Source: a virus | Direction: 5' to 3' (one strand) | DNA: 52,245 bases | Virus record (IMG/VR): IMGVR_UViG_3300028556_000012 | Span: 1 to 52,245 of that record | Shown: in pieces, positions 1 through 52,245 of the stretch | Layout of the letters: each line of letters starts with the position of its first letter | Position numbering within the stretch: position 1 is the stretch's first letter | The notes under the pieces: generated by a model | The model's input: only the letters and a program-made list of their open reading frames with translations | The model's database searches: none | Told to the model about the DNA's origin: nothing | Made by a program: the position numbers and the translations under genes

Positions 1-131
1 GTCTAGGCCAGGGTTGTAAACCCTGCCATCTGGCTTAACTTTGTCTGGCTCGTTGTCATGGAAGATAAGTACGCGGCTGTACCCGCTGAACAGTTCTTTC
101 CACTCTTGATGCTGCTTCCAGGTGTCAACAC
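1..131. repeat. Terminal direct repeat, left copy
   Basis: Bases 1-131 recur at 52115-52245 with one mismatch (position 5 is a, 52119 is c); 126 bases are identical. Seen directly. The copies lie inside the Toprim part of the primase gene, so this is either a closed circular or permuted genome whose assembly overlaps itself, or a true terminal redundancy. A length near 127 bases is what a de Bruijn assembler leaves, so I favour an assembly overlap on a complete genome. Confidence 0.95.
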
Positions 132-561
132 CTGGAACGCCGACCGCAGGGATACCGCAGTAGAAGTCGAGCACCAAGGCGTCGAACTCGCCTTCGGCGA
201 TGCCGACATAGCCGAGCCTGTCGGCCCGGTCGAATGCCAAAGTGTTAAACAACCTACTCGGGTACGGTGTTAGGTACTTTGAGTGCGAGCACTCGGGCTG
301 GCACTCGTGGTTCTGCCTGAACTTGAGGCCGTTAACCCCGCCGAGCTTAGTTAGGTAAGGGATCGAGATCATCCCTGCGTAGTCAGCGTGCTCATCGACT
401 GAGCCGTCTACGGTTCCCAGACGAAAGCGCTCGGCCGCTCCTGGCCCTATCCCTCGTCCATCCAGGTAGGCGCGAGCGCTTGGTGAAAGCGCCGCCTGAT
501 AGCTCTGTGCCGCTGCTGCCAGTGAGTTCCGCAACTCGTCGCTTTGCCTCAACGAAATCAA
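1..561 (-). CDS. DNA primase, Toprim part (continues at the right end of the window)
   Basis: Reading frame offset +1 from the upstream CHC2 gene. It opens after a stop near 573 and runs off the left edge; through the terminal repeat it continues at 52114 down to a stop at 51992, about 227 residues if the TTG at 561 is the start. That TTG has a purine-rich stretch (AGAGAGGGG) directly upstream; TTG at 552 or 534 are alternatives. Visible features are the DnaG-type post-zinc segment AYLDGRGIG, the Toprim glutamate motif GIAEGEFDALVL, GIPAVGVPG, and the acidic motif IFHDNE. It makes RNA primers at the phage fork with the DnaB-like helicase at 2997-3845. Either a separately started subunit or the frameshifted continuation of the CHC2 protein. 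Confidence 0.85.
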   Translation of the reverse strand, partial: MISLRQSDELRNSLAAAAQSYQAALSPSARAYLDGRGIGPGAAERFRLGTVDGSVDEHADYAGMISIPYLTKLGGVNGLKFRQNHECQPECSHSKYLTPYPSRLFNTLAFDRADRLGYVGIAEGEFDALVLDFYCGIPAVGVPGVDTWKQHQEWKELFSGYSRVLIFHDNEPDKVKPDGRVYNPGLD

Positions 562-766
562 CCCCCTCTCTCTGCATCACGATTGCGTAAGCGTCTCCTG
601 CGATCTCGCAGACATGGCACCTAAACACCTGCTCGTCTGGGTTGTAGCTGGCGGAAGCGCGCCGGTCGTTGTGGAACACGCAACGAACCGGGCGCCAGCC
701 GCCGAAGTCGAGCAAGTTGTCAAAGCCGTAGTGAGCGAGTACCGCAGTGATATCAGGTTTGCTCAC
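392..766 (-). CDS. DNA primase, CHC2 zinc-finger part
   Basis: 124 residues from a GTG start that overlaps the stop of the upstream gene (GTGA). Residues 12-74 form a DnaG-type CHC2 zinc-binding domain with ligands C29, H32, C50 and C53, followed by the usual helix (REGVDF, RRVAELTG). After about residue 74 the sequence turns into low-complexity Arg/Ser-rich text, while a good primase continuation appears in the +1 frame (Toprim part, 561 downward). The domain binds template DNA during primer synthesis. The nonsense tail implies either that this is a stand-alone zinc subunit with a junk tail, or that a +1 frameshift joins the two halves. Confidence 0.85.
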   Translation of the reverse strand: MSKPDITAVLAHYGFDNLLDFGGWRPVRCVFHNDRRASASYNPDEQVFRCHVCEIAGDAYAIVMQREGVDFVEAKRRVAELTGSSGTELSGGAFTKRSRLPGWTRDRARSGRALSSGNRRRLSR

Positions 767-1107
767 TTACCATGCGCGGCTGGGTCGTAGGTCATGACTT
801 CCTCGCGGGTAGCCATCACGACCAGCCGGGCCTGCGTCTTCGACTGGGCCGCAGCGAACCACGGCAGCGCTACGCGGCTGCTGACGTGTGCGGCCAGCTC
901 CACACCGGCCCACGTAAGCATCCACACCGGAGCCACCGGCAGCGAGATCTTCCACCACTCAAGCGCGAGCTTGGCGATGCCGACGAGCACGAACGTCAGG
1001 AAACCAGTCCTGGCTACGCGGTAGAACTGGGTATCAACCTCGGCCTTAGCCGAGGGGGGCGCCTGCTTCTTCTGCGCCAACTTCATTTCCTGCTCTAGCG
1101 TTGTCAT
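763..1107 (-). CDS. Small two-helix membrane protein
   Basis: 114 residues. I place the start at the ATG at 1107, preceded by AAGGGGAAGACG; a longer open frame upstream only shadows the neighbouring gene. The N-terminus is charged (EQEMKLAQKK). Two hydrophobic stretches follow at about residues 35-55 (TGFLTFVLVGIAKLAL) and 61-85, then a soluble tail. Translationally coupled to the primase start. Function not recognised; the position inside the replication operon suggests a membrane-associated accessory role, which is inference only. Confidence 0.75.
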   Translation of the reverse strand: MTTLEQEMKLAQKKQAPPSAKAEVDTQFYRVARTGFLTFVLVGIAKLALEWWKISLPVAPVWMLTWAGVELAAHVSSRVALPWFAAAQSKTQARLVVMATREEVMTYDPAAHGK

Positions 1108-1456
1108 CGTCTTCCCCTTCTGGCGGCTCTGGATAGATAACGTCTGGGTCTTCGAGGTAGATAAAGATGTCGCTGTAGTTAAGCGCCTGGCCGTTCTTAG
1201 CTCTGGCGCTAGCGAAGCGCCACGATCGCTTACCCGACTCTGGGTCAGTGAACAAATGCCAGGTAGCGAAGAAAGGCAGGGCGACGGCTCCGGAGCGGGG
1301 CTCCGGGATGTCATCAGGCTTTGCGAGCCTGATAGTGAGACTGACTACTGGATTTTCTGCCCAGCCGTGCTCGGCTGCTGCGTTGAGAACTTTGGCTACG
1401 CGAGCTGGCAGCGGCTCGGTAAGGATGTCTGAGAACGTGTCGAGTGTCATGATCAA
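1046..1456 (-). CDS. Hypothetical acidic-tail protein
   Basis: 136 residues from ATG 1456, which overlaps the upstream stop (ATGA). Mixed alpha/beta composition with a conserved-looking core (SLTIRLAKPDDIP, LPFFATWHLF) and a very acidic C-terminus (PEPPEGEDDDN). The last 60 bases overlap the next gene in another frame. A copy of the 20-bp directional element lies immediately upstream (1457-1476). I do not recognise the family. Confidence 0.75.
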   Translation of the reverse strand: MIMTLDTFSDILTEPLPARVAKVLNAAAEHGWAENPVVSLTIRLAKPDDIPEPRSGAVALPFFATWHLFTDPESGKRSWRFASARAKNGQALNYSDIFIYLEDPDVIYPEPPEGEDDDNARAGNEVGAEEAGAPLG

Positions 1457-1734
1457 GACGTTACACCCTGACCATTATGTGACGCAAACGTCAGCGTCAC
1501 TTTTTCCTTTGGCTCCGGGTACAACAAGCGCCCCAGCCCCTCGGCGTCAGCCTCAGTCCAGTCGGTGTCGGCATACGCGCACATCAGGTCGAGCAGGTCT
1601 TTCACGAGATCCTCTATGTCCTCGCAAGGACATCCGGGCTGCACGAGCCCGCGAACTGTGTAAGCAGGGTCGCAGTGGCAAGGGAAATACTCGCCTACCA
1701 GCTCCTTAATCTGACCCTCTAGGTCCTTACTCAT
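1453..1734 (-). CDS. Hypothetical small Cys-containing protein
   Basis: 93 residues starting MSKDLEGQIKEL. Four cysteines in two close pairs (PCHC near residue 20, GCPC near residue 36) could bind a metal; the rest is helical and acidic. Start and stop both overlap the neighbours by a few bases, as throughout this operon. No family recognised. Confidence 0.7.
   Translation of the reverse strand: MSKDLEGQIKELVGEYFPCHCDPAYTVRGLVQPGCPCEDIEDLVKDLLDLMCAYADTDWTEADAEGLGRLLYPEPKEKVTLTFASHNGQGVTS
1457..1476 (-). promoter_or_regulatory. 20-bp directional element (site 1)
   Basis: Read on the minus strand: ATGGTCA, four bases, GTAACGTC. Lies directly before the 1046-1456 gene and inside the 3' end of the upstream gene. 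Member of the 12-copy family described in the findings. Confidence 0.75.
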
Positions 1735-2153
1735 TTAGCTAGCACCTTCTTAGCTGGCGGATTACGCAGGTAATCGGCTGCCCGGTCGAAGAATTCTGGA
1801 TCGTCCCGTCCATGGCCAAGCATCCGGTTGCAGGGCTTGCACAGTAGCCCGCGGACGCACTCGCCGCAGGCCGGGAGTGTCGGGCAGCAAGCGTGGTCGT
1901 GATCCACCGCCAGGCGCCGCTTGAGGCCGGTAGCCCTGCGGCAGATCGCGCAGCGGCCGAGCTGGTAGCGCAGCAGCGCGTCGTAGAAGCCCAGAACTAT
2001 CCCGTAGACCGCTGCTACCCGAGTCCGATGGGACTTCTCGGCTTGCTCTTTCTTCACTGCTGCGTCACAGCGGTAGCAGTACTTAAGCTTCTGCCTCGAA
2101 GGCGAGAGCTGCTTAGTGCACCTAGCGCAGCAGCGCTTAGCTTTAACCACCAT
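1731..2153 (-). CDS. Endonuclease VII-like HNH nuclease
   Basis: 140 residues. The core is typical of the recombination endonuclease VII family: a CxxC pair (C68, C71), the catalytic VDHDH segment (83-87), a second CxxC (C105, C108) in LLCKPCNRMLGH, and the terminal helix ending DRAADYL. An extra N-terminal Cys-rich region (C8, C9, C12, C26, C29) may form another zinc site. Family members cleave branched DNA such as Holliday junctions before packaging. It sits between primase and helicase genes, which fits DNA processing. Confidence 0.9.
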   Translation of the reverse strand: MVVKAKRCCARCTKQLSPSRQKLKYCYRCDAAVKKEQAEKSHRTRVAAVYGIVLGFYDALLRYQLGRCAICRRATGLKRRLAVDHDHACCPTLPACGECVRGLLCKPCNRMLGHGRDDPEFFDRAADYLRNPPAKKVLAK

Positions 2154-2253
2154 GAGCGGTGTTGTAAATGCCCCAAGCGATAAGGTACACCGCCACCAGT
2201 GATCCGAGCATCAGCAAGAAGATCTGCCCGACCTGCTTAATCCACCACCACAT
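2143..2253 (-). CDS. 36-residue single-pass membrane microprotein
   Basis: ATG at 2253 preceded by AGGGAG nine bases upstream; the frame ends at TAA 2143 and overlaps the start of endonuclease VII. The peptide begins MWWWIKQVGQ and continues with one hydrophobic helix (residues 11-30) and a short polar tail NTAHGG. Good ribosome site, coupling and clear transmembrane character support it; function unknown. Confidence 0.65.
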   Translation of the reverse strand: MWWWIKQVGQIFLLMLGSLVAVYLIAWGIYNTAHGG

Positions 2254-2264
2254 CAGCTAGCTCC

Positions 2265-2393
2265 CTAAAGGCTGTCGATGAACTTAGCGATGCTGTTGCA
2301 CGCATGCATAAACAAGTCGCCTGCGCCAGTTGGATTCTTGAATACGAAGATCGCTGCGGCTACGCCGAGCGCTACCTTCTGCCATTTCTTCAC
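2265..2393 (-). CDS. 42-residue hydrophobic small protein
   Basis: I choose the GTG at 2393, which overlaps the stop of the SLOG gene (GTGA). The product starts VKKWQKVALGVAAAIFVF, a positively charged end followed by a short hydrophobic helix, and ends AKFIDSL. A longer open frame upstream is read through the SLOG gene and is not credible. Function unknown. Confidence 0.65.
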   Translation of the reverse strand: MKKWQKVALGVAAAIFVFKNPTGAGDLFMHACNSIAKFIDSL

Positions 2394-3019
2394 AGCACCC
2401 ACCTTCTGACTGTGATGCCAGAAGCCACAGCGAGATCGGCGCAATGGCTTGCGCCGTGCGACCCGTGTGTCCAGGGCTTGCAGTTCGGCTTGGTGCAGGC
2501 ACCGATGAACCCGAAGCAAGCGTTAGCCCCGAGGCTGACCATCTCTGCGTTCCGCTTGAAACCAGCAGCGAGGTCTTTAACCCCGTTAGGCCGCCAGTTA
2601 GCAGGATGAGGTTCCTCGATAACAGAGACGTCTGGCCAGTTGTTAGGGAACTGAGTCCAGTAGCTAGCGGCTGCGTCTGCCCCTGTAGGGCAGGCGCCGT
2701 GGACCACTACGAACTCGGTGTAACCCCGGGCCGCGGCAATCCCTAGCTCATCGTTAAGAGCTTCGTAGATCATCGTCGGGTAAGGCCAGTTACGGCTGCC
2801 TGTTACCAGCACCCGGTAAGCCCGCTTGCAGCACACCGGGCAGTCTTCTGCGCACCGCTCGTGATACTCGCGGCAGACACAGGACATACACCTGCGGCCA
2901 TCACAGTTGGTACAGTCACCGCAGACCGAACAGAACTTCTGGATGCCCGAGTACCTGTACTCGTGGATGTTGCAGCCACACGGCGTGTGGCCCGGATCAT
3001 GATGAATGGCGATAGCCAC
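2390..3019 (-). CDS. SLOG-domain protein (DUF2493/YspA type) with Cys-rich N-terminus
   Basis: 209 residues from GTG 3019, with GGGGAGG ten bases upstream inside the helicase gene. Residues 1-65 hold 13 cysteines in CxxC-like spacing, probably several zinc sites. From residue 67 follows a Rossmann-like SLOG domain: VLVTGSRNW (71-78) and VVVHGACPTGAD (104-115) form the nucleotide-binding loops. SLOG proteins bind or cleave nucleotide-derived ligands; such genes are frequent in actinophages but their role is unclear. The zinc-rich N-terminus is an unusual addition. Confidence 0.85.
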   Translation of the reverse strand: MAIAIHHDPGHTPCGCNIHEYRYSGIQKFCSVCGDCTNCDGRRCMSCVCREYHERCAEDCPVCCKRAYRVLVTGSRNWPYPTMIYEALNDELGIAAARGYTEFVVVHGACPTGADAAASYWTQFPNNWPDVSVIEEPHPANWRPNGVKDLAAGFKRNAEMVSLGANACFGFIGACTKPNCKPWTHGSHGASHCADLAVASGITVRRWVL

Positions 3020-3845
3020 CGAAGCCGCCTCCCCAAGACGGCGCCGTCTGCGGCGCCTTGTTAATAAGCGTCTTGTGCTCGGTAAGAAGCATCCGTGCCG
3101 GATCGGCGTAAAGGATCACCGGATGCTCGGCTTTAACATCGGTCTTACCCTCGGAGTTCTTGACGATCGCTACTTTGTACTCCCCGGTATCGACGTTGAA
3201 ACCAACCGAGAACACAAGCCGGGGGTACTGGGTGATCTTCCCGAGAATCTTTGTGCGAGCCGCGGGCTCGGCCGACTCTAGGTCGGTTGTGTGATGGGCG
3301 GCGATAATCGCGCACTGCTCGCGCCTGGCTATCTGGTCAAGCTCTAGCGTCAGTGCTTTAAGCGTGGCCCACTCGTTGTCGTAAGCGCTGGCCTGGTTGC
3401 CGAGGTTGTCTACTAGCACCAGATCCGGTGGCAACCCGTAGCGCTGCTCGAAAGCGTCTATCTGTAGCTGGATGTCATCAGGCGTAGGAGCGTAGAAGAC
3501 TGCTTGCACATCCGGGAGCTGGTCGAGCAGCAGCTCCCGGTACTTTTCTTCGCCGTTGATAATCCCCTGCTTAACTACGCCGTAGTCTTCACCGGTAAGG
3601 ATGCTCGCAAAGCGAGCACTAGCGGTCAGCTCGGTTGTGTCAAGCAAGAAAGCAAGCGAAGGAACCTTCATCCCAGCTATCAGGTTCATAGCTAGCAGAG
3701 ACTTCCCCGCTGCCGGGGGTCCCACTATCAGAGTCAATTGCCCCCGGCAGATGTTCGCTCCCGCGAACTTAAGGGACTCATAGACAGTGGGAAGTGGGAC
3801 CCCCGACGATCCACGGCGCTCTAGCGCCTGGGCGAGAGAGAGCAC
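2997..3845 (-). CDS. DnaB-like replicative helicase (RecA-fold ATPase)
   Basis: 282 residues. Walker A GPPAAGKS (42-49), Walker B DLVLVDN (141-147) and the AAHHT sensor-like motif (182-186) identify a RecA-fold hexameric helicase of the DnaB type. It lacks the N-terminal DnaB domain, as is common for phage versions of about 280 residues. Expected to unwind DNA at the fork together with the CHC2/Toprim primase. The C-terminus is Gly-rich (WGGGFGGYRHSS) and overlaps the SLOG start by 23 bases. Confidence 0.85.
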   Translation of the reverse strand: MLSLAQALERRGSSGVPLPTVYESLKFAGANICRGQLTLIVGPPAAGKSLLAMNLIAGMKVPSLAFLLDTTELTASARFASILTGEDYGVVKQGIINGEEKYRELLLDQLPDVQAVFYAPTPDDIQLQIDAFEQRYGLPPDLVLVDNLGNQASAYDNEWATLKALTLELDQIARREQCAIIAAHHTTDLESAEPAARTKILGKITQYPRLVFSVGFNVDTGEYKVAIVKNSEGKTDVKAEHPVILYADPARMLLTEHKTLINKAPQTAPSWGGGFGGYRHSS

Positions 3846-4184
3846 CTAGCCACCCAGCAGGACGGCCAGGCCGCCGCTGGCCTTGCCGTCGCAGAACGCG
3901 CCCATCAGATCGACCAGGGCGCGAACGGTATCGTCTTCGCCCTTGCGGTAGAACATCAGCGTGCCCTCGATGTCGAACGATTCCTGGGCCGCCGCCAGGT
4001 CGGCCTCGTAACCGCCGTCGAGCACGCTGTCCAGCGCTTCGCTGACCGCTGCGGTGTCCCTTCGCGGCGTCTCCACCGGCTCGCCGCCGACGCGCACCAG
4101 CACCAGCCGCAGCGTGCGCGCTTCTTCCTCGGTCAGCGAGAGCTGGATGTCGCTTGACCGCTTAACCGTCTTTGCCTCAGCCAT
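3846..4184 (-). CDS. Hypothetical protein, GC-rich codon use
   Basis: 112 residues (MAEAKTVKRSS...). Starts with a short basic stretch, then LSLTEEEARTLRLVL, which resembles a regulatory or structural helix pair; ends VDLMGAFCDGKASGG. Codon choice is strikingly richer in GCC, GGC and CTG than in its neighbours, which favour GCT, AAG and TTA-containing junctions, suggesting recent acquisition. No family recognised. Confidence 0.7.
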   Translation of the reverse strand: MAEAKTVKRSSDIQLSLTEEEARTLRLVLVRVGGEPVETPRRDTAAVSEALDSVLDGGYEADLAAAQESFDIEGTLMFYRKGEDDTVRALVDLMGAFCDGKASGGLAVLLGG

Positions 4185-4835
4185 TTAGGCTGCCTCCTTC
4201 ACGCCTTTCGGCATCTCGTCGTTGTCCAGCAGGACTTTGAACATCTGGCGTGCAGCCGAGAGGTAAACCACGATCCCCTCTGGCTGCATAAACCCAGGCG
4301 CCGCTAGGGAGCCTTGCTCCCTAAGCAGATCTAGCGCCTTAGTGATCTCGGTTTCGCTGAATGTGTGCTCAGTGATAACTGGCACAACCCCGAGGCCAGG
4401 GGTAAGGAACGGCACCGCAGTGCCGTCTGCCTGATTGCCCCAGCGGTGGGTGTTGAACAGCGAGAACCGCTTGTGATCCAGCCCGTAACGCCGCTGGATA
4501 CCACTCCCCCACCGCTCCCCGAAGTGGATACCGGGGCCGAGATCGTGAGCGAGGTAAGCGGCGTTCTCATGGGTCCAGCTAGCGAAGCCGAAGTTGTCGG
4601 CATCCGGGGAAATGACCCGAGTCCGTGACTGGGCGTAGACCAGGACCGGACCTAGCTCTGAGATGCGGACGTACTTAGCCGGGGTAGGTGCGCCGAGGCG
4701 CACTATCGACTCAGCGAATTCCTCGTCTAGCGAGATAACGCCTACTGCGGCGTTAGTGCCGTCGATCTTCTCTGTGATCACCATCCCCCGGCGAAGCCGG
4801 GGAATCTTAGGCCACGGAACAAACTCGATCTCCAC
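4185..4835 (-). CDS. RNA ligase family protein
   Basis: 216 residues from GTG 4835 with a clear AAGGAGG upstream. Nucleotidyltransferase motif I is EKIDGTN (22-28), with K23 as the predicted adenylated lysine. Further motifs: GERWGSG (106-112), FSLF (124-127), EGIVVY (186-191) and FKVLLD (199-204). This order fits ATP-dependent RNA ligases rather than DNA ligases, and the length is near minimal. It could repair host or phage RNA, including the phage tRNAs. A copy of the 20-bp element lies upstream. Confidence 0.85.
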   Translation of the reverse strand: MEIEFVPWPKIPRLRRGMVITEKIDGTNAAVGVISLDEEFAESIVRLGAPTPAKYVRISELGPVLVYAQSRTRVISPDADNFGFASWTHENAAYLAHDLGPGIHFGERWGSGIQRRYGLDHKRFSLFNTHRWGNQADGTAVPFLTPGLGVVPVITEHTFSETEITKALDLLREQGSLAAPGFMQPEGIVVYLSAARQMFKVLLDNDEMPKGVKEAA

Positions 4836-4852
4836 GCTAAGCCTCCTTAGCT

Positions 4853-4872
4853 GACGTTACTTACTGACTATA
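4853..4872 (-). promoter_or_regulatory. 20-bp directional element (site 2)
   Basis: Minus-strand reading TATAGTCA, four bases, GTAACGTC, ahead of the RNA ligase gene. The TATAGT portion also fits an actinobacterial -10 box. Confidence 0.75.
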
Positions 4873-4897
4873 ATGACGCTATGACGACATCATCTAG

Positions 4898-5335
4898 TCA
4901 GAGCCAGATAGCGTGGCCCTTAGCGCCCTGCGGCTTCTGGGTGCAGAAATAAGCCTGGTACGGCCCGCGAGATCCGTTGCCCGACTTGAATTGCGTAGGC
5001 CCGCCACAGTCGGGGCACGCCGGATTCAGGTTGCCCTGCGGCTGCTGCGGCTGCTGGTACGGCTGTCCGGGCGGCGTTGTCGGCGGCGCTGGCTGCGTGA
5101 CGACCTGTGCGCCGGGGAATGCGTTCTGGACAGTCTGGATCGCCTGAGCTTCGCTCACAGCCCCGGTCTGGAACTCCTGAGCCGCCAGCCTCACGGCGTT
5201 GAAGACGCCTTTAGCCCGGACTTCCTCAAGCATCCGTCCTGCGTCGTCAACGTTGTCTCCGTGGATCACAACCCACGGTGCGTCGAAGCCCGTCCCCGCC
5301 TTAAAGGTCAGGGAGATTCCGCTTGTGTCGCTCAC
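4898..5335 (-). CDS. Hypothetical protein with Gln/Pro linker and C-terminal zinc ribbon
   Basis: 145 residues. The N-terminal 80 residues look alpha/beta (SLTFKAGTGFDAPWVVIHG). A Pro/Gln-rich linker follows (about 84-105), then a C-terminal zinc-ribbon-like segment with CPDCGG near residue 110 and a further Cys in AYFCTQ. The architecture (compact domain, flexible linker, ribbon) is seen in nucleic-acid-binding phage proteins, and the position beside exonuclease and ligase fits recombination, but I cannot assign a family. Confidence 0.75.
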   Translation of the reverse strand: MSDTSGISLTFKAGTGFDAPWVVIHGDNVDDAGRMLEEVRAKGVFNAVRLAAQEFQTGAVSEAQAIQTVQNAFPGAQVVTQPAPPTTPPGQPYQQPQQPQGNLNPACPDCGGPTQFKSGNGSRGPYQAYFCTQKPQGAKGHAIWL

Positions 5336-5339
5336 TGTG

Positions 5340-6032
5340 TTACTTGCCTCCTTCGTACTCTGGGTGAGACCTGTCGTATCGGCGGGCGAGATCGCCCCCT
5401 ACTTCTGTGCAAGCCTGCGCAACCGAGCACCGGTTGCACTGGTCGCCTGGATTAGCGAGGAAGATTCCGGCATCGACAGCGAGATCGAACGTCTCAAGCT
5501 CCCTCGTTAGGTATGGAACCGAGTACTGCGGAGCATCCAGCGGCACCGGCCGCTGAAAGTACGTTGTCTCGCCTTTCTTGGTCAGCCCGCGGTGCATGAA
5601 GTAAGCGCCGTAACGCGGGCGTATACCGTAGACCTGCTCTACGCCTCCGGCGTAGATAGCTAGCTGCCTAAGACTGTCCGGGGCCTTAGCCCCGGACTTA
5701 AGGTCTACGACTACTAGAGTGCCTTTGATGTCGAGCACTAGGTCGATATACATCTGCACCGGTATCTCGCCGAACAGCGTTTTGATGCCTAGCTCGATCG
5801 CTGGGGCGCCGTTAGGGGTGATCCAGACCCCGATGTCTTCGTGTGACTCGTACCAGTCGATGAAGTTCTGGACGTAACCAGGGCCGTCTGCCATCCACTT
5901 CTCGATGGAGTAAGACACCGGCCTAGGGCCTGCCTGGAACCAGGTATCTAGCTCGAAGCCGGACTTGCTTACCTCGCGCTCGATAGCGCGGGTGAATTCC
6001 TCGCGGAAGACCGCTGCGACATCGAAGGCCAT
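5340..6032 (-). CDS. Cas4-family/RecB-like exonuclease, C-terminal piece
   Basis: 230 residues beginning MAFDVAAVFREEFTRA. Contains the PD-(D/E)XK core: the aspartate of MYIDLVLD, then VVVDLKSG as the (E/D)xK strand, and QLAIYAGG as the following helix. Near the C-terminus CNRCSVAQAC supplies three cysteines of the Cas4-type iron-sulfur cluster. The N-terminal helix pair and first Cys are missing; they are found 1 kb upstream in the 7019-7222 gene. The two pieces add to 297 residues, a normal full length. Predicted role: DNA end resection in recombination. Confidence 0.85.
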   Translation of the reverse strand: MAFDVAAVFREEFTRAIEREVSKSGFELDTWFQAGPRPVSYSIEKWMADGPGYVQNFIDWYESHEDIGVWITPNGAPAIELGIKTLFGEIPVQMYIDLVLDIKGTLVVVDLKSGAKAPDSLRQLAIYAGGVEQVYGIRPRYGAYFMHRGLTKKGETTYFQRPVPLDAPQYSVPYLTRELETFDLAVDAGIFLANPGDQCNRCSVAQACTEVGGDLARRYDRSHPEYEGGK

Positions 6033-6232
6033 TACCAGGCCACCGGCTTAAGGTAGCCCTTGTCGATCGCCCGCGTTAGGTCGCGGGCCGCCAGGGCGAG
6101 TTGCTCGTCGGCGTACTCGGCTTCGGCTGCCGAGTCGGCATACTCACCGCCGGGCGCAATCTCGGATCTGATGACGCGAAGCGCTGCTTCTAGTACGCGG
6201 TGCCTAGCAAGTATTACCTCGACGTTGCCCAT
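6032..6232 (-). CDS. Small helical hypothetical protein
   Basis: 66 residues from ATG 6232 (GGAG nine bases upstream). The sequence MGNVEVILARHRVL continues as acidic helices (DSAAEAEYADEQLALAARD). Stop TAA overlaps the start of the exonuclease C-terminal piece (TAATG). Probably a small oligomeric helical protein; no family recognised. One of four genes lying between the two exonuclease pieces. Confidence 0.65.
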   Translation of the reverse strand: MGNVEVILARHRVLEAALRVIRSEIAPGGEYADSAAEAEYADEQLALAARDLTRAIDKGYLKPVAW

Positions 6233-6234
6233 CT

Positions 6235-6381
6235 CTACGCCTGCTCCAAGCAGGCTGGGCAGATGAACACCTTGCGGTCGCTCGGCCGTGGGGCTATTGC
6301 GGGTTGCGGATACCCCTCGAACCCGCAATTCCGGCAGGACCAGTAAGGCACCTTCGGCTGCTCTTGGATCTCATCGTCCAC
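6235..6381 (-). CDS. 48-residue zinc-ribbon microprotein
   Basis: GTG start at 6381 with GAGGAAG upstream. The product VDDEIQEQPKV is followed by WSCRNCGFEGYP and a second pair, FICPACLEQA: a classic two-CxxC zinc ribbon. Stop lies three bases before the next gene. Probably a nucleic-acid or protein adaptor; function unknown. Confidence 0.7.
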   Translation of the reverse strand: MDDEIQEQPKVPYWSCRNCGFEGYPQPAIAPRPSDRKVFICPACLEQA

Positions 6382-6541
6382 GGTTTATCTTCCTCGACCT
6401 CTTAGCGATTCGGTTCTTAGCCCGTCGCTTAGCGACTTTCAGAGGGTTAGCCGTTCCCTCGTACATCCGGTAGCCGCTGGCGTTCATCGCCATCAGCAAC
6501 GCAGTTGCGAAAGAACGGTGCGGAGCGTCAGTCGTTGTCAT
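6371..6541 (-). CDS. 56-residue basic protein
   Basis: ATG 6541 overlaps the end of the upstream gene. The N-terminus is MTTTDAPHRSFATALLM; the C-terminal half is strongly basic (YEGTANPLKVAKRRAKNR, then AKRSRKINRGR). Similar short basic proteins with a YxGTxP...RRAKN signature are, as I recall, common in actinophage replication arms. Probably binds nucleic acid. Confidence 0.7.
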   Translation of the reverse strand: MTTTDAPHRSFATALLMAMNASGYRMYEGTANPLKVAKRRAKNRIAKRSRKINRGR

Positions 6542-7022
6542 TAGCTGCGTAAACCGTCTCGGCCAGTTCGTCGCGGATACCCTTGATCATTTCAAGGGTG
6601 TTCTCGCCGCTGAAGATGTCCCCCCAGATGCGCGTAGCGGAATACTGCTCCCAGCTAAGGCCGATAAGCCGGACTGCACGCACCATTGCCGGTACGCCTT
6701 CCCGGCCTGGTACGTAGTCGTAGCCGTCGTATGCCCGGCGCAGCTCGTCTGCGTCGTCTTCTGGCTCGGGCACAAGAAGGTCAGAGTTGAAGTCGTCGCC
6801 AGCCGGCGAAAGCCACTCGCCCCCGGCGAGCTGGTCGATCCAGCCAGCGAGGCACATTCCCGACTCGCAGCGCCAGTCGCCTTGGTACCACTGCCCTCTC
6901 GGTGAGACTGAGTGCAACTCGATCTGCTCGATTGCCTCATCGAGCAACGGCAGCCCGCGATTCGGGCTGACGTAAACCGACTTGCTCGCGCTGAGCACAG
7001 CGCGGCGCTTGGGCTGACTCAT
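6528..7022 (-). CDS. Hypothetical protein, CxAGW / end-helix family
   Basis: 164 residues; ATG 7022 overlaps the stop of the exonuclease N-terminal piece (ATGA). Visible motifs are WRCESGMCLAGWIDQLAGG near residue 50, a central DGYDYVPGREGVPA segment and a C-terminal FSGENTLEMIKGI. The layout (Cys-containing CLAGW or CLGVA motif, then a terminal segment with an N-T or N-D element) is shared with the right-arm protein at 45259-45705, so the phage carries two distant members of one small-protein superfamily of unknown function. Confidence 0.75.
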   Translation of the reverse strand: MSQPKRRAVLSASKSVYVSPNRGLPLLDEAIEQIELHSVSPRGQWYQGDWRCESGMCLAGWIDQLAGGEWLSPAGDDFNSDLLVPEPEDDADELRRAYDGYDYVPGREGVPAMVRAVRLIGLSWEQYSATRIWGDIFSGENTLEMIKGIRDELAETVYAANDND

Positions 7023-7222
7023 GATTCCTCTTTTGCTGAGAGGGTTGAGCGCAGATAGCGCTCAACGGTTGCGTGAACTGCTGTCCCAGCCGGGAACCAA
7101 GGTCCCGGCCTCCGTGGTACGCGCTGCACTCGGTGCAGTTCGTACCGCCTGCCGCACTCAAGGAACTCGCGGAGCGCTGTGTGACTCCGGGGCTGAGTTA
7201 CAACCGTGTGATTCTCGGTCAT
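7019..7222 (-). CDS. Cas4-family exonuclease, N-terminal piece
   Basis: 67 residues. RSHTALREFLECGRRYELH followed by PWFPAGTAVHATVERYLRS is the usual beginning of phage Cas4/RecB-family exonucleases: a helix with the first cluster Cys (LECGRRY) and the G-TAVH motif whose His helps the nuclease site. The frame then ends, and the rest of the enzyme is encoded at 5340-6032. Transcription probably starts just upstream, where a 20-bp directional element sits seven bases before the ATG. Either a naturally split two-chain enzyme or a gene broken by insertion of four genes. Confidence 0.75.
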   Translation of the reverse strand: MTENHTVVTQPRSHTALREFLECGRRYELHRVQRVPRRPGPWFPAGTAVHATVERYLRSTLSAKEES

Positions 7223-7228
7223 AGCGGG

Positions 7229-7248
7229 AACGTTACAAGGTGACTATC
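7229..7248 (-). promoter_or_regulatory. 20-bp directional element (site 3)
   Basis: Minus-strand reading GATAGTCA, four bases, GTAACGTT, immediately upstream of the exonuclease N-terminal gene and downstream of a strong hairpin. The most promoter-like placement on the left arm. Confidence 0.75.
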
Positions 7249-7278
7249 ATCCGGCGCAACTAGTACGGCTCCCTAGAC

Positions 7279-7319
7279 GCTCAGAACCCCCCGGCAGGAG
7301 CCACCGGGGGGTTCTGAGC
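7279..7319 (-). terminator. Strong hairpin, probable terminator
   Basis: A 16-bp perfect stem (GCTCAGAACCCCCCGG paired with its complement at 7304-7319) with a 9-base loop between the 7326-7604 gene and the next minus-strand gene. There is no U tract on either strand, so factor-independent termination is plausible but not certain. Confidence 0.7.
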
Positions 7320-7325
7320 TGGACT

Positions 7326-7604
7326 TTAACTGCTTAACGGCACCGGGCCGCGGAGCTGGAGAGACCATGTGTCAACTCCCCCGACGTAGCTGGGCTCCCC
7401 GATGTCCTTGACCCCCATGCGGGCCAAGAGGCCGCAGACGACATCCCAGTCCAGAGGGTCAACCTCTGGGTCAACGAAGATCTCCATCACCTGCCGGTCC
7501 TGGTCGATCTGGATAGTAGCCGTACCGCGGGGGGTTTGGAACTCTGTCCACCGTCCGGCGTGCTGGATCACCCGGAGGCCGGGAGATGGATGATCTTTGG
7601 GCAT
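7326..7604 (-). CDS. Hypothetical protein, GC-rich codon use
   Basis: 92 residues beginning MPKDHPSPGLRVI. Beta-rich in the middle (TEFQTPRGTATIQIDQD), with DWDVVCGLLARMGVKD toward the end. It stands alone between the GntR-side gap and a strong terminator, so it is likely its own transcription unit, and its codon use is GC-richer than that of the replication genes. A single-gene unit next to the control region could be lysogenically expressed; function unknown. Confidence 0.65.
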   Translation of the reverse strand: MPKDHPSPGLRVIQHAGRWTEFQTPRGTATIQIDQDRQVMEIFVDPEVDPLDWDVVCGLLARMGVKDIGEPSYVGGVDTWSLQLRGPVPLSS

Positions 7605-8048
7605 AGTGCATGACTACCTCTCTGCCAGAGAGCGCTTCCCCCCACTCGGGCAGCTAGGCACTTGGCGGGGTCTGGGCCAAGCTTCCGTGGGCTAACAATT
7701 TCGCAGAGGCGAACTTACTCCGAAGCAAGATCGCAGTGCAACCGGTTGTCTGTAACAGATCCGTTAGGAATCTTGCCAGAGAGTCATGAGACGGTAAAAT
7801 ATCGACATTTGGGCTGGGTCAGGGCGCAGCGGAGCTGCGCGAGCATCGGGCCAGGAATGAGGGGGGAGAGATCAAGATCCGACGACAGGAGGATCTCTGA
7901 GAGAGGGGGAGAGTGGTTACTAACAGTAGTTAACCAAGTAATAGTAACTAGTAGTAACCATGGCCAAGACACACTCCGGGCCGCTGGCGCGTCCCGGACT
8001 CGCTGAACAACCGCTCGGCCAAGACCGGTGTCGATCCTATCGGGGCTG
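7605..8048. other. Gene-poor spacer with AT-rich repeat block
   Basis: No convincing gene: the frames at 7662-8006 (+) and 7784-7972 (-) lack family features and ribosome sites. The notable part is 7914-7959, an AT-rich block with repeated AGTAAC/GTTAC words and an outer inverted repeat GGTTACTA...TAGTAACC, unlike the surrounding GC-rich DNA. It may be an operator for the adjacent GntR protein or a recombination site. Confidence 0.5.
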
Positions 8049-8291
8049 TCAACCGCCGCCGCAACCAGTTTGCCCGGCGACGTAGTACCCGCGGCCGATG
8101 ACGGCGATAGCCAGTCCTTCGGCCTTGAGGTTGGTCAAGGCTCTCTCGGCTGTCCGGTGGGAAACCTCGAACTCTTGGGCCAGGGTCTGGCCCGAGGGGA
8201 TACGGCCGGTCAGCTCCCCCGAGCTGATCCGGCGCCTGAGTATCTCTGTCACCTGCTCATGCAGTGGCACAGGCGACCCGTGGTCAAGCAC
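8049..8291 (-). CDS. Mini-GntR transcriptional regulator (HTH domain only)
   Basis: 80 residues from GTG 8291. The sequence LHEQVTEILRRRISSGELTG, then IPSGQTLAQEFEVSHRTAE and LTNLKAEGLA, is the full GntR winged helix-turn-helix, ending with the wing RGYYVAG. There is no ligand-binding or dimerisation domain, so the length is about a third of a normal GntR protein. It is divergent from the 8362 gene across three 20-bp direct repeats, its likely operator. A candidate lysogeny or excision switch component next to the repressor and integrase. Confidence 0.85.
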   Translation of the reverse strand: MLDHGSPVPLHEQVTEILRRRISSGELTGRIPSGQTLAQEFEVSHRTAERALTNLKAEGLAIAVIGRGYYVAGQTGCGGG

Positions 8292-8305
8292 AAGATCGAC
8301 AGTAG

Positions 8306-8365
8306 TTCCCCGAGGTTAATCGTGGTTTCCGGGGGTTACCCGTGGACCTAAGGGGCTCCGCGTGG
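8306..8365. promoter_or_regulatory. Three tandem 20-bp repeats between divergent genes
   Basis: Copies at 8306-8325 (TTCCCCGAGGTTAATCGTGG), 8326-8345 (TTTCCGGGGGTTACCCGTGG) and 8346-8365 (ACCTAAGGGGCTCCGCGTGG). Each ends in CGTGG; the first two are most alike. They fill the gap between the GntR gene and the divergent 8362 gene and even cover its GTG start. Likely operator iterons for the GntR protein. Confidence 0.65.
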
Positions 8366-8598
8366 ATACTCTTAGCCGCATGGCTGTTTACCTTCAAACC
8401 GGGCAAGACGATGAAGACGATCTAGTCCCCGTCTGGTGGCTTCCGTACACCGACCGCTGGCCGTCTCCGCGGTGGCATGCGTGGGCCAGCGGGAACCGCT
8501 TGTACGCCCGGAAGATGGGAACGAGCCCCCCGCAGGTATTCGGCGGGGGGTCTGTAGAGGAAGTCGTCAAGAAGATCAAGGACTACGAAGGAATCTGA
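8362..8598 (+). CDS. Small hypothetical protein divergent from GntR
   Basis: 78 residues from GTG 8362 (AAGGGG upstream); ATG 8380 is an alternative without a ribosome site. The middle reads PVWWLPYTDRWPSPRWHAWA and YARKMGTSPPQVFGGGS, ending in an amphipathic helix VEEVVKKIKDYE. The next gene has a similar plan (Trp/Tyr-rich strand pair, YAR, then a helix), so the pair may be paralogs. Such short Trp/Arg proteins often sit beside regulators in actinobacteria. Function unknown. Confidence 0.65.
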   Translation: MDTLSRMAVYLQTGQDDEDDLVPVWWLPYTDRWPSPRWHAWASGNRLYARKMGTSPPQVFGGGSVEEVVKKIKDYEGI

Positions 8599-8599
8599 G

Positions 8600-8857
8600 A
8601 TGCCAGAAGACGAGATCGAGCAAGACGAGATGACGCTTGAGGGTCTAAGGGACGACTGCCCTGATTGGTACTGCTACAAGCCCGACCTGCCCGGAGGCTT
8701 GTATTACGCCCGGCCCAAGCAGCCGGGCGACACAGTAGTCCTGCTCAGAGGCGAGAGCCCCCAGGACTTGCATGACCAAATCGTCAGGCGCGAATCAGAA
8801 GATGTCGAGAGGCTCCACGAGATCGCTATGTCGTTAGAGGGGCAGCCTGGCCTTTAG
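8600..8857 (+). CDS. Small acidic hypothetical protein
   Basis: 85 residues, starting right after the previous stop. DWYCYKPDLPGGLYYARP, then VVLLRGESPQDLHDQIVRRE, echoes the previous protein. Acidic N-terminus (PEDEIEQDEM). Converges on, and slightly overlaps, the repressor gene end. Probably co-transcribed with 8362 under GntR control; function unknown. Confidence 0.65.
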   Translation: MPEDEIEQDEMTLEGLRDDCPDWYCYKPDLPGGLYYARPKQPGDTVVLLRGESPQDLHDQIVRRESEDVERLHEIAMSLEGQPGL

Positions 8858-9369
8858 CCTTTCTTCGCTGGCTCGGGCATCGCTACAACGTCGATCAGCT
8901 CGCCCTCTGAGTCCAGCTCCCACGGCTCGGCAGGCCGGAGTAGGGGCCTGCCGAGCGGCCCTAGGTCTACTACCTGCTTAGCCTGCCTTAGTTCTCGCTC
9001 GAACTGCCGGGCCTGTCGTTCTTCCCGCGGATTGGACGGATGCTCGCCGCGGCGCAGCATCGCCAGAGTTCGTAGTTTCCGCAGGTAAACGTGCATCTTG
9101 TGTTTCTCTGGGATGTTCTGCCACGGGATAAGGTCGGCCCGTTTCGGGCCTTTCTCTGGCACAGCAACACCCTCGTCAGCCCAGCGCTCACGGTAGCGGC
9201 TAATAGCCGCAGCAACCGAGTTCGATAGCACCGCTGGGTACCCAGGATCGTTCAGGGTTTTCCGCATGTCAGCGGTGAGTGCCTTAGCGTACTCTTGGTA
9301 CGACCAGTCAGGATGCTCGACCACGAGTTGCTGTAGTAGTGCGTAACTGTAACTGCGAGGTGGCGCCAT
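8854..9369 (-). CDS. HTH DNA-binding protein, candidate immunity repressor
   Basis: 171 residues. N-terminal helices (SYALLQQLVVEHPDWSYQEY) resemble a helix-turn-helix, followed by SNSVAAAISRYRERWAD. The middle carries DLIPWQNIPEKHKMHVYLR and LRTLAMLRRGEHP, a pattern I associate with L5-like actinophage immunity repressors (IPW...H...LR..); the C-terminus is proline-rich. Location beside integrase and GntR supports the role. A 20-bp directional element lies about 80 bases upstream, so the protein may control its own gene as well as the other eleven sites. Assignment is by pattern memory, not by search. Confidence 0.6.
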   Translation of the reverse strand: MAPPRSYSYALLQQLVVEHPDWSYQEYAKALTADMRKTLNDPGYPAVLSNSVAAAISRYRERWADEGVAVPEKGPKRADLIPWQNIPEKHKMHVYLRKLRTLAMLRRGEHPSNPREERQARQFERELRQAKQVVDLGPLGRPLLRPAEPWELDSEGELIDVVAMPEPAKKG

Positions 9370-9656
9370 GTTCGGCCTCCCAGGCGACCTTGGTCTCGAA
9401 GATAGTCATGCTATCACCGAGTCCGGGGATTGCCCCGTGAGAGACACGACGTTACTAGGTGACTAGATGGCTACAGACTGCTCCGCGGCCGGCTGAGACG
9501 CCTTGTGATCATGGAAACCGGTGTGATAGCCTGTCTCCCGCCGCAGGTCAGGGCCAGTAGGGATATTGACCCAGAAACAAGTAGTGGCGCGACCTGCGAT
9601 ACTATGACTATCATCCCCAAGTAGCGGGGACGATACGATGACTATCGGAGGGATAC
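9370..9656. other. Intergenic control region between repressor and integrase
   Basis: No gene seen. It contains element site 4, an inverted pair CGCAGGTC (9542-9549) and GACCTGCG (9591-9598), and two related words, CGATACTATGACTATC (about 9598-9613) and CGATACGATGACTATC (about 9631-9646), just upstream of integrase. These are candidate arm-type integrase sites or promoter operators. I see no tRNA 3' end that would mark attP. Confidence 0.55.
9448..9467 (-). promoter_or_regulatory. 20-bp directional element (site 4)
   Basis: Minus-strand reading TCTAGTCA, four bases, GTAACGTC, about 80 bases upstream of the repressor candidate; consistent with its promoter or autoregulatory operator. Confidence 0.7.
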
Positions 9657-10802
9657 ATGAGAGTCACCTTGCAGGCAGCCGCCGACGAGTTCATACAAGA
9701 GATGATCTCCCGCAGGCTGGCTACAACCACGCTGCGGACCAGGAGCAGCTACATCCGTCGCTTCGTGATCTCGTGCGACCAGCTCACAGCCGAGCGCTCG
9801 GGCAACCGCAGGCGCATCACCTTTGTGTCCGACGTCGATCCTTCATACGTAGCGAAGTTCTTCGCCGCCCTCGGCGGCAGCCAGGGCAACCACAACAACG
9901 CTTTGGTAGCTATCAAAGGGTTTGCGTCCTACCTAGAGCGTATGAAGTTCATCGACCACGGAGGCACTCACTGGCTGATCGGTGACCGCAAGCTGCGCCC
10001 AGCTCCGCGGACACCTAAGCACTACATCCCAGCCGACGAGTTCTCACTGATACTCGACGTAGCCGAGGAATGGCACGAGACAGACAGGATCACTCTTGCC
10101 CTAGCGCTCTACACGCTAGGGCGCCAAAGCGAGCTGCGCGCTATGCGGCTTAAGAGCATCGACCTTAAAGAGGGGGTAATCAAGCTCTACCGCTCTAAGT
10201 TCAGGCGGTGGACCGACACCGGGATAAGCCCGGATCTCGGCGAGGAACTGTCTTGGTGGCTGTCTTGGTATGCAGCGGAAACCGGCTGCCCATCACCCGC
10301 GGTGATGATAGACGAGCACCCGGACTGGTACCTGATCCCTGGCCGCTATTACATCCGGTCCCACGGGACCGCTGGCAGGTTCGACACCAATCCCGGACGG
10401 TTCGGCATCCACCCAGACAAGCACGCTGGGCACCTAGAGGAAACTGTTCACCGCGTGCTCGACCGAATGGGAATCCCTACTCTTAACGAGGGAATCCACA
10501 CAGTGCGCCGGTCTGGCGCACGGGCTATGTTCGACTACCTAGCTAGCAACCAAGGCCACGACAAAGCGCTGCTGATGGTTTCAACTATGCTCGACCACTC
10601 AGACCCTAAGCAGACGCTTCTCTACATCGGCCGGGAGATCGAGCGGGACCAGCTTAACGACTGGCTGCGGGGTAACTCGATGTACGGCACTAGGACAGCT
10701 ACGCACCAGAGAACAGGGAATGTCGCACAGATGCCTCAGCGCGGCCCTGTACGGGCCGCTGAGGCTCTAGAGCCTGAAATCCGTGTCATCGGGCACGGTT
10801 AG
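9657..10802 (+). CDS. int: Tyrosine-family integrase
   Basis: 381 residues; ATG preceded by GGAGG nine bases upstream. An N-terminal SAM-like core-binding domain (about 4-110) precedes the catalytic domain. Catalytic residues by pattern: R156 in LGRQSEL, H281 and R284 in HTVRRSG, H314 in MLDHSD and Y323 in LLYIG. It would recombine phage attP with a host attB; the att core is not evident next to the gene. Stop overlaps the convergent HNH gene by four bases. Confidence 0.9.
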   Translation: MRVTLQAAADEFIQEMISRRLATTTLRTRSSYIRRFVISCDQLTAERSGNRRRITFVSDVDPSYVAKFFAALGGSQGNHNNALVAIKGFASYLERMKFIDHGGTHWLIGDRKLRPAPRTPKHYIPADEFSLILDVAEEWHETDRITLALALYTLGRQSELRAMRLKSIDLKEGVIKLYRSKFRRWTDTGISPDLGEELSWWLSWYAAETGCPSPAVMIDEHPDWYLIPGRYYIRSHGTAGRFDTNPGRFGIHPDKHAGHLEETVHRVLDRMGIPTLNEGIHTVRRSGARAMFDYLASNQGHDKALLMVSTMLDHSDPKQTLLYIGREIERDQLNDWLRGNSMYGTRTATHQRTGNVAQMPQRGPVRAAEALEPEIRVIGHG

Positions 10803-11212
10803 GAGATCAGGTCTTTTACGTACCTCTCAGCCTCGTAGTCAGAGGCGCTAGCGACATGGACGCCACCGTTGCCGCGGTGGTGTCCTTCGCACAGCCACAG
10901 CAGGTTGTCCGCAGACTCGACCCAGGCGCCGACGTTGTTAGGGTCAGAGATGCCGGGATAGTCTTTCTCAAGCCAGGCAAGGTCGATGCCGTTCTGCAAG
11001 CTGAACTCAACGTGAGCGTGATGTAGCTCAAGCTCACCGTTGCACTCGCTAAAGTCGTTTCTGTGCGCCCCTATGGCGCACTTAGCGGTAGCCTTAGTCC
11101 GCCTACGGTAAGCCTCGAAGTCTTTGTAGTGCGGGTCATCCTGCCGAGCAGGATGCTCGGGATAGTGCATCATGTACTTGTGATCAACGGCCTGCGAATG
11201 CGCAGCGGTCAT
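10799..11212 (-). CDS. HNH endonuclease
   Basis: 137 residues. ELELHHAHVEFSLQNGID provides the first HNH histidines and ADNLLWLCEGHHRGNGG the Asn and last His; C45 and C55 flank a possible zinc site. It is convergent with integrase and downstream of the late-operon terminator at 11233-11264. It could be a packaging-associated nuclease or a free-standing homing-type enzyme; its distance from the terminase genes makes the packaging role uncertain. Confidence 0.8.
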   Translation of the reverse strand: MTAAHSQAVDHKYMMHYPEHPARQDDPHYKDFEAYRRRTKATAKCAIGAHRNDFSECNGELELHHAHVEFSLQNGIDLAWLEKDYPGISDPNNVGAWVESADNLLWLCEGHHRGNGGVHVASASDYEAERYVKDLIS

Positions 11213-11232
11213 GCTTTACTCCTAAGAAGTAG

Positions 11233-11264
11233 AAGGAGCCCCCGGCCGAAACCGGGGGCTCCTT
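11233..11264 (-). terminator. Intrinsic terminator, end of late operon
   Basis: A 13-bp stem, AAGGAGCCCCCGG paired with CCGGGGGCTCCTT around a 6-base loop, with a T-rich run on both strands (CTTTGTTTCCTT on plus, TTCTACTTCTT on minus). Placed just after the last lysis gene, so it probably ends leftward late transcription and could act in both directions. Confidence 0.85.
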
Positions 11265-11302
11265 TGTTTCCTTAGCCAGTGGGATCGGGCTGGCTAAGGG
11301 GC

Positions 11303-11524
11303 TTACCGGCGAGAGCCGTCGAGCAGCTTGCCGACTGGCACGACATTCAGGTGCAGGTAGAGGCTCAGGAACGTAACGAACGCACCGTAAGCCGCGAGCA
11401 CCTGATCCACGGTCGGGTGAAACCCGTACCGCGCAGCCACAACGACGCCGATGTTCACGACCCACGCGATCAGGACCGGGAACTTCTGGAAGGTCGCCTT
11501 AACAGCATTGATGAAGTTGAGCAT
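11303..11524 (-). CDS. Small two-helix membrane protein, holin candidate
   Basis: 73 residues from ATG 11524, with AAAGGGA eight bases upstream; a longer frame upstream only shadows the lysin gene. Hydrophobic segments at about 16-32 (PVLIAWVVNIGVVVAA) and 42-60 (VLAAYGAFVTFLSLYL), short basic C-terminus GSRR. Size, topology and position as last gene after the lysins fit a class II holin. Not proven: two other small membrane proteins in the cassette are rivals. Confidence 0.7.
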   Translation of the reverse strand: MLNFINAVKATFQKFPVLIAWVVNIGVVVAARYGFHPTVDQVLAAYGAFVTFLSLYLHLNVVPVGKLLDGSRR

Positions 11525-11537
11525 GCGATTCCCTTTC

Positions 11538-12293
11538 TTAGTTATCCGAGGCGGGCGGCACCAGCGGTGCGCCGCCGAAAGCGAGATAGAGGTTGTAGTC
11601 GATCTTCGCTGGGCCAGTGATGCCGAGAGCACGGAGCCCTGCGACGTTCTCGCCCGCGGAAGCGGGGACTTGCAGCAGGACATAGCTGCTGTTAACCAGG
11701 AAAATCCCGGGATTCACCGCGCCCTTAGGGGCGGTGGCCATGTCGATCTCGATCAAGTACATTTCTTCAGGCACCTTCTTAGCTGGGGGCTTAGGAACTG
11801 GCCGGGGGTTAAAGAACGTCGAGAGCAGAACCGACTCGTCAGCATGACCAGGACCGTTGCTAGTCCACTGAGTGCCGTCTGCCGACGACTTGCCGAAGCC
11901 GCACGTAGCAGGCCCGCAGATATGCGCACCCTCGCCATAGTGAGCCGACCAGATCCGGTAAGCAGAACGCTTGATTCCCTTGGTCGCTAGCAACGCCTCA
12001 AGCGTTGCTAGGTTCGAGGCTTGGGTATAGAACACCGGCCGGTAAACCTTGCGGGCAAGCTGCCTGACGAACCAGGCGTAAGCCTGGCCGTTAGTCGAGT
12101 CGCCTTTCTCGATGTCTAGGCATTCAGCATCGGCTACGGCAAAGACAGCGATCGAGAGCAGATGGGCCTTCGGGAACTTCTTAGACAGCTCTGGGAAAGT
12201 CGGCCAGTCGCCATCGACATAACCTGCGTAAGCGGCAGCGCCCAGAGGCAGGCTGCTAACGTAGATGTCATCGAACATCGTTATCGTCGTCAT
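11538..12293 (-). CDS. Glycoside-hydrolase-like lysin (GH25 / DUF1906-like)
   Basis: 251 residues. The N-terminal 170 residues look like a TIM-barrel lysozyme-like domain: AYAGYVDGDWPTF, SIAVFAVADAECLDIEKGD with candidate acidic catalytic residues, VYRPVFYTQAS and YRIWSAHYGEG. A Pro-rich linker (FNPRPVPKPPAKKVP) leads to a small beta-rich C-terminal domain. Predicted to cut peptidoglycan at lysis, working with the cysteine peptidase at 12475-13467. The exact family is uncertain: DUF1906 and GH25 share this look. Confidence 0.7.
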   Translation of the reverse strand: MTTITMFDDIYVSSLPLGAAAYAGYVDGDWPTFPELSKKFPKAHLLSIAVFAVADAECLDIEKGDSTNGQAYAWFVRQLARKVYRPVFYTQASNLATLEALLATKGIKRSAYRIWSAHYGEGAHICGPATCGFGKSSADGTQWTSNGPGHADESVLLSTFFNPRPVPKPPAKKVPEEMYLIEIDMATAPKGAVNPGIFLVNSSYVLLQVPASAGENVAGLRALGITGPAKIDYNLYLAFGGAPLVPPASDN

Positions 12294-12475
12294 GCTGATC
12301 CCTTCTTAAGCTCTGACGAGACGTGGGCTTTGAGTTCTTCGTGCTTAGCTGAGACGTGTTTGCGCATGTTGACATGCGCAAGCCCGATGCCCACAAGGGT
12401 CCACAGCGACGGCGGGAGCACGTTGCCTACGAACCACTGAGTCCAGTAGGCATTCCAGAAAGCCGACCAGTGCAT
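12290..12475 (-). CDS. Small membrane protein of lysis cassette
   Basis: 61 residues; start and stop overlap neighbours. Trp-rich N-terminus (MHWSAFWNAYWTQWF), one hydrophobic helix (NVLPPSLWTLVGIGLAHV), then a charged helix ending KAHVSSELKKGSA. An alternative holin or antiholin, or a membrane anchor. Confidence 0.65.
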   Translation of the reverse strand: MHWSAFWNAYWTQWFVGNVLPPSLWTLVGIGLAHVNMRKHVSAKHEELKAHVSSELKKGSA

Positions 12476-13467
12476 TACCTAAGCGAGGAACCCGTAAGCG
12501 CCTTGAAATCGGCTTCGAGCTGCGCGAGGTCGAAGCCCTCGATCGTCTCGCCCTTAGCGTCGAGCCAGTCCTTAGTGATGATCACCCAGGCTTCCTCGAC
12601 ATAGGAGTCCCAGAAAGCTCGGGTCATGCGCTGTAGCTTGCCCCAGGTGATAACACCGATCTCGCCGCGCTCGTTAGTGCCCCAGTACTGCACAGGCACA
12701 GCGTGGCCGCCTTCGATCGGGGAACCAGGAACCACGTCCCACGGCTCACCGGCCTGGAACTGCTCCATGCAGGACTCGGGAACCTCGATGCCGAGGTACA
12801 GAGATCCGAACAGATCGACAGCGGTCTTAGCCAGCGTCAGGTTGCCGAGGTCGCGCAGCTCGGCGTAGGCCAGGATCTTGTGGCCGCCGACGCCGGTAGT
12901 CCGCCAGTATTCGAGCACGTCTTGCTCAGCGGCGCCGTTGTCGTTGGCCCCGGTCACCGGGTCATAGCCGCTGACGGCTTCGTATGCCGTCAGGACGGCT
13001 GATTCCGGGATAGTCGCCTCTGTGCCAGCAAACGCTGTCCATGCCTGGATAACGTGGCCTACAGCCGCGCAGGTGCAGTCCCCGATGGTGTCGTTCCCGT
13101 ACATCGGCCACACGTTGACCTTGCTCGCGCGGTCTACGATCGCGTGAGGCTTCGGCAGCACAGCCGAGTCAAGGTAGTCATCCAGAGCCAGCCGCGGGCG
13201 ATCCTCGCGGGAGTAAGGCTTGTTACGTCCGAGCTTCACATTTTCCTCCGTGGTTACTCGATGACCGTTAAGGGTCGCTGTCCTCTTAGTGGCCGTAGAA
13301 GTAACCTTCTTGACCACTTTCTTTTTCGGGACTGTCTTGCCAGCGGCTTTAGCCGCTAGCCTCGCTGCACGGGTTTTGGCAACTGTCGCTTTAGCAGTTG
13401 CCCTAGCTGTCGCACTAGCGGTCGCTCTCGCTTTAAGCGAAGCGGCCGACCGAGGGGCAGTTGTCAC
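12475..13467 (-). CDS. Papain-like cysteine peptidase, probable second lysin
   Basis: 330 residues. Residues 1-75 are an Ala/Lys/Thr-rich low-complexity basic region (histone-H1-like). The catalytic domain has GNDTIGDCTCAAVGH (C131 or C133 as nucleophile), GGHAVPVQYWG (H255) and VITWGKLQRM (275-280), the C...H...(N/W) order of papain/C39-like peptidases. It could cleave peptide crosslinks of the cell wall, giving a lysis pair with the glycosidase. The basic tail might bind teichoic acids or DNA; an alternative is a DNA-ejected peptidase. Confidence 0.75.
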   Translation of the reverse strand: MTTAPRSAASLKARATASATARATAKATVAKTRAARLAAKAAGKTVPKKKVVKKVTSTATKRTATLNGHRVTTEENVKLGRNKPYSREDRPRLALDDYLDSAVLPKPHAIVDRASKVNVWPMYGNDTIGDCTCAAVGHVIQAWTAFAGTEATIPESAVLTAYEAVSGYDPVTGANDNGAAEQDVLEYWRTTGVGGHKILAYAELRDLGNLTLAKTAVDLFGSLYLGIEVPESCMEQFQAGEPWDVVPGSPIEGGHAVPVQYWGTNERGEIGVITWGKLQRMTRAFWDSYVEEAWVIITKDWLDAKGETIEGFDLAQLEADFKALTGSSLR

Positions 13468-13805
13468 AGGTGAAACACCGAGATAACGAGTGCCACTGTG
13501 CCTAGCAGGCTAAGGATCGTCGGGATAGCCCACTGCTTCCACGCCTTAGCATCCTGCTTCTTCTGGCCCTGGTTCTTGATGACGTCTTCTACAGTCTTGA
13601 GCCGGTCATCTTGTGCTCTGATCGTTTCCCAGAGACGCACGACGTCAGTATGGTCGGCCTTACTGGCTAGGCTGTCGGCTAGCCGGTCAAGCTTTGACTC
13701 CATGCGCGAGAGAATGTCCTTAATCGAGTAAGAGATCGTCGGCTCGACCACGAAGCCGACCGGGGACTCGACGTGTGGCTTCTCTGGCATCTGCTGCTCG
13801 GTCAT
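13464..13805 (-). CDS. Coiled-coil protein with C-terminal membrane anchor (XhlA/holin-like)
   Basis: 113 residues. Residues 25-90 are heptad-like (ILSRMESKLDRLADSLA, VRLWETIRAQDDRLKTVED), followed by WAIPTILSLLGTVALVISVF at the C-terminus. This is the plan of XhlA-type haemolysin/holin accessory proteins and matches the first gene of many lysis cassettes. Overlaps both neighbours by four bases. Confidence 0.7.
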   Translation of the reverse strand: MTEQQMPEKPHVESPVGFVVEPTISYSIKDILSRMESKLDRLADSLASKADHTDVVRLWETIRAQDDRLKTVEDVIKNQGQKKQDAKAWKQWAIPTILSLLGTVALVISVFHL

Positions 13806-15562
13806 TCACTAATCCAGACTGCCTCGAAGTGGCTGTCGGACCCGGCTGTGGCGATTGTCGCCGTAGTAGTCGAAGTCGTCCCGCCCGAATAAATCTGCGG
13901 GGCGATAGTGTCGCCAGCTCGCAGGTAGTAGTAACCCAGCGCGGCGGCACCGCCGCCAGAGAAAGCTGTGCTCGACGTCATCTGCTGGTACTGATCCGGG
14001 GAAACCAGCCCGGCTTGGCTGCACGCCAAGCCAGCTATCGTGGTGCCGCCGTTAATCGTCGGCGTGTCCATAAAGAACTCTTGGCAGACGAGATACCACC
14101 CGCTCCGCGGAGCGGTCCAGGCGTTACTAGTGCCAGACGTCCACCCGTTCCACGGGTCCCCGGCATCGCCGTGGACTATGCCGGAAACCTGGCCAGTGAC
14201 TAGCTGGGTCCATGTCGCGTTCGCTATCCCGGACTGCGCCGACGACTGGTAAGTCAGCACATAAGGTTTCTGCGCTAGGTAAAGCAAGTCATTAGCCAAG
14301 TGGGCATTCAGCAGCCCAGGCATAGACGCCGCAGGGGTCCCAGCAGCCCAGCGGTAAGTGACATCTGGCAGCGCAGGCAGCGTAGACGGAGCCTCGGCTT
14401 GGCCGAGGTACAAAGCAACCAGTATTGAGCCAGCCGTGGCGTTTAGCGTTCCACCGCTGCGCTGTAGGCCGACTAGCTTGATAGTGTCCCCAGCCGAAAG
14501 GCTGAATACCTGGACCTTAGCTGTAGCGATAACTTGCGACGTCCCGGCTGTGCCGATCGGGCCGAAGTAGTCTGTGCCGTTGATCTCGACGCCTGTCCTG
14601 GCGTAAGCAGACTGCGAAGCCCACGGCGTCGAGCCGTAAACCAGGTACAGCCCGCTAAGCGGGACAGTGTAAACATCGGTAGACGAGTTCCACCCGCTGT
14701 AGGTGTCATAAGTCGCCGCGGGGAAGTTGATAGTTGTCGTAGTGCCGTTAGCGGTCGAAGTCGAAGCGGTGCTAGCTACCCGCAGCACCGGGGGCATGTT
14801 AAGCATTGTCATAAGCTGCTTAATGCCTGCTGAGCCGTTCATCAAGGCCGCTGTAAACGGGCTTGATGACGTCCAAGTCGTCTGTGGAGATGGCAAGCTG
14901 CCGACTGTCGCACCGTTAGACGGGTAGACACTCGCCCAGTGGGCTTGCACCCGTGACGTAGCACCAGACCCGTCGTGCTGCTGGACGACGAGATCCGGGC
15001 CAGTCTGAGTCGAGAACACCCAGCCTGTGTTATTCGCTGTCGTGATCGTGTTCAGGTCCATGATGTCTACGGCGTAGCCAGCGGTGTCATGCGAAGCGTT
15101 AGTGACCTGTGCTGTGCCAAGCGTCGTAGGCGCAGCACCGCCGTTGGCGCCGAGCCCAGCTACCATGCGGCCGGTACCGGTGTCTACCGTGGTGAACGTC
15201 GAGACCAGGCCGAGCCCGCCGACAGCCCCTCCGGGGTCGCCACCGCCAGAGATCAAGCGGTTAAAAGTGACGCAGCCGTTGTTAAAGCCGTCAGTCCTGG
15301 CACCGATCAGGCCGCCGCTATCACCTTGCACAGCGAACTTGTAATCGAAAGACGTCCCGTACTGGCCTAGCGGAGTCCAGGTGCTAGCTGTAAACGTGAT
15401 CGTGCTAAGCCCTTCGACCGCGGCTTTGTAAACTGGCTTAGCCGCGTGGAAGCCGATGCCGTTCGGGGCGAACGCCTGGCCGCTGATCGCGTACAGCTCA
15501 TCGTTCAGCCTGCTCGCGGTCAGGTAGTCGTCAAGCAGCCAGGTGTAAGGCGCTACAGGCAC
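13802..15562 (-). CDS. Tail fibre / receptor-binding protein with C1q-like domains
   Basis: 586 residues. A short N-terminal attachment region (MPVAPYTWLLDDYLTASRL) is followed by beta-rich modules. Two modules carry the C1q/TNF jelly-roll signature (VYTVPLSGLYLVYG near 300; WTAPRSGWYLV near 490, each followed by AGDTI), and a related earlier segment (TASTWTPLGQYGT) may be a third. The sequence is rich in Ser, Thr and Gly. As the last virion gene before lysis it likely recognises the host surface. Confidence 0.75.
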   Translation of the reverse strand: MPVAPYTWLLDDYLTASRLNDELYAISGQAFAPNGIGFHAAKPVYKAAVEGLSTITFTASTWTPLGQYGTSFDYKFAVQGDSGGLIGARTDGFNNGCVTFNRLISGGGDPGGAVGGLGLVSTFTTVDTGTGRMVAGLGANGGAAPTTLGTAQVTNASHDTAGYAVDIMDLNTITTANNTGWVFSTQTGPDLVVQQHDGSGATSRVQAHWASVYPSNGATVGSLPSPQTTWTSSSPFTAALMNGSAGIKQLMTMLNMPPVLRVASTASTSTANGTTTTINFPAATYDTYSGWNSSTDVYTVPLSGLYLVYGSTPWASQSAYARTGVEINGTDYFGPIGTAGTSQVIATAKVQVFSLSAGDTIKLVGLQRSGGTLNATAGSILVALYLGQAEAPSTLPALPDVTYRWAAGTPAASMPGLLNAHLANDLLYLAQKPYVLTYQSSAQSGIANATWTQLVTGQVSGIVHGDAGDPWNGWTSGTSNAWTAPRSGWYLVCQEFFMDTPTINGGTTIAGLACSQAGLVSPDQYQQMTSSTAFSGGGAAALGYYYLRAGDTIAPQIYSGGTTSTTTATIATAGSDSHFEAVWISE

Positions 15563-15566
15563 GCTG

Positions 15567-18500
15567 TTACCACCCTAGGACGCCGGACCCCGGCGTGTTC
15601 CAAGACGTATTGTCCAACTGGATCACGGCATTCTCTGGGAAGTAGGGAGACAAAGACAGAGTGACTTTCCAGTGCGAAGGGCCAACTTCGTGCTGGACTT
15701 GCTGCACCATGCAGTTAAGGCTGATCACAGGACCGCCTAGCGGGCGCCTGTTGATTGTGATCACGTCGCCTTGCTCGACGCCGAGCGCGACAGCCCAGAT
15801 AGACGGGTTGCTAGCGGGATCGAGCTGAATCTGGTTAGCTCTTAGGTGCGGCTGCTTGTACTTAACCAGTGACCAGTTAGCGCGGTCGTAAGCGTCTTGG
15901 TCGCTAGTGGTCTCGACGTCTTGCTGCAACGGCCCGCGGGGAAAGTACTCTCCCTCAGAAGTTGTATCAGCAGTAATAGCGTTAACGCCGTAGCTGTTGT
16001 ACTGGCCAAGCGAGGCTTGGCCGCCGCTGACAAAGATCTCTGTGCTCGCGCTGATAGTGCGCTCTGAGCTGACGATGTTGAACAAAAACTGATCGTCAAA
16101 GTCGAAGCCGCTACCTGGGAGGTAAGGCACTTCCCCAGCCGAAGTGTTATCACCAAAGACGTACTTAGGCGCCTTGTTGTAAAGGTTTACCCGGCTTGAG
16201 TAGTAGATCTCGCCCTGGCTTGTGGCGGGGCAGTAGTACATCCCGCCTTCCTCGGTAGCCAAAGCGTAAAGCGCGTCGGCTATAGCCTGGCCCTGTATCT
16301 GATCGGCGTTGCCGATCGCAGGGGAAGGCGAGGGGTTAGTGGCTACGCCAGGGATACCGGCACCCGACCAAGACAGCAGCTTGCCAAACCTAGCGTCAAC
16401 AAGGTCACCAGCCGAAGCGGTGTTCATTGTGTTGTAGTGCGCCAAGATGCGCTGGGAAGACAAGACAATCGGGTAAACCGCGACCTGGGTAATCGAGTAG
16501 TTGCACCACGCCCGGCTTCCGCCGTTAAGGATGACAGGCCCTATACCCAGCATGTAAGCGTCGATGTTGGCGGGCACGCTAGTGCCTGTTGCGCTAGCGA
16601 CATTAGTACCGTCAACGTACATCTGCACAGTCCAGGTGCCGCCGTTGTTTACGCAGGTCGCTACGTAGTGGTGCATCGAGCCCTGCGGGCTGTCTGTCGC
16701 CACAGCGGCGCCAGAGGTAATACCTGACACAGAAGGCAGGTACCCGGAAAGGTTCGCCGCGGCGGTGATCGAGCTAGCCCCTGTGAACAGCTCGATCGAG
16801 AGCCGGTTACCGTCACCGACAGACGGGAAAACCAGTGACGAGTTGTTGTAGTTCGACGGGGCACCCTGAACGCTGATCAGGGTTACCTGCTGCGTAGCTG
16901 GCCCAGCAGAAGCCCAGCACTCTACTGTGAAGCCGTTAGCCAGCGAAGGCAGGTTAGCGTCACGGTAGATAGCACCTGCGGCGCCGATGCCTGCGTTACT
17001 AGTGCCAGCGACAAACGCAGAAGTACCGATACCGGTAGCCGGGTCACCGGCCAGCCGGCCCCCTAGGTCAGTCTCTAGAGAGACCTTAGCCGCGGAGTCG
17101 TCTACGCCGTAAGCTGGCCGCTGGTTGTAGCGCGAGAGGTTCGAGAACGGCTCTCCGCTAGCTTCGTCGTAGAACTCCCCTAGCGGCAGGTAAACATACG
17201 GCTGGTCGGCCAGGACTTCGCCAGCGTAAGCGCTGCCAAGTGCGATGTTCGACGCAACGCTTATCGCATCGGTGCCAGAGAAGTTGGTCATCCCCCACTG
17301 CGGTTCAGGGAAGTCCTGAGGCCACTTAGAGGCGTAGACGTAACCGATGCCGTACTGACTGCCATTCCAGTAGGCAGACACTCTTACGGGAACCTCGGGC
17401 AGCACATTCGGATAGAACGGCGAAGACGAGTTCACGGGATTGAAAGCGCCTGTGTTGTTAAGCAGGTTAAGCTTCCCGGTCCCGGCCTCGGGCTGGGTTA
17501 GCTCGTAGCTCCGGCCCCGCTGGAACTTCATTTCTGAGGCGCCGTCTTCGTCTACGACGTAGTTAGTGATATCTGTCCACGTCGGGTAAGACGTGGCCAC
17601 GCCAGTCTGCCCCGGCATATAACCGAAAGCAGCTTCGACCTTAAGGGCTGGCCAGTTGGCGTTTACCTGCGTCGGTGCAGGCGGGGACTGCAAGATGCCG
17701 ACAGCTATAGTCAGGTAGTCAGAAGTCCCTGACCACGACCACGACGGAGACACAGAGCCCGCGGTCACCGCGTGGTAAGACGGGCTAAGGTACTCGTCAC
17801 GCATGTCGCCGAATGTGCCGAGTGAGTTAGTGTTCTGCGGAGCCAGCACCGACCAGCCCGAAGGGTTGGTGATAGCGGTATTCGAGCCGGGTCCGCTTAG
17901 GACCACGGCACCGAAAACGTAGTCAGCAGTAGATGCTGTGCCAGTGCAGCTAGCCGAGGTCCCAGATCCAGAAGACACGGCTACGAAGTCAACATCGACA
18001 TACTGCGGAAGCCCGGCGACTTCGTAGATAGCGCCGACCATGCCGGAGAAAACCCAGCTCTCACCGGTCATCACGTAGTTAGCGGCTCGCGCGTTAGGCG
18101 CGATCCATACATCTACCCTGCGGTTAGCTCCTGCTACGACAGCGGTTTCTGTGCCGCAGAAGACCCACCAGTTATGGGCATCGTCCGCGATCGTGAATCG
18201 CGGCAAGACGTCGGGGTTACCGACACCGCAGCAGAGATAGGCAACGAGCCCGTTGCCGAGGGTGTTAGTGATCTTGGTGTACTGGCCGCCATAGCCATCG
18301 ACGTCACCGCCGATCTTCCAGCTATTGACGATCGTCAGACCCGCTGTGCCGCCGCTAGCGGAGCCAGCGGGCGCAGCGAGCGTTAGCGCGGCTGTAGCGC
18401 CAACTACGTTGGCCCCAGCAGTAACGGTTCCTGCTGGTGCAGCGAACGTCAGCCCGGCCGGGAGGCCGGTGACACCGACACCGACGCTTACCGAGCCCGC

Positions 18501-19292
18501 AGGCGCAGCGAACGTGAGCGCTGCGGCAGCTCCGGCGACAGCAGCACCAGCGGTCACAGAGCCCGCGGGAGCGGCCAGCGCCATCGTGGCTGGCGTTCCG
18601 GTAGCCCCGGTGTTGCTAGAGCCAGGGTTCAGCGTGATAACACACGCCGCGTCGTTCGTGCTCTGGTTGATCGTGCCGCTGTAGGTCGCAGCGGCGGTGC
18701 TGCTGGTGATCTGGCTGCCGGAGATAGCCGCCGTAGATACCCCGCCAATAGTCGCCTGAGTGTTAGCCAGGTTAGACCATGGCGAACTTGGCCCAGTCAG
18801 CGTTAGCGCAGAACCAGAGGCCGAAGCGCCAATGCCAACCCAGAACTCAACGGCGTTTGTCGTTGTCGCAGTCGCATTAGAAGTAAACGACGTCGAGTTA
18901 CTGGATTTAGTGGTGCCCTGCGTTTTGTCAACAACCGAAGTGCTGGCTACGCCAGACACTTCGTAGACAAACGCGATCATCCCAATAGTGCCACTGCCAC
19001 CGGTTAGGGTGATAGCTACCGCAGTCTGGCCACCAGCGCAGTTAGGGTTGGTCCATATAGCGGTACCAGGAGTCGTGGTAGAGCTAGCGCCTTCGATGAT
19101 AGCGCTAGCGAAGTTCCCGGCAGACCCGCCGAGGGTGATACCAGAGACACCCGAAGGGTTGGTAGTTGAGCCCAGGAACATCAGGGCGACGACTACGCAG
19201 TTGCCCGCGGTCGTGCCAGAGTTAAGAGTGACAGTAAGAGTTGACCCTGAGGTCGTACTGCCTATCTTGCTCTGAACGAGGCTTATAGCCAC
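15567..19292 (-). CDS. Large minor tail protein with Ala-Pro repeats and LamG-like domain
   Basis: 1241 residues. The N-terminal domain (1-230) is Ser/Thr/Gly-rich beta. Residues 235-316 are four 22-residue repeats, consensus ALTFAAPAGSVTAGA, forming a flexible spacer. A second copy of the N-terminal type of domain follows (about 320-560). Around 790-930 a concanavalin/LamG-like module is visible (NGFTVECWASAG, WTVQMYVDGTNV), and the C-terminal part (YYCPATSQGEIYY...) resembles actinophage baseplate-hub tail proteins. Likely part of the tail tip, binding surface carbohydrate. Confidence 0.75.
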   Translation of the reverse strand: MAISLVQSKIGSTTSGSTLTVTLNSGTTAGNCVVVALMFLGSTTNPSGVSGITLGGSAGNFASAIIEGASSTTTPGTAIWTNPNCAGGQTAVAITLTGGSGTIGMIAFVYEVSGVASTSVVDKTQGTTKSSNSTSFTSNATATTTNAVEFWVGIGASASGSALTLTGPSSPWSNLANTQATIGGVSTAAISGSQITSSTAAATYSGTINQSTNDAACVITLNPGSSNTGATGTPATMALAAPAGSVTAGAAVAGAAAALTFAAPAGSVSVGVGVTGLPAGLTFAAPAGTVTAGANVVGATAALTLAAPAGSASGGTAGLTIVNSWKIGGDVDGYGGQYTKITNTLGNGLVAYLCCGVGNPDVLPRFTIADDAHNWWVFCGTETAVVAGANRRVDVWIAPNARAANYVMTGESWVFSGMVGAIYEVAGLPQYVDVDFVAVSSGSGTSASCTGTASTADYVFGAVVLSGPGSNTAITNPSGWSVLAPQNTNSLGTFGDMRDEYLSPSYHAVTAGSVSPSWSWSGTSDYLTIAVGILQSPPAPTQVNANWPALKVEAAFGYMPGQTGVATSYPTWTDITNYVVDEDGASEMKFQRGRSYELTQPEAGTGKLNLLNNTGAFNPVNSSSPFYPNVLPEVPVRVSAYWNGSQYGIGYVYASKWPQDFPEPQWGMTNFSGTDAISVASNIALGSAYAGEVLADQPYVYLPLGEFYDEASGEPFSNLSRYNQRPAYGVDDSAAKVSLETDLGGRLAGDPATGIGTSAFVAGTSNAGIGAAGAIYRDANLPSLANGFTVECWASAGPATQQVTLISVQGAPSNYNNSSLVFPSVGDGNRLSIELFTGASSITAAANLSGYLPSVSGITSGAAVATDSPQGSMHHYVATCVNNGGTWTVQMYVDGTNVASATGTSVPANIDAYMLGIGPVILNGGSRAWCNYSITQVAVYPIVLSSQRILAHYNTMNTASAGDLVDARFGKLLSWSGAGIPGVATNPSPSPAIGNADQIQGQAIADALYALATEEGGMYYCPATSQGEIYYSSRVNLYNKAPKYVFGDNTSAGEVPYLPGSGFDFDDQFLFNIVSSERTISASTEIFVSGGQASLGQYNSYGVNAITADTTSEGEYFPRGPLQQDVETTSDQDAYDRANWSLVKYKQPHLRANQIQLDPASNPSIWAVALGVEQGDVITINRRPLGGPVISLNCMVQQVQHEVGPSHWKVTLSLSPYFPENAVIQLDNTSWNTPGSGVLGW
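18345..18590 (-). repeat. Four 66-bp degenerate coding repeats
   Basis: Encode residues 235-316 of the large tail protein, 22 residues per unit (ALTFAAPAG then V-AGA-V-G). Copies differ by several substitutions, so they are old or under selection for the protein pattern. Copy number could vary between strains and change spacer length. Confidence 0.8.
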
Positions 19293-19320
19293 CCGAGATC
19301 CCTGTCAGCCGTAGCCGGGA

Positions 19321-19779
19321 TTAGCTTGAGGTAGCGGTAAGCAGGCCAGAACCAGAGATCGTCAGCGTGAACGTAGCCCCTGTTACCGGAATTGAGCCGC
19401 CGAAGTCCCAGAAACAGATCAACTGGTAAGTGCTCGCGCTCGACTCATAGAACACAGCTTGGTTAGCGGTGAACGTCGCAGTAGTCCACGAAGGGTTAGT
19501 GCCGCTGGTCCATGTGGCAACGGTGTTGTTAGCGCCGCCAGCGGTCCACGTAGGAGACGAAACAGTAGCGCCACCGGCTGTGTAGCCGGTGCCGGTGATT
19601 TCTGTAACAATGCTCGTCCAGTCCGTAAACAGCTTTGCTGTCGAGATACCAGAGGTAGACAAGCTGATAGGACCAGCAGCATTACCAAGGGCAACCTTAT
19701 AGGTCCCCGAGGTCATGTTGATATTACCCAGGCCGACGCCGATAGCGAACTGCGGGAAAACGTGGGGGGTAAGCGACAT
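19321..19779 (-). CDS. Minor tail / structural protein
   Basis: 152 residues (MSLTPHVFPQFAIGVG...). Strongly beta, rich in Thr, Ser, Gly and Trp (SPTWTAGGANNTVATWT), no cysteine cluster; ends LTISGSGLLTATSS. Position between tape measure and large tail protein implies a distal tail component. Ribosome site AAAGGA precedes the ATG. Confidence 0.7.
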   Translation of the reverse strand: MSLTPHVFPQFAIGVGLGNINMTSGTYKVALGNAAGPISLSTSGISTAKLFTDWTSIVTEITGTGYTAGGATVSSPTWTAGGANNTVATWTSGTNPSWTTATFTANQAVFYESSASTYQLICFWDFGGSIPVTGATFTLTISGSGLLTATSS

Positions 19780-19791
19780 TCAGCTAATCCT

Positions 19792-22719
19792 TTATCCTCT
19801 TGGTGTCCATGCGCCAGAAGGCCCGCCGCCGCGGGCGCGGTTGCCGTTGTTTCCGTTGTAGATGTAGTTCTGCTGCTTAACGGCACCGTGGATCTCTTGG
19901 CCGTCGAGGTAGATGTGAACCGACGAAGGGCCGCCACTAGCGGCCGGGCCGGAGCCGCCAGGCGACGTAACTCGCTCCGGCTGGCCGGTGGCGTTGTGAG
20001 CCAAGGTGTAGCCAGGCATCAGCCAGCCGCCAGAGTCATAGGTAGCTCGCTTAACGCCTGAGCCCAGCGGCGGAGCTGCACCAGGGCCAGGCCCGTAGTT
20101 CCGGCCGGTGAGGCTCTCGTACTCACTGATAGAGATGCTGATGTTCCGCGGAATCGCATTAAGAGCGCCAGCGAAACGAAGTGCCGCAAGCTCGGCTTTG
20201 CTGAGCTTGCCACCGGCTGCCGCTACCGCACTCCCGAAAGCGGCGGTCCCCTGGCTCGCCCTGCGGGCGGCTGCCTCGGCTTGGTTGTAAAGCCGGTTAA
20301 GACGGGCCAGCGCGCTTTCGGTCTTCTGATTCTTCGGGCCGAGCCTGTCGAGGTCCGCGGCATACTGCGCGATAGCTTTGTTAAGCCCCGACTGCTTCAT
20401 GATGTTCGACGCCAGAGCGGTATCTATCTGGGAGTTAAGAACGTCTCCAAGATTCTGGGCCACCTTGGACATGTTCGACATCTTGCCGGTAACGCTATCG
20501 ACCTGGCTTTGCAGGTCTTTAGCTGCGTTCTTAGTGTTACCCAGCCACTTAGCCAGAACCTTCTGGCTGTTAGTTACCGGCCCGCCTGCTTGCTGAGCGA
20601 AAGCGCTCAGCTCGCTTACCGCGGTCTTGTTGCCCTGAGTAAACGGCAACAACTGGGCAACCATGTCTTTGATTGCCTTGGTGTACTGGCTGCTAGTGGC
20701 CACGCCTTCGGCGCCAGCGGTGCGGAACCAGTCGGCCAACGTCTCAGCGGTGCCGCCAAGCGCCTGGTCGAACTGCTGCCAGCTCTGCATCGAATTCGAG
20801 CCAAGGCCCTTAAGGGTGTAAGTCAGCCCCCCGGCAGCTATCTTCACAGACCCGATCGAGCCGGACAGGCTCGCGCTAGTAGCCGCCGAGTCCTTACCCA
20901 TGTTCTGTAGGGCGGTGGTGAAGTCAGCGAACCCGGAAGTGCCTTGGGTAAGCGTCTGCAAGAACTGATCCAAGGCCGAGTTCATCTGCGTAACCTTGGT
21001 ATCGGCCAACTGGGTCTGAATCGCTACCGCATTCAAGTCAGCCCCGAGCGCGCTAGTCGGTGCGCTCATGCCCTTGATACCAGCGACAAAGTTCTCGATC
21101 TGCTGGCCAGCGATGTTAGCGTTCTTGCCGAACCTAAGCGCCGACGTAGCCAGCTTGACCTGAGCGCCATCGGCGATAGCAAGCGCGGCTGGGTAACCAA
21201 CCCCGAACTGCTTCATAATCGCCGCTGCGCCCTGAGCGAACACTGCTTGCTGTGTAGTGGTCTGGCTAATCGAGCTGCGGTAGGTGCTAGCGGCCTGCGC
21301 CATCTGCATCTGAGTGGCGCCGTACTTAAGGCCCGCGGCGTTAGCGACGTTAGTCGCAGTGCTAACGCGGGCAGTTGCCCCGCTTACGCTGTCGAGTTTC
21401 TCGTTTAGCTGGCCTATGTTGCTAGCCATAATCCCGGCAGCCGAGAAGTTCGAGGCTTTGCCAAGGGTGTTCTGCAAGCTCTCGGCGAACAGTTCAGCCG
21501 AAGACTTAGCGCTAAGCAGCTTGTACGCAAGAAAGCCGATAGCCCCTGCGGCGGCAATAGCCGCCCATCCCCAAGGACCCTTGAGGAAAGTGGCAACGCT
21601 CGACATCTTGCTGCCCATAGTCTCGACCGCGCCAGTCGCCTTAGCGCTGGCACCGATCAAGGCTTCGCTGCCGGTAGCGGCAGCTAGCTTGCTAGCTAGC
21701 CCCGTAACGTTTGCAGCGAGCTTGACGAAACCGGTACCGAGCCCAGCGATGACTTTGGCGAGCATCCCGCCCCAGCGCCAGGATTCCTCTAGGCCCATCG
21801 CCACAAGAATCAGCGGGGTAGACCAAGACTGGCTGGTGATATCCCTGAGCAGCCCTGTTATCCCGGAAAGCGCGCCTAGCAGAACTTCTGCCAGGCCGGG
21901 CATAGCGTGAGCGAGGTTAAGGATGATCCGGCCGATGTTGCCGAGTACCTGACCAAAGCCGATCGCGTCTTGCGTAGCGTTCGAGATCAAGCCGGTCAGC
22001 TCGGCACCGAAAGCCCCGCCTAGCTCGACGTCAACCTTCGCGGCGAACTGGTCGATTACACCGCTGACTTCTTTGCCCATCTGGGCGAAGTTGCTAAGGT
22101 GATTCCTCGCCCCGTTAACCGCGGCGCCGAGTAGTTCGTAGACCTGGGTGTTAACCTGATCCTGCGCGGCCTGCATCGCATGGCCGAGCCCTAGCACGTC
22201 CCCAGTAGTCTTGTGGAAGATGTTTGCGGTGGCTTCGGTAACAGTGTAAAGCGACGTCAGGTGGTTATACATGTTGTTGAAGCCCTGCAACGCCACGAAA
22301 GCGTAAGAGCCTAGCGCTATAAGCGCTGGGATTCCTACAGCAAGCAGCTCTGCTGAGCCAGCAACAACCCAGTGGACCACGTTTTTCCAGGTGTTCCACC
22401 AAGCGGCTATTGGCCCCCTAGAACGGGTAACCGCTGCGGTGATGCCGTTTACCGCGGCCGTAGTAGCGGCGACCTTAGCTAGGTTCAGGTTGTTAAGGTC
22501 GAGCCCGATAGGGATCTTCCCGCCTGGCATATTGGTCACAGCACGAGCAGCGGCTTGTGCCGCGGCGAGTGAGGCTTTGTCTACCTCGAACTTAATCGGG
22601 ATAGTCGTGCCATCGCCAAGCGACTTAATCAGGGCCTTAGCTTCTTCGACCTTAGCCGCGAGGTCGCTGATATCACCGGTTAGCCGTGTGATAACAGGGG
22701 GAAGGTACTCGCCAGCCAC
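19792..22719 (-). CDS. Tape measure protein
   Basis: 975 residues, long and helical. Starts EYLPPVITRLTGDISDLAAKV, typical of tape measures. Hydrophobic segments near 120-150 (ELLAVGIPALIALGSYAFVAL) and 385-405 (GPWGWAAIAAAGAIGFLAY). Gln/Asn/Ser-rich middle, Gly/Pro-rich C-terminus. By the usual 0.15 nm per residue it predicts a tail of roughly 145 nm. Acts inside the tail tube and during DNA ejection. Confidence 0.9.
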   Translation of the reverse strand: MAGEYLPPVITRLTGDISDLAAKVEEAKALIKSLGDGTTIPIKFEVDKASLAAAQAAARAVTNMPGGKIPIGLDLNNLNLAKVAATTAAVNGITAAVTRSRGPIAAWWNTWKNVVHWVVAGSAELLAVGIPALIALGSYAFVALQGFNNMYNHLTSLYTVTEATANIFHKTTGDVLGLGHAMQAAQDQVNTQVYELLGAAVNGARNHLSNFAQMGKEVSGVIDQFAAKVDVELGGAFGAELTGLISNATQDAIGFGQVLGNIGRIILNLAHAMPGLAEVLLGALSGITGLLRDITSQSWSTPLILVAMGLEESWRWGGMLAKVIAGLGTGFVKLAANVTGLASKLAAATGSEALIGASAKATGAVETMGSKMSSVATFLKGPWGWAAIAAAGAIGFLAYKLLSAKSSAELFAESLQNTLGKASNFSAAGIMASNIGQLNEKLDSVSGATARVSTATNVANAAGLKYGATQMQMAQAASTYRSSISQTTTQQAVFAQGAAAIMKQFGVGYPAALAIADGAQVKLATSALRFGKNANIAGQQIENFVAGIKGMSAPTSALGADLNAVAIQTQLADTKVTQMNSALDQFLQTLTQGTSGFADFTTALQNMGKDSAATSASLSGSIGSVKIAAGGLTYTLKGLGSNSMQSWQQFDQALGGTAETLADWFRTAGAEGVATSSQYTKAIKDMVAQLLPFTQGNKTAVSELSAFAQQAGGPVTNSQKVLAKWLGNTKNAAKDLQSQVDSVTGKMSNMSKVAQNLGDVLNSQIDTALASNIMKQSGLNKAIAQYAADLDRLGPKNQKTESALARLNRLYNQAEAAARRASQGTAAFGSAVAAAGGKLSKAELAALRFAGALNAIPRNISISISEYESLTGRNYGPGPGAAPPLGSGVKRATYDSGGWLMPGYTLAHNATGQPERVTSPGGSGPAASGGPSSVHIYLDGQEIHGAVKQQNYIYNGNNGNRARGGGPSGAWTPRG

Positions 22720-23214
22720 TTAGCGGGTCACCGCAGTAATAGCCCGCAGCCAGTGGTCGTAGTAGATCTGGTGCAGCTCGCCGGAGTCGATGACAGCCCG
22801 CGTAGCAGGCTCAAGGAACGGCCTAGGCAGCAGCTCGCGGAAGTTGCGGGTGTACCACCGGCCGTCTTGGAACCAGTGCATATGCGGGTGACCCGTCGAG
22901 GGTCCGCCTAGCTCCTGAATACGGGGATACGGCCCGTTGTAAGACGACGCCTCAGAAGTCGGGCCTACAGCAACATCGCCGTCGTACTCCCCAACCTCTA
23001 TAGACGCCGCGAGACGCCCTGAGATCATCGCTGGCGGCATACCAGGAAGCGAAGGTGTCTTTGTGTGGGGAGCATGCTGTAGCTGCACTAGAAGGCCCTG
23101 AGTCTCATGCTTAATCGCTCTAGCGCCTTCGACAGAAGCGTCATGAGCCGCGACCGTTACGAGTCCTAGCATCTCGTCAAGCGCCCGTTCCCAGGCGCCG
23201 TCATCTACGCTCAA
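22720..23214 (-). CDS. HK97 gp10-like tail-completion protein (tentative)
   Basis: 164 residues from TTG 23214, directly after the chaperone stop. The central text PSLPGMPPAMISGRLAASIEV, then VAVGPTSEASSYNG, RIQELGG and RPFLEPATRAV, is the pattern of HK97-gp10-like neck proteins (PGxPP, SGrLxxSI, E-GG, P-PFL-PA). Unusual is the location: it lies between the tail chaperones and the tape measure, whereas gp10-like genes normally sit before the major tail gene. Confidence 0.6.
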   Translation of the reverse strand: MSVDDGAWERALDEMLGLVTVAAHDASVEGARAIKHETQGLLVQLQHAPHTKTPSLPGMPPAMISGRLAASIEVGEYDGDVAVGPTSEASSYNGPYPRIQELGGPSTGHPHMHWFQDGRWYTRNFRELLPRPFLEPATRAVIDSGELHQIYYDHWLRAITAVTR

Positions 23215-23795
23215 TCAGCTCTTAGCTTTCTCCGCGGCATGGTTCCGCGCTATCTCAGCGCGGCGGTCTTCTTCGTCTTCCATTGCTTGCGCAATCGGGA
23301 AAAGCCAGGGCTCAACATCCAGTGCAAGTCGGTCCACTTGCTCCGGAGTCCAGCCGAAACGGCGCGCGTAAGCGACGTAGCGGTACTCGTCCCAAGGGAT
23401 TTGCTCTTTGTCATGCGCGGCTCCGGCTAGGTAAAGCTTTAGCTGCCGGAGTCGGCCGTAGGGTCCGAGTCCTTCTTAGTCGGATCGACTTTGCCGTTGA
23501 TCAGGTCAAGGTGAGGCTGGACGGCTTTAGCCAGGACGTCAGCTTGTTCGAGCGTCAGCTTGTCAAGGCTCTCGGGGTCGTCCTTCGGCACCGGGAACGG
23601 CAGCGACCAATTCCTGACGATGCGCTTAAGCAGCGCATCGCGCATCAGGTCTTCGTAGTCGCCGCCGATAGTCCGCGATCCGTCTTCATCCATCTGTAGC
23701 CGGATGGTCTTGTTAACCGCTTTGCGGTCGCCGTTGCGCAGCTCACTAGGCTCCGCGATCTCGGCCCAGTCCGGGCCGCCAAGCTGTACCTGCAC
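23215..23795 (-). CDS. Tail assembly chaperone, -1 frameshifted long form (GT)
   Basis: The short chaperone frame ends at 23439, but the -1 frame stays open to TGA at 23215 and encodes RQLKLYLAGAAHDKEQIPWD, then YARRFGWTPEQVDRL: the usual T-extension of siphovirus chaperones. The -1 frame has a stop (TAA) just upstream, so slippage must occur within roughly 23445-23475; the best site is GGACCCT at 23460-23466 (GAC-CCT to GGA-CCC), not a textbook slippery heptamer. The fusion would be about 193 residues and help load the tape measure into the growing tail. Confidence 0.8.
23439..23795 (-). CDS. Tail assembly chaperone, short form (G)
   Basis: 118 residues from GTG 23795, with AAGGGGA upstream. 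Begins MQVQLGGPDWAEI; helical middle (MRDALLKRIVRNWSLPFPVP), acidic tail (DPTKKDSDPTADSGS). Located between major tail and tape measure genes, as expected for the G chaperone, and linked to the overlapping T frame by -1 frameshifting. Confidence 0.85.
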   Translation of the reverse strand: MQVQLGGPDWAEIAEPSELRNGDRKAVNKTIRLQMDEDGSRTIGGDYEDLMRDALLKRIVRNWSLPFPVPKDDPESLDKLTLEQADVLAKAVQPHLDLINGKVDPTKKDSDPTADSGS

Positions 23796-23808
23796 TGTGA
23801 TCCCCTTT

Positions 23809-23828
23809 GTCGTTATCCGGTGACTATG
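23809..23828 (-). promoter_or_regulatory. 20-bp directional element (site 5), in late operon
   Basis: Minus-strand reading CATAGTCA, four bases, ATAACGAC: a degenerate copy between the major tail and chaperone genes. The only site found inside the structural operon, where a repressor-bound stoperator would stop lysogenic read-through. Confidence 0.55.
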
Positions 23829-23829
23829 A

Positions 23830-25065
23830 TTAGTACGAGCCCACGGCGTTCTGGATAGTCACCTTGCCGGGCGAAAGCCCGCCAGACGCACCCGCGTTAG
23901 TCGAGTTAGCGACAGCCCGCCAAGTGACGTCGTACTCGATCTCATCGGCGCCGTTAAGCTTCGCGGTGTCGTAAGCGCCCTTAGCTATGTCGATAGTCAC
24001 AGCAAGCAGGTTCGCCCCGCTAAGGCCGTTGGTAAGCACCATCTGCAACTGCGGCTGAACGTTGTTCAGCATGTTGAGCATCGGCGACTCATCCTGTGCC
24101 AACTGGTTAAACTTCCCAGTGATAGCAAGTGAGTTGCGCGCGATAGCAAACGGAGACTGCTGGCCTGCCAGGGTCCAGTAAGGCTTAAGGGCGCGAGTGA
24201 TAGTCACGCCACCCTGAACCACGTTGCTTATCAGCGTCCCGCCAGTCGCCGGGCCAGCGATACCCACGAGGAACTGCCAGTCAGCTTGAGCCTGAGCGGT
24301 CGAGAGCACGTTCGTAGGAGCGGACCCGACAGCGACACCGAGGTTCGAGGTCCCCTTGGTGTCATGCATAAAGAGCTGCTGCGAGTCCATCGTGAACCCG
24401 ACTTCGCTAGCGCACCAGTTGGCATACTGCTTAGCACCGTAGGTGCCAGAGATCCCCTGGTAGTGAGTCAGCGTGTGAGTAGACGGCTGACCGTTGCCAG
24501 AGTTAAGCAGCGAGAACACATGGGTAAACGGAGCGGTGACAATGCCAACCGCCGCGGTAGCAGAGTGGTTAAACCGCAGCGGGGTGTTGGCGAAGGTGAC
24601 CAGCGAGCCAGCGACGGCGCTAACTACTACGTTCTCAGTCGGCGCAGTCGAGATAGTCGCGTTGCCGACTTGGAGCACAGAGCCGATGACGATAGAGCCG
24701 ATTGCGCCGACTGTGAAAGACGTAGCACCCGCGGTGCTCGCTAGCGCGACTGTGGTAGTAGAAGTCGGGGTAGTCCCGGTGGACTGGTAGTCCCCCAAGA
24801 TGTTGTGCAAGAAGTAGCCGAGGGTGTCGATGTAAACCGGGCCGTTGATGTTGAACTCAGCGATCTCGGTACCCTGGATAACAGCGAAGTCCTCAGCCAT
24901 CGAGCCGCGGATCGACTTGTCAACCAAGAAGTTCGGCTTGTCATCGGGCTCGCCCTTTTCGACGGGCACCGACACAGCGGAAGCGACAGCGGTACCAGGG
25001 ACCAGCTCACGGCCGACGCCGAACCACTGCCTAGACTCGGGATATACGGTGGCGGCAACTGGCAT
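23830..25065 (-). CDS. Major tail (tube) protein
   Basis: 411 residues. Opens with ESRQWFGVGRELVPGTAV, the tube-protein start common in actinophages; a beta-rich body includes a Ser/Thr/Val-rich insertion (about 95-170). C-terminal SPGKVTIQNAVGSY. Follows the tail terminator and precedes the chaperones. Length above the usual 200-300 suggests a surface-exposed extra domain. Confidence 0.85.
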   Translation of the reverse strand: MPVAATVYPESRQWFGVGRELVPGTAVASAVSVPVEKGEPDDKPNFLVDKSIRGSMAEDFAVIQGTEIAEFNINGPVYIDTLGYFLHNILGDYQSTGTTPTSTTTVALASTAGATSFTVGAIGSIVIGSVLQVGNATISTAPTENVVVSAVAGSLVTFANTPLRFNHSATAAVGIVTAPFTHVFSLLNSGNGQPSTHTLTHYQGISGTYGAKQYANWCASEVGFTMDSQQLFMHDTKGTSNLGVAVGSAPTNVLSTAQAQADWQFLVGIAGPATGGTLISNVVQGGVTITRALKPYWTLAGQQSPFAIARNSLAITGKFNQLAQDESPMLNMLNNVQPQLQMVLTNGLSGANLLAVTIDIAKGAYDTAKLNGADEIEYDVTWRAVANSTNAGASGGLSPGKVTIQNAVGSY

Positions 25066-25262
25066 TAAGCTGCGCTCTCTTTCTGGTTCTTACCGGTCTT
25101 AAGAGGCGCCTGCTTAGGCGGCTCAACGAGAACCCACCGGCCATCTGCCGGTGGAGTGAATTTGATAACGGCACCTAGCCGCCCGATCAGGCTCCCAGCG
25201 CCCGGAATCACGATGTCGGGATAGATAACCTCGGTCTCAGCGACGTACCTGTACTCAGCCAT
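25065..25262 (-). CDS. Small head-tail region protein
   Basis: 65 residues (MAEYRYVAETEVIYPDI...), beta-rich with a Lys-rich C-terminus. Stop overlaps the major tail start. Small proteins at this position are common in actinophages; function unknown. Confidence 0.7.
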   Translation of the reverse strand: MAEYRYVAETEVIYPDIVIPGAGSLIGRLGAVIKFTPPADGRWVLVEPPKQAPLKTGKNQKESAA

Positions 25263-25333
25263 TAGTGGCCTTTGCAGATAGTCGAAGGCAGACCGCAGGT
25301 CCAGCAGATCAGCGAGTAAAGGGTGTTAAGCAA
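25262..25333 (-). CDS. 23-residue possible zinc-knuckle peptide
   Basis: TTG start at 25333 with GAGG nine bases upstream; stop overlaps the next ATG (TAATG). The peptide contains ICWTCGLPSTICKGH, i.e. CxxC then CxxH, a minimal zinc knuckle. It fills a gap otherwise empty. Supported by coupling and motif but very short. Confidence 0.45.
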   Translation of the reverse strand: MLNTLYSLICWTCGLPSTICKGH

Positions 25334-25889
25334 CGATTTCAACCTCTGCTTCAAATTTGATAGACGCATAAGTCGTTGTCTTCTCTTTGACATCGACTGA
25401 TGGGTATATCCGGGTGCGGATTCCGTAAGGACTCTCACCGGCCTGGTAGAGGCCGGGAATCCTGCCGAGGGTTACGTCGGCGTGGAACAAGCCCTTAATC
25501 GCTTCGATCAAGGCGTCTACATCTGCTTCTGCGTCTTCTGCGTGCTCGGCGTAAGCGAGATGGAAGATGTGAAGCGTCGGGGTGTAAGTGATCCGCTTCC
25601 GGCCGCCAGCGGGGAACGACACTCCCCCGCCTGCGTTACCCGCTCTGCGGATCTCGGTGTCGTCGCCTAGCTCGACCACCATCGAGGCGCCCATGCCGCG
25701 GCCGGCGGCTTGGTTCCACACGTAGTCGGTGTCAGAGGCCCGCTTGGGCTGGTAGGCCCTGACGGTCGAGAGGCCGCTGCCGACCAGCGGCCCGGAGCCT
25801 CGGTAGGCCCTGGTCTCGGCGTCGTAGGTAGAGCCGCCGAAATACTCGGCTATCCCTGTCCTGACTACTGCCCGGCTAGTAGTTGTCAC
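25326..25889 (-). CDS. Tail terminator-like protein
   Basis: 187 residues. Its position between the head-tail connector and major tail protein, and the pattern of alpha/beta with long loops (AYAEHAEDAEADVDALIEAIK, ending ASIKFEAEVEIVA), fit a tail terminator capping the tube. Coupled to the connector gene by a four-base overlap. Confidence 0.7.
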   Translation of the reverse strand: MTTTSRAVVRTGIAEYFGGSTYDAETRAYRGSGPLVGSGLSTVRAYQPKRASDTDYVWNQAAGRGMGASMVVELGDDTEIRRAGNAGGGVSFPAGGRKRITYTPTLHIFHLAYAEHAEDAEADVDALIEAIKGLFHADVTLGRIPGLYQAGESPYGIRTRIYPSVDVKEKTTTYASIKFEAEVEIVA

Positions 25890-26809
25890 CTAACTCGCCG
25901 GTAAGGATCGAGCAGCTCGTAAGCGGTGTTCATCAAGCCGCCTGCTACGCCGCCGCTAGCGGCTTTGCGGGTAGTCGGCCCGTAAGGTGTGCCAGGGAAC
26001 GGCTCATCGTCTGTGACGTTCTCGCGCATCAAGAGCGCGACAGTCATAGCGATAACTGCTTGGTGGACTTCTGCTGGCAGCTCAGAGACACCTACGCCTG
26101 CGGCGTGGGCGTTAGCCAACGGCGCGGCCAGCGGGACCGTAGAGCTTCCGGTGGTGTACCCAGAGCCGACTGACACAGCTTCCTCAAGCGCGGGGTCCCA
26201 TATCCTCGCGGTAGAACCCCTGAGCGTTCCTAGAAGCCCTGTAGAAGGCGCTTGCAGCCCTGTTCCGTCTACTAGCTCGATCGAGCTGTCACCTTCGTTT
26301 ACAGACGCGCTCAGCGTTGTAGCGCAATACCCGGCGACATAGGTGTACTCGACGTACAGCTCACCGCCAGGAGGCGGCATAGAACCGAACTCAAGAGTCC
26401 CCGACCAAGAGCCCCTAAGAGGGATAGCGGAGATCACGATGCCGCGGGCATCCTCTACCCAGGTCTGCGTCAAGTCGGTTAGCTGCGTTAGGTTCTGGAA
26501 GTCGGTTCCGTAAGCAACGCCGGTCACCTGACGCACAGGGACGTTCGACGGATGCAGGAACACCCGGCCGTAGCGGTCGATGTTCGCCCGCGTCTGCTCG
26601 TGAACCGTGTGAGCACTAAGCCGCTGGGAACAGTAAGAGTCCGCCCAAGCGGACGCCCGCAGCAGGACGTTTGTAAGCTCGGCGTCCTGGTGCGCTTGGT
26701 CGCCATCGAGCACTAGGTCATCGGTGTCAAGCCAAGTAGGCGCCGAGCGGAACTCGGCGACAGTGACGTAAGGAACAGTCAGCAGGTCTTCGACAGCGGG
26801 AACAGTCAT
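25886..26809 (-). CDS. Head-tail connector protein (gp6-like)
   Basis: 307 residues. Begins with a helical connector-like part (YVTVAEFRSAPTWL, LLRASAWADSYCSQRL), then beta segments (TGVAYGTDFQNL) and a C-terminal helix (ALLMRENVTDD, YELLDPYRRVR). Connector adaptors of this type (HK97 gp6-like) bind under the portal. Roughly three times a minimal adaptor because of a beta-rich insertion. Confidence 0.75.
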   Translation of the reverse strand: MTVPAVEDLLTVPYVTVAEFRSAPTWLDTDDLVLDGDQAHQDAELTNVLLRASAWADSYCSQRLSAHTVHEQTRANIDRYGRVFLHPSNVPVRQVTGVAYGTDFQNLTQLTDLTQTWVEDARGIVISAIPLRGSWSGTLEFGSMPPPGGELYVEYTYVAGYCATTLSASVNEGDSSIELVDGTGLQAPSTGLLGTLRGSTARIWDPALEEAVSVGSGYTTGSSTVPLAAPLANAHAAGVGVSELPAEVHQAVIAMTVALLMRENVTDDEPFPGTPYGPTTRKAASGGVAGGLMNTAYELLDPYRRVR

Positions 26810-26943
26810 TACTTACGCCGTAGCTTCCTGATGACCCAGCGGACAGCGAAGTAAGGCGGCCCGAGAATCAAGGCGAACATGCCGATGACAGCGGCACCGA
26901 ACCAGTCCCAGTCTTCGGGCTCCGGCACTTCGTTATCGGGCAT
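26809..26943 (-). CDS. 44-residue single-pass membrane protein
   Basis: I start at ATG 26943, since the upstream part of the longer frame overlaps the next gene without features. MPDNEVPEPEDWDW is acidic; AAVIGMFALILGPPYFAV spans a membrane; the end RWVIRKLRRK is basic, giving an N-out or C-in topology. Odd inside the head operon; function unknown. Confidence 0.6.
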   Translation of the reverse strand: MPDNEVPEPEDWDWFGAAVIGMFALILGPPYFAVRWVIRKLRRK

Positions 26944-27139
26944 AAGTCCCGTGCTCGCAGCCTGCGGCGTAAGAATCGGACGCGGGCCATCCCGCGGGCC
27001 AGCAGATGCGGCAGATCTCGCCGTCTTCCTTAGCTGGCTTAGCGTCGGGCTTAGCTGCAACTGTATTATTATTAGATACAGTTGGCTTAGCCTGTGGCTT
27101 AGCCACAGGCTTACGTGCCCGGCCCGTTTGAGCTGGCAT
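26933..27139 (-). CDS. Small Lys/Pro-rich protein with Cys motif
   Basis: 68 residues. A repetitive basic N-terminus (RARKPVAKPQAKPTV) leads to EICRICWPAGW and GCEHG, which resemble a zinc-binding knuckle. Overlaps its neighbours at both ends. Function unknown. Confidence 0.65.
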   Translation of the reverse strand: MPAQTGRARKPVAKPQAKPTVSNNNTVAAKPDAKPAKEDGEICRICWPAGWPASDSYAAGCEHGTYAR

Positions 27140-27396
27140 TACTTAGATCCCTCCGGTACCGCGGTGCCACCGCACCGCGAGCAAGTCTTGAAGAATGAAC
27201 CGAAACCACAGGTAGAGCACCGGAACCCGATGCCGCTGTTAGTGGTCCCGCTGAGCGACGGGAAGAAGCCGCCGTTCTTGACGATGGCTTTAGCGTCCGA
27301 AGGGGAGACATCAGCAATACCTGTGCGGAAGTTGACACGACGCCCTGACGGGGCGTCGATCTCAAGGCACCGCTTGTCAGGACTAGCTACCTTCAT
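27139..27396 (-). CDS. Small head-region protein with zinc ribbon
   Basis: 85 residues. First half (DKRCLEIDAPSGRRVNF, ADVSPSDAKAIVKNGGF) matches small actinophage proteins found downstream of the capsid gene. The second half adds FRCSTCGF and KTCSRCGG, two CxxC pairs forming a zinc ribbon. Possibly virion-associated. Confidence 0.7.
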   Translation of the reverse strand: MKVASPDKRCLEIDAPSGRRVNFRTGIADVSPSDAKAIVKNGGFFPSLSGTTNSGIGFRCSTCGFGSFFKTCSRCGGTAVPEGSK

Positions 27397-27544
27397 TCGC
27401 TTCCCTCTCCCTTTGCGCTCTGACCCGAGCCTGCTTAGCGCGCTCGACTTCTCTCTGATGATCTGCGGCTTCCTCTTGGGCTTGCTTAGCCTCAGCTAGG
27501 TGAGCCCGCCGCAAAATGCGTTCGAGCACTGCGTCGGCGCTCAA
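27383..27544 (-). CDS. 53-residue coiled-coil protein
   Basis: TTG start at 27544 overlapping the previous stop. The whole chain is highly charged helix (LERILRRAHLAEAKQAQEE, then VERAKQARVRAQRERE). Longer frame upstream runs through a membrane-protein gene and is rejected. Possibly a capsid-associated helical protein. Confidence 0.6.
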   Translation of the reverse strand: MSADAVLERILRRAHLAEAKQAQEEAADHQREVERAKQARVRAQREREANEGS

Positions 27545-27774
27545 CGCCACCAGCCGAATGCCATGTGGCCGAGAAGCCACACGCAGAACGCGAGAACAAC
27601 GAAGTGAGCAAAGCTCCACTGGCTGCTGACGCCTTGTCCCGTCAGCCGCCACACCTGATCTGAAAGCGTGTTAGCTGGGTTAGTGAACAGCGCCCACATC
27701 TCGGGGACCATGAAGAAGACCCCGAGCCAGATAAGCCAGTAGACAGACCACCAGTTCCAGGCACCGCGATCCAA
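27541..27774 (-). CDS. Small two-helix membrane protein
   Basis: I choose TTG 27774, with AAGGG seven bases upstream; 77 residues. Trp-rich first helix (WNWWSVYWLIWLGVFFMV) and a second near the end (FVVLAFCVWLLGHMAFGWW). Three of the small genes between capsid and connector encode membrane or basic proteins, which is unusual for a head operon. Confidence 0.6.
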   Translation of the reverse strand: MDRGAWNWWSVYWLIWLGVFFMVPEMWALFTNPANTLSDQVWRLTGQGVSSQWSFAHFVVLAFCVWLLGHMAFGWWR

Positions 27775-27784
27775 CGGAAAACCC

Positions 27785-27958
27785 TTAAGCGTTCGGGTAG
27801 ATGTGCTGACCGGACTGCTGAGCTGGCACCGTAAGCGCAAGCCAGTACTGGCTAAGCGCATGCTGCCCGCGGTTCGCGGCGTCACGGGCCTCTGCCAGGA
27901 AGATTGCCGCGGCGGCCGACTGTGAGCCGAGCACCGGGACGTCTTTGTTAGCTGCCAT
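27785..27958 (-). CDS. 57-residue hypothetical protein after capsid gene
   Basis: ATG 27958 preceded by AAAGGA. MAANKDVPVLGSQSAAAAI then helical AEARDAANRGQHALSQYW. A soluble small protein in the position of a decoration or head accessory protein; no family recognised. Confidence 0.6.
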   Translation of the reverse strand: MAANKDVPVLGSQSAAAAIFLAEARDAANRGQHALSQYWLALTVPAQQSGQHIYPNA

Positions 27959-27980
27959 GCTTATCCTTTGGGGTATGGCT

Positions 27981-28012
27981 GGGAGCCCCTGCCTAGTAAG
28001 GCAGGGGCTCCC
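27981..28012 (-). terminator. Hairpin after the capsid gene
   Basis: A 13-bp perfect stem (GGGAGCCCCTGCC) with a 6-base loop directly after the capsid stop, without a U tract. Probably partial termination or 3' protection that raises capsid over downstream expression. Confidence 0.7.
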
Positions 28013-28023
28013 GGTCTTAGTTG

Positions 28024-29703
28024 TTACTGGATGCCCAGGAGGCAGGCGGACCACTTCGGCGCGTAGTGAATCATCGTGCCGTAGGTGTAGGTCGAGGCGT
28101 CGTAGGTGAACTGGATCTGAGGCCAGTCAACCGACATGTAGTCCTGAACCATGGTCATCGTGGTTGTGTCACCGATACCCGAATCCGGCACCGGCAGCAC
28201 CCGAGTACGGATGAACGAAGCGCCAGACGGCATGTACGGGTGAACCCGGATATCCACGATCCGGCTAGTCGGGCTCGACTCGTTGACGATCCCGGTAACC
28301 ATCCCGCCGACGTTCACGCCACCTGTGAACTGGTCGTTATCCAGGGTGATCCGGTAGGCCGCTGCGGTCGTGTTGTCCGCACGAATCCAGTCAGTGATCT
28401 CACGCCTAATCGGCGCGCTCACCCAGAGTTCCTCTGGGTCCGCATAGACGCTGGAATACAGCGAAGCGAACGCATCCTGAAAAGGCTTGTCACCGATGTT
28501 CGAGCCACCGCCGAGAACGTACAGCGGAGCGTTGACGCGCTTGACGTAACCAGCCTGCGCCGGGTCGGCCAAGACGCTCAGGAAGCCGTCGTAGCCGTTG
28601 GCGTTGACAGTCGAGTCCGAACCTGGCATCGCGGCCCCGCCAGTGGCGTAGCTCGTCAGAACGTAAGAGTTCCCGACGAACGACGTCTGGAACGTCTCGG
28701 TTCCGCTAGAGGTCCCGACGTACAGGTTGTAGCCCAGAGCGCCAGTCGGCTCGGTGCCGACTGTCACCGTGATCTGGTTAGTGCTACCAGACAGTGCCCC
28801 GGAGTTCGGCTCGTTAGAAACCACCGACTCGCCGTAGCCCGCTCGTGCGGTCACCTTGACGTAGTAGGTACCGGCCGTGATTGAGCCGCCAGTGCTAGCG
28901 CCGACAGCGGTCACGCCAGAAGGCGCCGAAACCGCACCCTCGTAGCCCTGGCCAGACGCGCCACGCGCGTACAGCATCGCCTTTTCCTCACCCAGCAGGT
29001 GAGCCCAGAGCAACGCCATCTGGGAAAGCGCACGGACGTCTTGGAAACCAAGGTCGGTGAAGTACGCCTTGTGCGTCACCATGTCAGACAGCGACATTTC
29101 CATGTAGTTCGCGGTCTTGACGTCCATCGCGTAACTGATCTTCTGGCCTCGCCGCAGAGACAGCGAGCCGAAGGTCGGGGTACCAGAGTCCGACTCAGAG
29201 TTGAAGAACGGGCTCACGTCAGCAACCCCGCCCATACCGGAGTTGGTGTAACCGAGAATCCGCCTGTACTCGCGGGCCGTACCCATGCCCTTCTGCCGCG
29301 GCAGCTCGTTGCGCAGCGGGGTAAACCGCGGCACAAGCTGCCTAGCAGGGGCTTCGAGGTCGTAAGGGTGCAGGTTGCCAGGGGACGCAACAGTGATGTC
29401 CTTGTTAACGTCCAGCATTCCGCGCAGCGAGTCGAGGTCGGCGTTAACCGCCGCCTGCTCATCTGCGGACAGGCCCTTAGTCAGGTCGGCGACCCGCTCG
29501 GCCAGGCGTTCGATGTTGCGCTGAGTTGAGCCGTTGCCAGAGCCGAGGCCCTTCATCAGGCCGTGCTTGCGCTCGAATCCGTCTGCGCCGCTGTCATGGC
29601 GCTTAAGCGACTCATCCAGAGCCTTCTTAAGGGCCTCAAGCCGTTCCCCGCGCTCGGAAACGTCCCGAGCGTCAGAGAACATGTCTGCCGTAGAAACAGG
29701 CAT
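28024..29703 (-). CDS. Major capsid protein (HK97 fold) with Ig/Fn3-like insertion
   Basis: 559 residues. N-terminal delta-like helices (1-110: ERGERLEALKKALDESLKR), then HK97-type body (VPRFTPLRNELPRQKGMG; MVTHKAYFTDLG; RVHPYMPSGASF). Residues about 262-355 are a Gly/Ser/Thr-rich beta module (SGVTAVGASTGGSI..., TYYVKVTARAGYGES, NQITVTVG) that reads like an Ig or Fn3 domain inserted in the body. It likely projects from the capsid surface. No separate decoration gene is certain. Confidence 0.85.
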   Translation of the reverse strand: MPVSTADMFSDARDVSERGERLEALKKALDESLKRHDSGADGFERKHGLMKGLGSGNGSTQRNIERLAERVADLTKGLSADEQAAVNADLDSLRGMLDVNKDITVASPGNLHPYDLEAPARQLVPRFTPLRNELPRQKGMGTAREYRRILGYTNSGMGGVADVSPFFNSESDSGTPTFGSLSLRRGQKISYAMDVKTANYMEMSLSDMVTHKAYFTDLGFQDVRALSQMALLWAHLLGEEKAMLYARGASGQGYEGAVSAPSGVTAVGASTGGSITAGTYYVKVTARAGYGESVVSNEPNSGALSGSTNQITVTVGTEPTGALGYNLYVGTSSGTETFQTSFVGNSYVLTSYATGGAAMPGSDSTVNANGYDGFLSVLADPAQAGYVKRVNAPLYVLGGGSNIGDKPFQDAFASLYSSVYADPEELWVSAPIRREITDWIRADNTTAAAYRITLDNDQFTGGVNVGGMVTGIVNESSPTSRIVDIRVHPYMPSGASFIRTRVLPVPDSGIGDTTTMTMVQDYMSVDWPQIQFTYDASTYTYGTMIHYAPKWSACLLGIQ

Positions 29704-29718
29704 GTTAGTCCTTTCGAG

Positions 29719-30492
29719 TTATGCAGAAACCCCGGCGGCCTGCTCGGCTGCCGCAGCTTGCGTTTTGTAGTAGCTAGCGAGTTCCCGTTCCTGCACGTTC
29801 GCTGCGAGGCCGCGGTAGTACTTCGCCTTAGCGAGGTTTTCGTCGCGGAGGCGCTGATTGCGCACAGAAGCGGGCGCTGTAATAGCGACCGCAGTGGGAA
29901 TAGCAGTAGCCTTCAAAGCCGCAAGTTCTGTCCGCAGCTCTTGATTAGCTGCCTCGTGGACTTCCATTGCCTTAGTGACGGCTGATGCAACAAGCTCAGA
30001 AAGCTTGCCTTCCTGCGGCTCATCGGCCGCAGAAGTTTCTGGGGAGTCCGTTTCCACGGACTTAGCTGCGTCGGCGCTGGCTTGCTCGCCATCGCGGAAC
30101 AGCTTCATGCAGTGCGATGCTTCGAGCAGAAGCCCGATGTCGCACGTCTCGCCAAACTCGCCTGCGGCCATCTCAGCCGCTTCCGACTGAATCAGCTTGG
30201 CCAAGAGCACTAGAATGCGCTCGGCGTCAGCGATGTCTGGCTTCTCGTTGATCGCGCCTGATGCGGTAACCGCCTTAACCACTTCGATAACCTCGGCGCG
30301 TTCCTCGGGCGTAAGCCCAGGAACCTCTGCGCCAGGCGTGGCTTCGGGTTCGGAAGGTGCATCCTCTGTCGGCTCAATCGCCTTCATAAGGAGGATCGGG
30401 ATACCGTTAGCGGGGTTCTCAACCCCGTCGATCCGGTCAGCGTCAAGCTTCTCGATCTCGGTAATCTCGACTTCGGGAAAAGCAGCGGGCAT
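29719..30492 (-). CDS. Scaffold-like protein
   Basis: 257 residues. The opening ITEIEKLDADRIDGVENPANG is typical of a protein encoded between the XkdF protease and capsid in actinophages; the rest is acidic and helical with a C-terminal coiled coil (ANQELRTELAALKATA, LRDENLAKAKYYR). Expected to guide procapsid assembly and be removed by the protease. Confidence 0.75.
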   Translation of the reverse strand: MPAAFPEVEITEIEKLDADRIDGVENPANGIPILLMKAIEPTEDAPSEPEATPGAEVPGLTPEERAEVIEVVKAVTASGAINEKPDIADAERILVLLAKLIQSEAAEMAAGEFGETCDIGLLLEASHCMKLFRDGEQASADAAKSVETDSPETSAADEPQEGKLSELVASAVTKAMEVHEAANQELRTELAALKATAIPTAVAITAPASVRNQRLRDENLAKAKYYRGLAANVQERELASYYKTQAAAAEQAAGVSA

Positions 30493-30494
30493 CC

Positions 30495-30998
30495 TTAACT
30501 CCTTAGATCCGCTACAGTGGCGGGATCGGGAGTCCTGCGGACTGCCTTGCCCTGCATTGACACGCCGCCTATGCGGCCTTCTTTGATTAGCCGCCAGGTG
30601 TCTTCGGTCCAGCGGATTCCGACGAGCCAGTCACCAGACTTAACCAACTGCTCCGAGCCATCGGCGGCAGCTACGGTCCAGTCAGGCCCGCGGTAGATGT
30701 AGGACTCGACAACACGGCCGGCGCCTTCGGTGCCGTTCTCGTGCCACAAGCCGACCTGCTGCGACTTAGTTAGGTAGTTCCACGCGGCATCTTCGATAGC
30801 CGCAAACCCCGCGAAGTCGCGGAATCCATCGGCGGCTTTGCCGACGTCGGGTTTGTTAGCTGGGTAAGCGACTGTCAGCGTGAATCGCCGCTCATCGTCA
30901 GACTTGATGACCTTTCCGGCGATACCAGAGCCGTTCCACGGCTCGGGCTCGGCGTCAGGCTCAACGCTCACGCGCAGCTTGAATACTGCTTCGGGCAA
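30495..30998 (-). CDS. XkdF-like prohead protease
   Basis: 167 residues. GKVIKSDDERRFTLTVAYP, then VGLWHENGTEGAG with the likely catalytic His, VVESYIYRG, and DWLVGIRWTEDTWRLIKEG plus IGGVSMQGKA with the likely catalytic Ser: the XkdF serine-protease pattern. Matures the procapsid. Confidence 0.8.
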   Translation of the reverse strand: MPEAVFKLRVSVEPDAEPEPWNGSGIAGKVIKSDDERRFTLTVAYPANKPDVGKAADGFRDFAGFAAIEDAAWNYLTKSQQVGLWHENGTEGAGRVVESYIYRGPDWTVAAADGSEQLVKSGDWLVGIRWTEDTWRLIKEGRIGGVSMQGKAVRRTPDPATVADLRS

Positions 30999-31667
30999 TT
31001 AACTTCTCCTGTAAGGCATTAGGGCGCACCGGCAGCGGACATGCTGCGGGGGCGCAATCGCCCCAGACGGGAACGGCGTGCCAAGAAAACGAGGCCCAGC
31101 GGCTTCGTTGGCATCACATTGGGCACAGACATCCGACGCAGGGTCGGTAACCCAGATGACTTCTGGGACGCCAGCGGCCCGGTAAATCTTCACGGTCGCT
31201 TCGCCGACAGCGCGGGTTATCTCGGTTTGCGCTATCCGCTTAGCGTGGGCGTCATCGGCAAGGACCGCGGTTATCCCCGCGGCCAAGACGTCAGCGGTAA
31301 GCCCAGCCGAGTCCGCTAGGACTCCGGCTATTCGCTTAAGCAGGGTCGAGACAATCTGCTGTAGCCAGCGAGGCCCGTAGTTGTTGATTAGGTCGAGCAA
31401 CGTCTGGCCGTCGATCTCGCCGCTAAACCCAGAAGCCTTGATAGCGGCTTCTAGGCCGAGGGCGTAGCCCTGAGCCCAGAGTGATTCGAGGACCGGCCAG
31501 AGTTTCCGGCTAAGGGCCTGGCTTACGTTCTGGTGCCTTAGCCACTCAAGGGCGTCTTCCTTGGTCGAGCCGTTAGGCCGGGCCAAGATCCAGGCCGCCG
31601 CCATAGCGGTAGCCGAGAATGCCCCTGCTACTGCTGCGGCGAGGGTTGCTCCGAGTACGGAGACCAA
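30999..31667 (-). CDS. MuF-like minor head protein
   Basis: 222 residues from TTG 31667 (start uncertain; overlaps the portal end by 40 bases). Helical N-terminus with a hydrophobic run (TLAAAVAGAFSATAMAAAWIL). The C-terminus has the MuF signature: RIAQTEITRAVG, SDVCAQCDANEA, and PPQHVRCRCALMP with a metal-binding Cys/His set. Minor virion protein adjacent to the portal. Confidence 0.8.
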   Translation of the reverse strand: MVSVLGATLAAAVAGAFSATAMAAAWILARPNGSTKEDALEWLRHQNVSQALSRKLWPVLESLWAQGYALGLEAAIKASGFSGEIDGQTLLDLINNYGPRWLQQIVSTLLKRIAGVLADSAGLTADVLAAGITAVLADDAHAKRIAQTEITRAVGEATVKIYRAAGVPEVIWVTDPASDVCAQCDANEAAGPRFLGTPFPSGAIAPPQHVRCRCALMPYRRS

Positions 31668-33544
31668 GGCCGCGTCCCGCTGCCAAACGGTCCACTGCTG
31701 GCTTTTGGGGCCGAACCACTGGCCTTGACGACCGCTCTTTCATCAGTCAGCAAGTCGGGGTTAAGTTCGAGCGCGAGTTCCTCTGTCATGTGCTCGAACT
31801 CAAACGGGCGCTTCGGCGCCGAGTGCTTAGTAACCCATCGCTCGTAGGTAACTAGCTCGGCTACCGCTGCTTTGCGGGCAGCGGCCGAGCTGGCAGGTGG
31901 CGGCTTGACTGCTGCCGGGCCTTGCTTCACCGGAGCTGGGGCCATCTCCCCGGAGCCGGGGAGCTGCTCGCTCTGCGGCTCTACGATGACGCCTGGCGCT
32001 GCTTGCTCGCTGGCGCCTTCTAGGAACACAACGCCGCGCTGCGTCATCTCCATTGGCTTGTTAGCCTCTGCGAAGGCGTACGGCGGCAGCCCGCACCGAG
32101 CGCGGTCTTCGTTGAGCGTCATAACCCCGCGGCGGATACGGGCATCTGCCACGGCGTCAGCCGCGGCCTCGTCTTCGTCTTCGAGGCCGAGGAAGTTAAA
32201 TTCAAGCTCGCTAGGTGTCCCTAGGTGCTGCGCCATGATCCGGGTAAGCATCGCGCTAACCCAGCGGGTAGTTGGCAGCGTGGCCTTGCGCCACTGCACG
32301 TCGGCCTGGCCTTCGTGGTAGCCAGACGAACCGAGCCCGCCAGGCTCGGTAAAGCCAAGCTCCGCGATCGTTACGTCGTAGTGCGAGGCAACGAGCTTGA
32401 TACAGAACAAGTCGTAATCAGGCTTGTACCGTTCCGGGGACGTCGGCGACGTAATCGGCTCGATACCAGGGGGCAGAAGCGGGTTACGGTACCTAGCCTC
32501 AGTCTGGCCAGCTAGCCGGTCGTTAAGAGCTTTCTCGTACTCAAGAACCTGCCGCGGTGTCCAGTCGGATGTGCCTTTGTTGACAAGCCACTGAACAGCT
32601 TGTGCACCTTCGGTGTACTCAGCCATCATCCACTGGAACCGCTTGTTCCAGAGCATCCCGTCGAGCAGCGCTTGCTCTGTCGGGCTGAAACCAAACGGGG
32701 TCCAAGTGCGCTTAACTCGCCGCTCGTAGATAAGCTGAGTAGCGCTAAGGCCGTTAGGTACAACTTCCAAGCCGTTTTGGGCCGCGGTGTCCGCGGTGAA
32801 CTCGCCGCGGGGGAAGCCGTAGAGCACCTGCTGGTAAGCCGCCGAAGGTGGCTCTGGCCGCCCGCCTTGCTCATCTAGCAACGGCTTAATAGTCGAGCCG
32901 TCGATAATCATGAAGTCGAGCAGGTCCCCGCCGTAAGTCTTCCGCGGGTAGATAGCCATCGCGTCCCAGACCAGATATTCCTCTAGGAGCAACGCAACCC
33001 AGGACGAGAAGTCCATACCGTTACGGCGGTCGGGCGTTGACCAGAAGTCGGTAGCGCGGTCGATCTCGCTCTTGTACTGCTGGCGAAGTTCGTTCTCGAC
33101 GTCGTGCTCTGCCCTGGACTCGTTCTTAGCCCGCTGCGCTACAGCGCGCTTAGAGATGTCGATAGACCAGTCGAGAGACGAGATCTCGTTCTTGCGGATC
33201 TCGATGCAAGTTCGGAACAGCGGCGCCTCAGCCGCTTTCTTAAGCGTCTCCCAAGGCACGATGTGGCGTCCTTGGACGCCGGGAACGTTCCACTGGACCG
33301 GGTACTGCCAGATCCGGGGCTCTGGCAGGCCGGTGTCTGTGCGGAGCTGGTCGAGCGGTTCAACCGCGATCGGCCAGCCAGGGCCGAACTCAGCGGTTAC
33401 CCATTCCTCGGGCCGGTACAGCGGGGAGCCGCCGTCGCGCATCTGCGCCTGGGCGGCGACGAGGGCCTGCACCAGCGGCGAGACGTCGGTGACACCAGCG
33501 GCGCCAGGCTTAGGGCCACGCTTAAAGACGTCGCGGAGGGCCAT
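31628..33544 (-). CDS. Portal protein
   Basis: 638 residues. Recognisable portal core: VPGVQGRHIVPWETLK, EIRKNEISSLDWSID, the wing with EYLVWDAMAIYPRKTYGG, PFGFSPTEQALLDGMLW, and ISELGF-like AELGFTEPGGLGSSGYH. The C-terminus is a Pro/Ala-rich extension. Forms the dodecameric DNA channel; located right after the large terminase. Confidence 0.9.
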   Translation of the reverse strand: MALRDVFKRGPKPGAAGVTDVSPLVQALVAAQAQMRDGGSPLYRPEEWVTAEFGPGWPIAVEPLDQLRTDTGLPEPRIWQYPVQWNVPGVQGRHIVPWETLKKAAEAPLFRTCIEIRKNEISSLDWSIDISKRAVAQRAKNESRAEHDVENELRQQYKSEIDRATDFWSTPDRRNGMDFSSWVALLLEEYLVWDAMAIYPRKTYGGDLLDFMIIDGSTIKPLLDEQGGRPEPPSAAYQQVLYGFPRGEFTADTAAQNGLEVVPNGLSATQLIYERRVKRTWTPFGFSPTEQALLDGMLWNKRFQWMMAEYTEGAQAVQWLVNKGTSDWTPRQVLEYEKALNDRLAGQTEARYRNPLLPPGIEPITSPTSPERYKPDYDLFCIKLVASHYDVTIAELGFTEPGGLGSSGYHEGQADVQWRKATLPTTRWVSAMLTRIMAQHLGTPSELEFNFLGLEDEDEAAADAVADARIRRGVMTLNEDRARCGLPPYAFAEANKPMEMTQRGVVFLEGASEQAAPGVIVEPQSEQLPGSGEMAPAPVKQGPAAVKPPPASSAAARKAAVAELVTYERWVTKHSAPKRPFEFEHMTEELALELNPDLLTDERAVVKASGSAPKASSGPFGSGTRPWSPYSEQPSPQQ

Positions 33545-34974
33545 TACCTGCGGCCTAGGATCGTCTCGAACCAGTCGGTCGCATCGTTCCGCGGCGTGTA
33601 GAACGCAAGCAGCAACGCATCAGCGTTGTCTGGGCTGCGGCCAAGCCGGGAACGGATGTCATCTTTCGGTTCGACTTTAATCCTGCCCTTAAGATCGTGT
33701 TGGTAGTGCGCCTCTAGGAGCTGCGCACATGTGTTGTCGGCGTTCTCCATCGCCGACAGGTCGAACAAGCGGTCTTCCGCGGCCAGCCGGCCGCATTCCC
33801 ACCAGAGCTGTGACCGGAGGTTGAAGTACTTATCTGGGTCAGCCGCTTTCTGGGCGACGTTGACCCCGAAAATGCGGGCGCTATGAGCGCCCATCTCCTT
33901 AAGGTTCCTTAGCTCACCGACGAGACCGGCACCTATGCCGATCGAGTCGATTTTCACCGAGGTGGCGCCAGACTCGCGGATAGCGTGAAGTGCTAGCTTG
34001 GCGATGCTCTCGGGCTTGTCAGAGAACTCACGCCACTCGCGGCCGGCTTTCATGCCACGGCGCTCGCGGATAACGGTTTCGTCACCGCCGCCGCCTACGT
34101 CGATTCCAAGCTCGACCGGGACTAGCTCGTGCTTAGCCCGCGGAGTTCCTTCTAGCCGGCAAGCGTAGATATCACTCATACGGAGCACCGACCACGGGTT
34201 GTCAGTCGGGAACTCGCCAAGCACCTTAGCTACGTAAAGCGGGTTTTCCTCGCCCCACTCAGCTTTGCGGTCATCAACCCACCGCTGGCCGGTGAGAAGC
34301 TCTTTAAGCTTCTCGGGGACTTTTTCGCCAGTGAAGTTAGGGCTGTCGAAAGCCGAGATCTTAAACGAGTTCCAGCCGGGGGCTGTCCCTTGGCAGAGGC
34401 GCCTAAAGTGACTCTGCGGGTCATCGGGGTTGCCGATAGCCAAGATCCTGCACTGATCACCAGTGGTAATCGTTTCTACAGCGGTCCAGAGCCAAGCCGG
34501 GATTCCGCAAGCCTCATCAAGGATGACGAGCACAAAGCGCCTGTGGATTCCCTGGAACGCGGATTCGGAATAATCCGGTGGCTTACGCCCCATGCCGACC
34601 AGTCGGCCACCCACAAGCCACCTATCGGTGCGCTGGACGACGCCTGGAAGATCAGCGTGGTCGTGGAGTCCACGGATTTCCTCCCAGAGGATCGCGTGTA
34701 CCTGGTCGAGGCTGGGGGCTGTGGTTACCACCATCGTTTCGTCGGCTGGGTGGGTGTCTACCCACCAGGCGGCGAGGGTGGCTGCCAAGAAGCTCTTGCC
34801 GAGGCCGTGAGCGCTCTGTACGGCTGTCCTGCGGTTCTCTACGAGCGATTGGGCTATCTCGGCCTGGATCGACCAGAGATGGACTCCTGCGCGCTCCCGC
34901 GCCCATGCCACGGGATCGTCAGTCAGGCGCCGCTGGGCGAGGATGCCCGCGGCTGTGGCGAACGGGTTAGGCAC
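33544..34974 (-). CDS. terL: Terminase large subunit
   Basis: 476 residues from GTG 34974. Walker A-like SAHGLGKSF (54-62), Walker B VLVILDE (148-154) with the catalytic Glu, coupling segment ILAIGNPDDP (178-186), and the RNase H-like nuclease starting LGIDVGGGGDE (D292). Drives DNA packaging through the portal and cuts the concatemer. Confidence 0.92.
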   Translation of the reverse strand: MPNPFATAAGILAQRRLTDDPVAWARERAGVHLWSIQAEIAQSLVENRRTAVQSAHGLGKSFLAATLAAWWVDTHPADETMVVTTAPSLDQVHAILWEEIRGLHDHADLPGVVQRTDRWLVGGRLVGMGRKPPDYSESAFQGIHRRFVLVILDEACGIPAWLWTAVETITTGDQCRILAIGNPDDPQSHFRRLCQGTAPGWNSFKISAFDSPNFTGEKVPEKLKELLTGQRWVDDRKAEWGEENPLYVAKVLGEFPTDNPWSVLRMSDIYACRLEGTPRAKHELVPVELGIDVGGGGDETVIRERRGMKAGREWREFSDKPESIAKLALHAIRESGATSVKIDSIGIGAGLVGELRNLKEMGAHSARIFGVNVAQKAADPDKYFNLRSQLWWECGRLAAEDRLFDLSAMENADNTCAQLLEAHYQHDLKGRIKVEPKDDIRSRLGRSPDNADALLLAFYTPRNDATDWFETILGRR

Positions 34975-35140
34975 AGTAGCCAGGGACCCTTGAGCACGAG
35001 CAGAAGCAGCCGACGCGGAAGCAAGGGCGGTGCAGCTCGGCGCCGAACGCTGCGCAGCGCAGACAGAGGTCTCTGTCTGTCAGGCCCGGAGAGTCCGGGG
35101 CCTTCGGCAGCTTCGGCTTGCGCCGGAGGCGCAGCCTCAC
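34967..35140 (-). CDS. 57-residue Cys-rich protein between terminase genes
   Basis: GTG 35140 overlaps the small terminase stop (GTGA) and the TAA overlaps the large terminase start. Basic N-terminus (VRLRLRRKPKLPK), then seven cysteines: CLRC, then HRPCFRVGCFCSCSRVPGYC. Exact fit of both junctions and the Cys pattern argue for a real gene, perhaps a zinc-binding packaging accessory. Too short for routine gene calling. Confidence 0.6.
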   Translation of the reverse strand: MRLRLRRKPKLPKAPDSPGLTDRDLCLRCAAFGAELHRPCFRVGCFCSCSRVPGYCA

Positions 35141-35709
35141 TCGATCTCTCCTGCTGCGACTAGCTCGGCTTGGAGCACGGTGCCGGCTATCGCCTTCTGC
35201 TTAGCTGTTAGCCCGAGATCCGGGCTGTTAAGCGTGTTCTGGAGAATCGTGAGGATCATTAGGGCCTGAGCTTCGTTGATCCTCTGGCGGCGCTCGGCTA
35301 TGCCGAGGCGCGTGATCTCAGAGAGAACCTTTAGGCACCGGTCGAGCGCTCTTTCGTATAGCGCGACTTCGGCACGGAGCTGTTCGCCAGCACGGTGCTC
35401 GTAACGAAGGGTTTCGATTCTCTCTCGGAAGAAATCCTTCGCCGCGACGACTTCGCCTGCGAGGTCAGCAAGAGCTTCCACTGGGTCCTCGACGCGACTG
35501 TAACCACGTTTATCCAGAATCTTCTGGGCCCTGGCTTCTTCTCTGCGGATATTGCCTGCGTTGCGGACTTGCGGCGACTTGCCGCCGTGCATCTCGCAGA
35601 CGGTGATGCCAGTTAGCTCGTGCTCGTCTTGGCGCCACTTTTTGCAACGCTGCTGGCTTTGCTTGCTTTTAGCTGTGCAGCGATGCTCATCGGGCGGAAG
35701 TGCAGGCAA
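35137..35709 (-). CDS. Terminase small subunit-like protein with zinc motif
   Basis: 190 residues. N-terminal C11...C22 and VCEMHGGKSPQ suggest a zinc-binding segment for DNA recognition. A helical core follows (LADLAGEVVAAKDFFRERI, LYERALDRCLKVLSEI) and a short acidic end. Immediately upstream of the large terminase and downstream of the tRNA genes. Assigned from position and the DNA-binding look. Confidence 0.75.
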   Translation of the reverse strand: MPALPPDEHRCTAKSKQSQQRCKKWRQDEHELTGITVCEMHGGKSPQVRNAGNIRREEARAQKILDKRGYSRVEDPVEALADLAGEVVAAKDFFRERIETLRYEHRAGEQLRAEVALYERALDRCLKVLSEITRLGIAERRQRINEAQALMILTILQNTLNSPDLGLTAKQKAIAGTVLQAELVAAGEIE

Positions 35710-35729
35710 AAGCGATCCCTCGCGTTAGT

Positions 35730-35805
35730 TGGCTCCCCTAGCTGGATTTGAACCAGCAACCGCCCGCTTAACAGGCGGGTGCTCTGCCAGTTGAGCTATA
35801 GAGGA
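35730..35805 (-). tRNA. tRNA-Asn (GTT), CCA encoded
   Basis: Minus-strand cloverleaf: acceptor TCCTCTA paired with TAGGGGA, D arm GCTCAACTGGCAGAGC, anticodon arm CCCGC-CTGTTAA-GCGGG with anticodon GTT, T arm GCTGG-TTCAAAT-CCAGC, discriminator G and encoded CCA. All arms pair well. Confidence 0.93.
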
Positions 35806-35812
35806 AAGAATG

Positions 35813-35888
35813 GGTCGCAGCTAGGACTCGAACCTAGATCTCGGGGGTTCAAATGCCCCCGCGGCTTACCTGCTTAGTCCACCGCGAC
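35813..35888 (-). tRNA. tRNA with irregular anticodon and D arms (Gln-TTG candidate)
   Basis: Acceptor GTCGCGG paired with CTGCGAC (one G-U), and a perfect T arm CTAGG-TTCGAGT-CCTAG. The anticodon arm is GGGGG-CATTTGAA-CCCCC: either an 8-base loop, or a 7-base loop with a C31-C39 mismatch and anticodon TTG. The D stem is also poor. CCA is not fully encoded in register. Identity therefore uncertain; it may be a decaying or a functionally altered tRNA. Confidence 0.65.
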
Positions 35889-35892
35889 TTTG

Positions 35893-35966
35893 TGGCGGGA
35901 GCCGGATTTGAACCGGCGATCTACGGGTTATGAGCCCGTCGAGATGCCAAACTTCTCTATCCCGCT
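35893..35966 (-). tRNA. tRNA-Met (CAT) with initiator features
   Basis: Acceptor AGCGGGA against TCCCGCC leaves position 1-72 unpaired (A-C). D stem GAGA/TCTC has A11-T24; the anticodon stem ends in three G-C pairs (ACGGG-CTCATAA-CCCGT); T arm GCCGG-TTCAAAT-CCGGC. An unpaired 1-72, A11-U24 and the GGG/CCC stem are the hallmarks of bacterial initiator tRNA, so this looks like a phage tRNA-fMet rather than an elongator. First tRNA downstream of a putative promoter. Confidence 0.85.
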
Positions 35967-35981
35967 ATGAGATGTGAACGT

Positions 35982-36010
35982 GGCTAGGAGGCCCTGCAAG
36001 GGGCCGTCAA
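35982..36010 (-). promoter_or_regulatory. Putative promoter of tRNA/late operon
   Basis: Minus strand: TTGACG (36010-36005), 17-base spacer, CTAGCC (35987-35982), about 16 bases before the initiator-like tRNA. Just upstream is a 7-bp inverted repeat GTCACGC-ATA-GCGTGAC (about 36035-36051), a possible operator. The -10 is weak, so confidence is limited. Confidence 0.45.
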
Positions 36011-36135
36011 CGGGTAAGGAGGGGGAGGAATCCCGTCACGCATAGCGTGACTAGCCACGGGCTGAAATCCCCCCTGAGATTCCCCGAGACCAAGCTGCTG
36101 GGCAGCCTTGGGCGAGGACAGAGTGATCCCAAGAG

Positions 36136-36238
36136 GGAAGATCAAAGAAGACGGGACCTATGGGTCCCGTCTAGATACTGATCAGGCGGCCCGCAGGCCG
36201 CCTAGTTCGGTCGGTCGTTGCGGCCCCCTTAGGGGGCC
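36136..36238 (-). terminator. Hairpin cluster ending the 36361-36720 transcript
   Basis: Three hairpins in a row: GGCCCCC-TTA-GGGGGCC (36222-36238), AGGCGGCC-CGCA-GGCCGCCT (36184-36203) and GACGGGACC-TATG-GGTCCCGTC (36150-36171). The last is followed on the minus strand by TTCTTTGATCTTC, a fair U-rich tail. They would insulate the tRNA/late promoter from the upstream gene. Confidence 0.65.
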
Positions 36239-36262
36239 TTACTCCCTCCCTCTACTTATAGG

Positions 36263-36297
36263 AAGTGTGTAAGTTCTCAAAAACTTACACACTTTTT
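36263..36297 (+). terminator. Orphan plus-strand intrinsic terminator
   Basis: A 13-bp stem (AAGTGTGTAAGTT with its complement), 6-base loop, then TTTTT on the plus strand. No plus-strand gene is visible upstream for more than 20 kb, so it implies an unrecognised rightward transcript or a block against antisense transcription. Confidence 0.7.
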
Positions 36298-36360
36298 GCT
36301 AACGATTTGGTAACACAGAAAGACGCCCTGGTCAGGGCGTAGGTAAGTCTGAAAAAAAGT

Positions 36361-36720
36361 TTACGGGTGAGGCTGCTGAGCAGCTCTGCGAGCTGCTCTG
36401 ACTGGTGCGGCTTTGATGACTTCGTAAGTAACCCAGCCGACGAAGACGGCCAAAGGGCCGTCCCAGATGGCGCCTACAGCTATCTTGGCTGAGCCGTGGA
36501 GCATAAGCCACGGCCAGCCGAGGAACACGACTCCTACGACAAACCAGAAAGCAACTACCCAAGGCATAACTACCCATCTGCTGAAGCTCCGGTAGCCGCC
36601 GAAGCCACCTGTCCCAGGCGGCCTAGTCGGCGCCCACTTACCAGCGGTGCCTAGCAGCTCGTCTTTGGTCGGCCGCTCGGCCTGGAGGCCGTACCGCGGG
36701 TCGTAGCTGTCGTAGTCCAT
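36361..36720 (-). CDS. Two-helix membrane protein
   Basis: 119 residues from ATG 36720; GGAGG lies nine bases upstream, better than ATG 36726. Polar, Tyr-rich N-terminus (MDYDSYDPRYG), then hydrophobic helices near 50-75 (WVVMPWVVAFWFVVGVVFLG) and 85-105, ending basic (ARRAAQQPHP). Single-gene unit between the late promoter and the non-coding control region; possibly expressed in lysogens or early. Superinfection exclusion would fit but is a guess. Confidence 0.7.
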   Translation of the reverse strand: MDYDSYDPRYGLQAERPTKDELLGTAGKWAPTRPPGTGGFGGYRSFSRWVVMPWVVAFWFVVGVVFLGWPWLMLHGSAKIAVGAIWDGPLAVFVGWVTYEVIKAAPVRAARRAAQQPHP

Positions 36721-37204
36721 AGTCATCCCCCTCCTTAAGGGTCGATCGTCATAGTAGCTGGCTGATTTGACTGCCGCATCCGGTCGTGTTAAGGGCTGCA
36801 AAAATTTTGCGGGAGAGCGCTCTTTGACCTAAGAGCGCTGGTCAGGGAAACCTAGACAACTGCTAGGGATAGTAGCTATCTAGCCATGCTCGATCTTCCA
36901 AGAAGACTCTCCGGATGGTCTGGCCTGCTAAGAGGCTTAGTTAGGGTTACCTAAGCAGTCCAAGAGCTAAGCCCTTAGGGATGGCTTAGCCGGCTGGCCT
37001 CCGCTCGTGCGCAGCACCCCACACACGGCTCTGTGTGCCCCTCTGTGTGCCCCTAGCCCTGCCTAGCTAGCCCGACTACTAGCCAAGCCCTTAGACGGCT
37101 CTACAGAGCCGTGCGGGCACACTCCGGCCGGACTCCCTAGTGCCCCGTGCACGGTCCCGTAGGGACCGCTGCGCTATTGCCAGGCATCGGCCTGGCACGT
37201 AGCC

Positions 37205-37387
37205 CTAGGCACTCCCCTGGGTCGCGCCTAGCCAGGCACAAGCCCTTGCGACCAGGTAGCACCATGCTTTGGTAAAGCCGCAGGTCACAAGCTTACGAAT
37301 ACGGTCGGTTACCAGCTCACTACAGCGCTTAGCGCTGAGACCCCCGGTTTCAGCAAGATCATTATGGTGTCTGACCTGCTGAAACAC
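37205..37387 (-). CDS. Doubtful 60-residue frame
   Basis: GTG start without a good ribosome site. The text LAETGGLSAKRCSELVTDRI could be a helix-turn-helix, but the end (CYLVARACAWLGATQGSA) has no pattern and the region is full of structured non-coding DNA. Kept only as a possibility. Confidence 0.2.
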   Translation of the reverse strand: MFQQVRHHNDLAETGGLSAKRCSELVTDRIRKLVTCGFTKAWCYLVARACAWLGATQGSA

Positions 37388-37529
37388 CCGTTCTCAAGAT
37401 CGCTGCCAGAGCAGCTAAAACCATGATCAACAGACAGCTCAGCCGCAAACCTACCGGAATACTAGGTTAGCCCTGACCTGGGCTAACAAGATTCTTTAAG
37501 AAACTTAGGCCGAAGGGCTAGACATCGTT

Positions 37530-37549
37530 GATAGTCATCCCGTAACGTT
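37530..37549 (+). promoter_or_regulatory. 20-bp directional element (site 7)
   Basis: GATAGTCA, four bases (TCCC), GTAACGTT: a full-consensus copy, first on the rightward side. Probably the promoter/operator that starts the right-arm operon. Confidence 0.75.
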
Positions 37550-37700
37550 GCCCTTGCAAGCGAACGGCACGGACCCCCCGAATCGGGGGGCAGATAACTA
37601 AATCGGCGGGCTATGCGCGGGACGGTCCCGTGACCGCCAGCCACCTTTTAAATGGCTAACTAGCTCCTGATCTAGTCAACCTAGGTGAGAACAGATAAGC

Positions 37701-37775
37701 ATGCGGCAAGCTGGCATGTTCCTAGGTACGGCTTGGTTACTAGCTACCCGCTATGTCTACGGGCATAGGGCTTAG
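37701..37775 (+). CDS. Possible 24-residue hydrophobic peptide
   Basis: ATG 37701 after AGGTGAGAACAGATAAGC; encodes MRQAGMFLGTAWLLATRY and a short tail VYGHRA. Membrane-like composition, but spacing to the ribosome site is long and no partner gene is coupled. Low confidence. Confidence 0.3.
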   Translation: MRQAGMFLGTAWLLATRYVYGHRA

Positions 37776-37957
37776 GGGTAGCGCCAGGCTTGGGCGCACG
37801 AGACAGAGACGAGCATGGGTCGGGTGGCAATAACTCAATAGTGGAATCTCTCTCACTCTCTCGATTCATGGTGGGGCAGGATCAATGCGACTCGCTAGAT
37901 CCTGCCTGCGCCATGGCTGGCCAGCTAAGCCGCTGGCCAGGGCAGAGGGTAGGGAAC

Positions 37958-38098
37958 ATGGCAAAGATCAGCGGCAAGCATCACAAGCCAAACGCGATGA
38001 TGCGGATACTCGCTATCGCATCGGCCCTGATCGCCAAGCTCGCGCTTGGCGCTAACGGCATGACAAACGCACTAGATGATCACGAGGTCAGGTCATGA
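37958..38098 (+). CDS. 46-residue small protein
   Basis: Start at ATG 37958 (AGGGTAGGGA upstream). MAKISGKHHKPNAMMRILA, a hydrophobic helix (AIASALIAKLALGA), acidic end. Stop overlaps the next ATG. First gene of the rightward operon; function unknown. Confidence 0.6.
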   Translation: MAKISGKHHKPNAMMRILAIASALIAKLALGANGMTNALDDHEVRS

Positions 38099-38211
38099 CG
38101 CTTTGGGCAATGCTTCACGTCTCATGCATTCACCAGTCCTGCCAGGTCGCTAGCTCTATCGTCGGATGGTTTATCCAGCCGTTGATTAGCTGGCTTAACG
38201 CAACGATCTAG
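38095..38211 (+). CDS. 38-residue hydrophobic protein
   Basis: ATG 38095 overlaps the previous stop (ATGA). MTLWAMLHVSCIHQSCQV then SSIVGWFIQPLISWL: amphipathic or membrane-inserted. With its coupled partner it may form a small membrane or toxin-like pair; nothing proves this. Confidence 0.55.
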   Translation: MTLWAMLHVSCIHQSCQVASSIVGWFIQPLISWLNATI

Positions 38212-38237
38212 ACACTGCCAATCGTTACCGGCTGTAT

Positions 38238-38257
38238 TTTAGTCATCCGGTAACGTT
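38238..38257 (+). promoter_or_regulatory. 20-bp directional element (site 8)
   Basis: TTTAGTCA, TCCG, GTAACGTT, upstream of the MoxR gene; followed at 38261-38282 by the hairpin GTGTGC...GCACAC and a polypurine ribosome site. Confidence 0.75.
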
Positions 38258-38260
38258 TGA

Positions 38261-38306
38261 GTGTGCCTAGCACTACGCACACTGCACTACCGAGAGAGAG
38301 ATAAGG
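38261..38306 (+). promoter_or_regulatory. Leader hairpin plus purine-rich ribosome site
   Basis: GTGTGC (38261-38266) pairs with GCACAC (38277-38282); then GAGAGAGAGATAAGGAGA leads to ATG 38315. The same plan recurs before the genes at 39590 and 40641, and after the gene ending at 40441. Confidence 0.6.
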
Positions 38307-38314
38307 AGATAGCT

Positions 38315-39508
38315 ATGGCTAACTACGTAAAGCATTCACAACGGACTCTCCGGCGTGCGTGTGAGTTCTGCGGCTCGACCGATCGGTACTTGGCGCATGA
38401 CACAGACCAGCCCGGAAAGACCTGCGACGAATGCCACGTAACAGGCCGCATCGTGGTTATCGACCGCGATGGCACGTTGCATAACTGCCAGGGCAAGCCT
38501 GCGGCGCCAGAGGCGTTTAAGCCAATCCCGGCGCCAGTGCCCCCGCCAGCGACCCCTAGGCCGCAGGCAGAGGCTAACGGCAACGGTGGCCAGACTGATC
38601 GGCTCAAGGTGCTGTCGGAATTGATTGACGTCCTACAGCCTGCGAGCATCGACGCTGATGAGGTTCGGAAGATCGTGGCAACGGAAGTTGCTAAGATCAA
38701 CTTCCCTACTCGGGTCGAGATCAAGGCACCTAACGGTGACCTGCGGAAGATTGAAGGCGCTACGCACAAGATCGTCCCGACGATTCTTACAATCCTCGGG
38801 AATGCGCGTAAGCACGTTCTAATGGTCGGTCCCGCTGGGACCGGTAAGTCAACGATCGCAGAGCAGTGCGCCGAGGCGCTTGGCGTGCCGTATTACTCGG
38901 TATCGCTTAGCCCGCAAACGCCTAGCTCGGCTTTGCTCGGTTACATGCAAGCCGCTGGTGAGTATGTGAGGTCTCTCTACCGAGAGGCTTACGAGCATGG
39001 CGGCGTGTTTCACTTCGATGAGTTCGACAACGCTCACCCAAGTGTGCTCGCCGTGATCAATGCCAGCTTGGCTAACGGTCACATGGCGTTCCCAGACCAA
39101 ATGGTCAAGCGTCACCCAGATTTTAGGTGCTGCGCTTCGGCCAATACCTACGGCACGGGACCCGACAGGCAGTACGTCGGCCGCCAGGCCCTAGACGCTG
39201 CGACCCTTGACAGGTTCGCTGTCGTTCCCGTAGGGGTCGATGAGGCGCTTGAGCAGCAAATCTGCGAGTCCACGGGGGCAGAAACGAGGATCGTTACTCA
39301 GGTTCTCGCGTATGTCCGTGCGCTTCGCAAGAATGCCGAACGGCACAAGATGGCGCTTATGTTCAGCCCTAGGGCTAGCGAGGGAATGTGCGCGCTTATG
39401 ACAGCGGGCATTAACCGAGACGACGCCATCGCGTACCGCGTGCGCAAGGGAATCTCGGACGCAGACTGGTCAAAGGTCAACAGCGGGGTACCGCTGCCGA
39501 CTATTTAG
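38315..39508 (+). CDS. MoxR/CobS-like AAA+ ATPase
   Basis: 397 residues from ATG 38315 (AAGGAG upstream). N-terminal zinc motif (C16, C19, C37, C40), then a Pro-rich linker (65-95), a helical region, and the AAA+ core: Walker A GPAGTGKS (172-179), Walker B VFHFDEF (231-237), sensor-like ASANTYGTG, arginine-finger region LDRFAVVPV. MoxR/CobS ATPases remodel partners that carry VWA domains; the next gene and its paralog at 41720 are VWA-like, giving a phage AAA+/VWA system of unknown target. Confidence 0.85.
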   Translation: MANYVKHSQRTLRRACEFCGSTDRYLAHDTDQPGKTCDECHVTGRIVVIDRDGTLHNCQGKPAAPEAFKPIPAPVPPPATPRPQAEANGNGGQTDRLKVLSELIDVLQPASIDADEVRKIVATEVAKINFPTRVEIKAPNGDLRKIEGATHKIVPTILTILGNARKHVLMVGPAGTGKSTIAEQCAEALGVPYYSVSLSPQTPSSALLGYMQAAGEYVRSLYREAYEHGGVFHFDEFDNAHPSVLAVINASLANGHMAFPDQMVKRHPDFRCCASANTYGTGPDRQYVGRQALDAATLDRFAVVPVGVDEALEQQICESTGAETRIVTQVLAYVRALRKNAERHKMALMFSPRASEGMCALMTAGINRDDAIAYRVRKGISDADWSKVNSGVPLPTI

Positions 39509-39519
39509 ACACTGCTGAT

Positions 39520-39539
39520 AATGGTCACGGCTTAACGTC
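39520..39539 (+). promoter_or_regulatory. 20-bp directional element (site 9)
   Basis: AATGGTCA, CGGC, TTAACGTC, ten bases after the MoxR stop. Here GGTCACG pairs with CGTGACC further on, so the site also contains an inverted repeat. Confidence 0.7.
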
Positions 39540-39589
39540 GTGACCGTTGTCAAGTGTGCCTAAGTAGGAACACTAGAGAGGGAGAGATA

Positions 39590-40441
39590 ATGGCTACAGA
39601 GGATGTAGTGACTAAGAATAGCGTCCGCTGCACCTATTACTCACTCGATGAGTTTGCAGATGCAGCGGAGCGGCGCGTCAAGATGGGACCGGGGATTCAC
39701 AGGGAAATAGGTCCTAACGTTGACGCCTGGCGCGGTGGCAGCATGGAAGATGGCTACCGCATGGCGCGTACCGGCTGGGAAGATGACCTAACCGAGACTC
39801 TAGAGATCGTTGAGTCTGCCGTCGAAATGGCCGTCCGCGAGCACGAGATAGAGGCGTTTGTGCCTGTATACGACGTCTCGGGCTGCGAAGTTGACGTTGC
39901 TAGGTATCTCGCTGGCACGCCGGAAAACATGATTGATTACCCGTTGCAAGCTACCTCTAAGGTAGGACGGGTAATCACGTTGTGCGCTGGCGTGTCTATG
40001 TCGTCAAGCATCAAGCCTGCGACCGCGATTCGCAGAGGCCAGGTTATCGCCGCATTCGCTATGGCGCTTACGCGCCTAGGGCATTCTGTCGAGATGTGGG
40101 CAGACCACACCGCTAGCAGGAATGGCAAAAGCGAAACCATCCGAGTGCTAGTGAAAGGCACAAACGACACACTCGATCCGTCCCGGATCTTGTTTGCCTA
40201 CGCTAGCCCGCTGATGTGCCGGGCACTGTGTTTCTCGGTAATGAACGGGCTGCCCGCTGAATTCCGGGAAGCAATCGGTATATCTGCCAATGGCGGCTAC
40301 GGTCGGCCATGCCCCCCGGTAGAAGACCTGCCGGAAGGGACGATCTACTTGCCGGAGTTGTGCTCTGGCTATGACGTTCCCGATGCCCACACCCAGCTCG
40401 CAGAGATGCTAAGGGAAGTCGGCCTGCTTAAGGAGGATTAA
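39590..40441 (+). CDS. VWA-like protein, copy 1 (DUF7192-like)
   Basis: 283 residues from ATG 39590 after GAGAGGGAGAGATA. Features shared with copy 2: RCTYYSLDEFADAAERR, the D-WRGG motif, ENMIDYPLQATSK, a VWA-like core GQVIAAFAMALTRLGHSVEMW, and VLVKGTNDTLDP followed by ILFAYASP. VWA proteins bind metal and partner with MoxR ATPases as in CobS-CobT. The canonical metal motif DxSxS is not obvious (GVSMSSS is the closest), so metal binding is uncertain. Confidence 0.7.
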   Translation: MATEDVVTKNSVRCTYYSLDEFADAAERRVKMGPGIHREIGPNVDAWRGGSMEDGYRMARTGWEDDLTETLEIVESAVEMAVREHEIEAFVPVYDVSGCEVDVARYLAGTPENMIDYPLQATSKVGRVITLCAGVSMSSSIKPATAIRRGQVIAAFAMALTRLGHSVEMWADHTASRNGKSETIRVLVKGTNDTLDPSRILFAYASPLMCRALCFSVMNGLPAEFREAIGISANGGYGRPCPPVEDLPEGTIYLPELCSGYDVPDAHTQLAEMLREVGLLKED

Positions 40442-40448
40442 GCGCTGC

Positions 40449-40496
40449 TAGCAGCGCACGGCTAGTCCGTGCGCTGCTAAGTGTGCTTAAGCACAC
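40449..40496 (+). repeat. Two-hairpin intergenic unit
   Basis: TAGCAGCGCACGG pairs with CCGTGCGCTGCTA around CTAGT (13-bp stem), followed at once by the palindrome GTGTGC-TTAA-GCACAC (40481-40496) and a GAGAGAGAGAG tract. Best example of the unit that recurs between right-arm genes. Confidence 0.75.
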
Positions 40497-40506
40497 GAGA
40501 GAGAGA

Positions 40507-40569
40507 GTGCAGGCTGGCCATCGACCTGGACACGACCGGCATGTTTTCTTCGGCTGGTCACCCTCCTAA
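40507..40569 (+). CDS. 20-residue peptide, possible gene remnant
   Basis: GTG 40507 directly after the GAGAGAG ribosome tract; VQAGHRPGHDRHVFFGWSPS then TAA followed by CGCTCT, the same stop context as the genes ending at 41649 and 43749. It has the leader and trailer of a normal operon gene but almost no body, suggesting an internally deleted gene or a genuine micropeptide. Confidence 0.35.
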   Translation: MQAGHRPGHDRHVFFGWSPS

Positions 40570-40579
40570 CGCTCTATAT

Positions 40580-40622
40580 CTAGCCCGAGCTAACCGGGCT
40601 AGGTGTTGTCCGTTAGGGACAC
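40580..40622 (+). repeat. Two-hairpin intergenic unit
   Basis: CTAGCCCG...CGGGCTAG (40580-40602), then GTGTTGTCC-GTTA-GGGACAC (40603-40622), then AGAGAGAGGG before ATG 40641. Confidence 0.65.
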
Positions 40623-40640
40623 AAGAGAGAGGGATTACCG

Positions 40641-40916
40641 ATGCTTAAGGAACTCGCTATCTGGCGTCCTGCTGACCGCTGCGAAATGTGCTTCCGCACG
40701 TTTAAGAGCGCTAGCGGCAATGGCCTTTACTGGGCCGCCGCTAAGCGGCTGGTGACCGACGTTATCCGGGTCGGCGACGCATGGGACATCATCCGGGCGC
40801 CTGGGTTTACCAAGGTCTGCAAAGGCTGCTGTGACCTAGAGCGGACCAAGCTGGTCCGAGCGCTCGAAGCGCTCGGATTCAAGCTGCCGAAAGACATCCG
40901 AAAGTACATCGCCTAA
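40641..40916 (+). CDS. Small zinc-finger-like protein
   Basis: 91 residues. CEMCFRTF (from C14) and VCKGCCDLER (near 60) form two CxxC pairs, probably one zinc site bracketing a helical insert; the C-terminus is basic (LPKDIRKYIA). May bind nucleic acid. Followed closely by the next gene. Confidence 0.7.
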   Translation: MLKELAIWRPADRCEMCFRTFKSASGNGLYWAAAKRLVTDVIRVGDAWDIIRAPGFTKVCKGCCDLERTKLVRALEALGFKLPKDIRKYIA

Positions 40917-40928
40917 GGAGGTTAAGCG

Positions 40929-41135
40929 ATGCCGGACACAATGGTTATCACAGTCACAATCGAGATCGAGGTTAAGGACCCGAACTCATACCCGCTGGCC
41001 GAAAACATCCCGGCAGAACTGCCGACGCAACAGAAGGCTATCCAGATTATCGAGGAAATCATCTGGGAGCACACCGCTGAGTCAGAGGCTCTCGGCTGGT
41101 GCGCCGGAGACGTCCAGCCGTTGTTCGAGGATTAA
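40929..41135 (+). CDS. Small acidic hypothetical protein
   Basis: 68 residues: MPDTMVITVTIEIEVKDPN strand, then an acidic helix (IQIIEEIIWEHTAESE) and a tail with one Cys. The strand-then-acidic-helix plan resembles the small proteins at 41425 and 43053. AAGGAGG upstream. Confidence 0.65.
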   Translation: MPDTMVITVTIEIEVKDPNSYPLAENIPAELPTQQKAIQIIEEIIWEHTAESEALGWCAGDVQPLFED

Positions 41136-41146
41136 AGGGAGGTTAA

Positions 41147-41347
41147 GTGCTTACGGTCTGGCATTCCTGGCCGGTGTTCTTGGCTAGGTACTACTTGCGC
41201 CAGATGTGGGATGACATGCCCGGCCCGTGGCCGGTCAAGCTGCTGCTGGTCACTGTGTGCCTAGCGATACCAGGTCCGCAGGACGAGCTAGCCCTGATCG
41301 CGTTCACCCGGTTGTGCCGGGCCTGGAGGGCTAGGAGGGAGGGTTGA
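41147..41347 (+). CDS. Small protein with hydrophobic core
   Basis: 66 residues from GTG 41147 (GGGAGG upstream). WHSWPVFLARYYLRQMW, then PVKLLLVTVCLAIPG and a basic end (RLCRAWRARREG). Possible membrane association. Next comes a strong hairpin leader. Confidence 0.6.
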   Translation: MLTVWHSWPVFLARYYLRQMWDDMPGPWPVKLLLVTVCLAIPGPQDELALIAFTRLCRAWRARREG

Positions 41348-41354
41348 CAGTGTT

Positions 41355-41390
41355 GCATCGCGCCCTAAGACAGGGGCTAGGGCGCGATGC
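41355..41390 (+). promoter_or_regulatory. 13-bp leader hairpin
   Basis: GCATCGCGCCCTA pairs perfectly with TAGGGCGCGATGC around a 10-base loop. Flanking GTGTTG (41350-41355) and CAACAC (41399-41404) could extend the structure. It stands between the stop at 41347 and the start at 41425 with no U tract, so more likely RNA processing or stability than termination. Confidence 0.65.
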
Positions 41391-41424
41391 TATGCCGTCA
41401 ACACCAACTAAAGGGAGAACAGAG

Positions 41425-41649
41425 ATGCAGGTCATTATTCGGTGGAACGAAAGCGTGGACTATGAGTCCACGATCGAGGTTGACGAGGCGGCTATGCGAA
41501 AGGCTGGGCATAACCCGGCTGAGCCGCGGGACATCCAGGCGTTTCTAGAGAGCCGCGCCGAATCCGAGTGGTTCGAGCAGTGCAGCACCGCAGACGACTT
41601 TGCAGCCGTCACCGACCGGGAAATTTCGGAGGTTTCGCTTACCGCCTAA
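41425..41649 (+). CDS. Small acidic protein, paralog of 43053 gene
   Basis: 74 residues from ATG 41425 (AAAGGGAG upstream); the longer frame only reads through the hairpin. MQVIIRWNESVDYESTIEV, then AGHNPAEPRDIQAFLESRAE, and EISEVSLTA. The 43053 protein has the same order (IKIEWSEV-HYESEVDI, YNPNDPESVNDWL, LKEV), so the two are paralogs of a small fold of unknown function. Confidence 0.7.
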   Translation: MQVIIRWNESVDYESTIEVDEAAMRKAGHNPAEPRDIQAFLESRAESEWFEQCSTADDFAAVTDREISEVSLTA

Positions 41650-41663
41650 CGCTCTTAGTCACT

Positions 41664-41699
41664 CCCGGCTCCGCCGGGGCTGGCTATGTCCATTAGGAC
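41664..41699 (+). repeat. Two-hairpin intergenic unit
   Basis: CCCGGC-TCC-GCCGGG (41664-41678), then GTCC-ATTA-GGAC (41688-41699). Preceded by the shared text TAACGCTCTTAGTC after the stop. Confidence 0.6.
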
Positions 41700-41719
41700 G
41701 CTAAGAAGGGAGTTAAGAG

Positions 41720-42601
41720 ATGACTGAGCATGAGAACGTAGTCAGCGGAGACGGCAAAGAAGTCCGCTGCACCTACTGGTCGCTAGACGAATACGCCGAA
41801 GCCGCAGAGCGGCGCTCGACTCAGGGTGAGCTTGGATGGCGGAAGCGGCTGGACGGCGACACCGACTGGCGCGGTGGCACGTTCAACGATGCTCTTAAAC
41901 TGGCTCGTTTCGGCTGGGAAGACAAGCTGCAAACTGCGCTAGATATCGCAGAGTCGGCTTTGGATTACACGGTAAGAGAACACGAGATCGACTCGTTTGT
42001 CTCGACTTACGACTACGCAGGCTGCGAGGTCGATGTCGCTAGGTACCTTACCGGCGTTCCCGAGAACATGATCGACTATCCGCTGCAAGCGACGTCTAAG
42101 CTCGGCCGCGTAATCACGCTGTGCGGATCGATCGCGGCTAGCGGTGCGATGGACCCCGAAGACCTGATTCGCCGCGGGCAGGTGATAACAGCATTCGCTA
42201 TGGCGCTTACGCGCCTAGGGCACGCTTGTGAGCTGTGGATCGACTGCACGATATCGGCCGACTGGAATAGAGCTGCCGGGGCCACACGCGGGGTGACCCG
42301 CGTCTTGGTCAAGGGGACTAACGACACCATCGACCCAGCGCGCATTCTGTTTGCTTACGCGCACCCTGGTTCGCTTAGGTCGCTTGGGTTCGCTGTTACC
42401 CACGCTTACCCAGAGAAGTTCAGCAGCGCGTTGGGCATCGGGGGGATTTACGGCTACCCGGCAGATCCGATAGAGGATCTGCCAGAGGGCACGATCTACC
42501 TTCCGAGCGTGCTAACTGGCAAGACTAAGCCAGATGCCCATGAAGAACTGAAAGACCTGCTTAGGCAAGCAGGTCTTCTACACGAGGATGTGGACGCATG
42601 A
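41720..42601 (+). CDS. VWA-like protein, copy 2
   Basis: 293 residues, clear paralog of 39590-40441: RCTYWSLDEYAEAAERR, DWRGGTFNDALKLARFGWED, ENMIDYPLQATSK, GQVITAFAMALTRLGHACELW, VLVKGTNDTIDPARILFAYA and DLPEGTIYLP are shared. The copies differ mainly after the VWA-like strand and at the C-terminus. One ATPase with two VWA-like partners suggests alternative targets or a heteromeric adaptor. Confidence 0.7.
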   Translation: MTEHENVVSGDGKEVRCTYWSLDEYAEAAERRSTQGELGWRKRLDGDTDWRGGTFNDALKLARFGWEDKLQTALDIAESALDYTVREHEIDSFVSTYDYAGCEVDVARYLTGVPENMIDYPLQATSKLGRVITLCGSIAASGAMDPEDLIRRGQVITAFAMALTRLGHACELWIDCTISADWNRAAGATRGVTRVLVKGTNDTIDPARILFAYAHPGSLRSLGFAVTHAYPEKFSSALGIGGIYGYPADPIEDLPEGTIYLPSVLTGKTKPDAHEELKDLLRQAGLLHEDVDA

Positions 42602-42744
42602 GGATTAGGAAGCCTAGGTACGCAAAGAAGGTCGAGGGTGACATTGTGATTCACACTCTCGACATACCTATCCGCCTGCGGCGCAAGCTGGTTGTCATCG
42701 GCTTCGCCGTGGCCACTAGGCCGAGGGAGGCTAAGCGTGGCTAG
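42598..42744 (+). CDS. 48-residue basic protein
   Basis: ATG 42598 overlaps the previous stop. MRIRKPRYAKKVEGDIVIH, then LDIPIRLRRKLVVIGFAVA and a basic end. Two short strands with an Arg/Lys surface; coupled to both neighbours. Not recognised. Confidence 0.6.
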   Translation: MRIRKPRYAKKVEGDIVIHTLDIPIRLRRKLVVIGFAVATRPREAKRG

Positions 42745-42961
42745 AGATGTCAAAGACATCGCAGAGGATGCGGTTAACACACTGTGCATCGTCGGCGCCT
42801 GGGGGCTCGACAGAACGAAGCAAGACGCTTTGTGGGATGAGGCGCTGCATCTCAGGGCCGAGCTTGACGAAGCGCTCGGCATCGAGCCGAGCGGATCGGC
42901 TGCATTCCTTGCTAAGCACGAGAGCGTCGAGAAATGGAAGAAAAGCGAGAACAGGGGTTGA
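42737..42961 (+). CDS. Small helical protein
   Basis: 74 residues from GTG 42737 (AGGGAGG upstream). VARDVKDIAEDAVNTLCIV, then KQDALWDEALHLRAELDEALG, Lys-rich end. Likely an all-helical small regulator-type protein; function unknown. Confidence 0.65.
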   Translation: MARDVKDIAEDAVNTLCIVGAWGLDRTKQDALWDEALHLRAELDEALGIEPSGSAAFLAKHESVEKWKKSENRG

Positions 42962-42984
42962 CGGCTGGCATCTAGTGAGTATGA

Positions 42985-43004
42985 TGATGGTCACCGCGTA
43001 ACGT
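42985..43004 (+). promoter_or_regulatory. 20-bp directional element (site 10)
   Basis: GATGGTCA, CCGC, GTAACGTT, upstream of the 43053 gene. GGTCAC...GTGACC forms an inverted repeat across the site, as in sites 9 and 11. Confidence 0.75.
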
Positions 43005-43052
43005 TGTGACCGTCGTCAAGCCTGCTAGAGGCGACGATAGGAGCTGAGAGAC

Positions 43053-43334
43053 ATGCCAAGAATAAAGATCGAGTGGTCCGAGGTCTGCCACTACGAGTCA
43101 GAGGTCGATATCCCTGACGAGCTAGTGAGCGCTGACGGCTACAACCCTAACGACCCAGAGTCGGTTAACGACTGGCTTTCCGACGCTGGCCACGAAGCCT
43201 GGATTACCCGCGTCGAAGACGTTAACGGAGATCTCGAATACTCCGACGATCTCGACTGGGAGCTTAAAGAAGTCAACGGAGCCGAGCTGCCTATCCTCCA
43301 AGGCCGCGAGGCTTGGGATCAGGCTTACTCCTAA
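43053..43334 (+). CDS. Small acidic protein, paralog of 41425 gene
   Basis: 93 residues, strongly acidic (IPDELVSADGYNPNDPES, YSDDLDWELKEV). Shares order and several motifs with 41425-41649 (strand, N-P-PE segment, EV end). Acidic small proteins may mimic DNA, but no evidence here. Confidence 0.7.
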   Translation: MPRIKIEWSEVCHYESEVDIPDELVSADGYNPNDPESVNDWLSDAGHEAWITRVEDVNGDLEYSDDLDWELKEVNGAELPILQGREAWDQAYS

Positions 43335-43347
43335 CGAGTTCGATCAT

Positions 43348-43389
43348 CCCCTGGTTCTTCCCTCAGGGGGTGGTCGTGCCCATTAGGGC
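43348..43389 (+). repeat. Two-hairpin intergenic unit
   Basis: CCCCTG (43348-43353) with CAGGGG (43364-43369), then GCCC-ATTA-GGGC-type stem (43378-43389), then AGAGAGAGGG before ATG 43423. Confidence 0.6.
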
Positions 43390-43422
43390 GAGCTAAGAAC
43401 CTAAGAGAGAGGGACTAACACA

Positions 43423-43749
43423 ATGTCCGACGACAACACCAACGACCACGCTGGCCACAACATGCCGCACTTGGACAAGTCCTGCGGCGTCGAGCACGAC
43501 GTCCCGGCTGTGCCGATCGGTCAGGCGATGGTCGAGGCCGAGCTGCACGGGGATCAGATGACGATCTTCCGCATCATGCTGACGTTCGATGAGGCCGAGC
43601 TGGAAGCGCTGGCCGAGGGGTTCAGGGGCCTCTGGGCCTCTGCGAAGGCGATGCAGGGGATGAAGGCCGAAGGGCTCATCCCTGCCCCCGACGACGTGAT
43701 CAAGGCGGCCGAGAGCATCACCCAGGAGGCCGCAGCCAGCCAGGGCTAG
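43423..43749 (+). CDS. Hypothetical protein, GC-rich codon use
   Basis: 108 residues. His-rich N-terminus (NDHAGHNMPHLDKSCGVEHD), then an all-helical body (LTFDEAELEALAEGF, WASAKAMQGMKAEG). Codon use is distinctly GC-rich against the flanking genes, pointing to recent acquisition. The His/Cys start could bind metal. Confidence 0.65.
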   Translation: MSDDNTNDHAGHNMPHLDKSCGVEHDVPAVPIGQAMVEAELHGDQMTIFRIMLTFDEAELEALAEGFRGLWASAKAMQGMKAEGLIPAPDDVIKAAESITQEAAASQG

Positions 43750-43816
43750 CGCTCTTAGTCGGGCCTGGTTTATCCGGGCTCGGTTATGTCCGCTAGAACA
43801 AACAGGAGGCAAGACA

Positions 43817-44143
43817 ATGGCAGATTCCGTAAGGGTCGAGCCTCGTACTTACGAGGTAACGATCTGGCCCGAAGACATGGCAGAAGGCGACGAAAGCAGC
43901 GATGCTGCGTCCTTCTGCGTTCAGGTTAGGTACCGCGGCCACGGTAAGTGGGCTCTTTACTGTGGCATGGGCGACGGCCGGGGGCTGTGCCTTACTAGCA
44001 CAGGCTGGAACTTCAAGGAGCCGCTGTTGCTTAGTCGCGGCGAAGCCCTGGCTATGGCTGAGTCCTGGGCGCCCCGCATCCGTGTAAGCGGGATGACGGC
44101 TACAGAGTGCCTTGCCTGGCACCGCGCGGGATGCCCGCGCTAA
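43817..44143 (+). CDS. Hypothetical beta-rich protein
   Basis: 108 residues. RVEPRTYEVTIWPEDMAEG, then FCVQVRYRGHGKWALYCG, GLCLTSTGWNFKEPL and a C-terminal helix-turn with MTATECLAWHRAGCPR. The pattern suggests a small beta-sheet protein with C-terminal helix, coupled to the RepA-like ATPase. Not recognised. Confidence 0.65.
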   Translation: MADSVRVEPRTYEVTIWPEDMAEGDESSDAASFCVQVRYRGHGKWALYCGMGDGRGLCLTSTGWNFKEPLLLSRGEALAMAESWAPRIRVSGMTATECLAWHRAGCPR

Positions 44144-44153
44144 GGAGTTAACA

Positions 44154-45161
44154 ATGTCCCAGCAGGGAAAGACCTACAGTGAGATAGAGGCGCTCGATCC
44201 AGAGTGGCTCTGGGATGGTTTGCTCATCGCCGGGGACGTTAACCTCTTGATCGGTGACGCAGGAGTAGGCAAAGGCTATTTCATCGCCGACTTGGTTGCA
44301 CGGGTTACCCGTGGCCTAGCGATGCCTGACGGCATCGTAACCGGCTTGCCAGGCAGCGTCGTGATGATCACGCCAGAAGACAAAGCGATGTTCACCACGA
44401 TTCACAGGCTTACAGCAGCAGGCGCCGACTTGGCTAAGGTCGTAGACCTTACCGACGTGCGCCGGGGATCAGGGCATTCGAGCTTCACGGTTCCCGATGA
44501 CCTTGGCCTGCTGAGGCAGGCGATTATCAAGTCCGGCGATTGCCGGCTAGTGGTGCTCGATCCTTTGATGGGCGTGTCCGCGGTCAACATCGGCAGCAAC
44601 CTAGTGGTCCGTAACCGGATTATGCGGCCTCTGCAAGCTTTGGCCGACGACACCGGCGTCTGCATTATCTTGGTTCACCACACCGTTAAGTCAGGAGCTA
44701 TCGGTGGCTCTAAGGGCTTGGTAGACGCTGCCCGCGTCGTGAACTTCATCAGGCTCAACACTGATAACGACGAGATCCGCGAGCTTACGACTCACAAGAA
44801 CAACCTAGCTCGTGGCGACTCTGCGCCAGCTCGCTACGTGATCGAGGGGGACCGGCCGGATACAAAGGTCCGCTACCTCGTGCCTGACGACGAGTCAGAG
44901 GCGCCGCCAGAGCCAGGCAGGGAGCCGAGGCCGGGGACCGGCCAAGCGTTGCTCCTGAACCTTCTGAGGGCCGCACGCGGCCCAGTGACAGGGCAGGCGC
45001 TTTCGTCTCAGTCACAGATGCCGTATCACACAGTGCGGGTGCTTATGCACCGGCTAGCAAAGGCCGGGCTAGTCGATAGCCCCGAGCGGGGCTCGTTTCA
45101 AGCGGTCACAATCGCACAAACCGATGAAGTTACCCGGCCATTTTCTGCTGTATCACTGTAA
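44154..45161 (+). CDS. RepA-like RecA-fold ATPase with C-terminal winged helix
   Basis: 335 residues from ATG 44154 (AAGGAGTTAACA upstream). Walker A GDAGVGKG (34-41), Walker B CRLVVLDPLMG, LVHHTVKSG sensor, then GSKGLVDAARVVNF: the AAA_25/RepA (RSF1010-type) pattern. Residues 275-320 form a winged helix (LLNLLRAARGPVTGQALSS, VRVLMHRLAKAGLVD). A second helicase-like ATPase beside the DnaB-like one on the other arm; it may act in replication initiation. Confidence 0.8.
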   Translation: MSQQGKTYSEIEALDPEWLWDGLLIAGDVNLLIGDAGVGKGYFIADLVARVTRGLAMPDGIVTGLPGSVVMITPEDKAMFTTIHRLTAAGADLAKVVDLTDVRRGSGHSSFTVPDDLGLLRQAIIKSGDCRLVVLDPLMGVSAVNIGSNLVVRNRIMRPLQALADDTGVCIILVHHTVKSGAIGGSKGLVDAARVVNFIRLNTDNDEIRELTTHKNNLARGDSAPARYVIEGDRPDTKVRYLVPDDESEAPPEPGREPRPGTGQALLLNLLRAARGPVTGQALSSQSQMPYHTVRVLMHRLAKAGLVDSPERGSFQAVTIAQTDEVTRPFSAVSL

Positions 45162-45223
45162 CAAATCGCCGCTACCTGCGGCGATAGCAGAGAGTTACTG
45201 TAACAACTGTGCCTTTGTTACAG
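45156..45223 (+). promoter_or_regulatory. CTGTAACAA repeats and hairpin
   Basis: CTGTAACAA at 45156-45164 and 45198-45206 and inverted TTGTTACAG at 45215-45223; the last two make a 9-bp inverted repeat with an 8-base spacer. Between them a 7-bp stem TCGCCGC-TACCT-GCGGCGA (45166-45184). Likely operator for the 45259 gene plus a weak terminator for the ATPase gene. Confidence 0.55.
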
Positions 45224-45258
45224 CTACTCAGAGTTACCACACCAAGGAGAGATGAACG

Positions 45259-45705
45259 ATGGTGCATTTCCGTGGAAAGGACTACCCCGACGCCAAGCTG
45301 CCTTGCAACCGCGAGCGCATGCTTGCTCTTGCCGAGGCCCTTGAGTCTGGCGAGTACCCGCAAGCAGCAGGCGCCCTGCGGGGGCACAGCGAGACCGGGA
45401 AGACCGGGAACTGCTGCCTTGGTGTCGCGTGTGACCTAGCGGCTAAAGCCGGCGTCGGCCACTGGGGAAACCCCGACACCCTGCTGTTCTACACCCCGTC
45501 ACAGCCACACGGCGAAGGCGCTCTGATGCCGCCCGAGGTCATGGAGTTTTACGGGCTAGGAAACAACAACGATCGCCAGCTCAGGCTGTCCGATTCCGCC
45601 AGCACCGATGGCTTCGACTTCATCACCGGGACAGTGCTGAACGACGACGGCGCGAGCTTCGCCGCGATCGCAAAGATTATCCGCGAGGTCTACTTGACGG
45701 ATTAA
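45259..45705 (+). CDS. Hypothetical protein, CLGVA family
   Basis: 148 residues. CNRERMLALAEALESGEYP, then CCLGVACDLAAKAG, MPPEVMEFYGL, and a C-terminal VLNDDGASFAAIAKII. This small family is frequent in actinobacteria and their phages (two related proteins here, see 6528-7022); role unknown. Upstream inverted repeat suggests separate regulation. Confidence 0.75.
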   Translation: MVHFRGKDYPDAKLPCNRERMLALAEALESGEYPQAAGALRGHSETGKTGNCCLGVACDLAAKAGVGHWGNPDTLLFYTPSQPHGEGALMPPEVMEFYGLGNNNDRQLRLSDSASTDGFDFITGTVLNDDGASFAAIAKIIREVYLTD

Positions 45706-45718
45706 CTGTCACTGCTAT

Positions 45719-45738
45719 CATGGTCACGGCGTAACGCC
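45719..45738 (+). promoter_or_regulatory. 20-bp directional element (site 11), before tmRNA-like RNA
   Basis: CATGGTCA, CGGC, GTAACGCC. The site contains a perfect inverted repeat GTCACGGCG-TAA-CGCCGTGAC. It ends nine bases before the RNA's 5' end, so it is the obvious promoter or operator for that RNA. Confidence 0.75.
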
Positions 45739-45746
45739 GTGACTCT

Positions 45747-45825
45747 GGGGCTGGATGGTATCGACTAGCTAGTAAAACCGCACGCGGACCTAGTTAGCAC
45801 CGGGGTTCGATTCCCCGCAGCTCCA
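45747..45825 (+). ncRNA. 79-nt tmRNA-like RNA lacking a tag region
   Basis: 5' GGGGCTGGATGGTATCGACT and 3' CGGGGTTCGATTCCCCG-CAGCTCC-A match, from memory, both ends of actinobacterial ssrA (GGGGCTGAACGGTTTCGACTT ... GGTTCGATTCCCGGCAGCTCCA). Acceptor GGGGCTG/CAGCTCC has G3-U70, the alanine identity pair; the T arm is perfect; the D segment lacks a D stem, as in tmRNA; CTAGCTAG pairs with CTAGTTAG as a P2-like stem, capped by CCGC-AC-GCGG. There is no anticodon arm, no tag frame and no pseudoknot region. CCA is not encoded. Could be charged with alanine and bind SmpB. Confidence 0.75.
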
Positions 45826-45863
45826 CTGCCGCTTAAGCGGCCCTTAAGAAAGGAAAACCCCCA

Positions 45864-46049
45864 ATGGCCGATCACGGACCAGGCCGCTACAGCACCACTC
45901 AGCGGCCGAGGCTCAGCAGCCTCGACGGGCGCCGGGAGCGCGCCGAGCAGCGGGCAGCTACTACGCCGGTTGCCAAAGGCGTTGACTTCGCCCGCTACGG
46001 CTACACCGTTCCGGGGAGCATGAATTCCCGCAAGCTCAGCCGCGGCTGA
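45864..46049 (+). CDS. 61-residue hypothetical protein
   Basis: ATG 45864 preceded by AAGAAAGGAAAA and a CCGCTTAAGCGG palindrome. MADHGPGRYSTTQRPRLSS, Arg-rich middle (DGRRERAEQRAATTP), end KGVDFARYGYTVPG. Basic and probably disordered; nucleic-acid binding is possible. First gene after the tmRNA-like RNA. Confidence 0.6.
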   Translation: MADHGPGRYSTTQRPRLSSLDGRRERAEQRAATTPVAKGVDFARYGYTVPGSMNSRKLSRG

Positions 46050-46073
46050 CAATAAAACCCAAAGGAGAGAGAA

Positions 46074-46334
46074 ATGATCGGTAAGGTTATCGGCTCCCTG
46101 CTTATCGCCGCAGGCATCGTCGCAGGCGCTTACGTGTCTGTCTGGGTGTTCTTGGTCGGCGGGATCATGGAGTTCATCCGGGGTATCAGCGCTCACCCCG
46201 TGAGCGCCCACGACATCGCGTGGGGCATCGCTAAGGCGGGCTTCTTGTGGGAAACCGCTGGCACCGTGACGTTCTTCGTCGTCGGCGGCATCGGTGCCCT
46301 GTTCCTGGGCTGGGGCTTCCGCAAGTCTTTCTAA
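46074..46334 (+). CDS. Small two-helix membrane protein
   Basis: 86 residues. First helix VIGSLLIAAGIVAGAYVSV to about residue 30, second GTVTFFVVGGIGALFLGWGF near the C-terminus, basic end RKSF. AAAGGAGAGAGA upstream. Candidate for exclusion or membrane modulation; not assigned. Confidence 0.7.
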   Translation: MIGKVIGSLLIAAGIVAGAYVSVWVFLVGGIMEFIRGISAHPVSAHDIAWGIAKAGFLWETAGTVTFFVVGGIGALFLGWGFRKSF

Positions 46335-46341
46335 GCCTGAT

Positions 46342-46361
46342 AATAGTCAGGAGGTAACAGT
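46342..46361 (+). promoter_or_regulatory. 20-bp directional element (site 12)
   Basis: AATAGTCA, GGAG, GTAACAGT: a weaker copy overlapping the ribosome site (AGGAGG) and start of the 46360 gene, a location that would suit a transcription block better than a promoter. Confidence 0.55.
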
Positions 46362-46620
46362 GAGATGGTTCGGGCGTCACAGGCTCCCCCGAAAGGGGGC
46401 ACCTGATTACAACGGAATCGACTATCAGCCGCTTATCAGCCGGCCTAAGCGCGAAGGCGACGGAATAGCTGAGCTAGCGCTCAGCATCTTCGCTAGCCAC
46501 CGGGAAGACCCCCGCTACACACGGATCTACAAGCTCGCTTACGACCAAGTAATCACTTGGGACGAAGCAGACGAGCAAATCATCTTGCTCGCTATGAACG
46601 ACGAAACAAAGGAGAGGTAA
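46360..46620 (+). CDS. Hypothetical basic/acidic small protein
   Basis: 86 residues from GTG 46360 (AGGAGG upstream); the longer frame enters the previous gene. VRWFGRHRLPRKGAPDYNG, then an all-helical acidic part (IAELALSIFASHREDPRYT, ITWDEADEQIILLAM). Not recognised. Confidence 0.65.
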   Translation: MRWFGRHRLPRKGAPDYNGIDYQPLISRPKREGDGIAELALSIFASHREDPRYTRIYKLAYDQVITWDEADEQIILLAMNDETKER

Positions 46621-46622
46621 GC

Positions 46623-47096
46623 ATGCACGCTATGTGGGACCCCGCGTACCTGATCGTTATGGTCATCGCCGCGGTCATCATCGGGATCGCGGCTATCACC
46701 GCGACCGTAAGCCTTATCCGGGTCCTTACCGGCCACAGCTATGCCGGTGGGGGCTTGATCGGCGGTGCGCTCGTGATCCTGGTTGCCGGGATCATTGCCG
46801 GGGTCGTCGCGTTCCCGTTCTCTGGCCAGTACCACCGGTACGTGCCTAAGACCGGGGTCGTTACGGCGACCGGCTCGCGGCTTCTCGCAGACGGCCACGG
46901 CGGGAGCACCCAGAAGTTCGTTGTCACGATCAACGGCCAGGACTACGGCTGCAACGACACACGCTGCGCCACGGTCAAGCCGGGTGACGACGTAACCCTG
47001 ATGTGCGAGCGCACTTGGCAGTGGTCGGGTACCGCTGGCTACGACTGCAACTGGGGCCGGATGAACAACGTGATCGCTTTGGCGGCTAAGCGATGA
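46623..47096 (+). CDS. Membrane protein with extracytoplasmic domain
   Basis: 157 residues from ATG 46623 (GGAGAGG upstream). Two hydrophobic helices (LIVMVIAAVIIGIAAITAT; GGLIGGALVILVAGIIAGVVAF) and then a soluble domain with four Cys (YGCNDTRCATV, LMCERTW, YDCNWG), likely disulfide-bonded outside the cell. Possible lysogenic conversion or exclusion protein. Coupled to the next gene. Confidence 0.7.
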   Translation: MHAMWDPAYLIVMVIAAVIIGIAAITATVSLIRVLTGHSYAGGGLIGGALVILVAGIIAGVVAFPFSGQYHRYVPKTGVVTATGSRLLADGHGGSTQKFVVTINGQDYGCNDTRCATVKPGDDVTLMCERTWQWSGTAGYDCNWGRMNNVIALAAKR

Positions 47097-47437
47097 GGGT
47101 TCATCGGAACTGGACGGCCTACGTCGAGCCCGATGTCTTGGGCGTGACATGGCCCGACACACTGACCGGCGACTGGCCGGGCGCCAGCACGATCCGCCCG
47201 AATGTGCTCACGGTGTCGTTCTACCAGCGTCCGGGTGACGACAAGCCTTACATAGGCGGCAGCCCTGAGGCTTCCGGCTACCGGGTCCTTAAGTCCGGTG
47301 AAACCGGCACCCAGATCTTCGACGCTCACTTCTACGGCGAGCTGCCCGGCTGGGTTAAGACAGCCGTTGACTTCGCTACGGCGCAAGTCGAGCAAGAAGC
47401 AGGCTGGATCGAGATGGGCTACAACGTAGCCGGTTAA
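47093..47437 (+). CDS. Hypothetical beta-rich protein
   Basis: 114 residues; ATG overlaps the previous stop. MRVHRNWTAYVEPDVLGVT, then VLTVSFYQRPGDDKPYIGG, FDAHFYGELPG and a C-terminal helix. No cysteines. May pair with the membrane protein before it. Not recognised. Confidence 0.65.
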   Translation: MRVHRNWTAYVEPDVLGVTWPDTLTGDWPGASTIRPNVLTVSFYQRPGDDKPYIGGSPEASGYRVLKSGETGTQIFDAHFYGELPGWVKTAVDFATAQVEQEAGWIEMGYNVAG

Positions 47438-47444
47438 CCAGCTT

Positions 47445-47467
47445 GGCGCAGGTCTCGAACCTGCGCC
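47445..47467 (+). terminator. 9-bp hairpin upstream of whiB
   Basis: GGCGCAGGT-CTCGA-ACCTGCGCC follows the 47437 stop. No U tract. Followed by ATTCATTAGGAGG, the ribosome site of the WhiB gene. Confidence 0.6.
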
Positions 47468-47517
47468 TTGCTGTTCACCTGGCCTAGACCTAGCCAGATT
47501 CATTAGGAGGTATTCAC

Positions 47518-47850
47518 ATGCAAGACGTAGCGGTGTTCGATTACTTCTACCTCCCCGAGCGGGATACGTCTTACTTCGACCAAGGCCCTGAGTGCACTAA
47601 GTACTTCGAGGAAACTGGCGGCGACGATCTCTGGTACAAGCCGCCTGGCCTTAGCACCCGGTCTTCGACTTACAAACTCCGGGTAGCAAGAGCTAAAGAC
47701 GTCTGCGGACGATGCATCGTCCGCGATCAGTGCCTAGCAGACGGGCTCAAGATGGACGCAGAGCTAGGCCACCGCCACGGCATCTGGGGCGGCTATACCG
47801 AAGACGAGCGCGAAGCAATCGCTCAGCAGACGCAAGGACTAGCGGCCTGA
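47518..47850 (+). CDS. whiB-like: WhiB-family iron-sulfur transcription factor
   Basis: 110 residues. The four cluster cysteines are C26, C63, C66 and C72 (C-x2-C-x5-C), followed by the WhiB turn GIWGGYTEDER (88-98). WhiB proteins bind a 4Fe-4S cluster and the host primary sigma factor region 4. WhiB is restricted to actinobacteria and their phages. A phage copy could redirect host RNA polymerase or silence host genes. Last gene before a strong terminator. Confidence 0.92.
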   Translation: MQDVAVFDYFYLPERDTSYFDQGPECTKYFEETGGDDLWYKPPGLSTRSSTYKLRVARAKDVCGRCIVRDQCLADGLKMDAELGHRHGIWGGYTEDEREAIAQQTQGLAA

Positions 47851-47862
47851 GAGAGACAACGA

Positions 47863-47896
47863 ACCCCGGCAGCCTCACGGCTGACCGGGGTTTTTT
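47863..47896 (+). terminator. Intrinsic terminator of the right-arm operon
   Basis: AACCCCGG-C-AGCC-TCAC-GGCT-GA-CCGGGG followed by TTTTTT. Textbook structure in the convergent gap between the rightward and leftward operons. Confidence 0.92.
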
Positions 47897-47947
47897 GTTG
47901 CCCTAAGGGCCTAATAGCCTTGAATCTGAAAATTTTTTGAGAACGGC

Positions 47948-48712
47948 TTAGCCCTTTTTCCTAAGGGCTGTTAGCTGAGCAGCCGAGGGTGACCCTGGTA
48001 CCGTCCGGCCGCTGCCTGCGGCCGGAGCCAGCGTCATGCTGGCCCGAGGCCACGGGTTTGCCCCGCCGAGCTGGTCGCGCAACGCCGCGACAGCGCGGTG
48101 CACTGCGACGTCGAGCGCTTCGAGCGTCATCCCCATCGAGCTAGCAAGCGCCTGGCGGTCCCACCGGCCCCCCTCGGTGTCGTCTTGGCGGACACCGAAG
48201 TACTTCTTGATCAGGTTGCGCTCACTAGGCTTGATTTCCTCAAGCGCACAGCCTACGTCGATCATCATCGCCATCCAGTCGCCAGACTCGGCGCCGTCAG
48301 CATGCCCTGTGCGGCTCTGATCTCGCCCCTGCGGGGGCGAGCCGCTTACCCCTTCATCGACGTAGTAAGGCAGCAGGAAACGCAGCACAGGGATCGTGTA
48401 GAACTGCTCATCGTCAGGCGAGTAACCCTCGGCCGCGGCTTTAGCCGCACGCCGGTAACGCTGGTCTTCCCTGACGATCCGCTTAGCGGATCGGCGAAGC
48501 TCTGACCAGATCACTCCTTCTTGGGAGTTAGCCAGCAAGTCACGGAGCTTAGCTCCGTGGAGGAACGCATACAGCCACATCTCTTGTTCGAGATCCTCGG
48601 CTGGGACAAGCGGGTAATCCCGATGAACCCGCGCAGCTACGCGCGGGATCATCTCGCTAAGGAACTCTGAAACCAGCGGGGTTAGCTCAGACACCGTAAG
48701 ACACCCCTTCAA
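47948..48712 (-). CDS. Sigma-factor-like / HTH protein
   Basis: 254 residues. N-terminal part (LVPAEDLEQEMWLYAFLHG) resembles sigma region 2; near 165-220, IKPSERNLIKKYFGV and ALASSMGMTLEALDVAVHRAVAALRDQL read as a region 4 helix-turn-helix. The C-terminus is Pro/Ala-rich. Such proteins occur in actinophages and may direct middle or late transcription. Last gene of the leftward operon. Confidence 0.65.
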   Translation of the reverse strand: MKGCLTVSELTPLVSEFLSEMIPRVAARVHRDYPLVPAEDLEQEMWLYAFLHGAKLRDLLANSQEGVIWSELRRSAKRIVREDQRYRRAAKAAAEGYSPDDEQFYTIPVLRFLLPYYVDEGVSGSPPQGRDQSRTGHADGAESGDWMAMMIDVGCALEEIKPSERNLIKKYFGVRQDDTEGGRWDRQALASSMGMTLEALDVAVHRAVAALRDQLGGANPWPRASMTLAPAAGSGRTVPGSPSAAQLTALRKKG

Positions 48713-49454
48713 CCGTGAACTTGCCGCCGTTGTGGACAGGGACCAGAACCGGGCTCACACGGCCCTGAGAGACATACAGAAGGCCGAAAGCCTGCTGCCA
48801 GTCAGCGTGACCACCGGACATGTAGTCCGCCTCTTGCAGGTTCATCAGGTGGCCGACTTCGAGGCCGGTAACCACCTTGGTAACCGCTCCCCCGTAGCCA
48901 TAAGACTTGTTGCCTATCCCGGCTCTGTGGCTGTGGCCGCAGACGACAGAGACTCCCCACCGCTCAGCTAGCAGGCCCGCGGTGCGGCCTGCGATCATAG
49001 ACAGCGTGCCTTCGTCGCCGTGGGCGCACACCCAGTCCGGGGCAATCTCGAAAGGCTGCGAGTGATACTGGATGCCGAGGTCGGTGTAACCGAGAAGCTG
49101 CTCGATCCTAAGGCAGCTAAGGCCGTCGAGAGCTGGCGCGTACTTAGCGATGTACTTCGCTGTCCGGTCGCCGTGGTTAGAGCGGCTGATGCGGTAAGGC
49201 TTGTGCCCTAGCGCATCACGGAACCCTTGATGAACCTGCTTAAGCAGCTCGACGTTCCCCTCGAACGTCTGGCCGTACTCCATAGCAGACTGCTTATTCC
49301 ATCTAGCTGTCTCTGGTGAGTCGAAGTCGTCGCCGACGTTAACCAAGGCGTCCGGGGCGAAGTCCCGGACGAAGCTGGTTAGATTAGCGACCGCTCGGCG
49401 GTCGTGGTAAGGCACCTGCATATCAGATACAACGACTATGGTTTTGCCGCTCAT
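48687..49454 (-). CDS. Metallophosphoesterase 1
   Basis: 255 residues from ATG 49454 (GAGAGGGGAG upstream). Motifs in order: VVSDMQVPYHD, VNVGDDFD, SNHGDR (variant of GNHD), CAHGDEG and CGHSHRAG, giving the two-metal site of calcineurin-like phosphoesterases. Substrate unknown; phage relatives hydrolyse cyclic nucleotides or nucleic-acid ends. Tandem with a second family member. Confidence 0.85.
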   Translation of the reverse strand: MSGKTIVVVSDMQVPYHDRRAVANLTSFVRDFAPDALVNVGDDFDSPETARWNKQSAMEYGQTFEGNVELLKQVHQGFRDALGHKPYRISRSNHGDRTAKYIAKYAPALDGLSCLRIEQLLGYTDLGIQYHSQPFEIAPDWVCAHGDEGTLSMIAGRTAGLLAERWGVSVVCGHSHRAGIGNKSYGYGGAVTKVVTGLEVGHLMNLQEADYMSGGHADWQQAFGLLYVSQGRVSPVLVPVHNGGKFTVEGVSYGV

Positions 49455-49495
49455 TACTCCCCTCTCTCCGCGAGGCACCGGGCCTCGCAACTTGC

Positions 49496-50095
49496 TTAGC
49501 TGATCAAGCCGGCTATTGCGCCGAGACTTACCGGCATAAGCTCCCAGGCATCAAGCCCGACATGGACTTGGCGCCCGCGCGGCGACGGCTCGCCGCCGAA
49601 TAGCACCACTGGCCCCATGAACGGGCCAAGCTTCTCTTTGCTATGCGTGTGCCCATGCAGCAACCAGGCGCCTTCGTCCCGAAGACGGAACTGCGTATGC
49701 CTCGCCTCGACGGTGTGGTCGCCGTAGTAAGGAAAGTGAGACAGCAGCACCGTTTCGTCGTTAACCCTGCGCTTAGCGAACGCCTGGACTGAATCAAAGT
49801 AGGCTAGCCACTTCGCCTGATGCTTGTGACTGTCCCGGTGGCCTGGCCACACAGCATCATGGTTGCCAGTGATCAGGTGCTTAGTGCCGTTGAGTAGGGC
49901 AAGGACCGGAAAAAATTTTGAAGCCTGACCCATGCCAACGTCCCCGAGATGCCAGACGATATCGTCTGGCTTAACCGCTCGATTCCAGTTGGCAACGATC
50001 GCTGCATCGTGTTCTTCTGACGACTCGAACCCACGGAGCCTAGCTACCATCTCGTGACCGAAATGGGTGTCAGAGGTAAACCATGTGTTACTCAT
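49496..50095 (-). CDS. Metallophosphoesterase 2
   Basis: 199 residues. Motifs TSDTHFGH, WHLGDVGMG, ITGNHD, LLSHFPYYGDH and LLHGHTHSKE: a complete small calcineurin-like phosphoesterase. Might trim 2',3'-cyclic phosphates and so act with the RNA ligase at 4185, which is inference. Not a duplicate of gene 48687: the sequences share only family motifs. Confidence 0.88.
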   Translation of the reverse strand: MSNTWFTSDTHFGHEMVARLRGFESSEEHDAAIVANWNRAVKPDDIVWHLGDVGMGQASKFFPVLALLNGTKHLITGNHDAVWPGHRDSHKHQAKWLAYFDSVQAFAKRRVNDETVLLSHFPYYGDHTVEARHTQFRLRDEGAWLLHGHTHSKEKLGPFMGPVVLFGGEPSPRGRQVHVGLDAWELMPVSLGAIAGLIS

Positions 50096-50100
50096 TTTGA

Positions 50101-50196
50101 CTACGCCCCCCGGTCGAGGCGGCGCTGCACCCAGGCGCCGCTGGCTAGGGCGGCTATGCCGTAGGCAGGGATCACGAGCCAGTAGACAGCGGTCAT
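50101..50196 (-). CDS. 31-residue membrane microprotein
   Basis: ATG 50196 overlaps the previous stop (ATGA). MTAVYWLVIPAYGIAALASG, then a basic tail WVQRRLDRGA: one membrane helix. No strong ribosome site, so translation would rely on coupling. Function unknown. Confidence 0.5.
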   Translation of the reverse strand: MTAVYWLVIPAYGIAALASGAWVQRRLDRGA

Positions 50197-50393
50197 AGCG
50201 GCAGCGGCCTAAAGAACTCTGCCTGCTCGGGCAGGTAGGTGTAAACCGAGCCGACTCCTATAACCGGCTGGTCATACACCGCTTCCCACTGGTCAGCGGT
50301 GACCTTGGTAACCGTCAGCCATCCCGCGGGCTCAGAAGGATAGTAAGCGCCGTGATGCAACCGCATCTGCGGCTTAAGATCTGCGAACCTCAT
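50193..50393 (-). CDS. Small hypothetical protein
   Basis: 66 residues, ADLKPQMRLHHGAYYPSEP, then beta strands (GWLTVTKVTADQWEAVYD, VGSVYTYLPEQAEFF). Looks like a small beta-barrel; overlaps neighbours. Not recognised. Confidence 0.65.
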   Translation of the reverse strand: MRFADLKPQMRLHHGAYYPSEPAGWLTVTKVTADQWEAVYDQPVIGVGSVYTYLPEQAEFFRPLPL

Positions 50394-50830
50394 ATCTTCT
50401 CCATCCAGTCCGGGTCTAGCGGGTCGCCTGCGTTGTTAAGCTTCGGCTCGGTAGCTGAGTTGTCATACTCAAGCACCGGCCAGGAGTCGCTAGTGAAAGT
50501 GAAGCTGTCGCCGCTTTTAAAGGTCGGCGGGTCAGCAAAGTTTTTGATGACATACGGCCACGAATCGCTAAACGGCGGCCAGTCAACTACGTACTTCTGA
50601 GTCACGTTGACGTCGTTAGCTGGATGACTCCACGCCTCGACCGTGCGCGAGTCATCCTCGAACCTGATCCGGTCAACGGTTACTATGTCCCTAAGCTCGG
50701 CGTACTCAATTAGCTCGCTAGCGTCGTTAGACGCGATAGCTTTATCGAGCATCTCCCGCAGCTCGTCGGCTGCGGGACCGGGCTCTACCTCGAACTGATA
50801 GCAGCCTATGACGTCGATAGTTACCTTCAT
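50390..50830 (-). CDS. Hypothetical protein with acidic beta-rich domain
   Basis: 146 residues from ATG 50830; the longer frame overlaps the next gene and is Ser/Lys-rich nonsense. MKVTIDVIGCYQFEV, then helices (ADELREMLDKAIASND) and beta-rich rest. Its opening resembles that of the next protein (MKLVIEVVGREEITLS), so the two may be paralogs. Confidence 0.65.
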   Translation of the reverse strand: MKVTIDVIGCYQFEVEPGPAADELREMLDKAIASNDASELIEYAELRDIVTVDRIRFEDDSRTVEAWSHPANDVNVTQKYVVDWPPFSDSWPYVIKNFADPPTFKSGDSFTFTSDSWPVLEYDNSATEPKLNNAGDPLDPDWMEKI

Positions 50831-50834
50831 CGGC

Positions 50835-51062
50835 TTAGGCGTAGCTGTAAGGGCCGTATTGAGTGCCATCATCGTCGTAGAAAGTGACTGCATCTTCTGT
50901 GTAAACGTCTGAGCGGTAGACGTCAGTTCGGTCAAGGATTTCGTCAGCCCGCTCGGCGGGCTCCCAGTCTGCGATTGCCTCGAAGACTTCGCGCCAGTCT
51001 TGCGCGTCCTCTTGCGAGAGCGTGATTTCCTCACGGCCGACTACCTCGATCACGAGTTTCAT
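50835..51062 (-). CDS. Small acidic hypothetical protein
   Basis: 75 residues; GGAG upstream of ATG 51062. MKLVIEVVGREEITLSQED, then an acidic helix and YDDDGTQYGPYSYA. Similar plan to the 50390 protein. Confidence 0.65.
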   Translation of the reverse strand: MKLVIEVVGREEITLSQEDAQDWREVFEAIADWEPAERADEILDRTDVYRSDVYTEDAVTFYDDDGTQYGPYSYA

Positions 51063-51301
51063 CTGGCAACTCCAACAGGATCTTGAGCGGGTTCCGACTG
51101 ACGATAGACACGGAAAAGCCTGCGGACGTCAGCCACCGGATGATCTGGCTTACTTCTACGGGGCTCACGCACTCCTGACCCTTCCTTGTACCAGTAGATC
51201 CCTAGCAGGCTGTCGAAATGGTGTCCGTCGTGCTGATCGCCCAGGCCGCAGGCCACCATCACATCGCGGCCCCGGCGCTCGGTGGCTAGGCAGTCGCTCA
51301 T
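51059..51301 (-). CDS. Small hypothetical protein
   Basis: 80 residues. RGRDVMVACGLGDQHDGHH, then FDSLLGIYWYKEGSG and a basic end. One Cys and several His could bind a metal, but I recognise no family. Overlaps the protease stop. Confidence 0.6.
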   Translation of the reverse strand: MSDCLATERRGRDVMVACGLGDQHDGHHFDSLLGIYWYKEGSGVREPRRSKPDHPVADVRRLFRVYRQSEPAQDPVGVAR

Positions 51302-51999
51302 CGGACTTCATCTACCAGCCCGCCGGCAAGGCACTCGTCAGAGCCGAGCCACCAGTCTTTGCGCCGCCAGCTTGACTTGATCTGCTGCTTAGTAAACGGC
51401 TTAGTAGCGTTAGCTGCCGCTGCGCAGCGGTCGGCGTAGACATTGAGGATGCGGGCACTAGCCATCTCGTACCACTTAAGGGCATCCTCGATATCCCCGA
51501 TCGAGCCTGAGGCGCCTGCTGACAGCTCGTGAACCAGTAGGTAGGCTTCCTTGCCCATTACCCTGACATCGGCCGCCTGGAGCAAGATAGAGCCCATAGA
51601 AGCGGCATAGCCGCGGGCTGTGATAGTGAAGTGGATGCCATCACCGCGGAGAGCGGTGATTGTGTCGAACAACTCCATCCCGTCGATCAGTGAGCCACCC
51701 GGTGAGTTAAGGATGATGTTGATCGGGTCAGGGCTAAGCCGAGCCCAGCGAGTTAGGTGCTCTTGCGCCATCATCACTGACTCGTCATCGACCCGGCCAG
51801 AGAACCGGTAGACACGGTTCTCTAGGTTCGAGGCCAGCATGAACTCATGCTCGCGCTTTGTGCGCTGTAGATGGAACTCTGACGAGTCCGCTGCCGCCCG
51901 CTGGTAGCGGGCAAGCTCAAGCTCTTTCTCTGCCTCAGCGCGATACTTAGCAGCCAAAGCTTCCGCGACTACTGGGTTGCTATCCAGATCGTCAGACAC
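51298..51999 (-). CDS. ClpP-like serine protease
   Basis: 233 residues from GTG 51999, overlapping the primase stop. After a coiled N-terminus (1-60), the ClpP core: ILNSPGGS (96-103), GYAASMGSILL with S134, LLVHELS with H157, and a downstream Asp. Usually a prohead protease in phages, but this genome already has an XkdF-like protease, and this gene is in the replication arm, so a regulatory or host-proteolysis role is more likely. Confidence 0.85.
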   Translation of the reverse strand: MSDDLDSNPVVAEALAAKYRAEAEKELELARYQRAAADSSEFHLQRTKREHEFMLASNLENRVYRFSGRVDDESVMMAQEHLTRWARLSPDPINIILNSPGGSLIDGMELFDTITALRGDGIHFTITARGYAASMGSILLQAADVRVMGKEAYLLVHELSAGASGSIGDIEDALKWYEMASARILNVYADRCAAAANATKPFTKQQIKSSWRRKDWWLGSDECLAGGLVDEVR

Positions 52000-52245
52000 C
52001 GGCGATTCTCCTTATCTCGTCTCGGCCTACGGCCAGGAAAGTTTCGTTCGGGTCTTTCCCTGGCAACGTTATCATATGACTATTATCCAAGTCATGCAGT
52101 ATCAGCTTCGCCAGGTCTCGGCCAGGGTTGTAAACCCTGCCATCTGGCTTAACTTTGTCTGGCTCGTTGTCATGGAAGATAAGTACGCGGCTGTACCCGC
52201 TGAACAGTTCTTTCCACTCTTGATGCTGCTTCCAGGTGTCAACAC
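51992..52245 (-). CDS. DNA primase, Toprim part, right-end continuation
   Basis: 3' end of the Toprim frame described at 1-561: NPGRDLAKLILHDLDNSHM then LPGKDPNETFLAVGRDEIR and a TGA at 51994-51992. It lies in the window only because the contig closes on itself. A copy of the directional element falls inside it. Confidence 0.85.
   Translation of the reverse strand, partial: VDTWKQHQEWKELFSGYSRVLIFHDNEPDKVKPDGRVYNPGRDLAKLILHDLDNSHMITLPGKDPNETFLAVGRDEIRRIAGV
52065..52084 (-). promoter_or_regulatory. 20-bp directional element (site 6), inside primase gene
   Basis: Minus-strand reading AATAGTCA, four bases, ATAACGTT. It lies within coding sequence (encodes LDNSHMITLP) in the direction of transcription, as stoperators may. 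Confidence 0.6.
52115..52245. repeat. Terminal direct repeat, right copy
   Basis: Repeats 1-131; the only difference is c at 52119 against a at position 5, which changes the primase codon between Arg (CGA) and Leu (CTA). The Arg version (NPGRD) is the more plausible one. Confidence 0.95.

Follow-up and report, generated by a model that had tools for sequence, protein, structure and literature searches.

A Cas4-like exonuclease divided between two genes in a lineage of phages

We posit, with a probability of roughly 0.86, that two separate genes in a viral DNA fragment of 52,245 nucleotides (IMG/VR record IMGVR_UViG_3300028556_000012, positions 1 to 52,245; the window) encode a single Cas4-like PD-(D/E)XK nuclease, and that their products assemble into a two-chain enzyme with a predicted four-Cys Fe-S cluster. 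The split is a trait of a phage lineage, most of it uncultured, and is not peculiar to the window.

Two ends of one nuclease domain

A sequence-only reading of the window described a Cas4-family exonuclease broken into two pieces. Both ORFs are present on the minus strand and match opposite ends of PF12705 (PDDEXK_1; Table 1): residues 13-64 of the N piece align with profile positions 3-56 (E 3e-7, 30.9 bits) and residues 82-208 of the C piece with positions 120-246 (E 1e-9, 39 bits), each above the curated cut-off of 22 bits. The PHROGs exonuclease profiles agree with both assignments. The N piece had been called the N-terminal third of the enzyme; the piece is real, but at 67 of 297 residues it is nearer a quarter. 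Also present are the overlaps seen at the two gene boundaries, ATGA at 7019-7022 (N stop/next ORF) and TAATG at the C start. An alignment with ten uninterrupted homologues, drawn from phages of Mycobacterium, Gordonia, Rhodococcus, Streptomyces and Propionibacterium, places the end of N at the beginning of C, with almost no residues lost or repeated; the N piece terminates after the helix bearing G-T-A-V-H and the C piece opens at the following helix. In the window they lie 974 bp apart, from the stop to the start of the next frame.

Table 1. Features of the split nuclease locus in the window
Feature	Position	Strand	Description
Terminator-like hairpin preceding the N chain	7273-7320 (about)	-	AACCCCCCGGTGGCTCCTGCCGGGGGGTT
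N chain, split nuclease	7019-7222	-	67 aa; PF12705 match; C23 (first cluster Cys), G46-T-A-V-H50 metal-ligand motif, E54
Intervening ORF 1	6528-7022	-	164 aa; weakly DUF6197-like (weak Pfam match only)
Intervening ORF 2	6371-6541	-	56 aa, basic; C-terminal part of phrog_1622, PHROGs E 2e-12
Intervening ORF 3	6235-6381	-	48 aa small zinc ribbon; two CxxC pairs, weak zinc-ribbon matches
Intervening ORF 4	about 6032-6232	-	about 66 aa, likely helical; stop overlaps C-chain start (TAATG)
C chain, split nuclease	5340-6032	-	230 aa; PF12705 match; E80, D97, D110-L-K112, Q123-L, Y127, C199, C202, C208

The G-x3-H, D, D/E-x-K and Q-L-x2-Y motifs and the four Cys are all found, distributed over two chains. 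Judged by its sequence, the window enzyme is a Cas4-like PF12705 phage exonuclease that lacks the single-chain feature: in most actinobacteria phages the enzyme is one polypeptide, and here there are two ORFs. The CRISPR Cas4 model PF01930 scores 13.9 bits against the window pieces, below its cut-off of 22.7, and no cas1 or cas2 neighbours occur among the nearby ORFs scanned (DnaB-like, RNA ligase, endonuclease VII, primase). A complete homologue elsewhere in the window record, which would speak against the split reading, was sought and not found; in all 16 of the longer split records, the window included, there is one N match, one C match and no complete copy. Adjacent to the C piece, the ORF at 4898-5335 (minus strand) is labelled a class II ribonucleotide reductase by PHROGs; this product, of only 145 aa, matches mycobacteriophage L5/D29 gp49 (PF25690), and the label is probably misleading.

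The N piece lies just downstream of the terminator-like hairpin and is thus probably promoter-proximal, not coupled to the upstream gene. Several relatives carry a TTGACA/TATAAT-type promoter that stops just a few bases short of the N start codon, which suggests a leaderless transcript beginning with N in those phages; the window N gene, which follows the hairpin, has only a weaker promoter candidate.

A trait of a phage lineage

A search of named phages returned more than 1000 records matching each half, and those actinobacteria phages that were examined encode the Cas4 exonuclease in one continuous CDS. Among the records opened, the exceptions to a plain single CDS were Zeeculate, with an intein-like insert, and the unannotated OX376640 and OX376641; Streptomyces phages Olicious and Ponzi and Gordonia phage Jormungandr were considered as possible splits, and all are fused. 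Exact-peptide searches recovered no relatives, either for the window C piece in viral and genome contigs or for one N piece in genome contigs; profile scans found them. Two such scans of IMG/VR, one with the C piece and one with N pieces, followed by HMM searches in all frames, yielded 25 fused loci and 138 usable split ones, the latter on about 136 distinct contigs because two were fetched twice. This ratio is not a census, as the scans were seeded with split pieces. Clustering at 95% identity leaves 58 split and 20 fused representatives. Pieces without a partner are confined to the ends of contigs or of fetched stretches, the sole named exception being Jormungandr, in which the ORF is fused and its C part falls below threshold.

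The split also occurs in cultured phages. OX376640 is LanE43-AprE7, an isolated lytic phage of 'Ca. Planktophila' (PMC10202952), in which the N and C ORFs overlap; its sister isolate F5, also lytic and taken to be OX376641, likewise has separate N and C matches. The main text of the paper on these phages makes no mention of an exonuclease (PMC10202952). The search of related phages proposed alongside the sequence-only reading therefore turned up both forms, the uninterrupted gene in named phages and the same split in IMG/VR contigs and isolates.

A search with the window's portal protein (31628-33544, minus strand) returned one partial IMG/VR contig, at 64% identity, and only distant named phages, all at or below about 34% identity; the window's phage group is thus poorly sampled. 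Elsewhere in the window, two separate copies of phrog_1909, a family of unknown function, lie at 39554-40441 and 41720-42601 (plus strand), the first adjoining an AAA ATPase labelled porphyrin biosynthesis (phrog_249; 38261-39508).

On an IQ-TREE phylogeny of the 78 representatives, for which the N and C columns were joined, the distribution of the split label takes 2 changes, compared with 17.8 when labels are shuffled. The extra change comes from one fused sequence, L116, which sits on a long branch among the split rows; the AU test does not reject a single split clade (p-AU 0.137). This pattern points to one old fission, likely in the ancestor of the lineage. L116 is possibly an ancestral or a re-fused form, and a second fission is likewise possible. 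The nearest relative of the window on the tree is L096 (58% identical), followed by L014 and L015, and along its branches the pieces have gone from overlapping to separated, or back, at least six times.

The break site and the genes between the pieces

AlphaFold2 models indicate where the chain was probably cut. In the model of fused L116, the break site corresponds to a loop (residues 57-63) between helices 39-56 and 64-83, with pLDDT below 50 at residues 60-62; fission most likely took place at this indel-tolerant interhelical loop. The window C chain modelled alone (58 rows) has an overall pLDDT of 87, with blocks near 60 around its three Cys. Its nearest folds, ACE1, AdnA, Cas4 and MGME1, align loosely (TM about 0.42), whereas the L116 model reaches a TM of about 0.6 with ACE1, AdnA and Dna2, a contrast that is suggestive only, the two models being of different proteins and built from different alignments. 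An alignment that combined the fused rows with the N and C pieces misplaced the C starts and was left out of folding.

ORF positions confirm that four genes separate the pieces in the window. ORF 1 has no match among named phages, and ORFs of broadly similar type occupy the equivalent position in L014 and L096; the phrog_1622 family of ORF 2 recurs in the L014 gap, and ORFs similar to ORF 3 are found in the gaps of L014 and L015. No family was found for ORF 4. None of the four matches a homing endonuclease in Pfam or PHROGs, a search confined to the window.

Across the split loci the gap ranges from overlapping ORFs to 1475 bp, and its contents differ from group to group. In one group, whose gaps measure about 300-830 bp, most members carry a zinc ribbon, a helical ORF of about 62 aa, or both; in another the gap is either empty or occupied by an ORF of about 85 aa; the window and L014 have CxxG-type proteins, a small zinc ribbon of a different kind and a basic ORF resembling phrog_1622. 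The suggestion that the four intervening genes caused the split is not supported, because in relatives the pieces overlap, are separated by one small gene, or flank other genes. Gaps that are empty or differently filled imply that the fission is probably older than the window insert, and the window's four genes are most likely later cargo at the junction. The locus also illustrates how small phage genes insert repeatedly at a gene break.

The helical ORF of about 62 aa (AFVEAE-x2-MR-x-AL..., for example L079:2705-2896) is present in 31 of the 58 split representatives; its end lies near or overlaps the C start, and it was detected nowhere else in those loci. It could be a third partner of the nuclease. 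In L014, the segment between N and C (3647-5017) holds three CCLGVAC-type ORFs (132, about 155 and 126 aa) together with the phrog_1622-like ORF, which suggests local duplication of cargo at that junction.

A proposed two-chain nuclease and its precedents

The division of conserved residues is uniform: in 58 of 58 split representatives the first Cys and G-x3-H reside in N, and the D, D-x-K, Q and three Cys in C. In window numbering, C23, G46, H50 and E54 of chain N and E80, D97, D110, K112, Q123, L124, Y127, C199, C202 and C208 of chain C are invariant, and these residues are conserved in the fused enzymes as well. Median pairwise dN/dS (NG86) is 0.058 for N (41 pairs) and 0.086 for C (44 pairs), as calculated from other members of the lineage, the window's nearest relative, at 58% identity, being too distant. 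Both pieces are under purifying selection, unlike decaying fragments.

We propose that the two polypeptides assemble into one nuclease fold, to which the N chain would contribute the first Cys and a metal-binding His and the C chain the Asp, Asp-x-Lys, Gln and three Cys; the four Cys would close the predicted Fe-S cluster across the chain boundary, and neither chain would be active as a nuclease by itself. A single fission in the lineage ancestor would have given rise to this arrangement, and the junction would afterwards have gained and lost small genes. The enzyme would resect DNA ends during phage replication or recombination, probably so by analogy with Cas4, AddB, AdnA and the intact phage homologues encoded beside DnaB-like helicases. 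Because C carries neither the first Cys nor the His, and N lacks the rest of the active site, an obligate heterodimer is the economical reading. A bolder and less probable extension holds that the lineage relies on an obligately two-subunit enzyme in which (i) the cluster and active site form only once the small promoter-proximal subunit meets the core, making activity conditional on two expression levels, and (ii) the junction is a place where small genes dock and are exchanged; the coupled helical ORF or the zinc ribbon, for example, may be an extra subunit or regulator.

It is improbable that both proteins are functional but separate, with the N protein turned into a distinct regulator and the C protein acting by itself or through another partner. 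The strong promoter that some relatives place directly before the N ATG would allow its dosage to be regulated separately, and the C chain by itself is modelled with confidence, but the invariant residues of N include those conserved in the intact enzyme (S, C, L, G, H and E), and the His and first Cys are absent from C. N and C distances also co-vary (r 0.89), although shared descent alone could produce this correlation.

Joining of the pieces into one chain, through an intron, a split intein or a programmed frameshift, is very improbable. The absence of an intron or intein signature, reported from the sequence, holds up: at the break no Rfam family comes near its gathering score, with matches at chance level only, and the pieces are bounded by native homology, abutting in the alignment so that there is no space for intein halves. 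A frameshift is conceivable in relatives whose ORFs overlap but could not bridge 974 bp; furthermore, overlapping coding ORFs fill the window gap, which in other relatives is absent.

The sequence-only reading left both a working heterodimer and a broken gene open. Recent inactivation in the window phage, with the pieces as decaying remnants of a four-gene insertion, would account for four unrelated small genes lying exactly at the break, but it is scarcely credible when about 136 contigs and cultured phages share the split, some of them without an insert, when every motif is intact, and when dN/dS is low for both pieces in relatives. The same evidence, namely the contigs, the cultured phages, the invariant residues and the low dN/dS, strongly favors the heterodimer. 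That the split is an assembly chimera of the window contig, itself a single IMG/VR record, has virtually no chance of being correct, for independent contigs from many metagenomes share the arrangement and its presence in two isolate genomes excludes an artefact.

Should the two chains assemble, the four-Cys cluster and the active site of the nuclease would each be shared between polypeptides. Such an enzyme would offer a natural split nuclease for the study of cluster assembly, subunit gating and gene fission, and it is experimentally accessible in two isolated phages with a cultured host. We found no description of a split Cas4 in the open-licence PMC literature, an absence that is not proof. 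The main phylogenomic survey of Cas4 states that short fragments and disrupted sequences were excluded (PMC5704561), a possible reason why the split has gone unreported; annotation pipelines would probably call the N piece hypothetical.

The closest known counterparts are the Cas4-family exonucleases of actinobacteria phages (cluster A mycobacteriophages, for example Bxb1 gp62, and Rhodococcus, Gordonia and Streptomyces phages; phrog_1870/phrog_69), which have the same domain, motifs and four Cys and, as in the window, are encoded upstream of a DnaB-like helicase gene. In those phages the gene is continuous, whereas the window lineage has two genes and variable cargo. The nearest solved folds are among the cluster-binding PD-(D/E)XK exonucleases Cas4, AddB, AdnA, Dna2 and ACE1. 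Cas4 and AddB hold their cluster with four Cys placed around a RecB-like core, one near the N terminus and three towards the C terminus, and mutation of any of the four in the Cas4 protein Sso0001 yielded insoluble protein (PMC3466216); in these examples all four lie in one chain, whereas in the window they are divided over two.

Foreign sequence within the same kind of enzyme is known from cluster C1 mycobacteriophages, in which inteins are reported in RecB-like nucleases (PMC5050341). Such intein-interrupted RecB/Cas4-like exonucleases are expected to splice to one chain and are interrupted at another site, whereas the window lineage maintains two stable genes. Gp67 of Mycobacterium phage Zeeculate (L012:1752-3578) is a Cas4-like exonuclease of ~609 aa with ~325 extra residues in its catalytic core in one open frame; the insert is most likely an intein.

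Working split pairs have precedent, since Aeh1 NrdA and gp43A/B of phage 25 are active as two chains (PMC2988022). Along with gp43A/43B of phage 44RR and T4 gp39/gp60, they represent one enzyme made of two reassembling polypeptides (PMC2988022), as we propose here. Those splits are associated with a homing endonuclease (mobE in Aeh1 NrdA) or an untranslated spacer, whereas the window's four genes include no recognised homing endonuclease. Unlike these phage splits, the one described here spans a lineage and divides a predicted metal cluster together with the active site.
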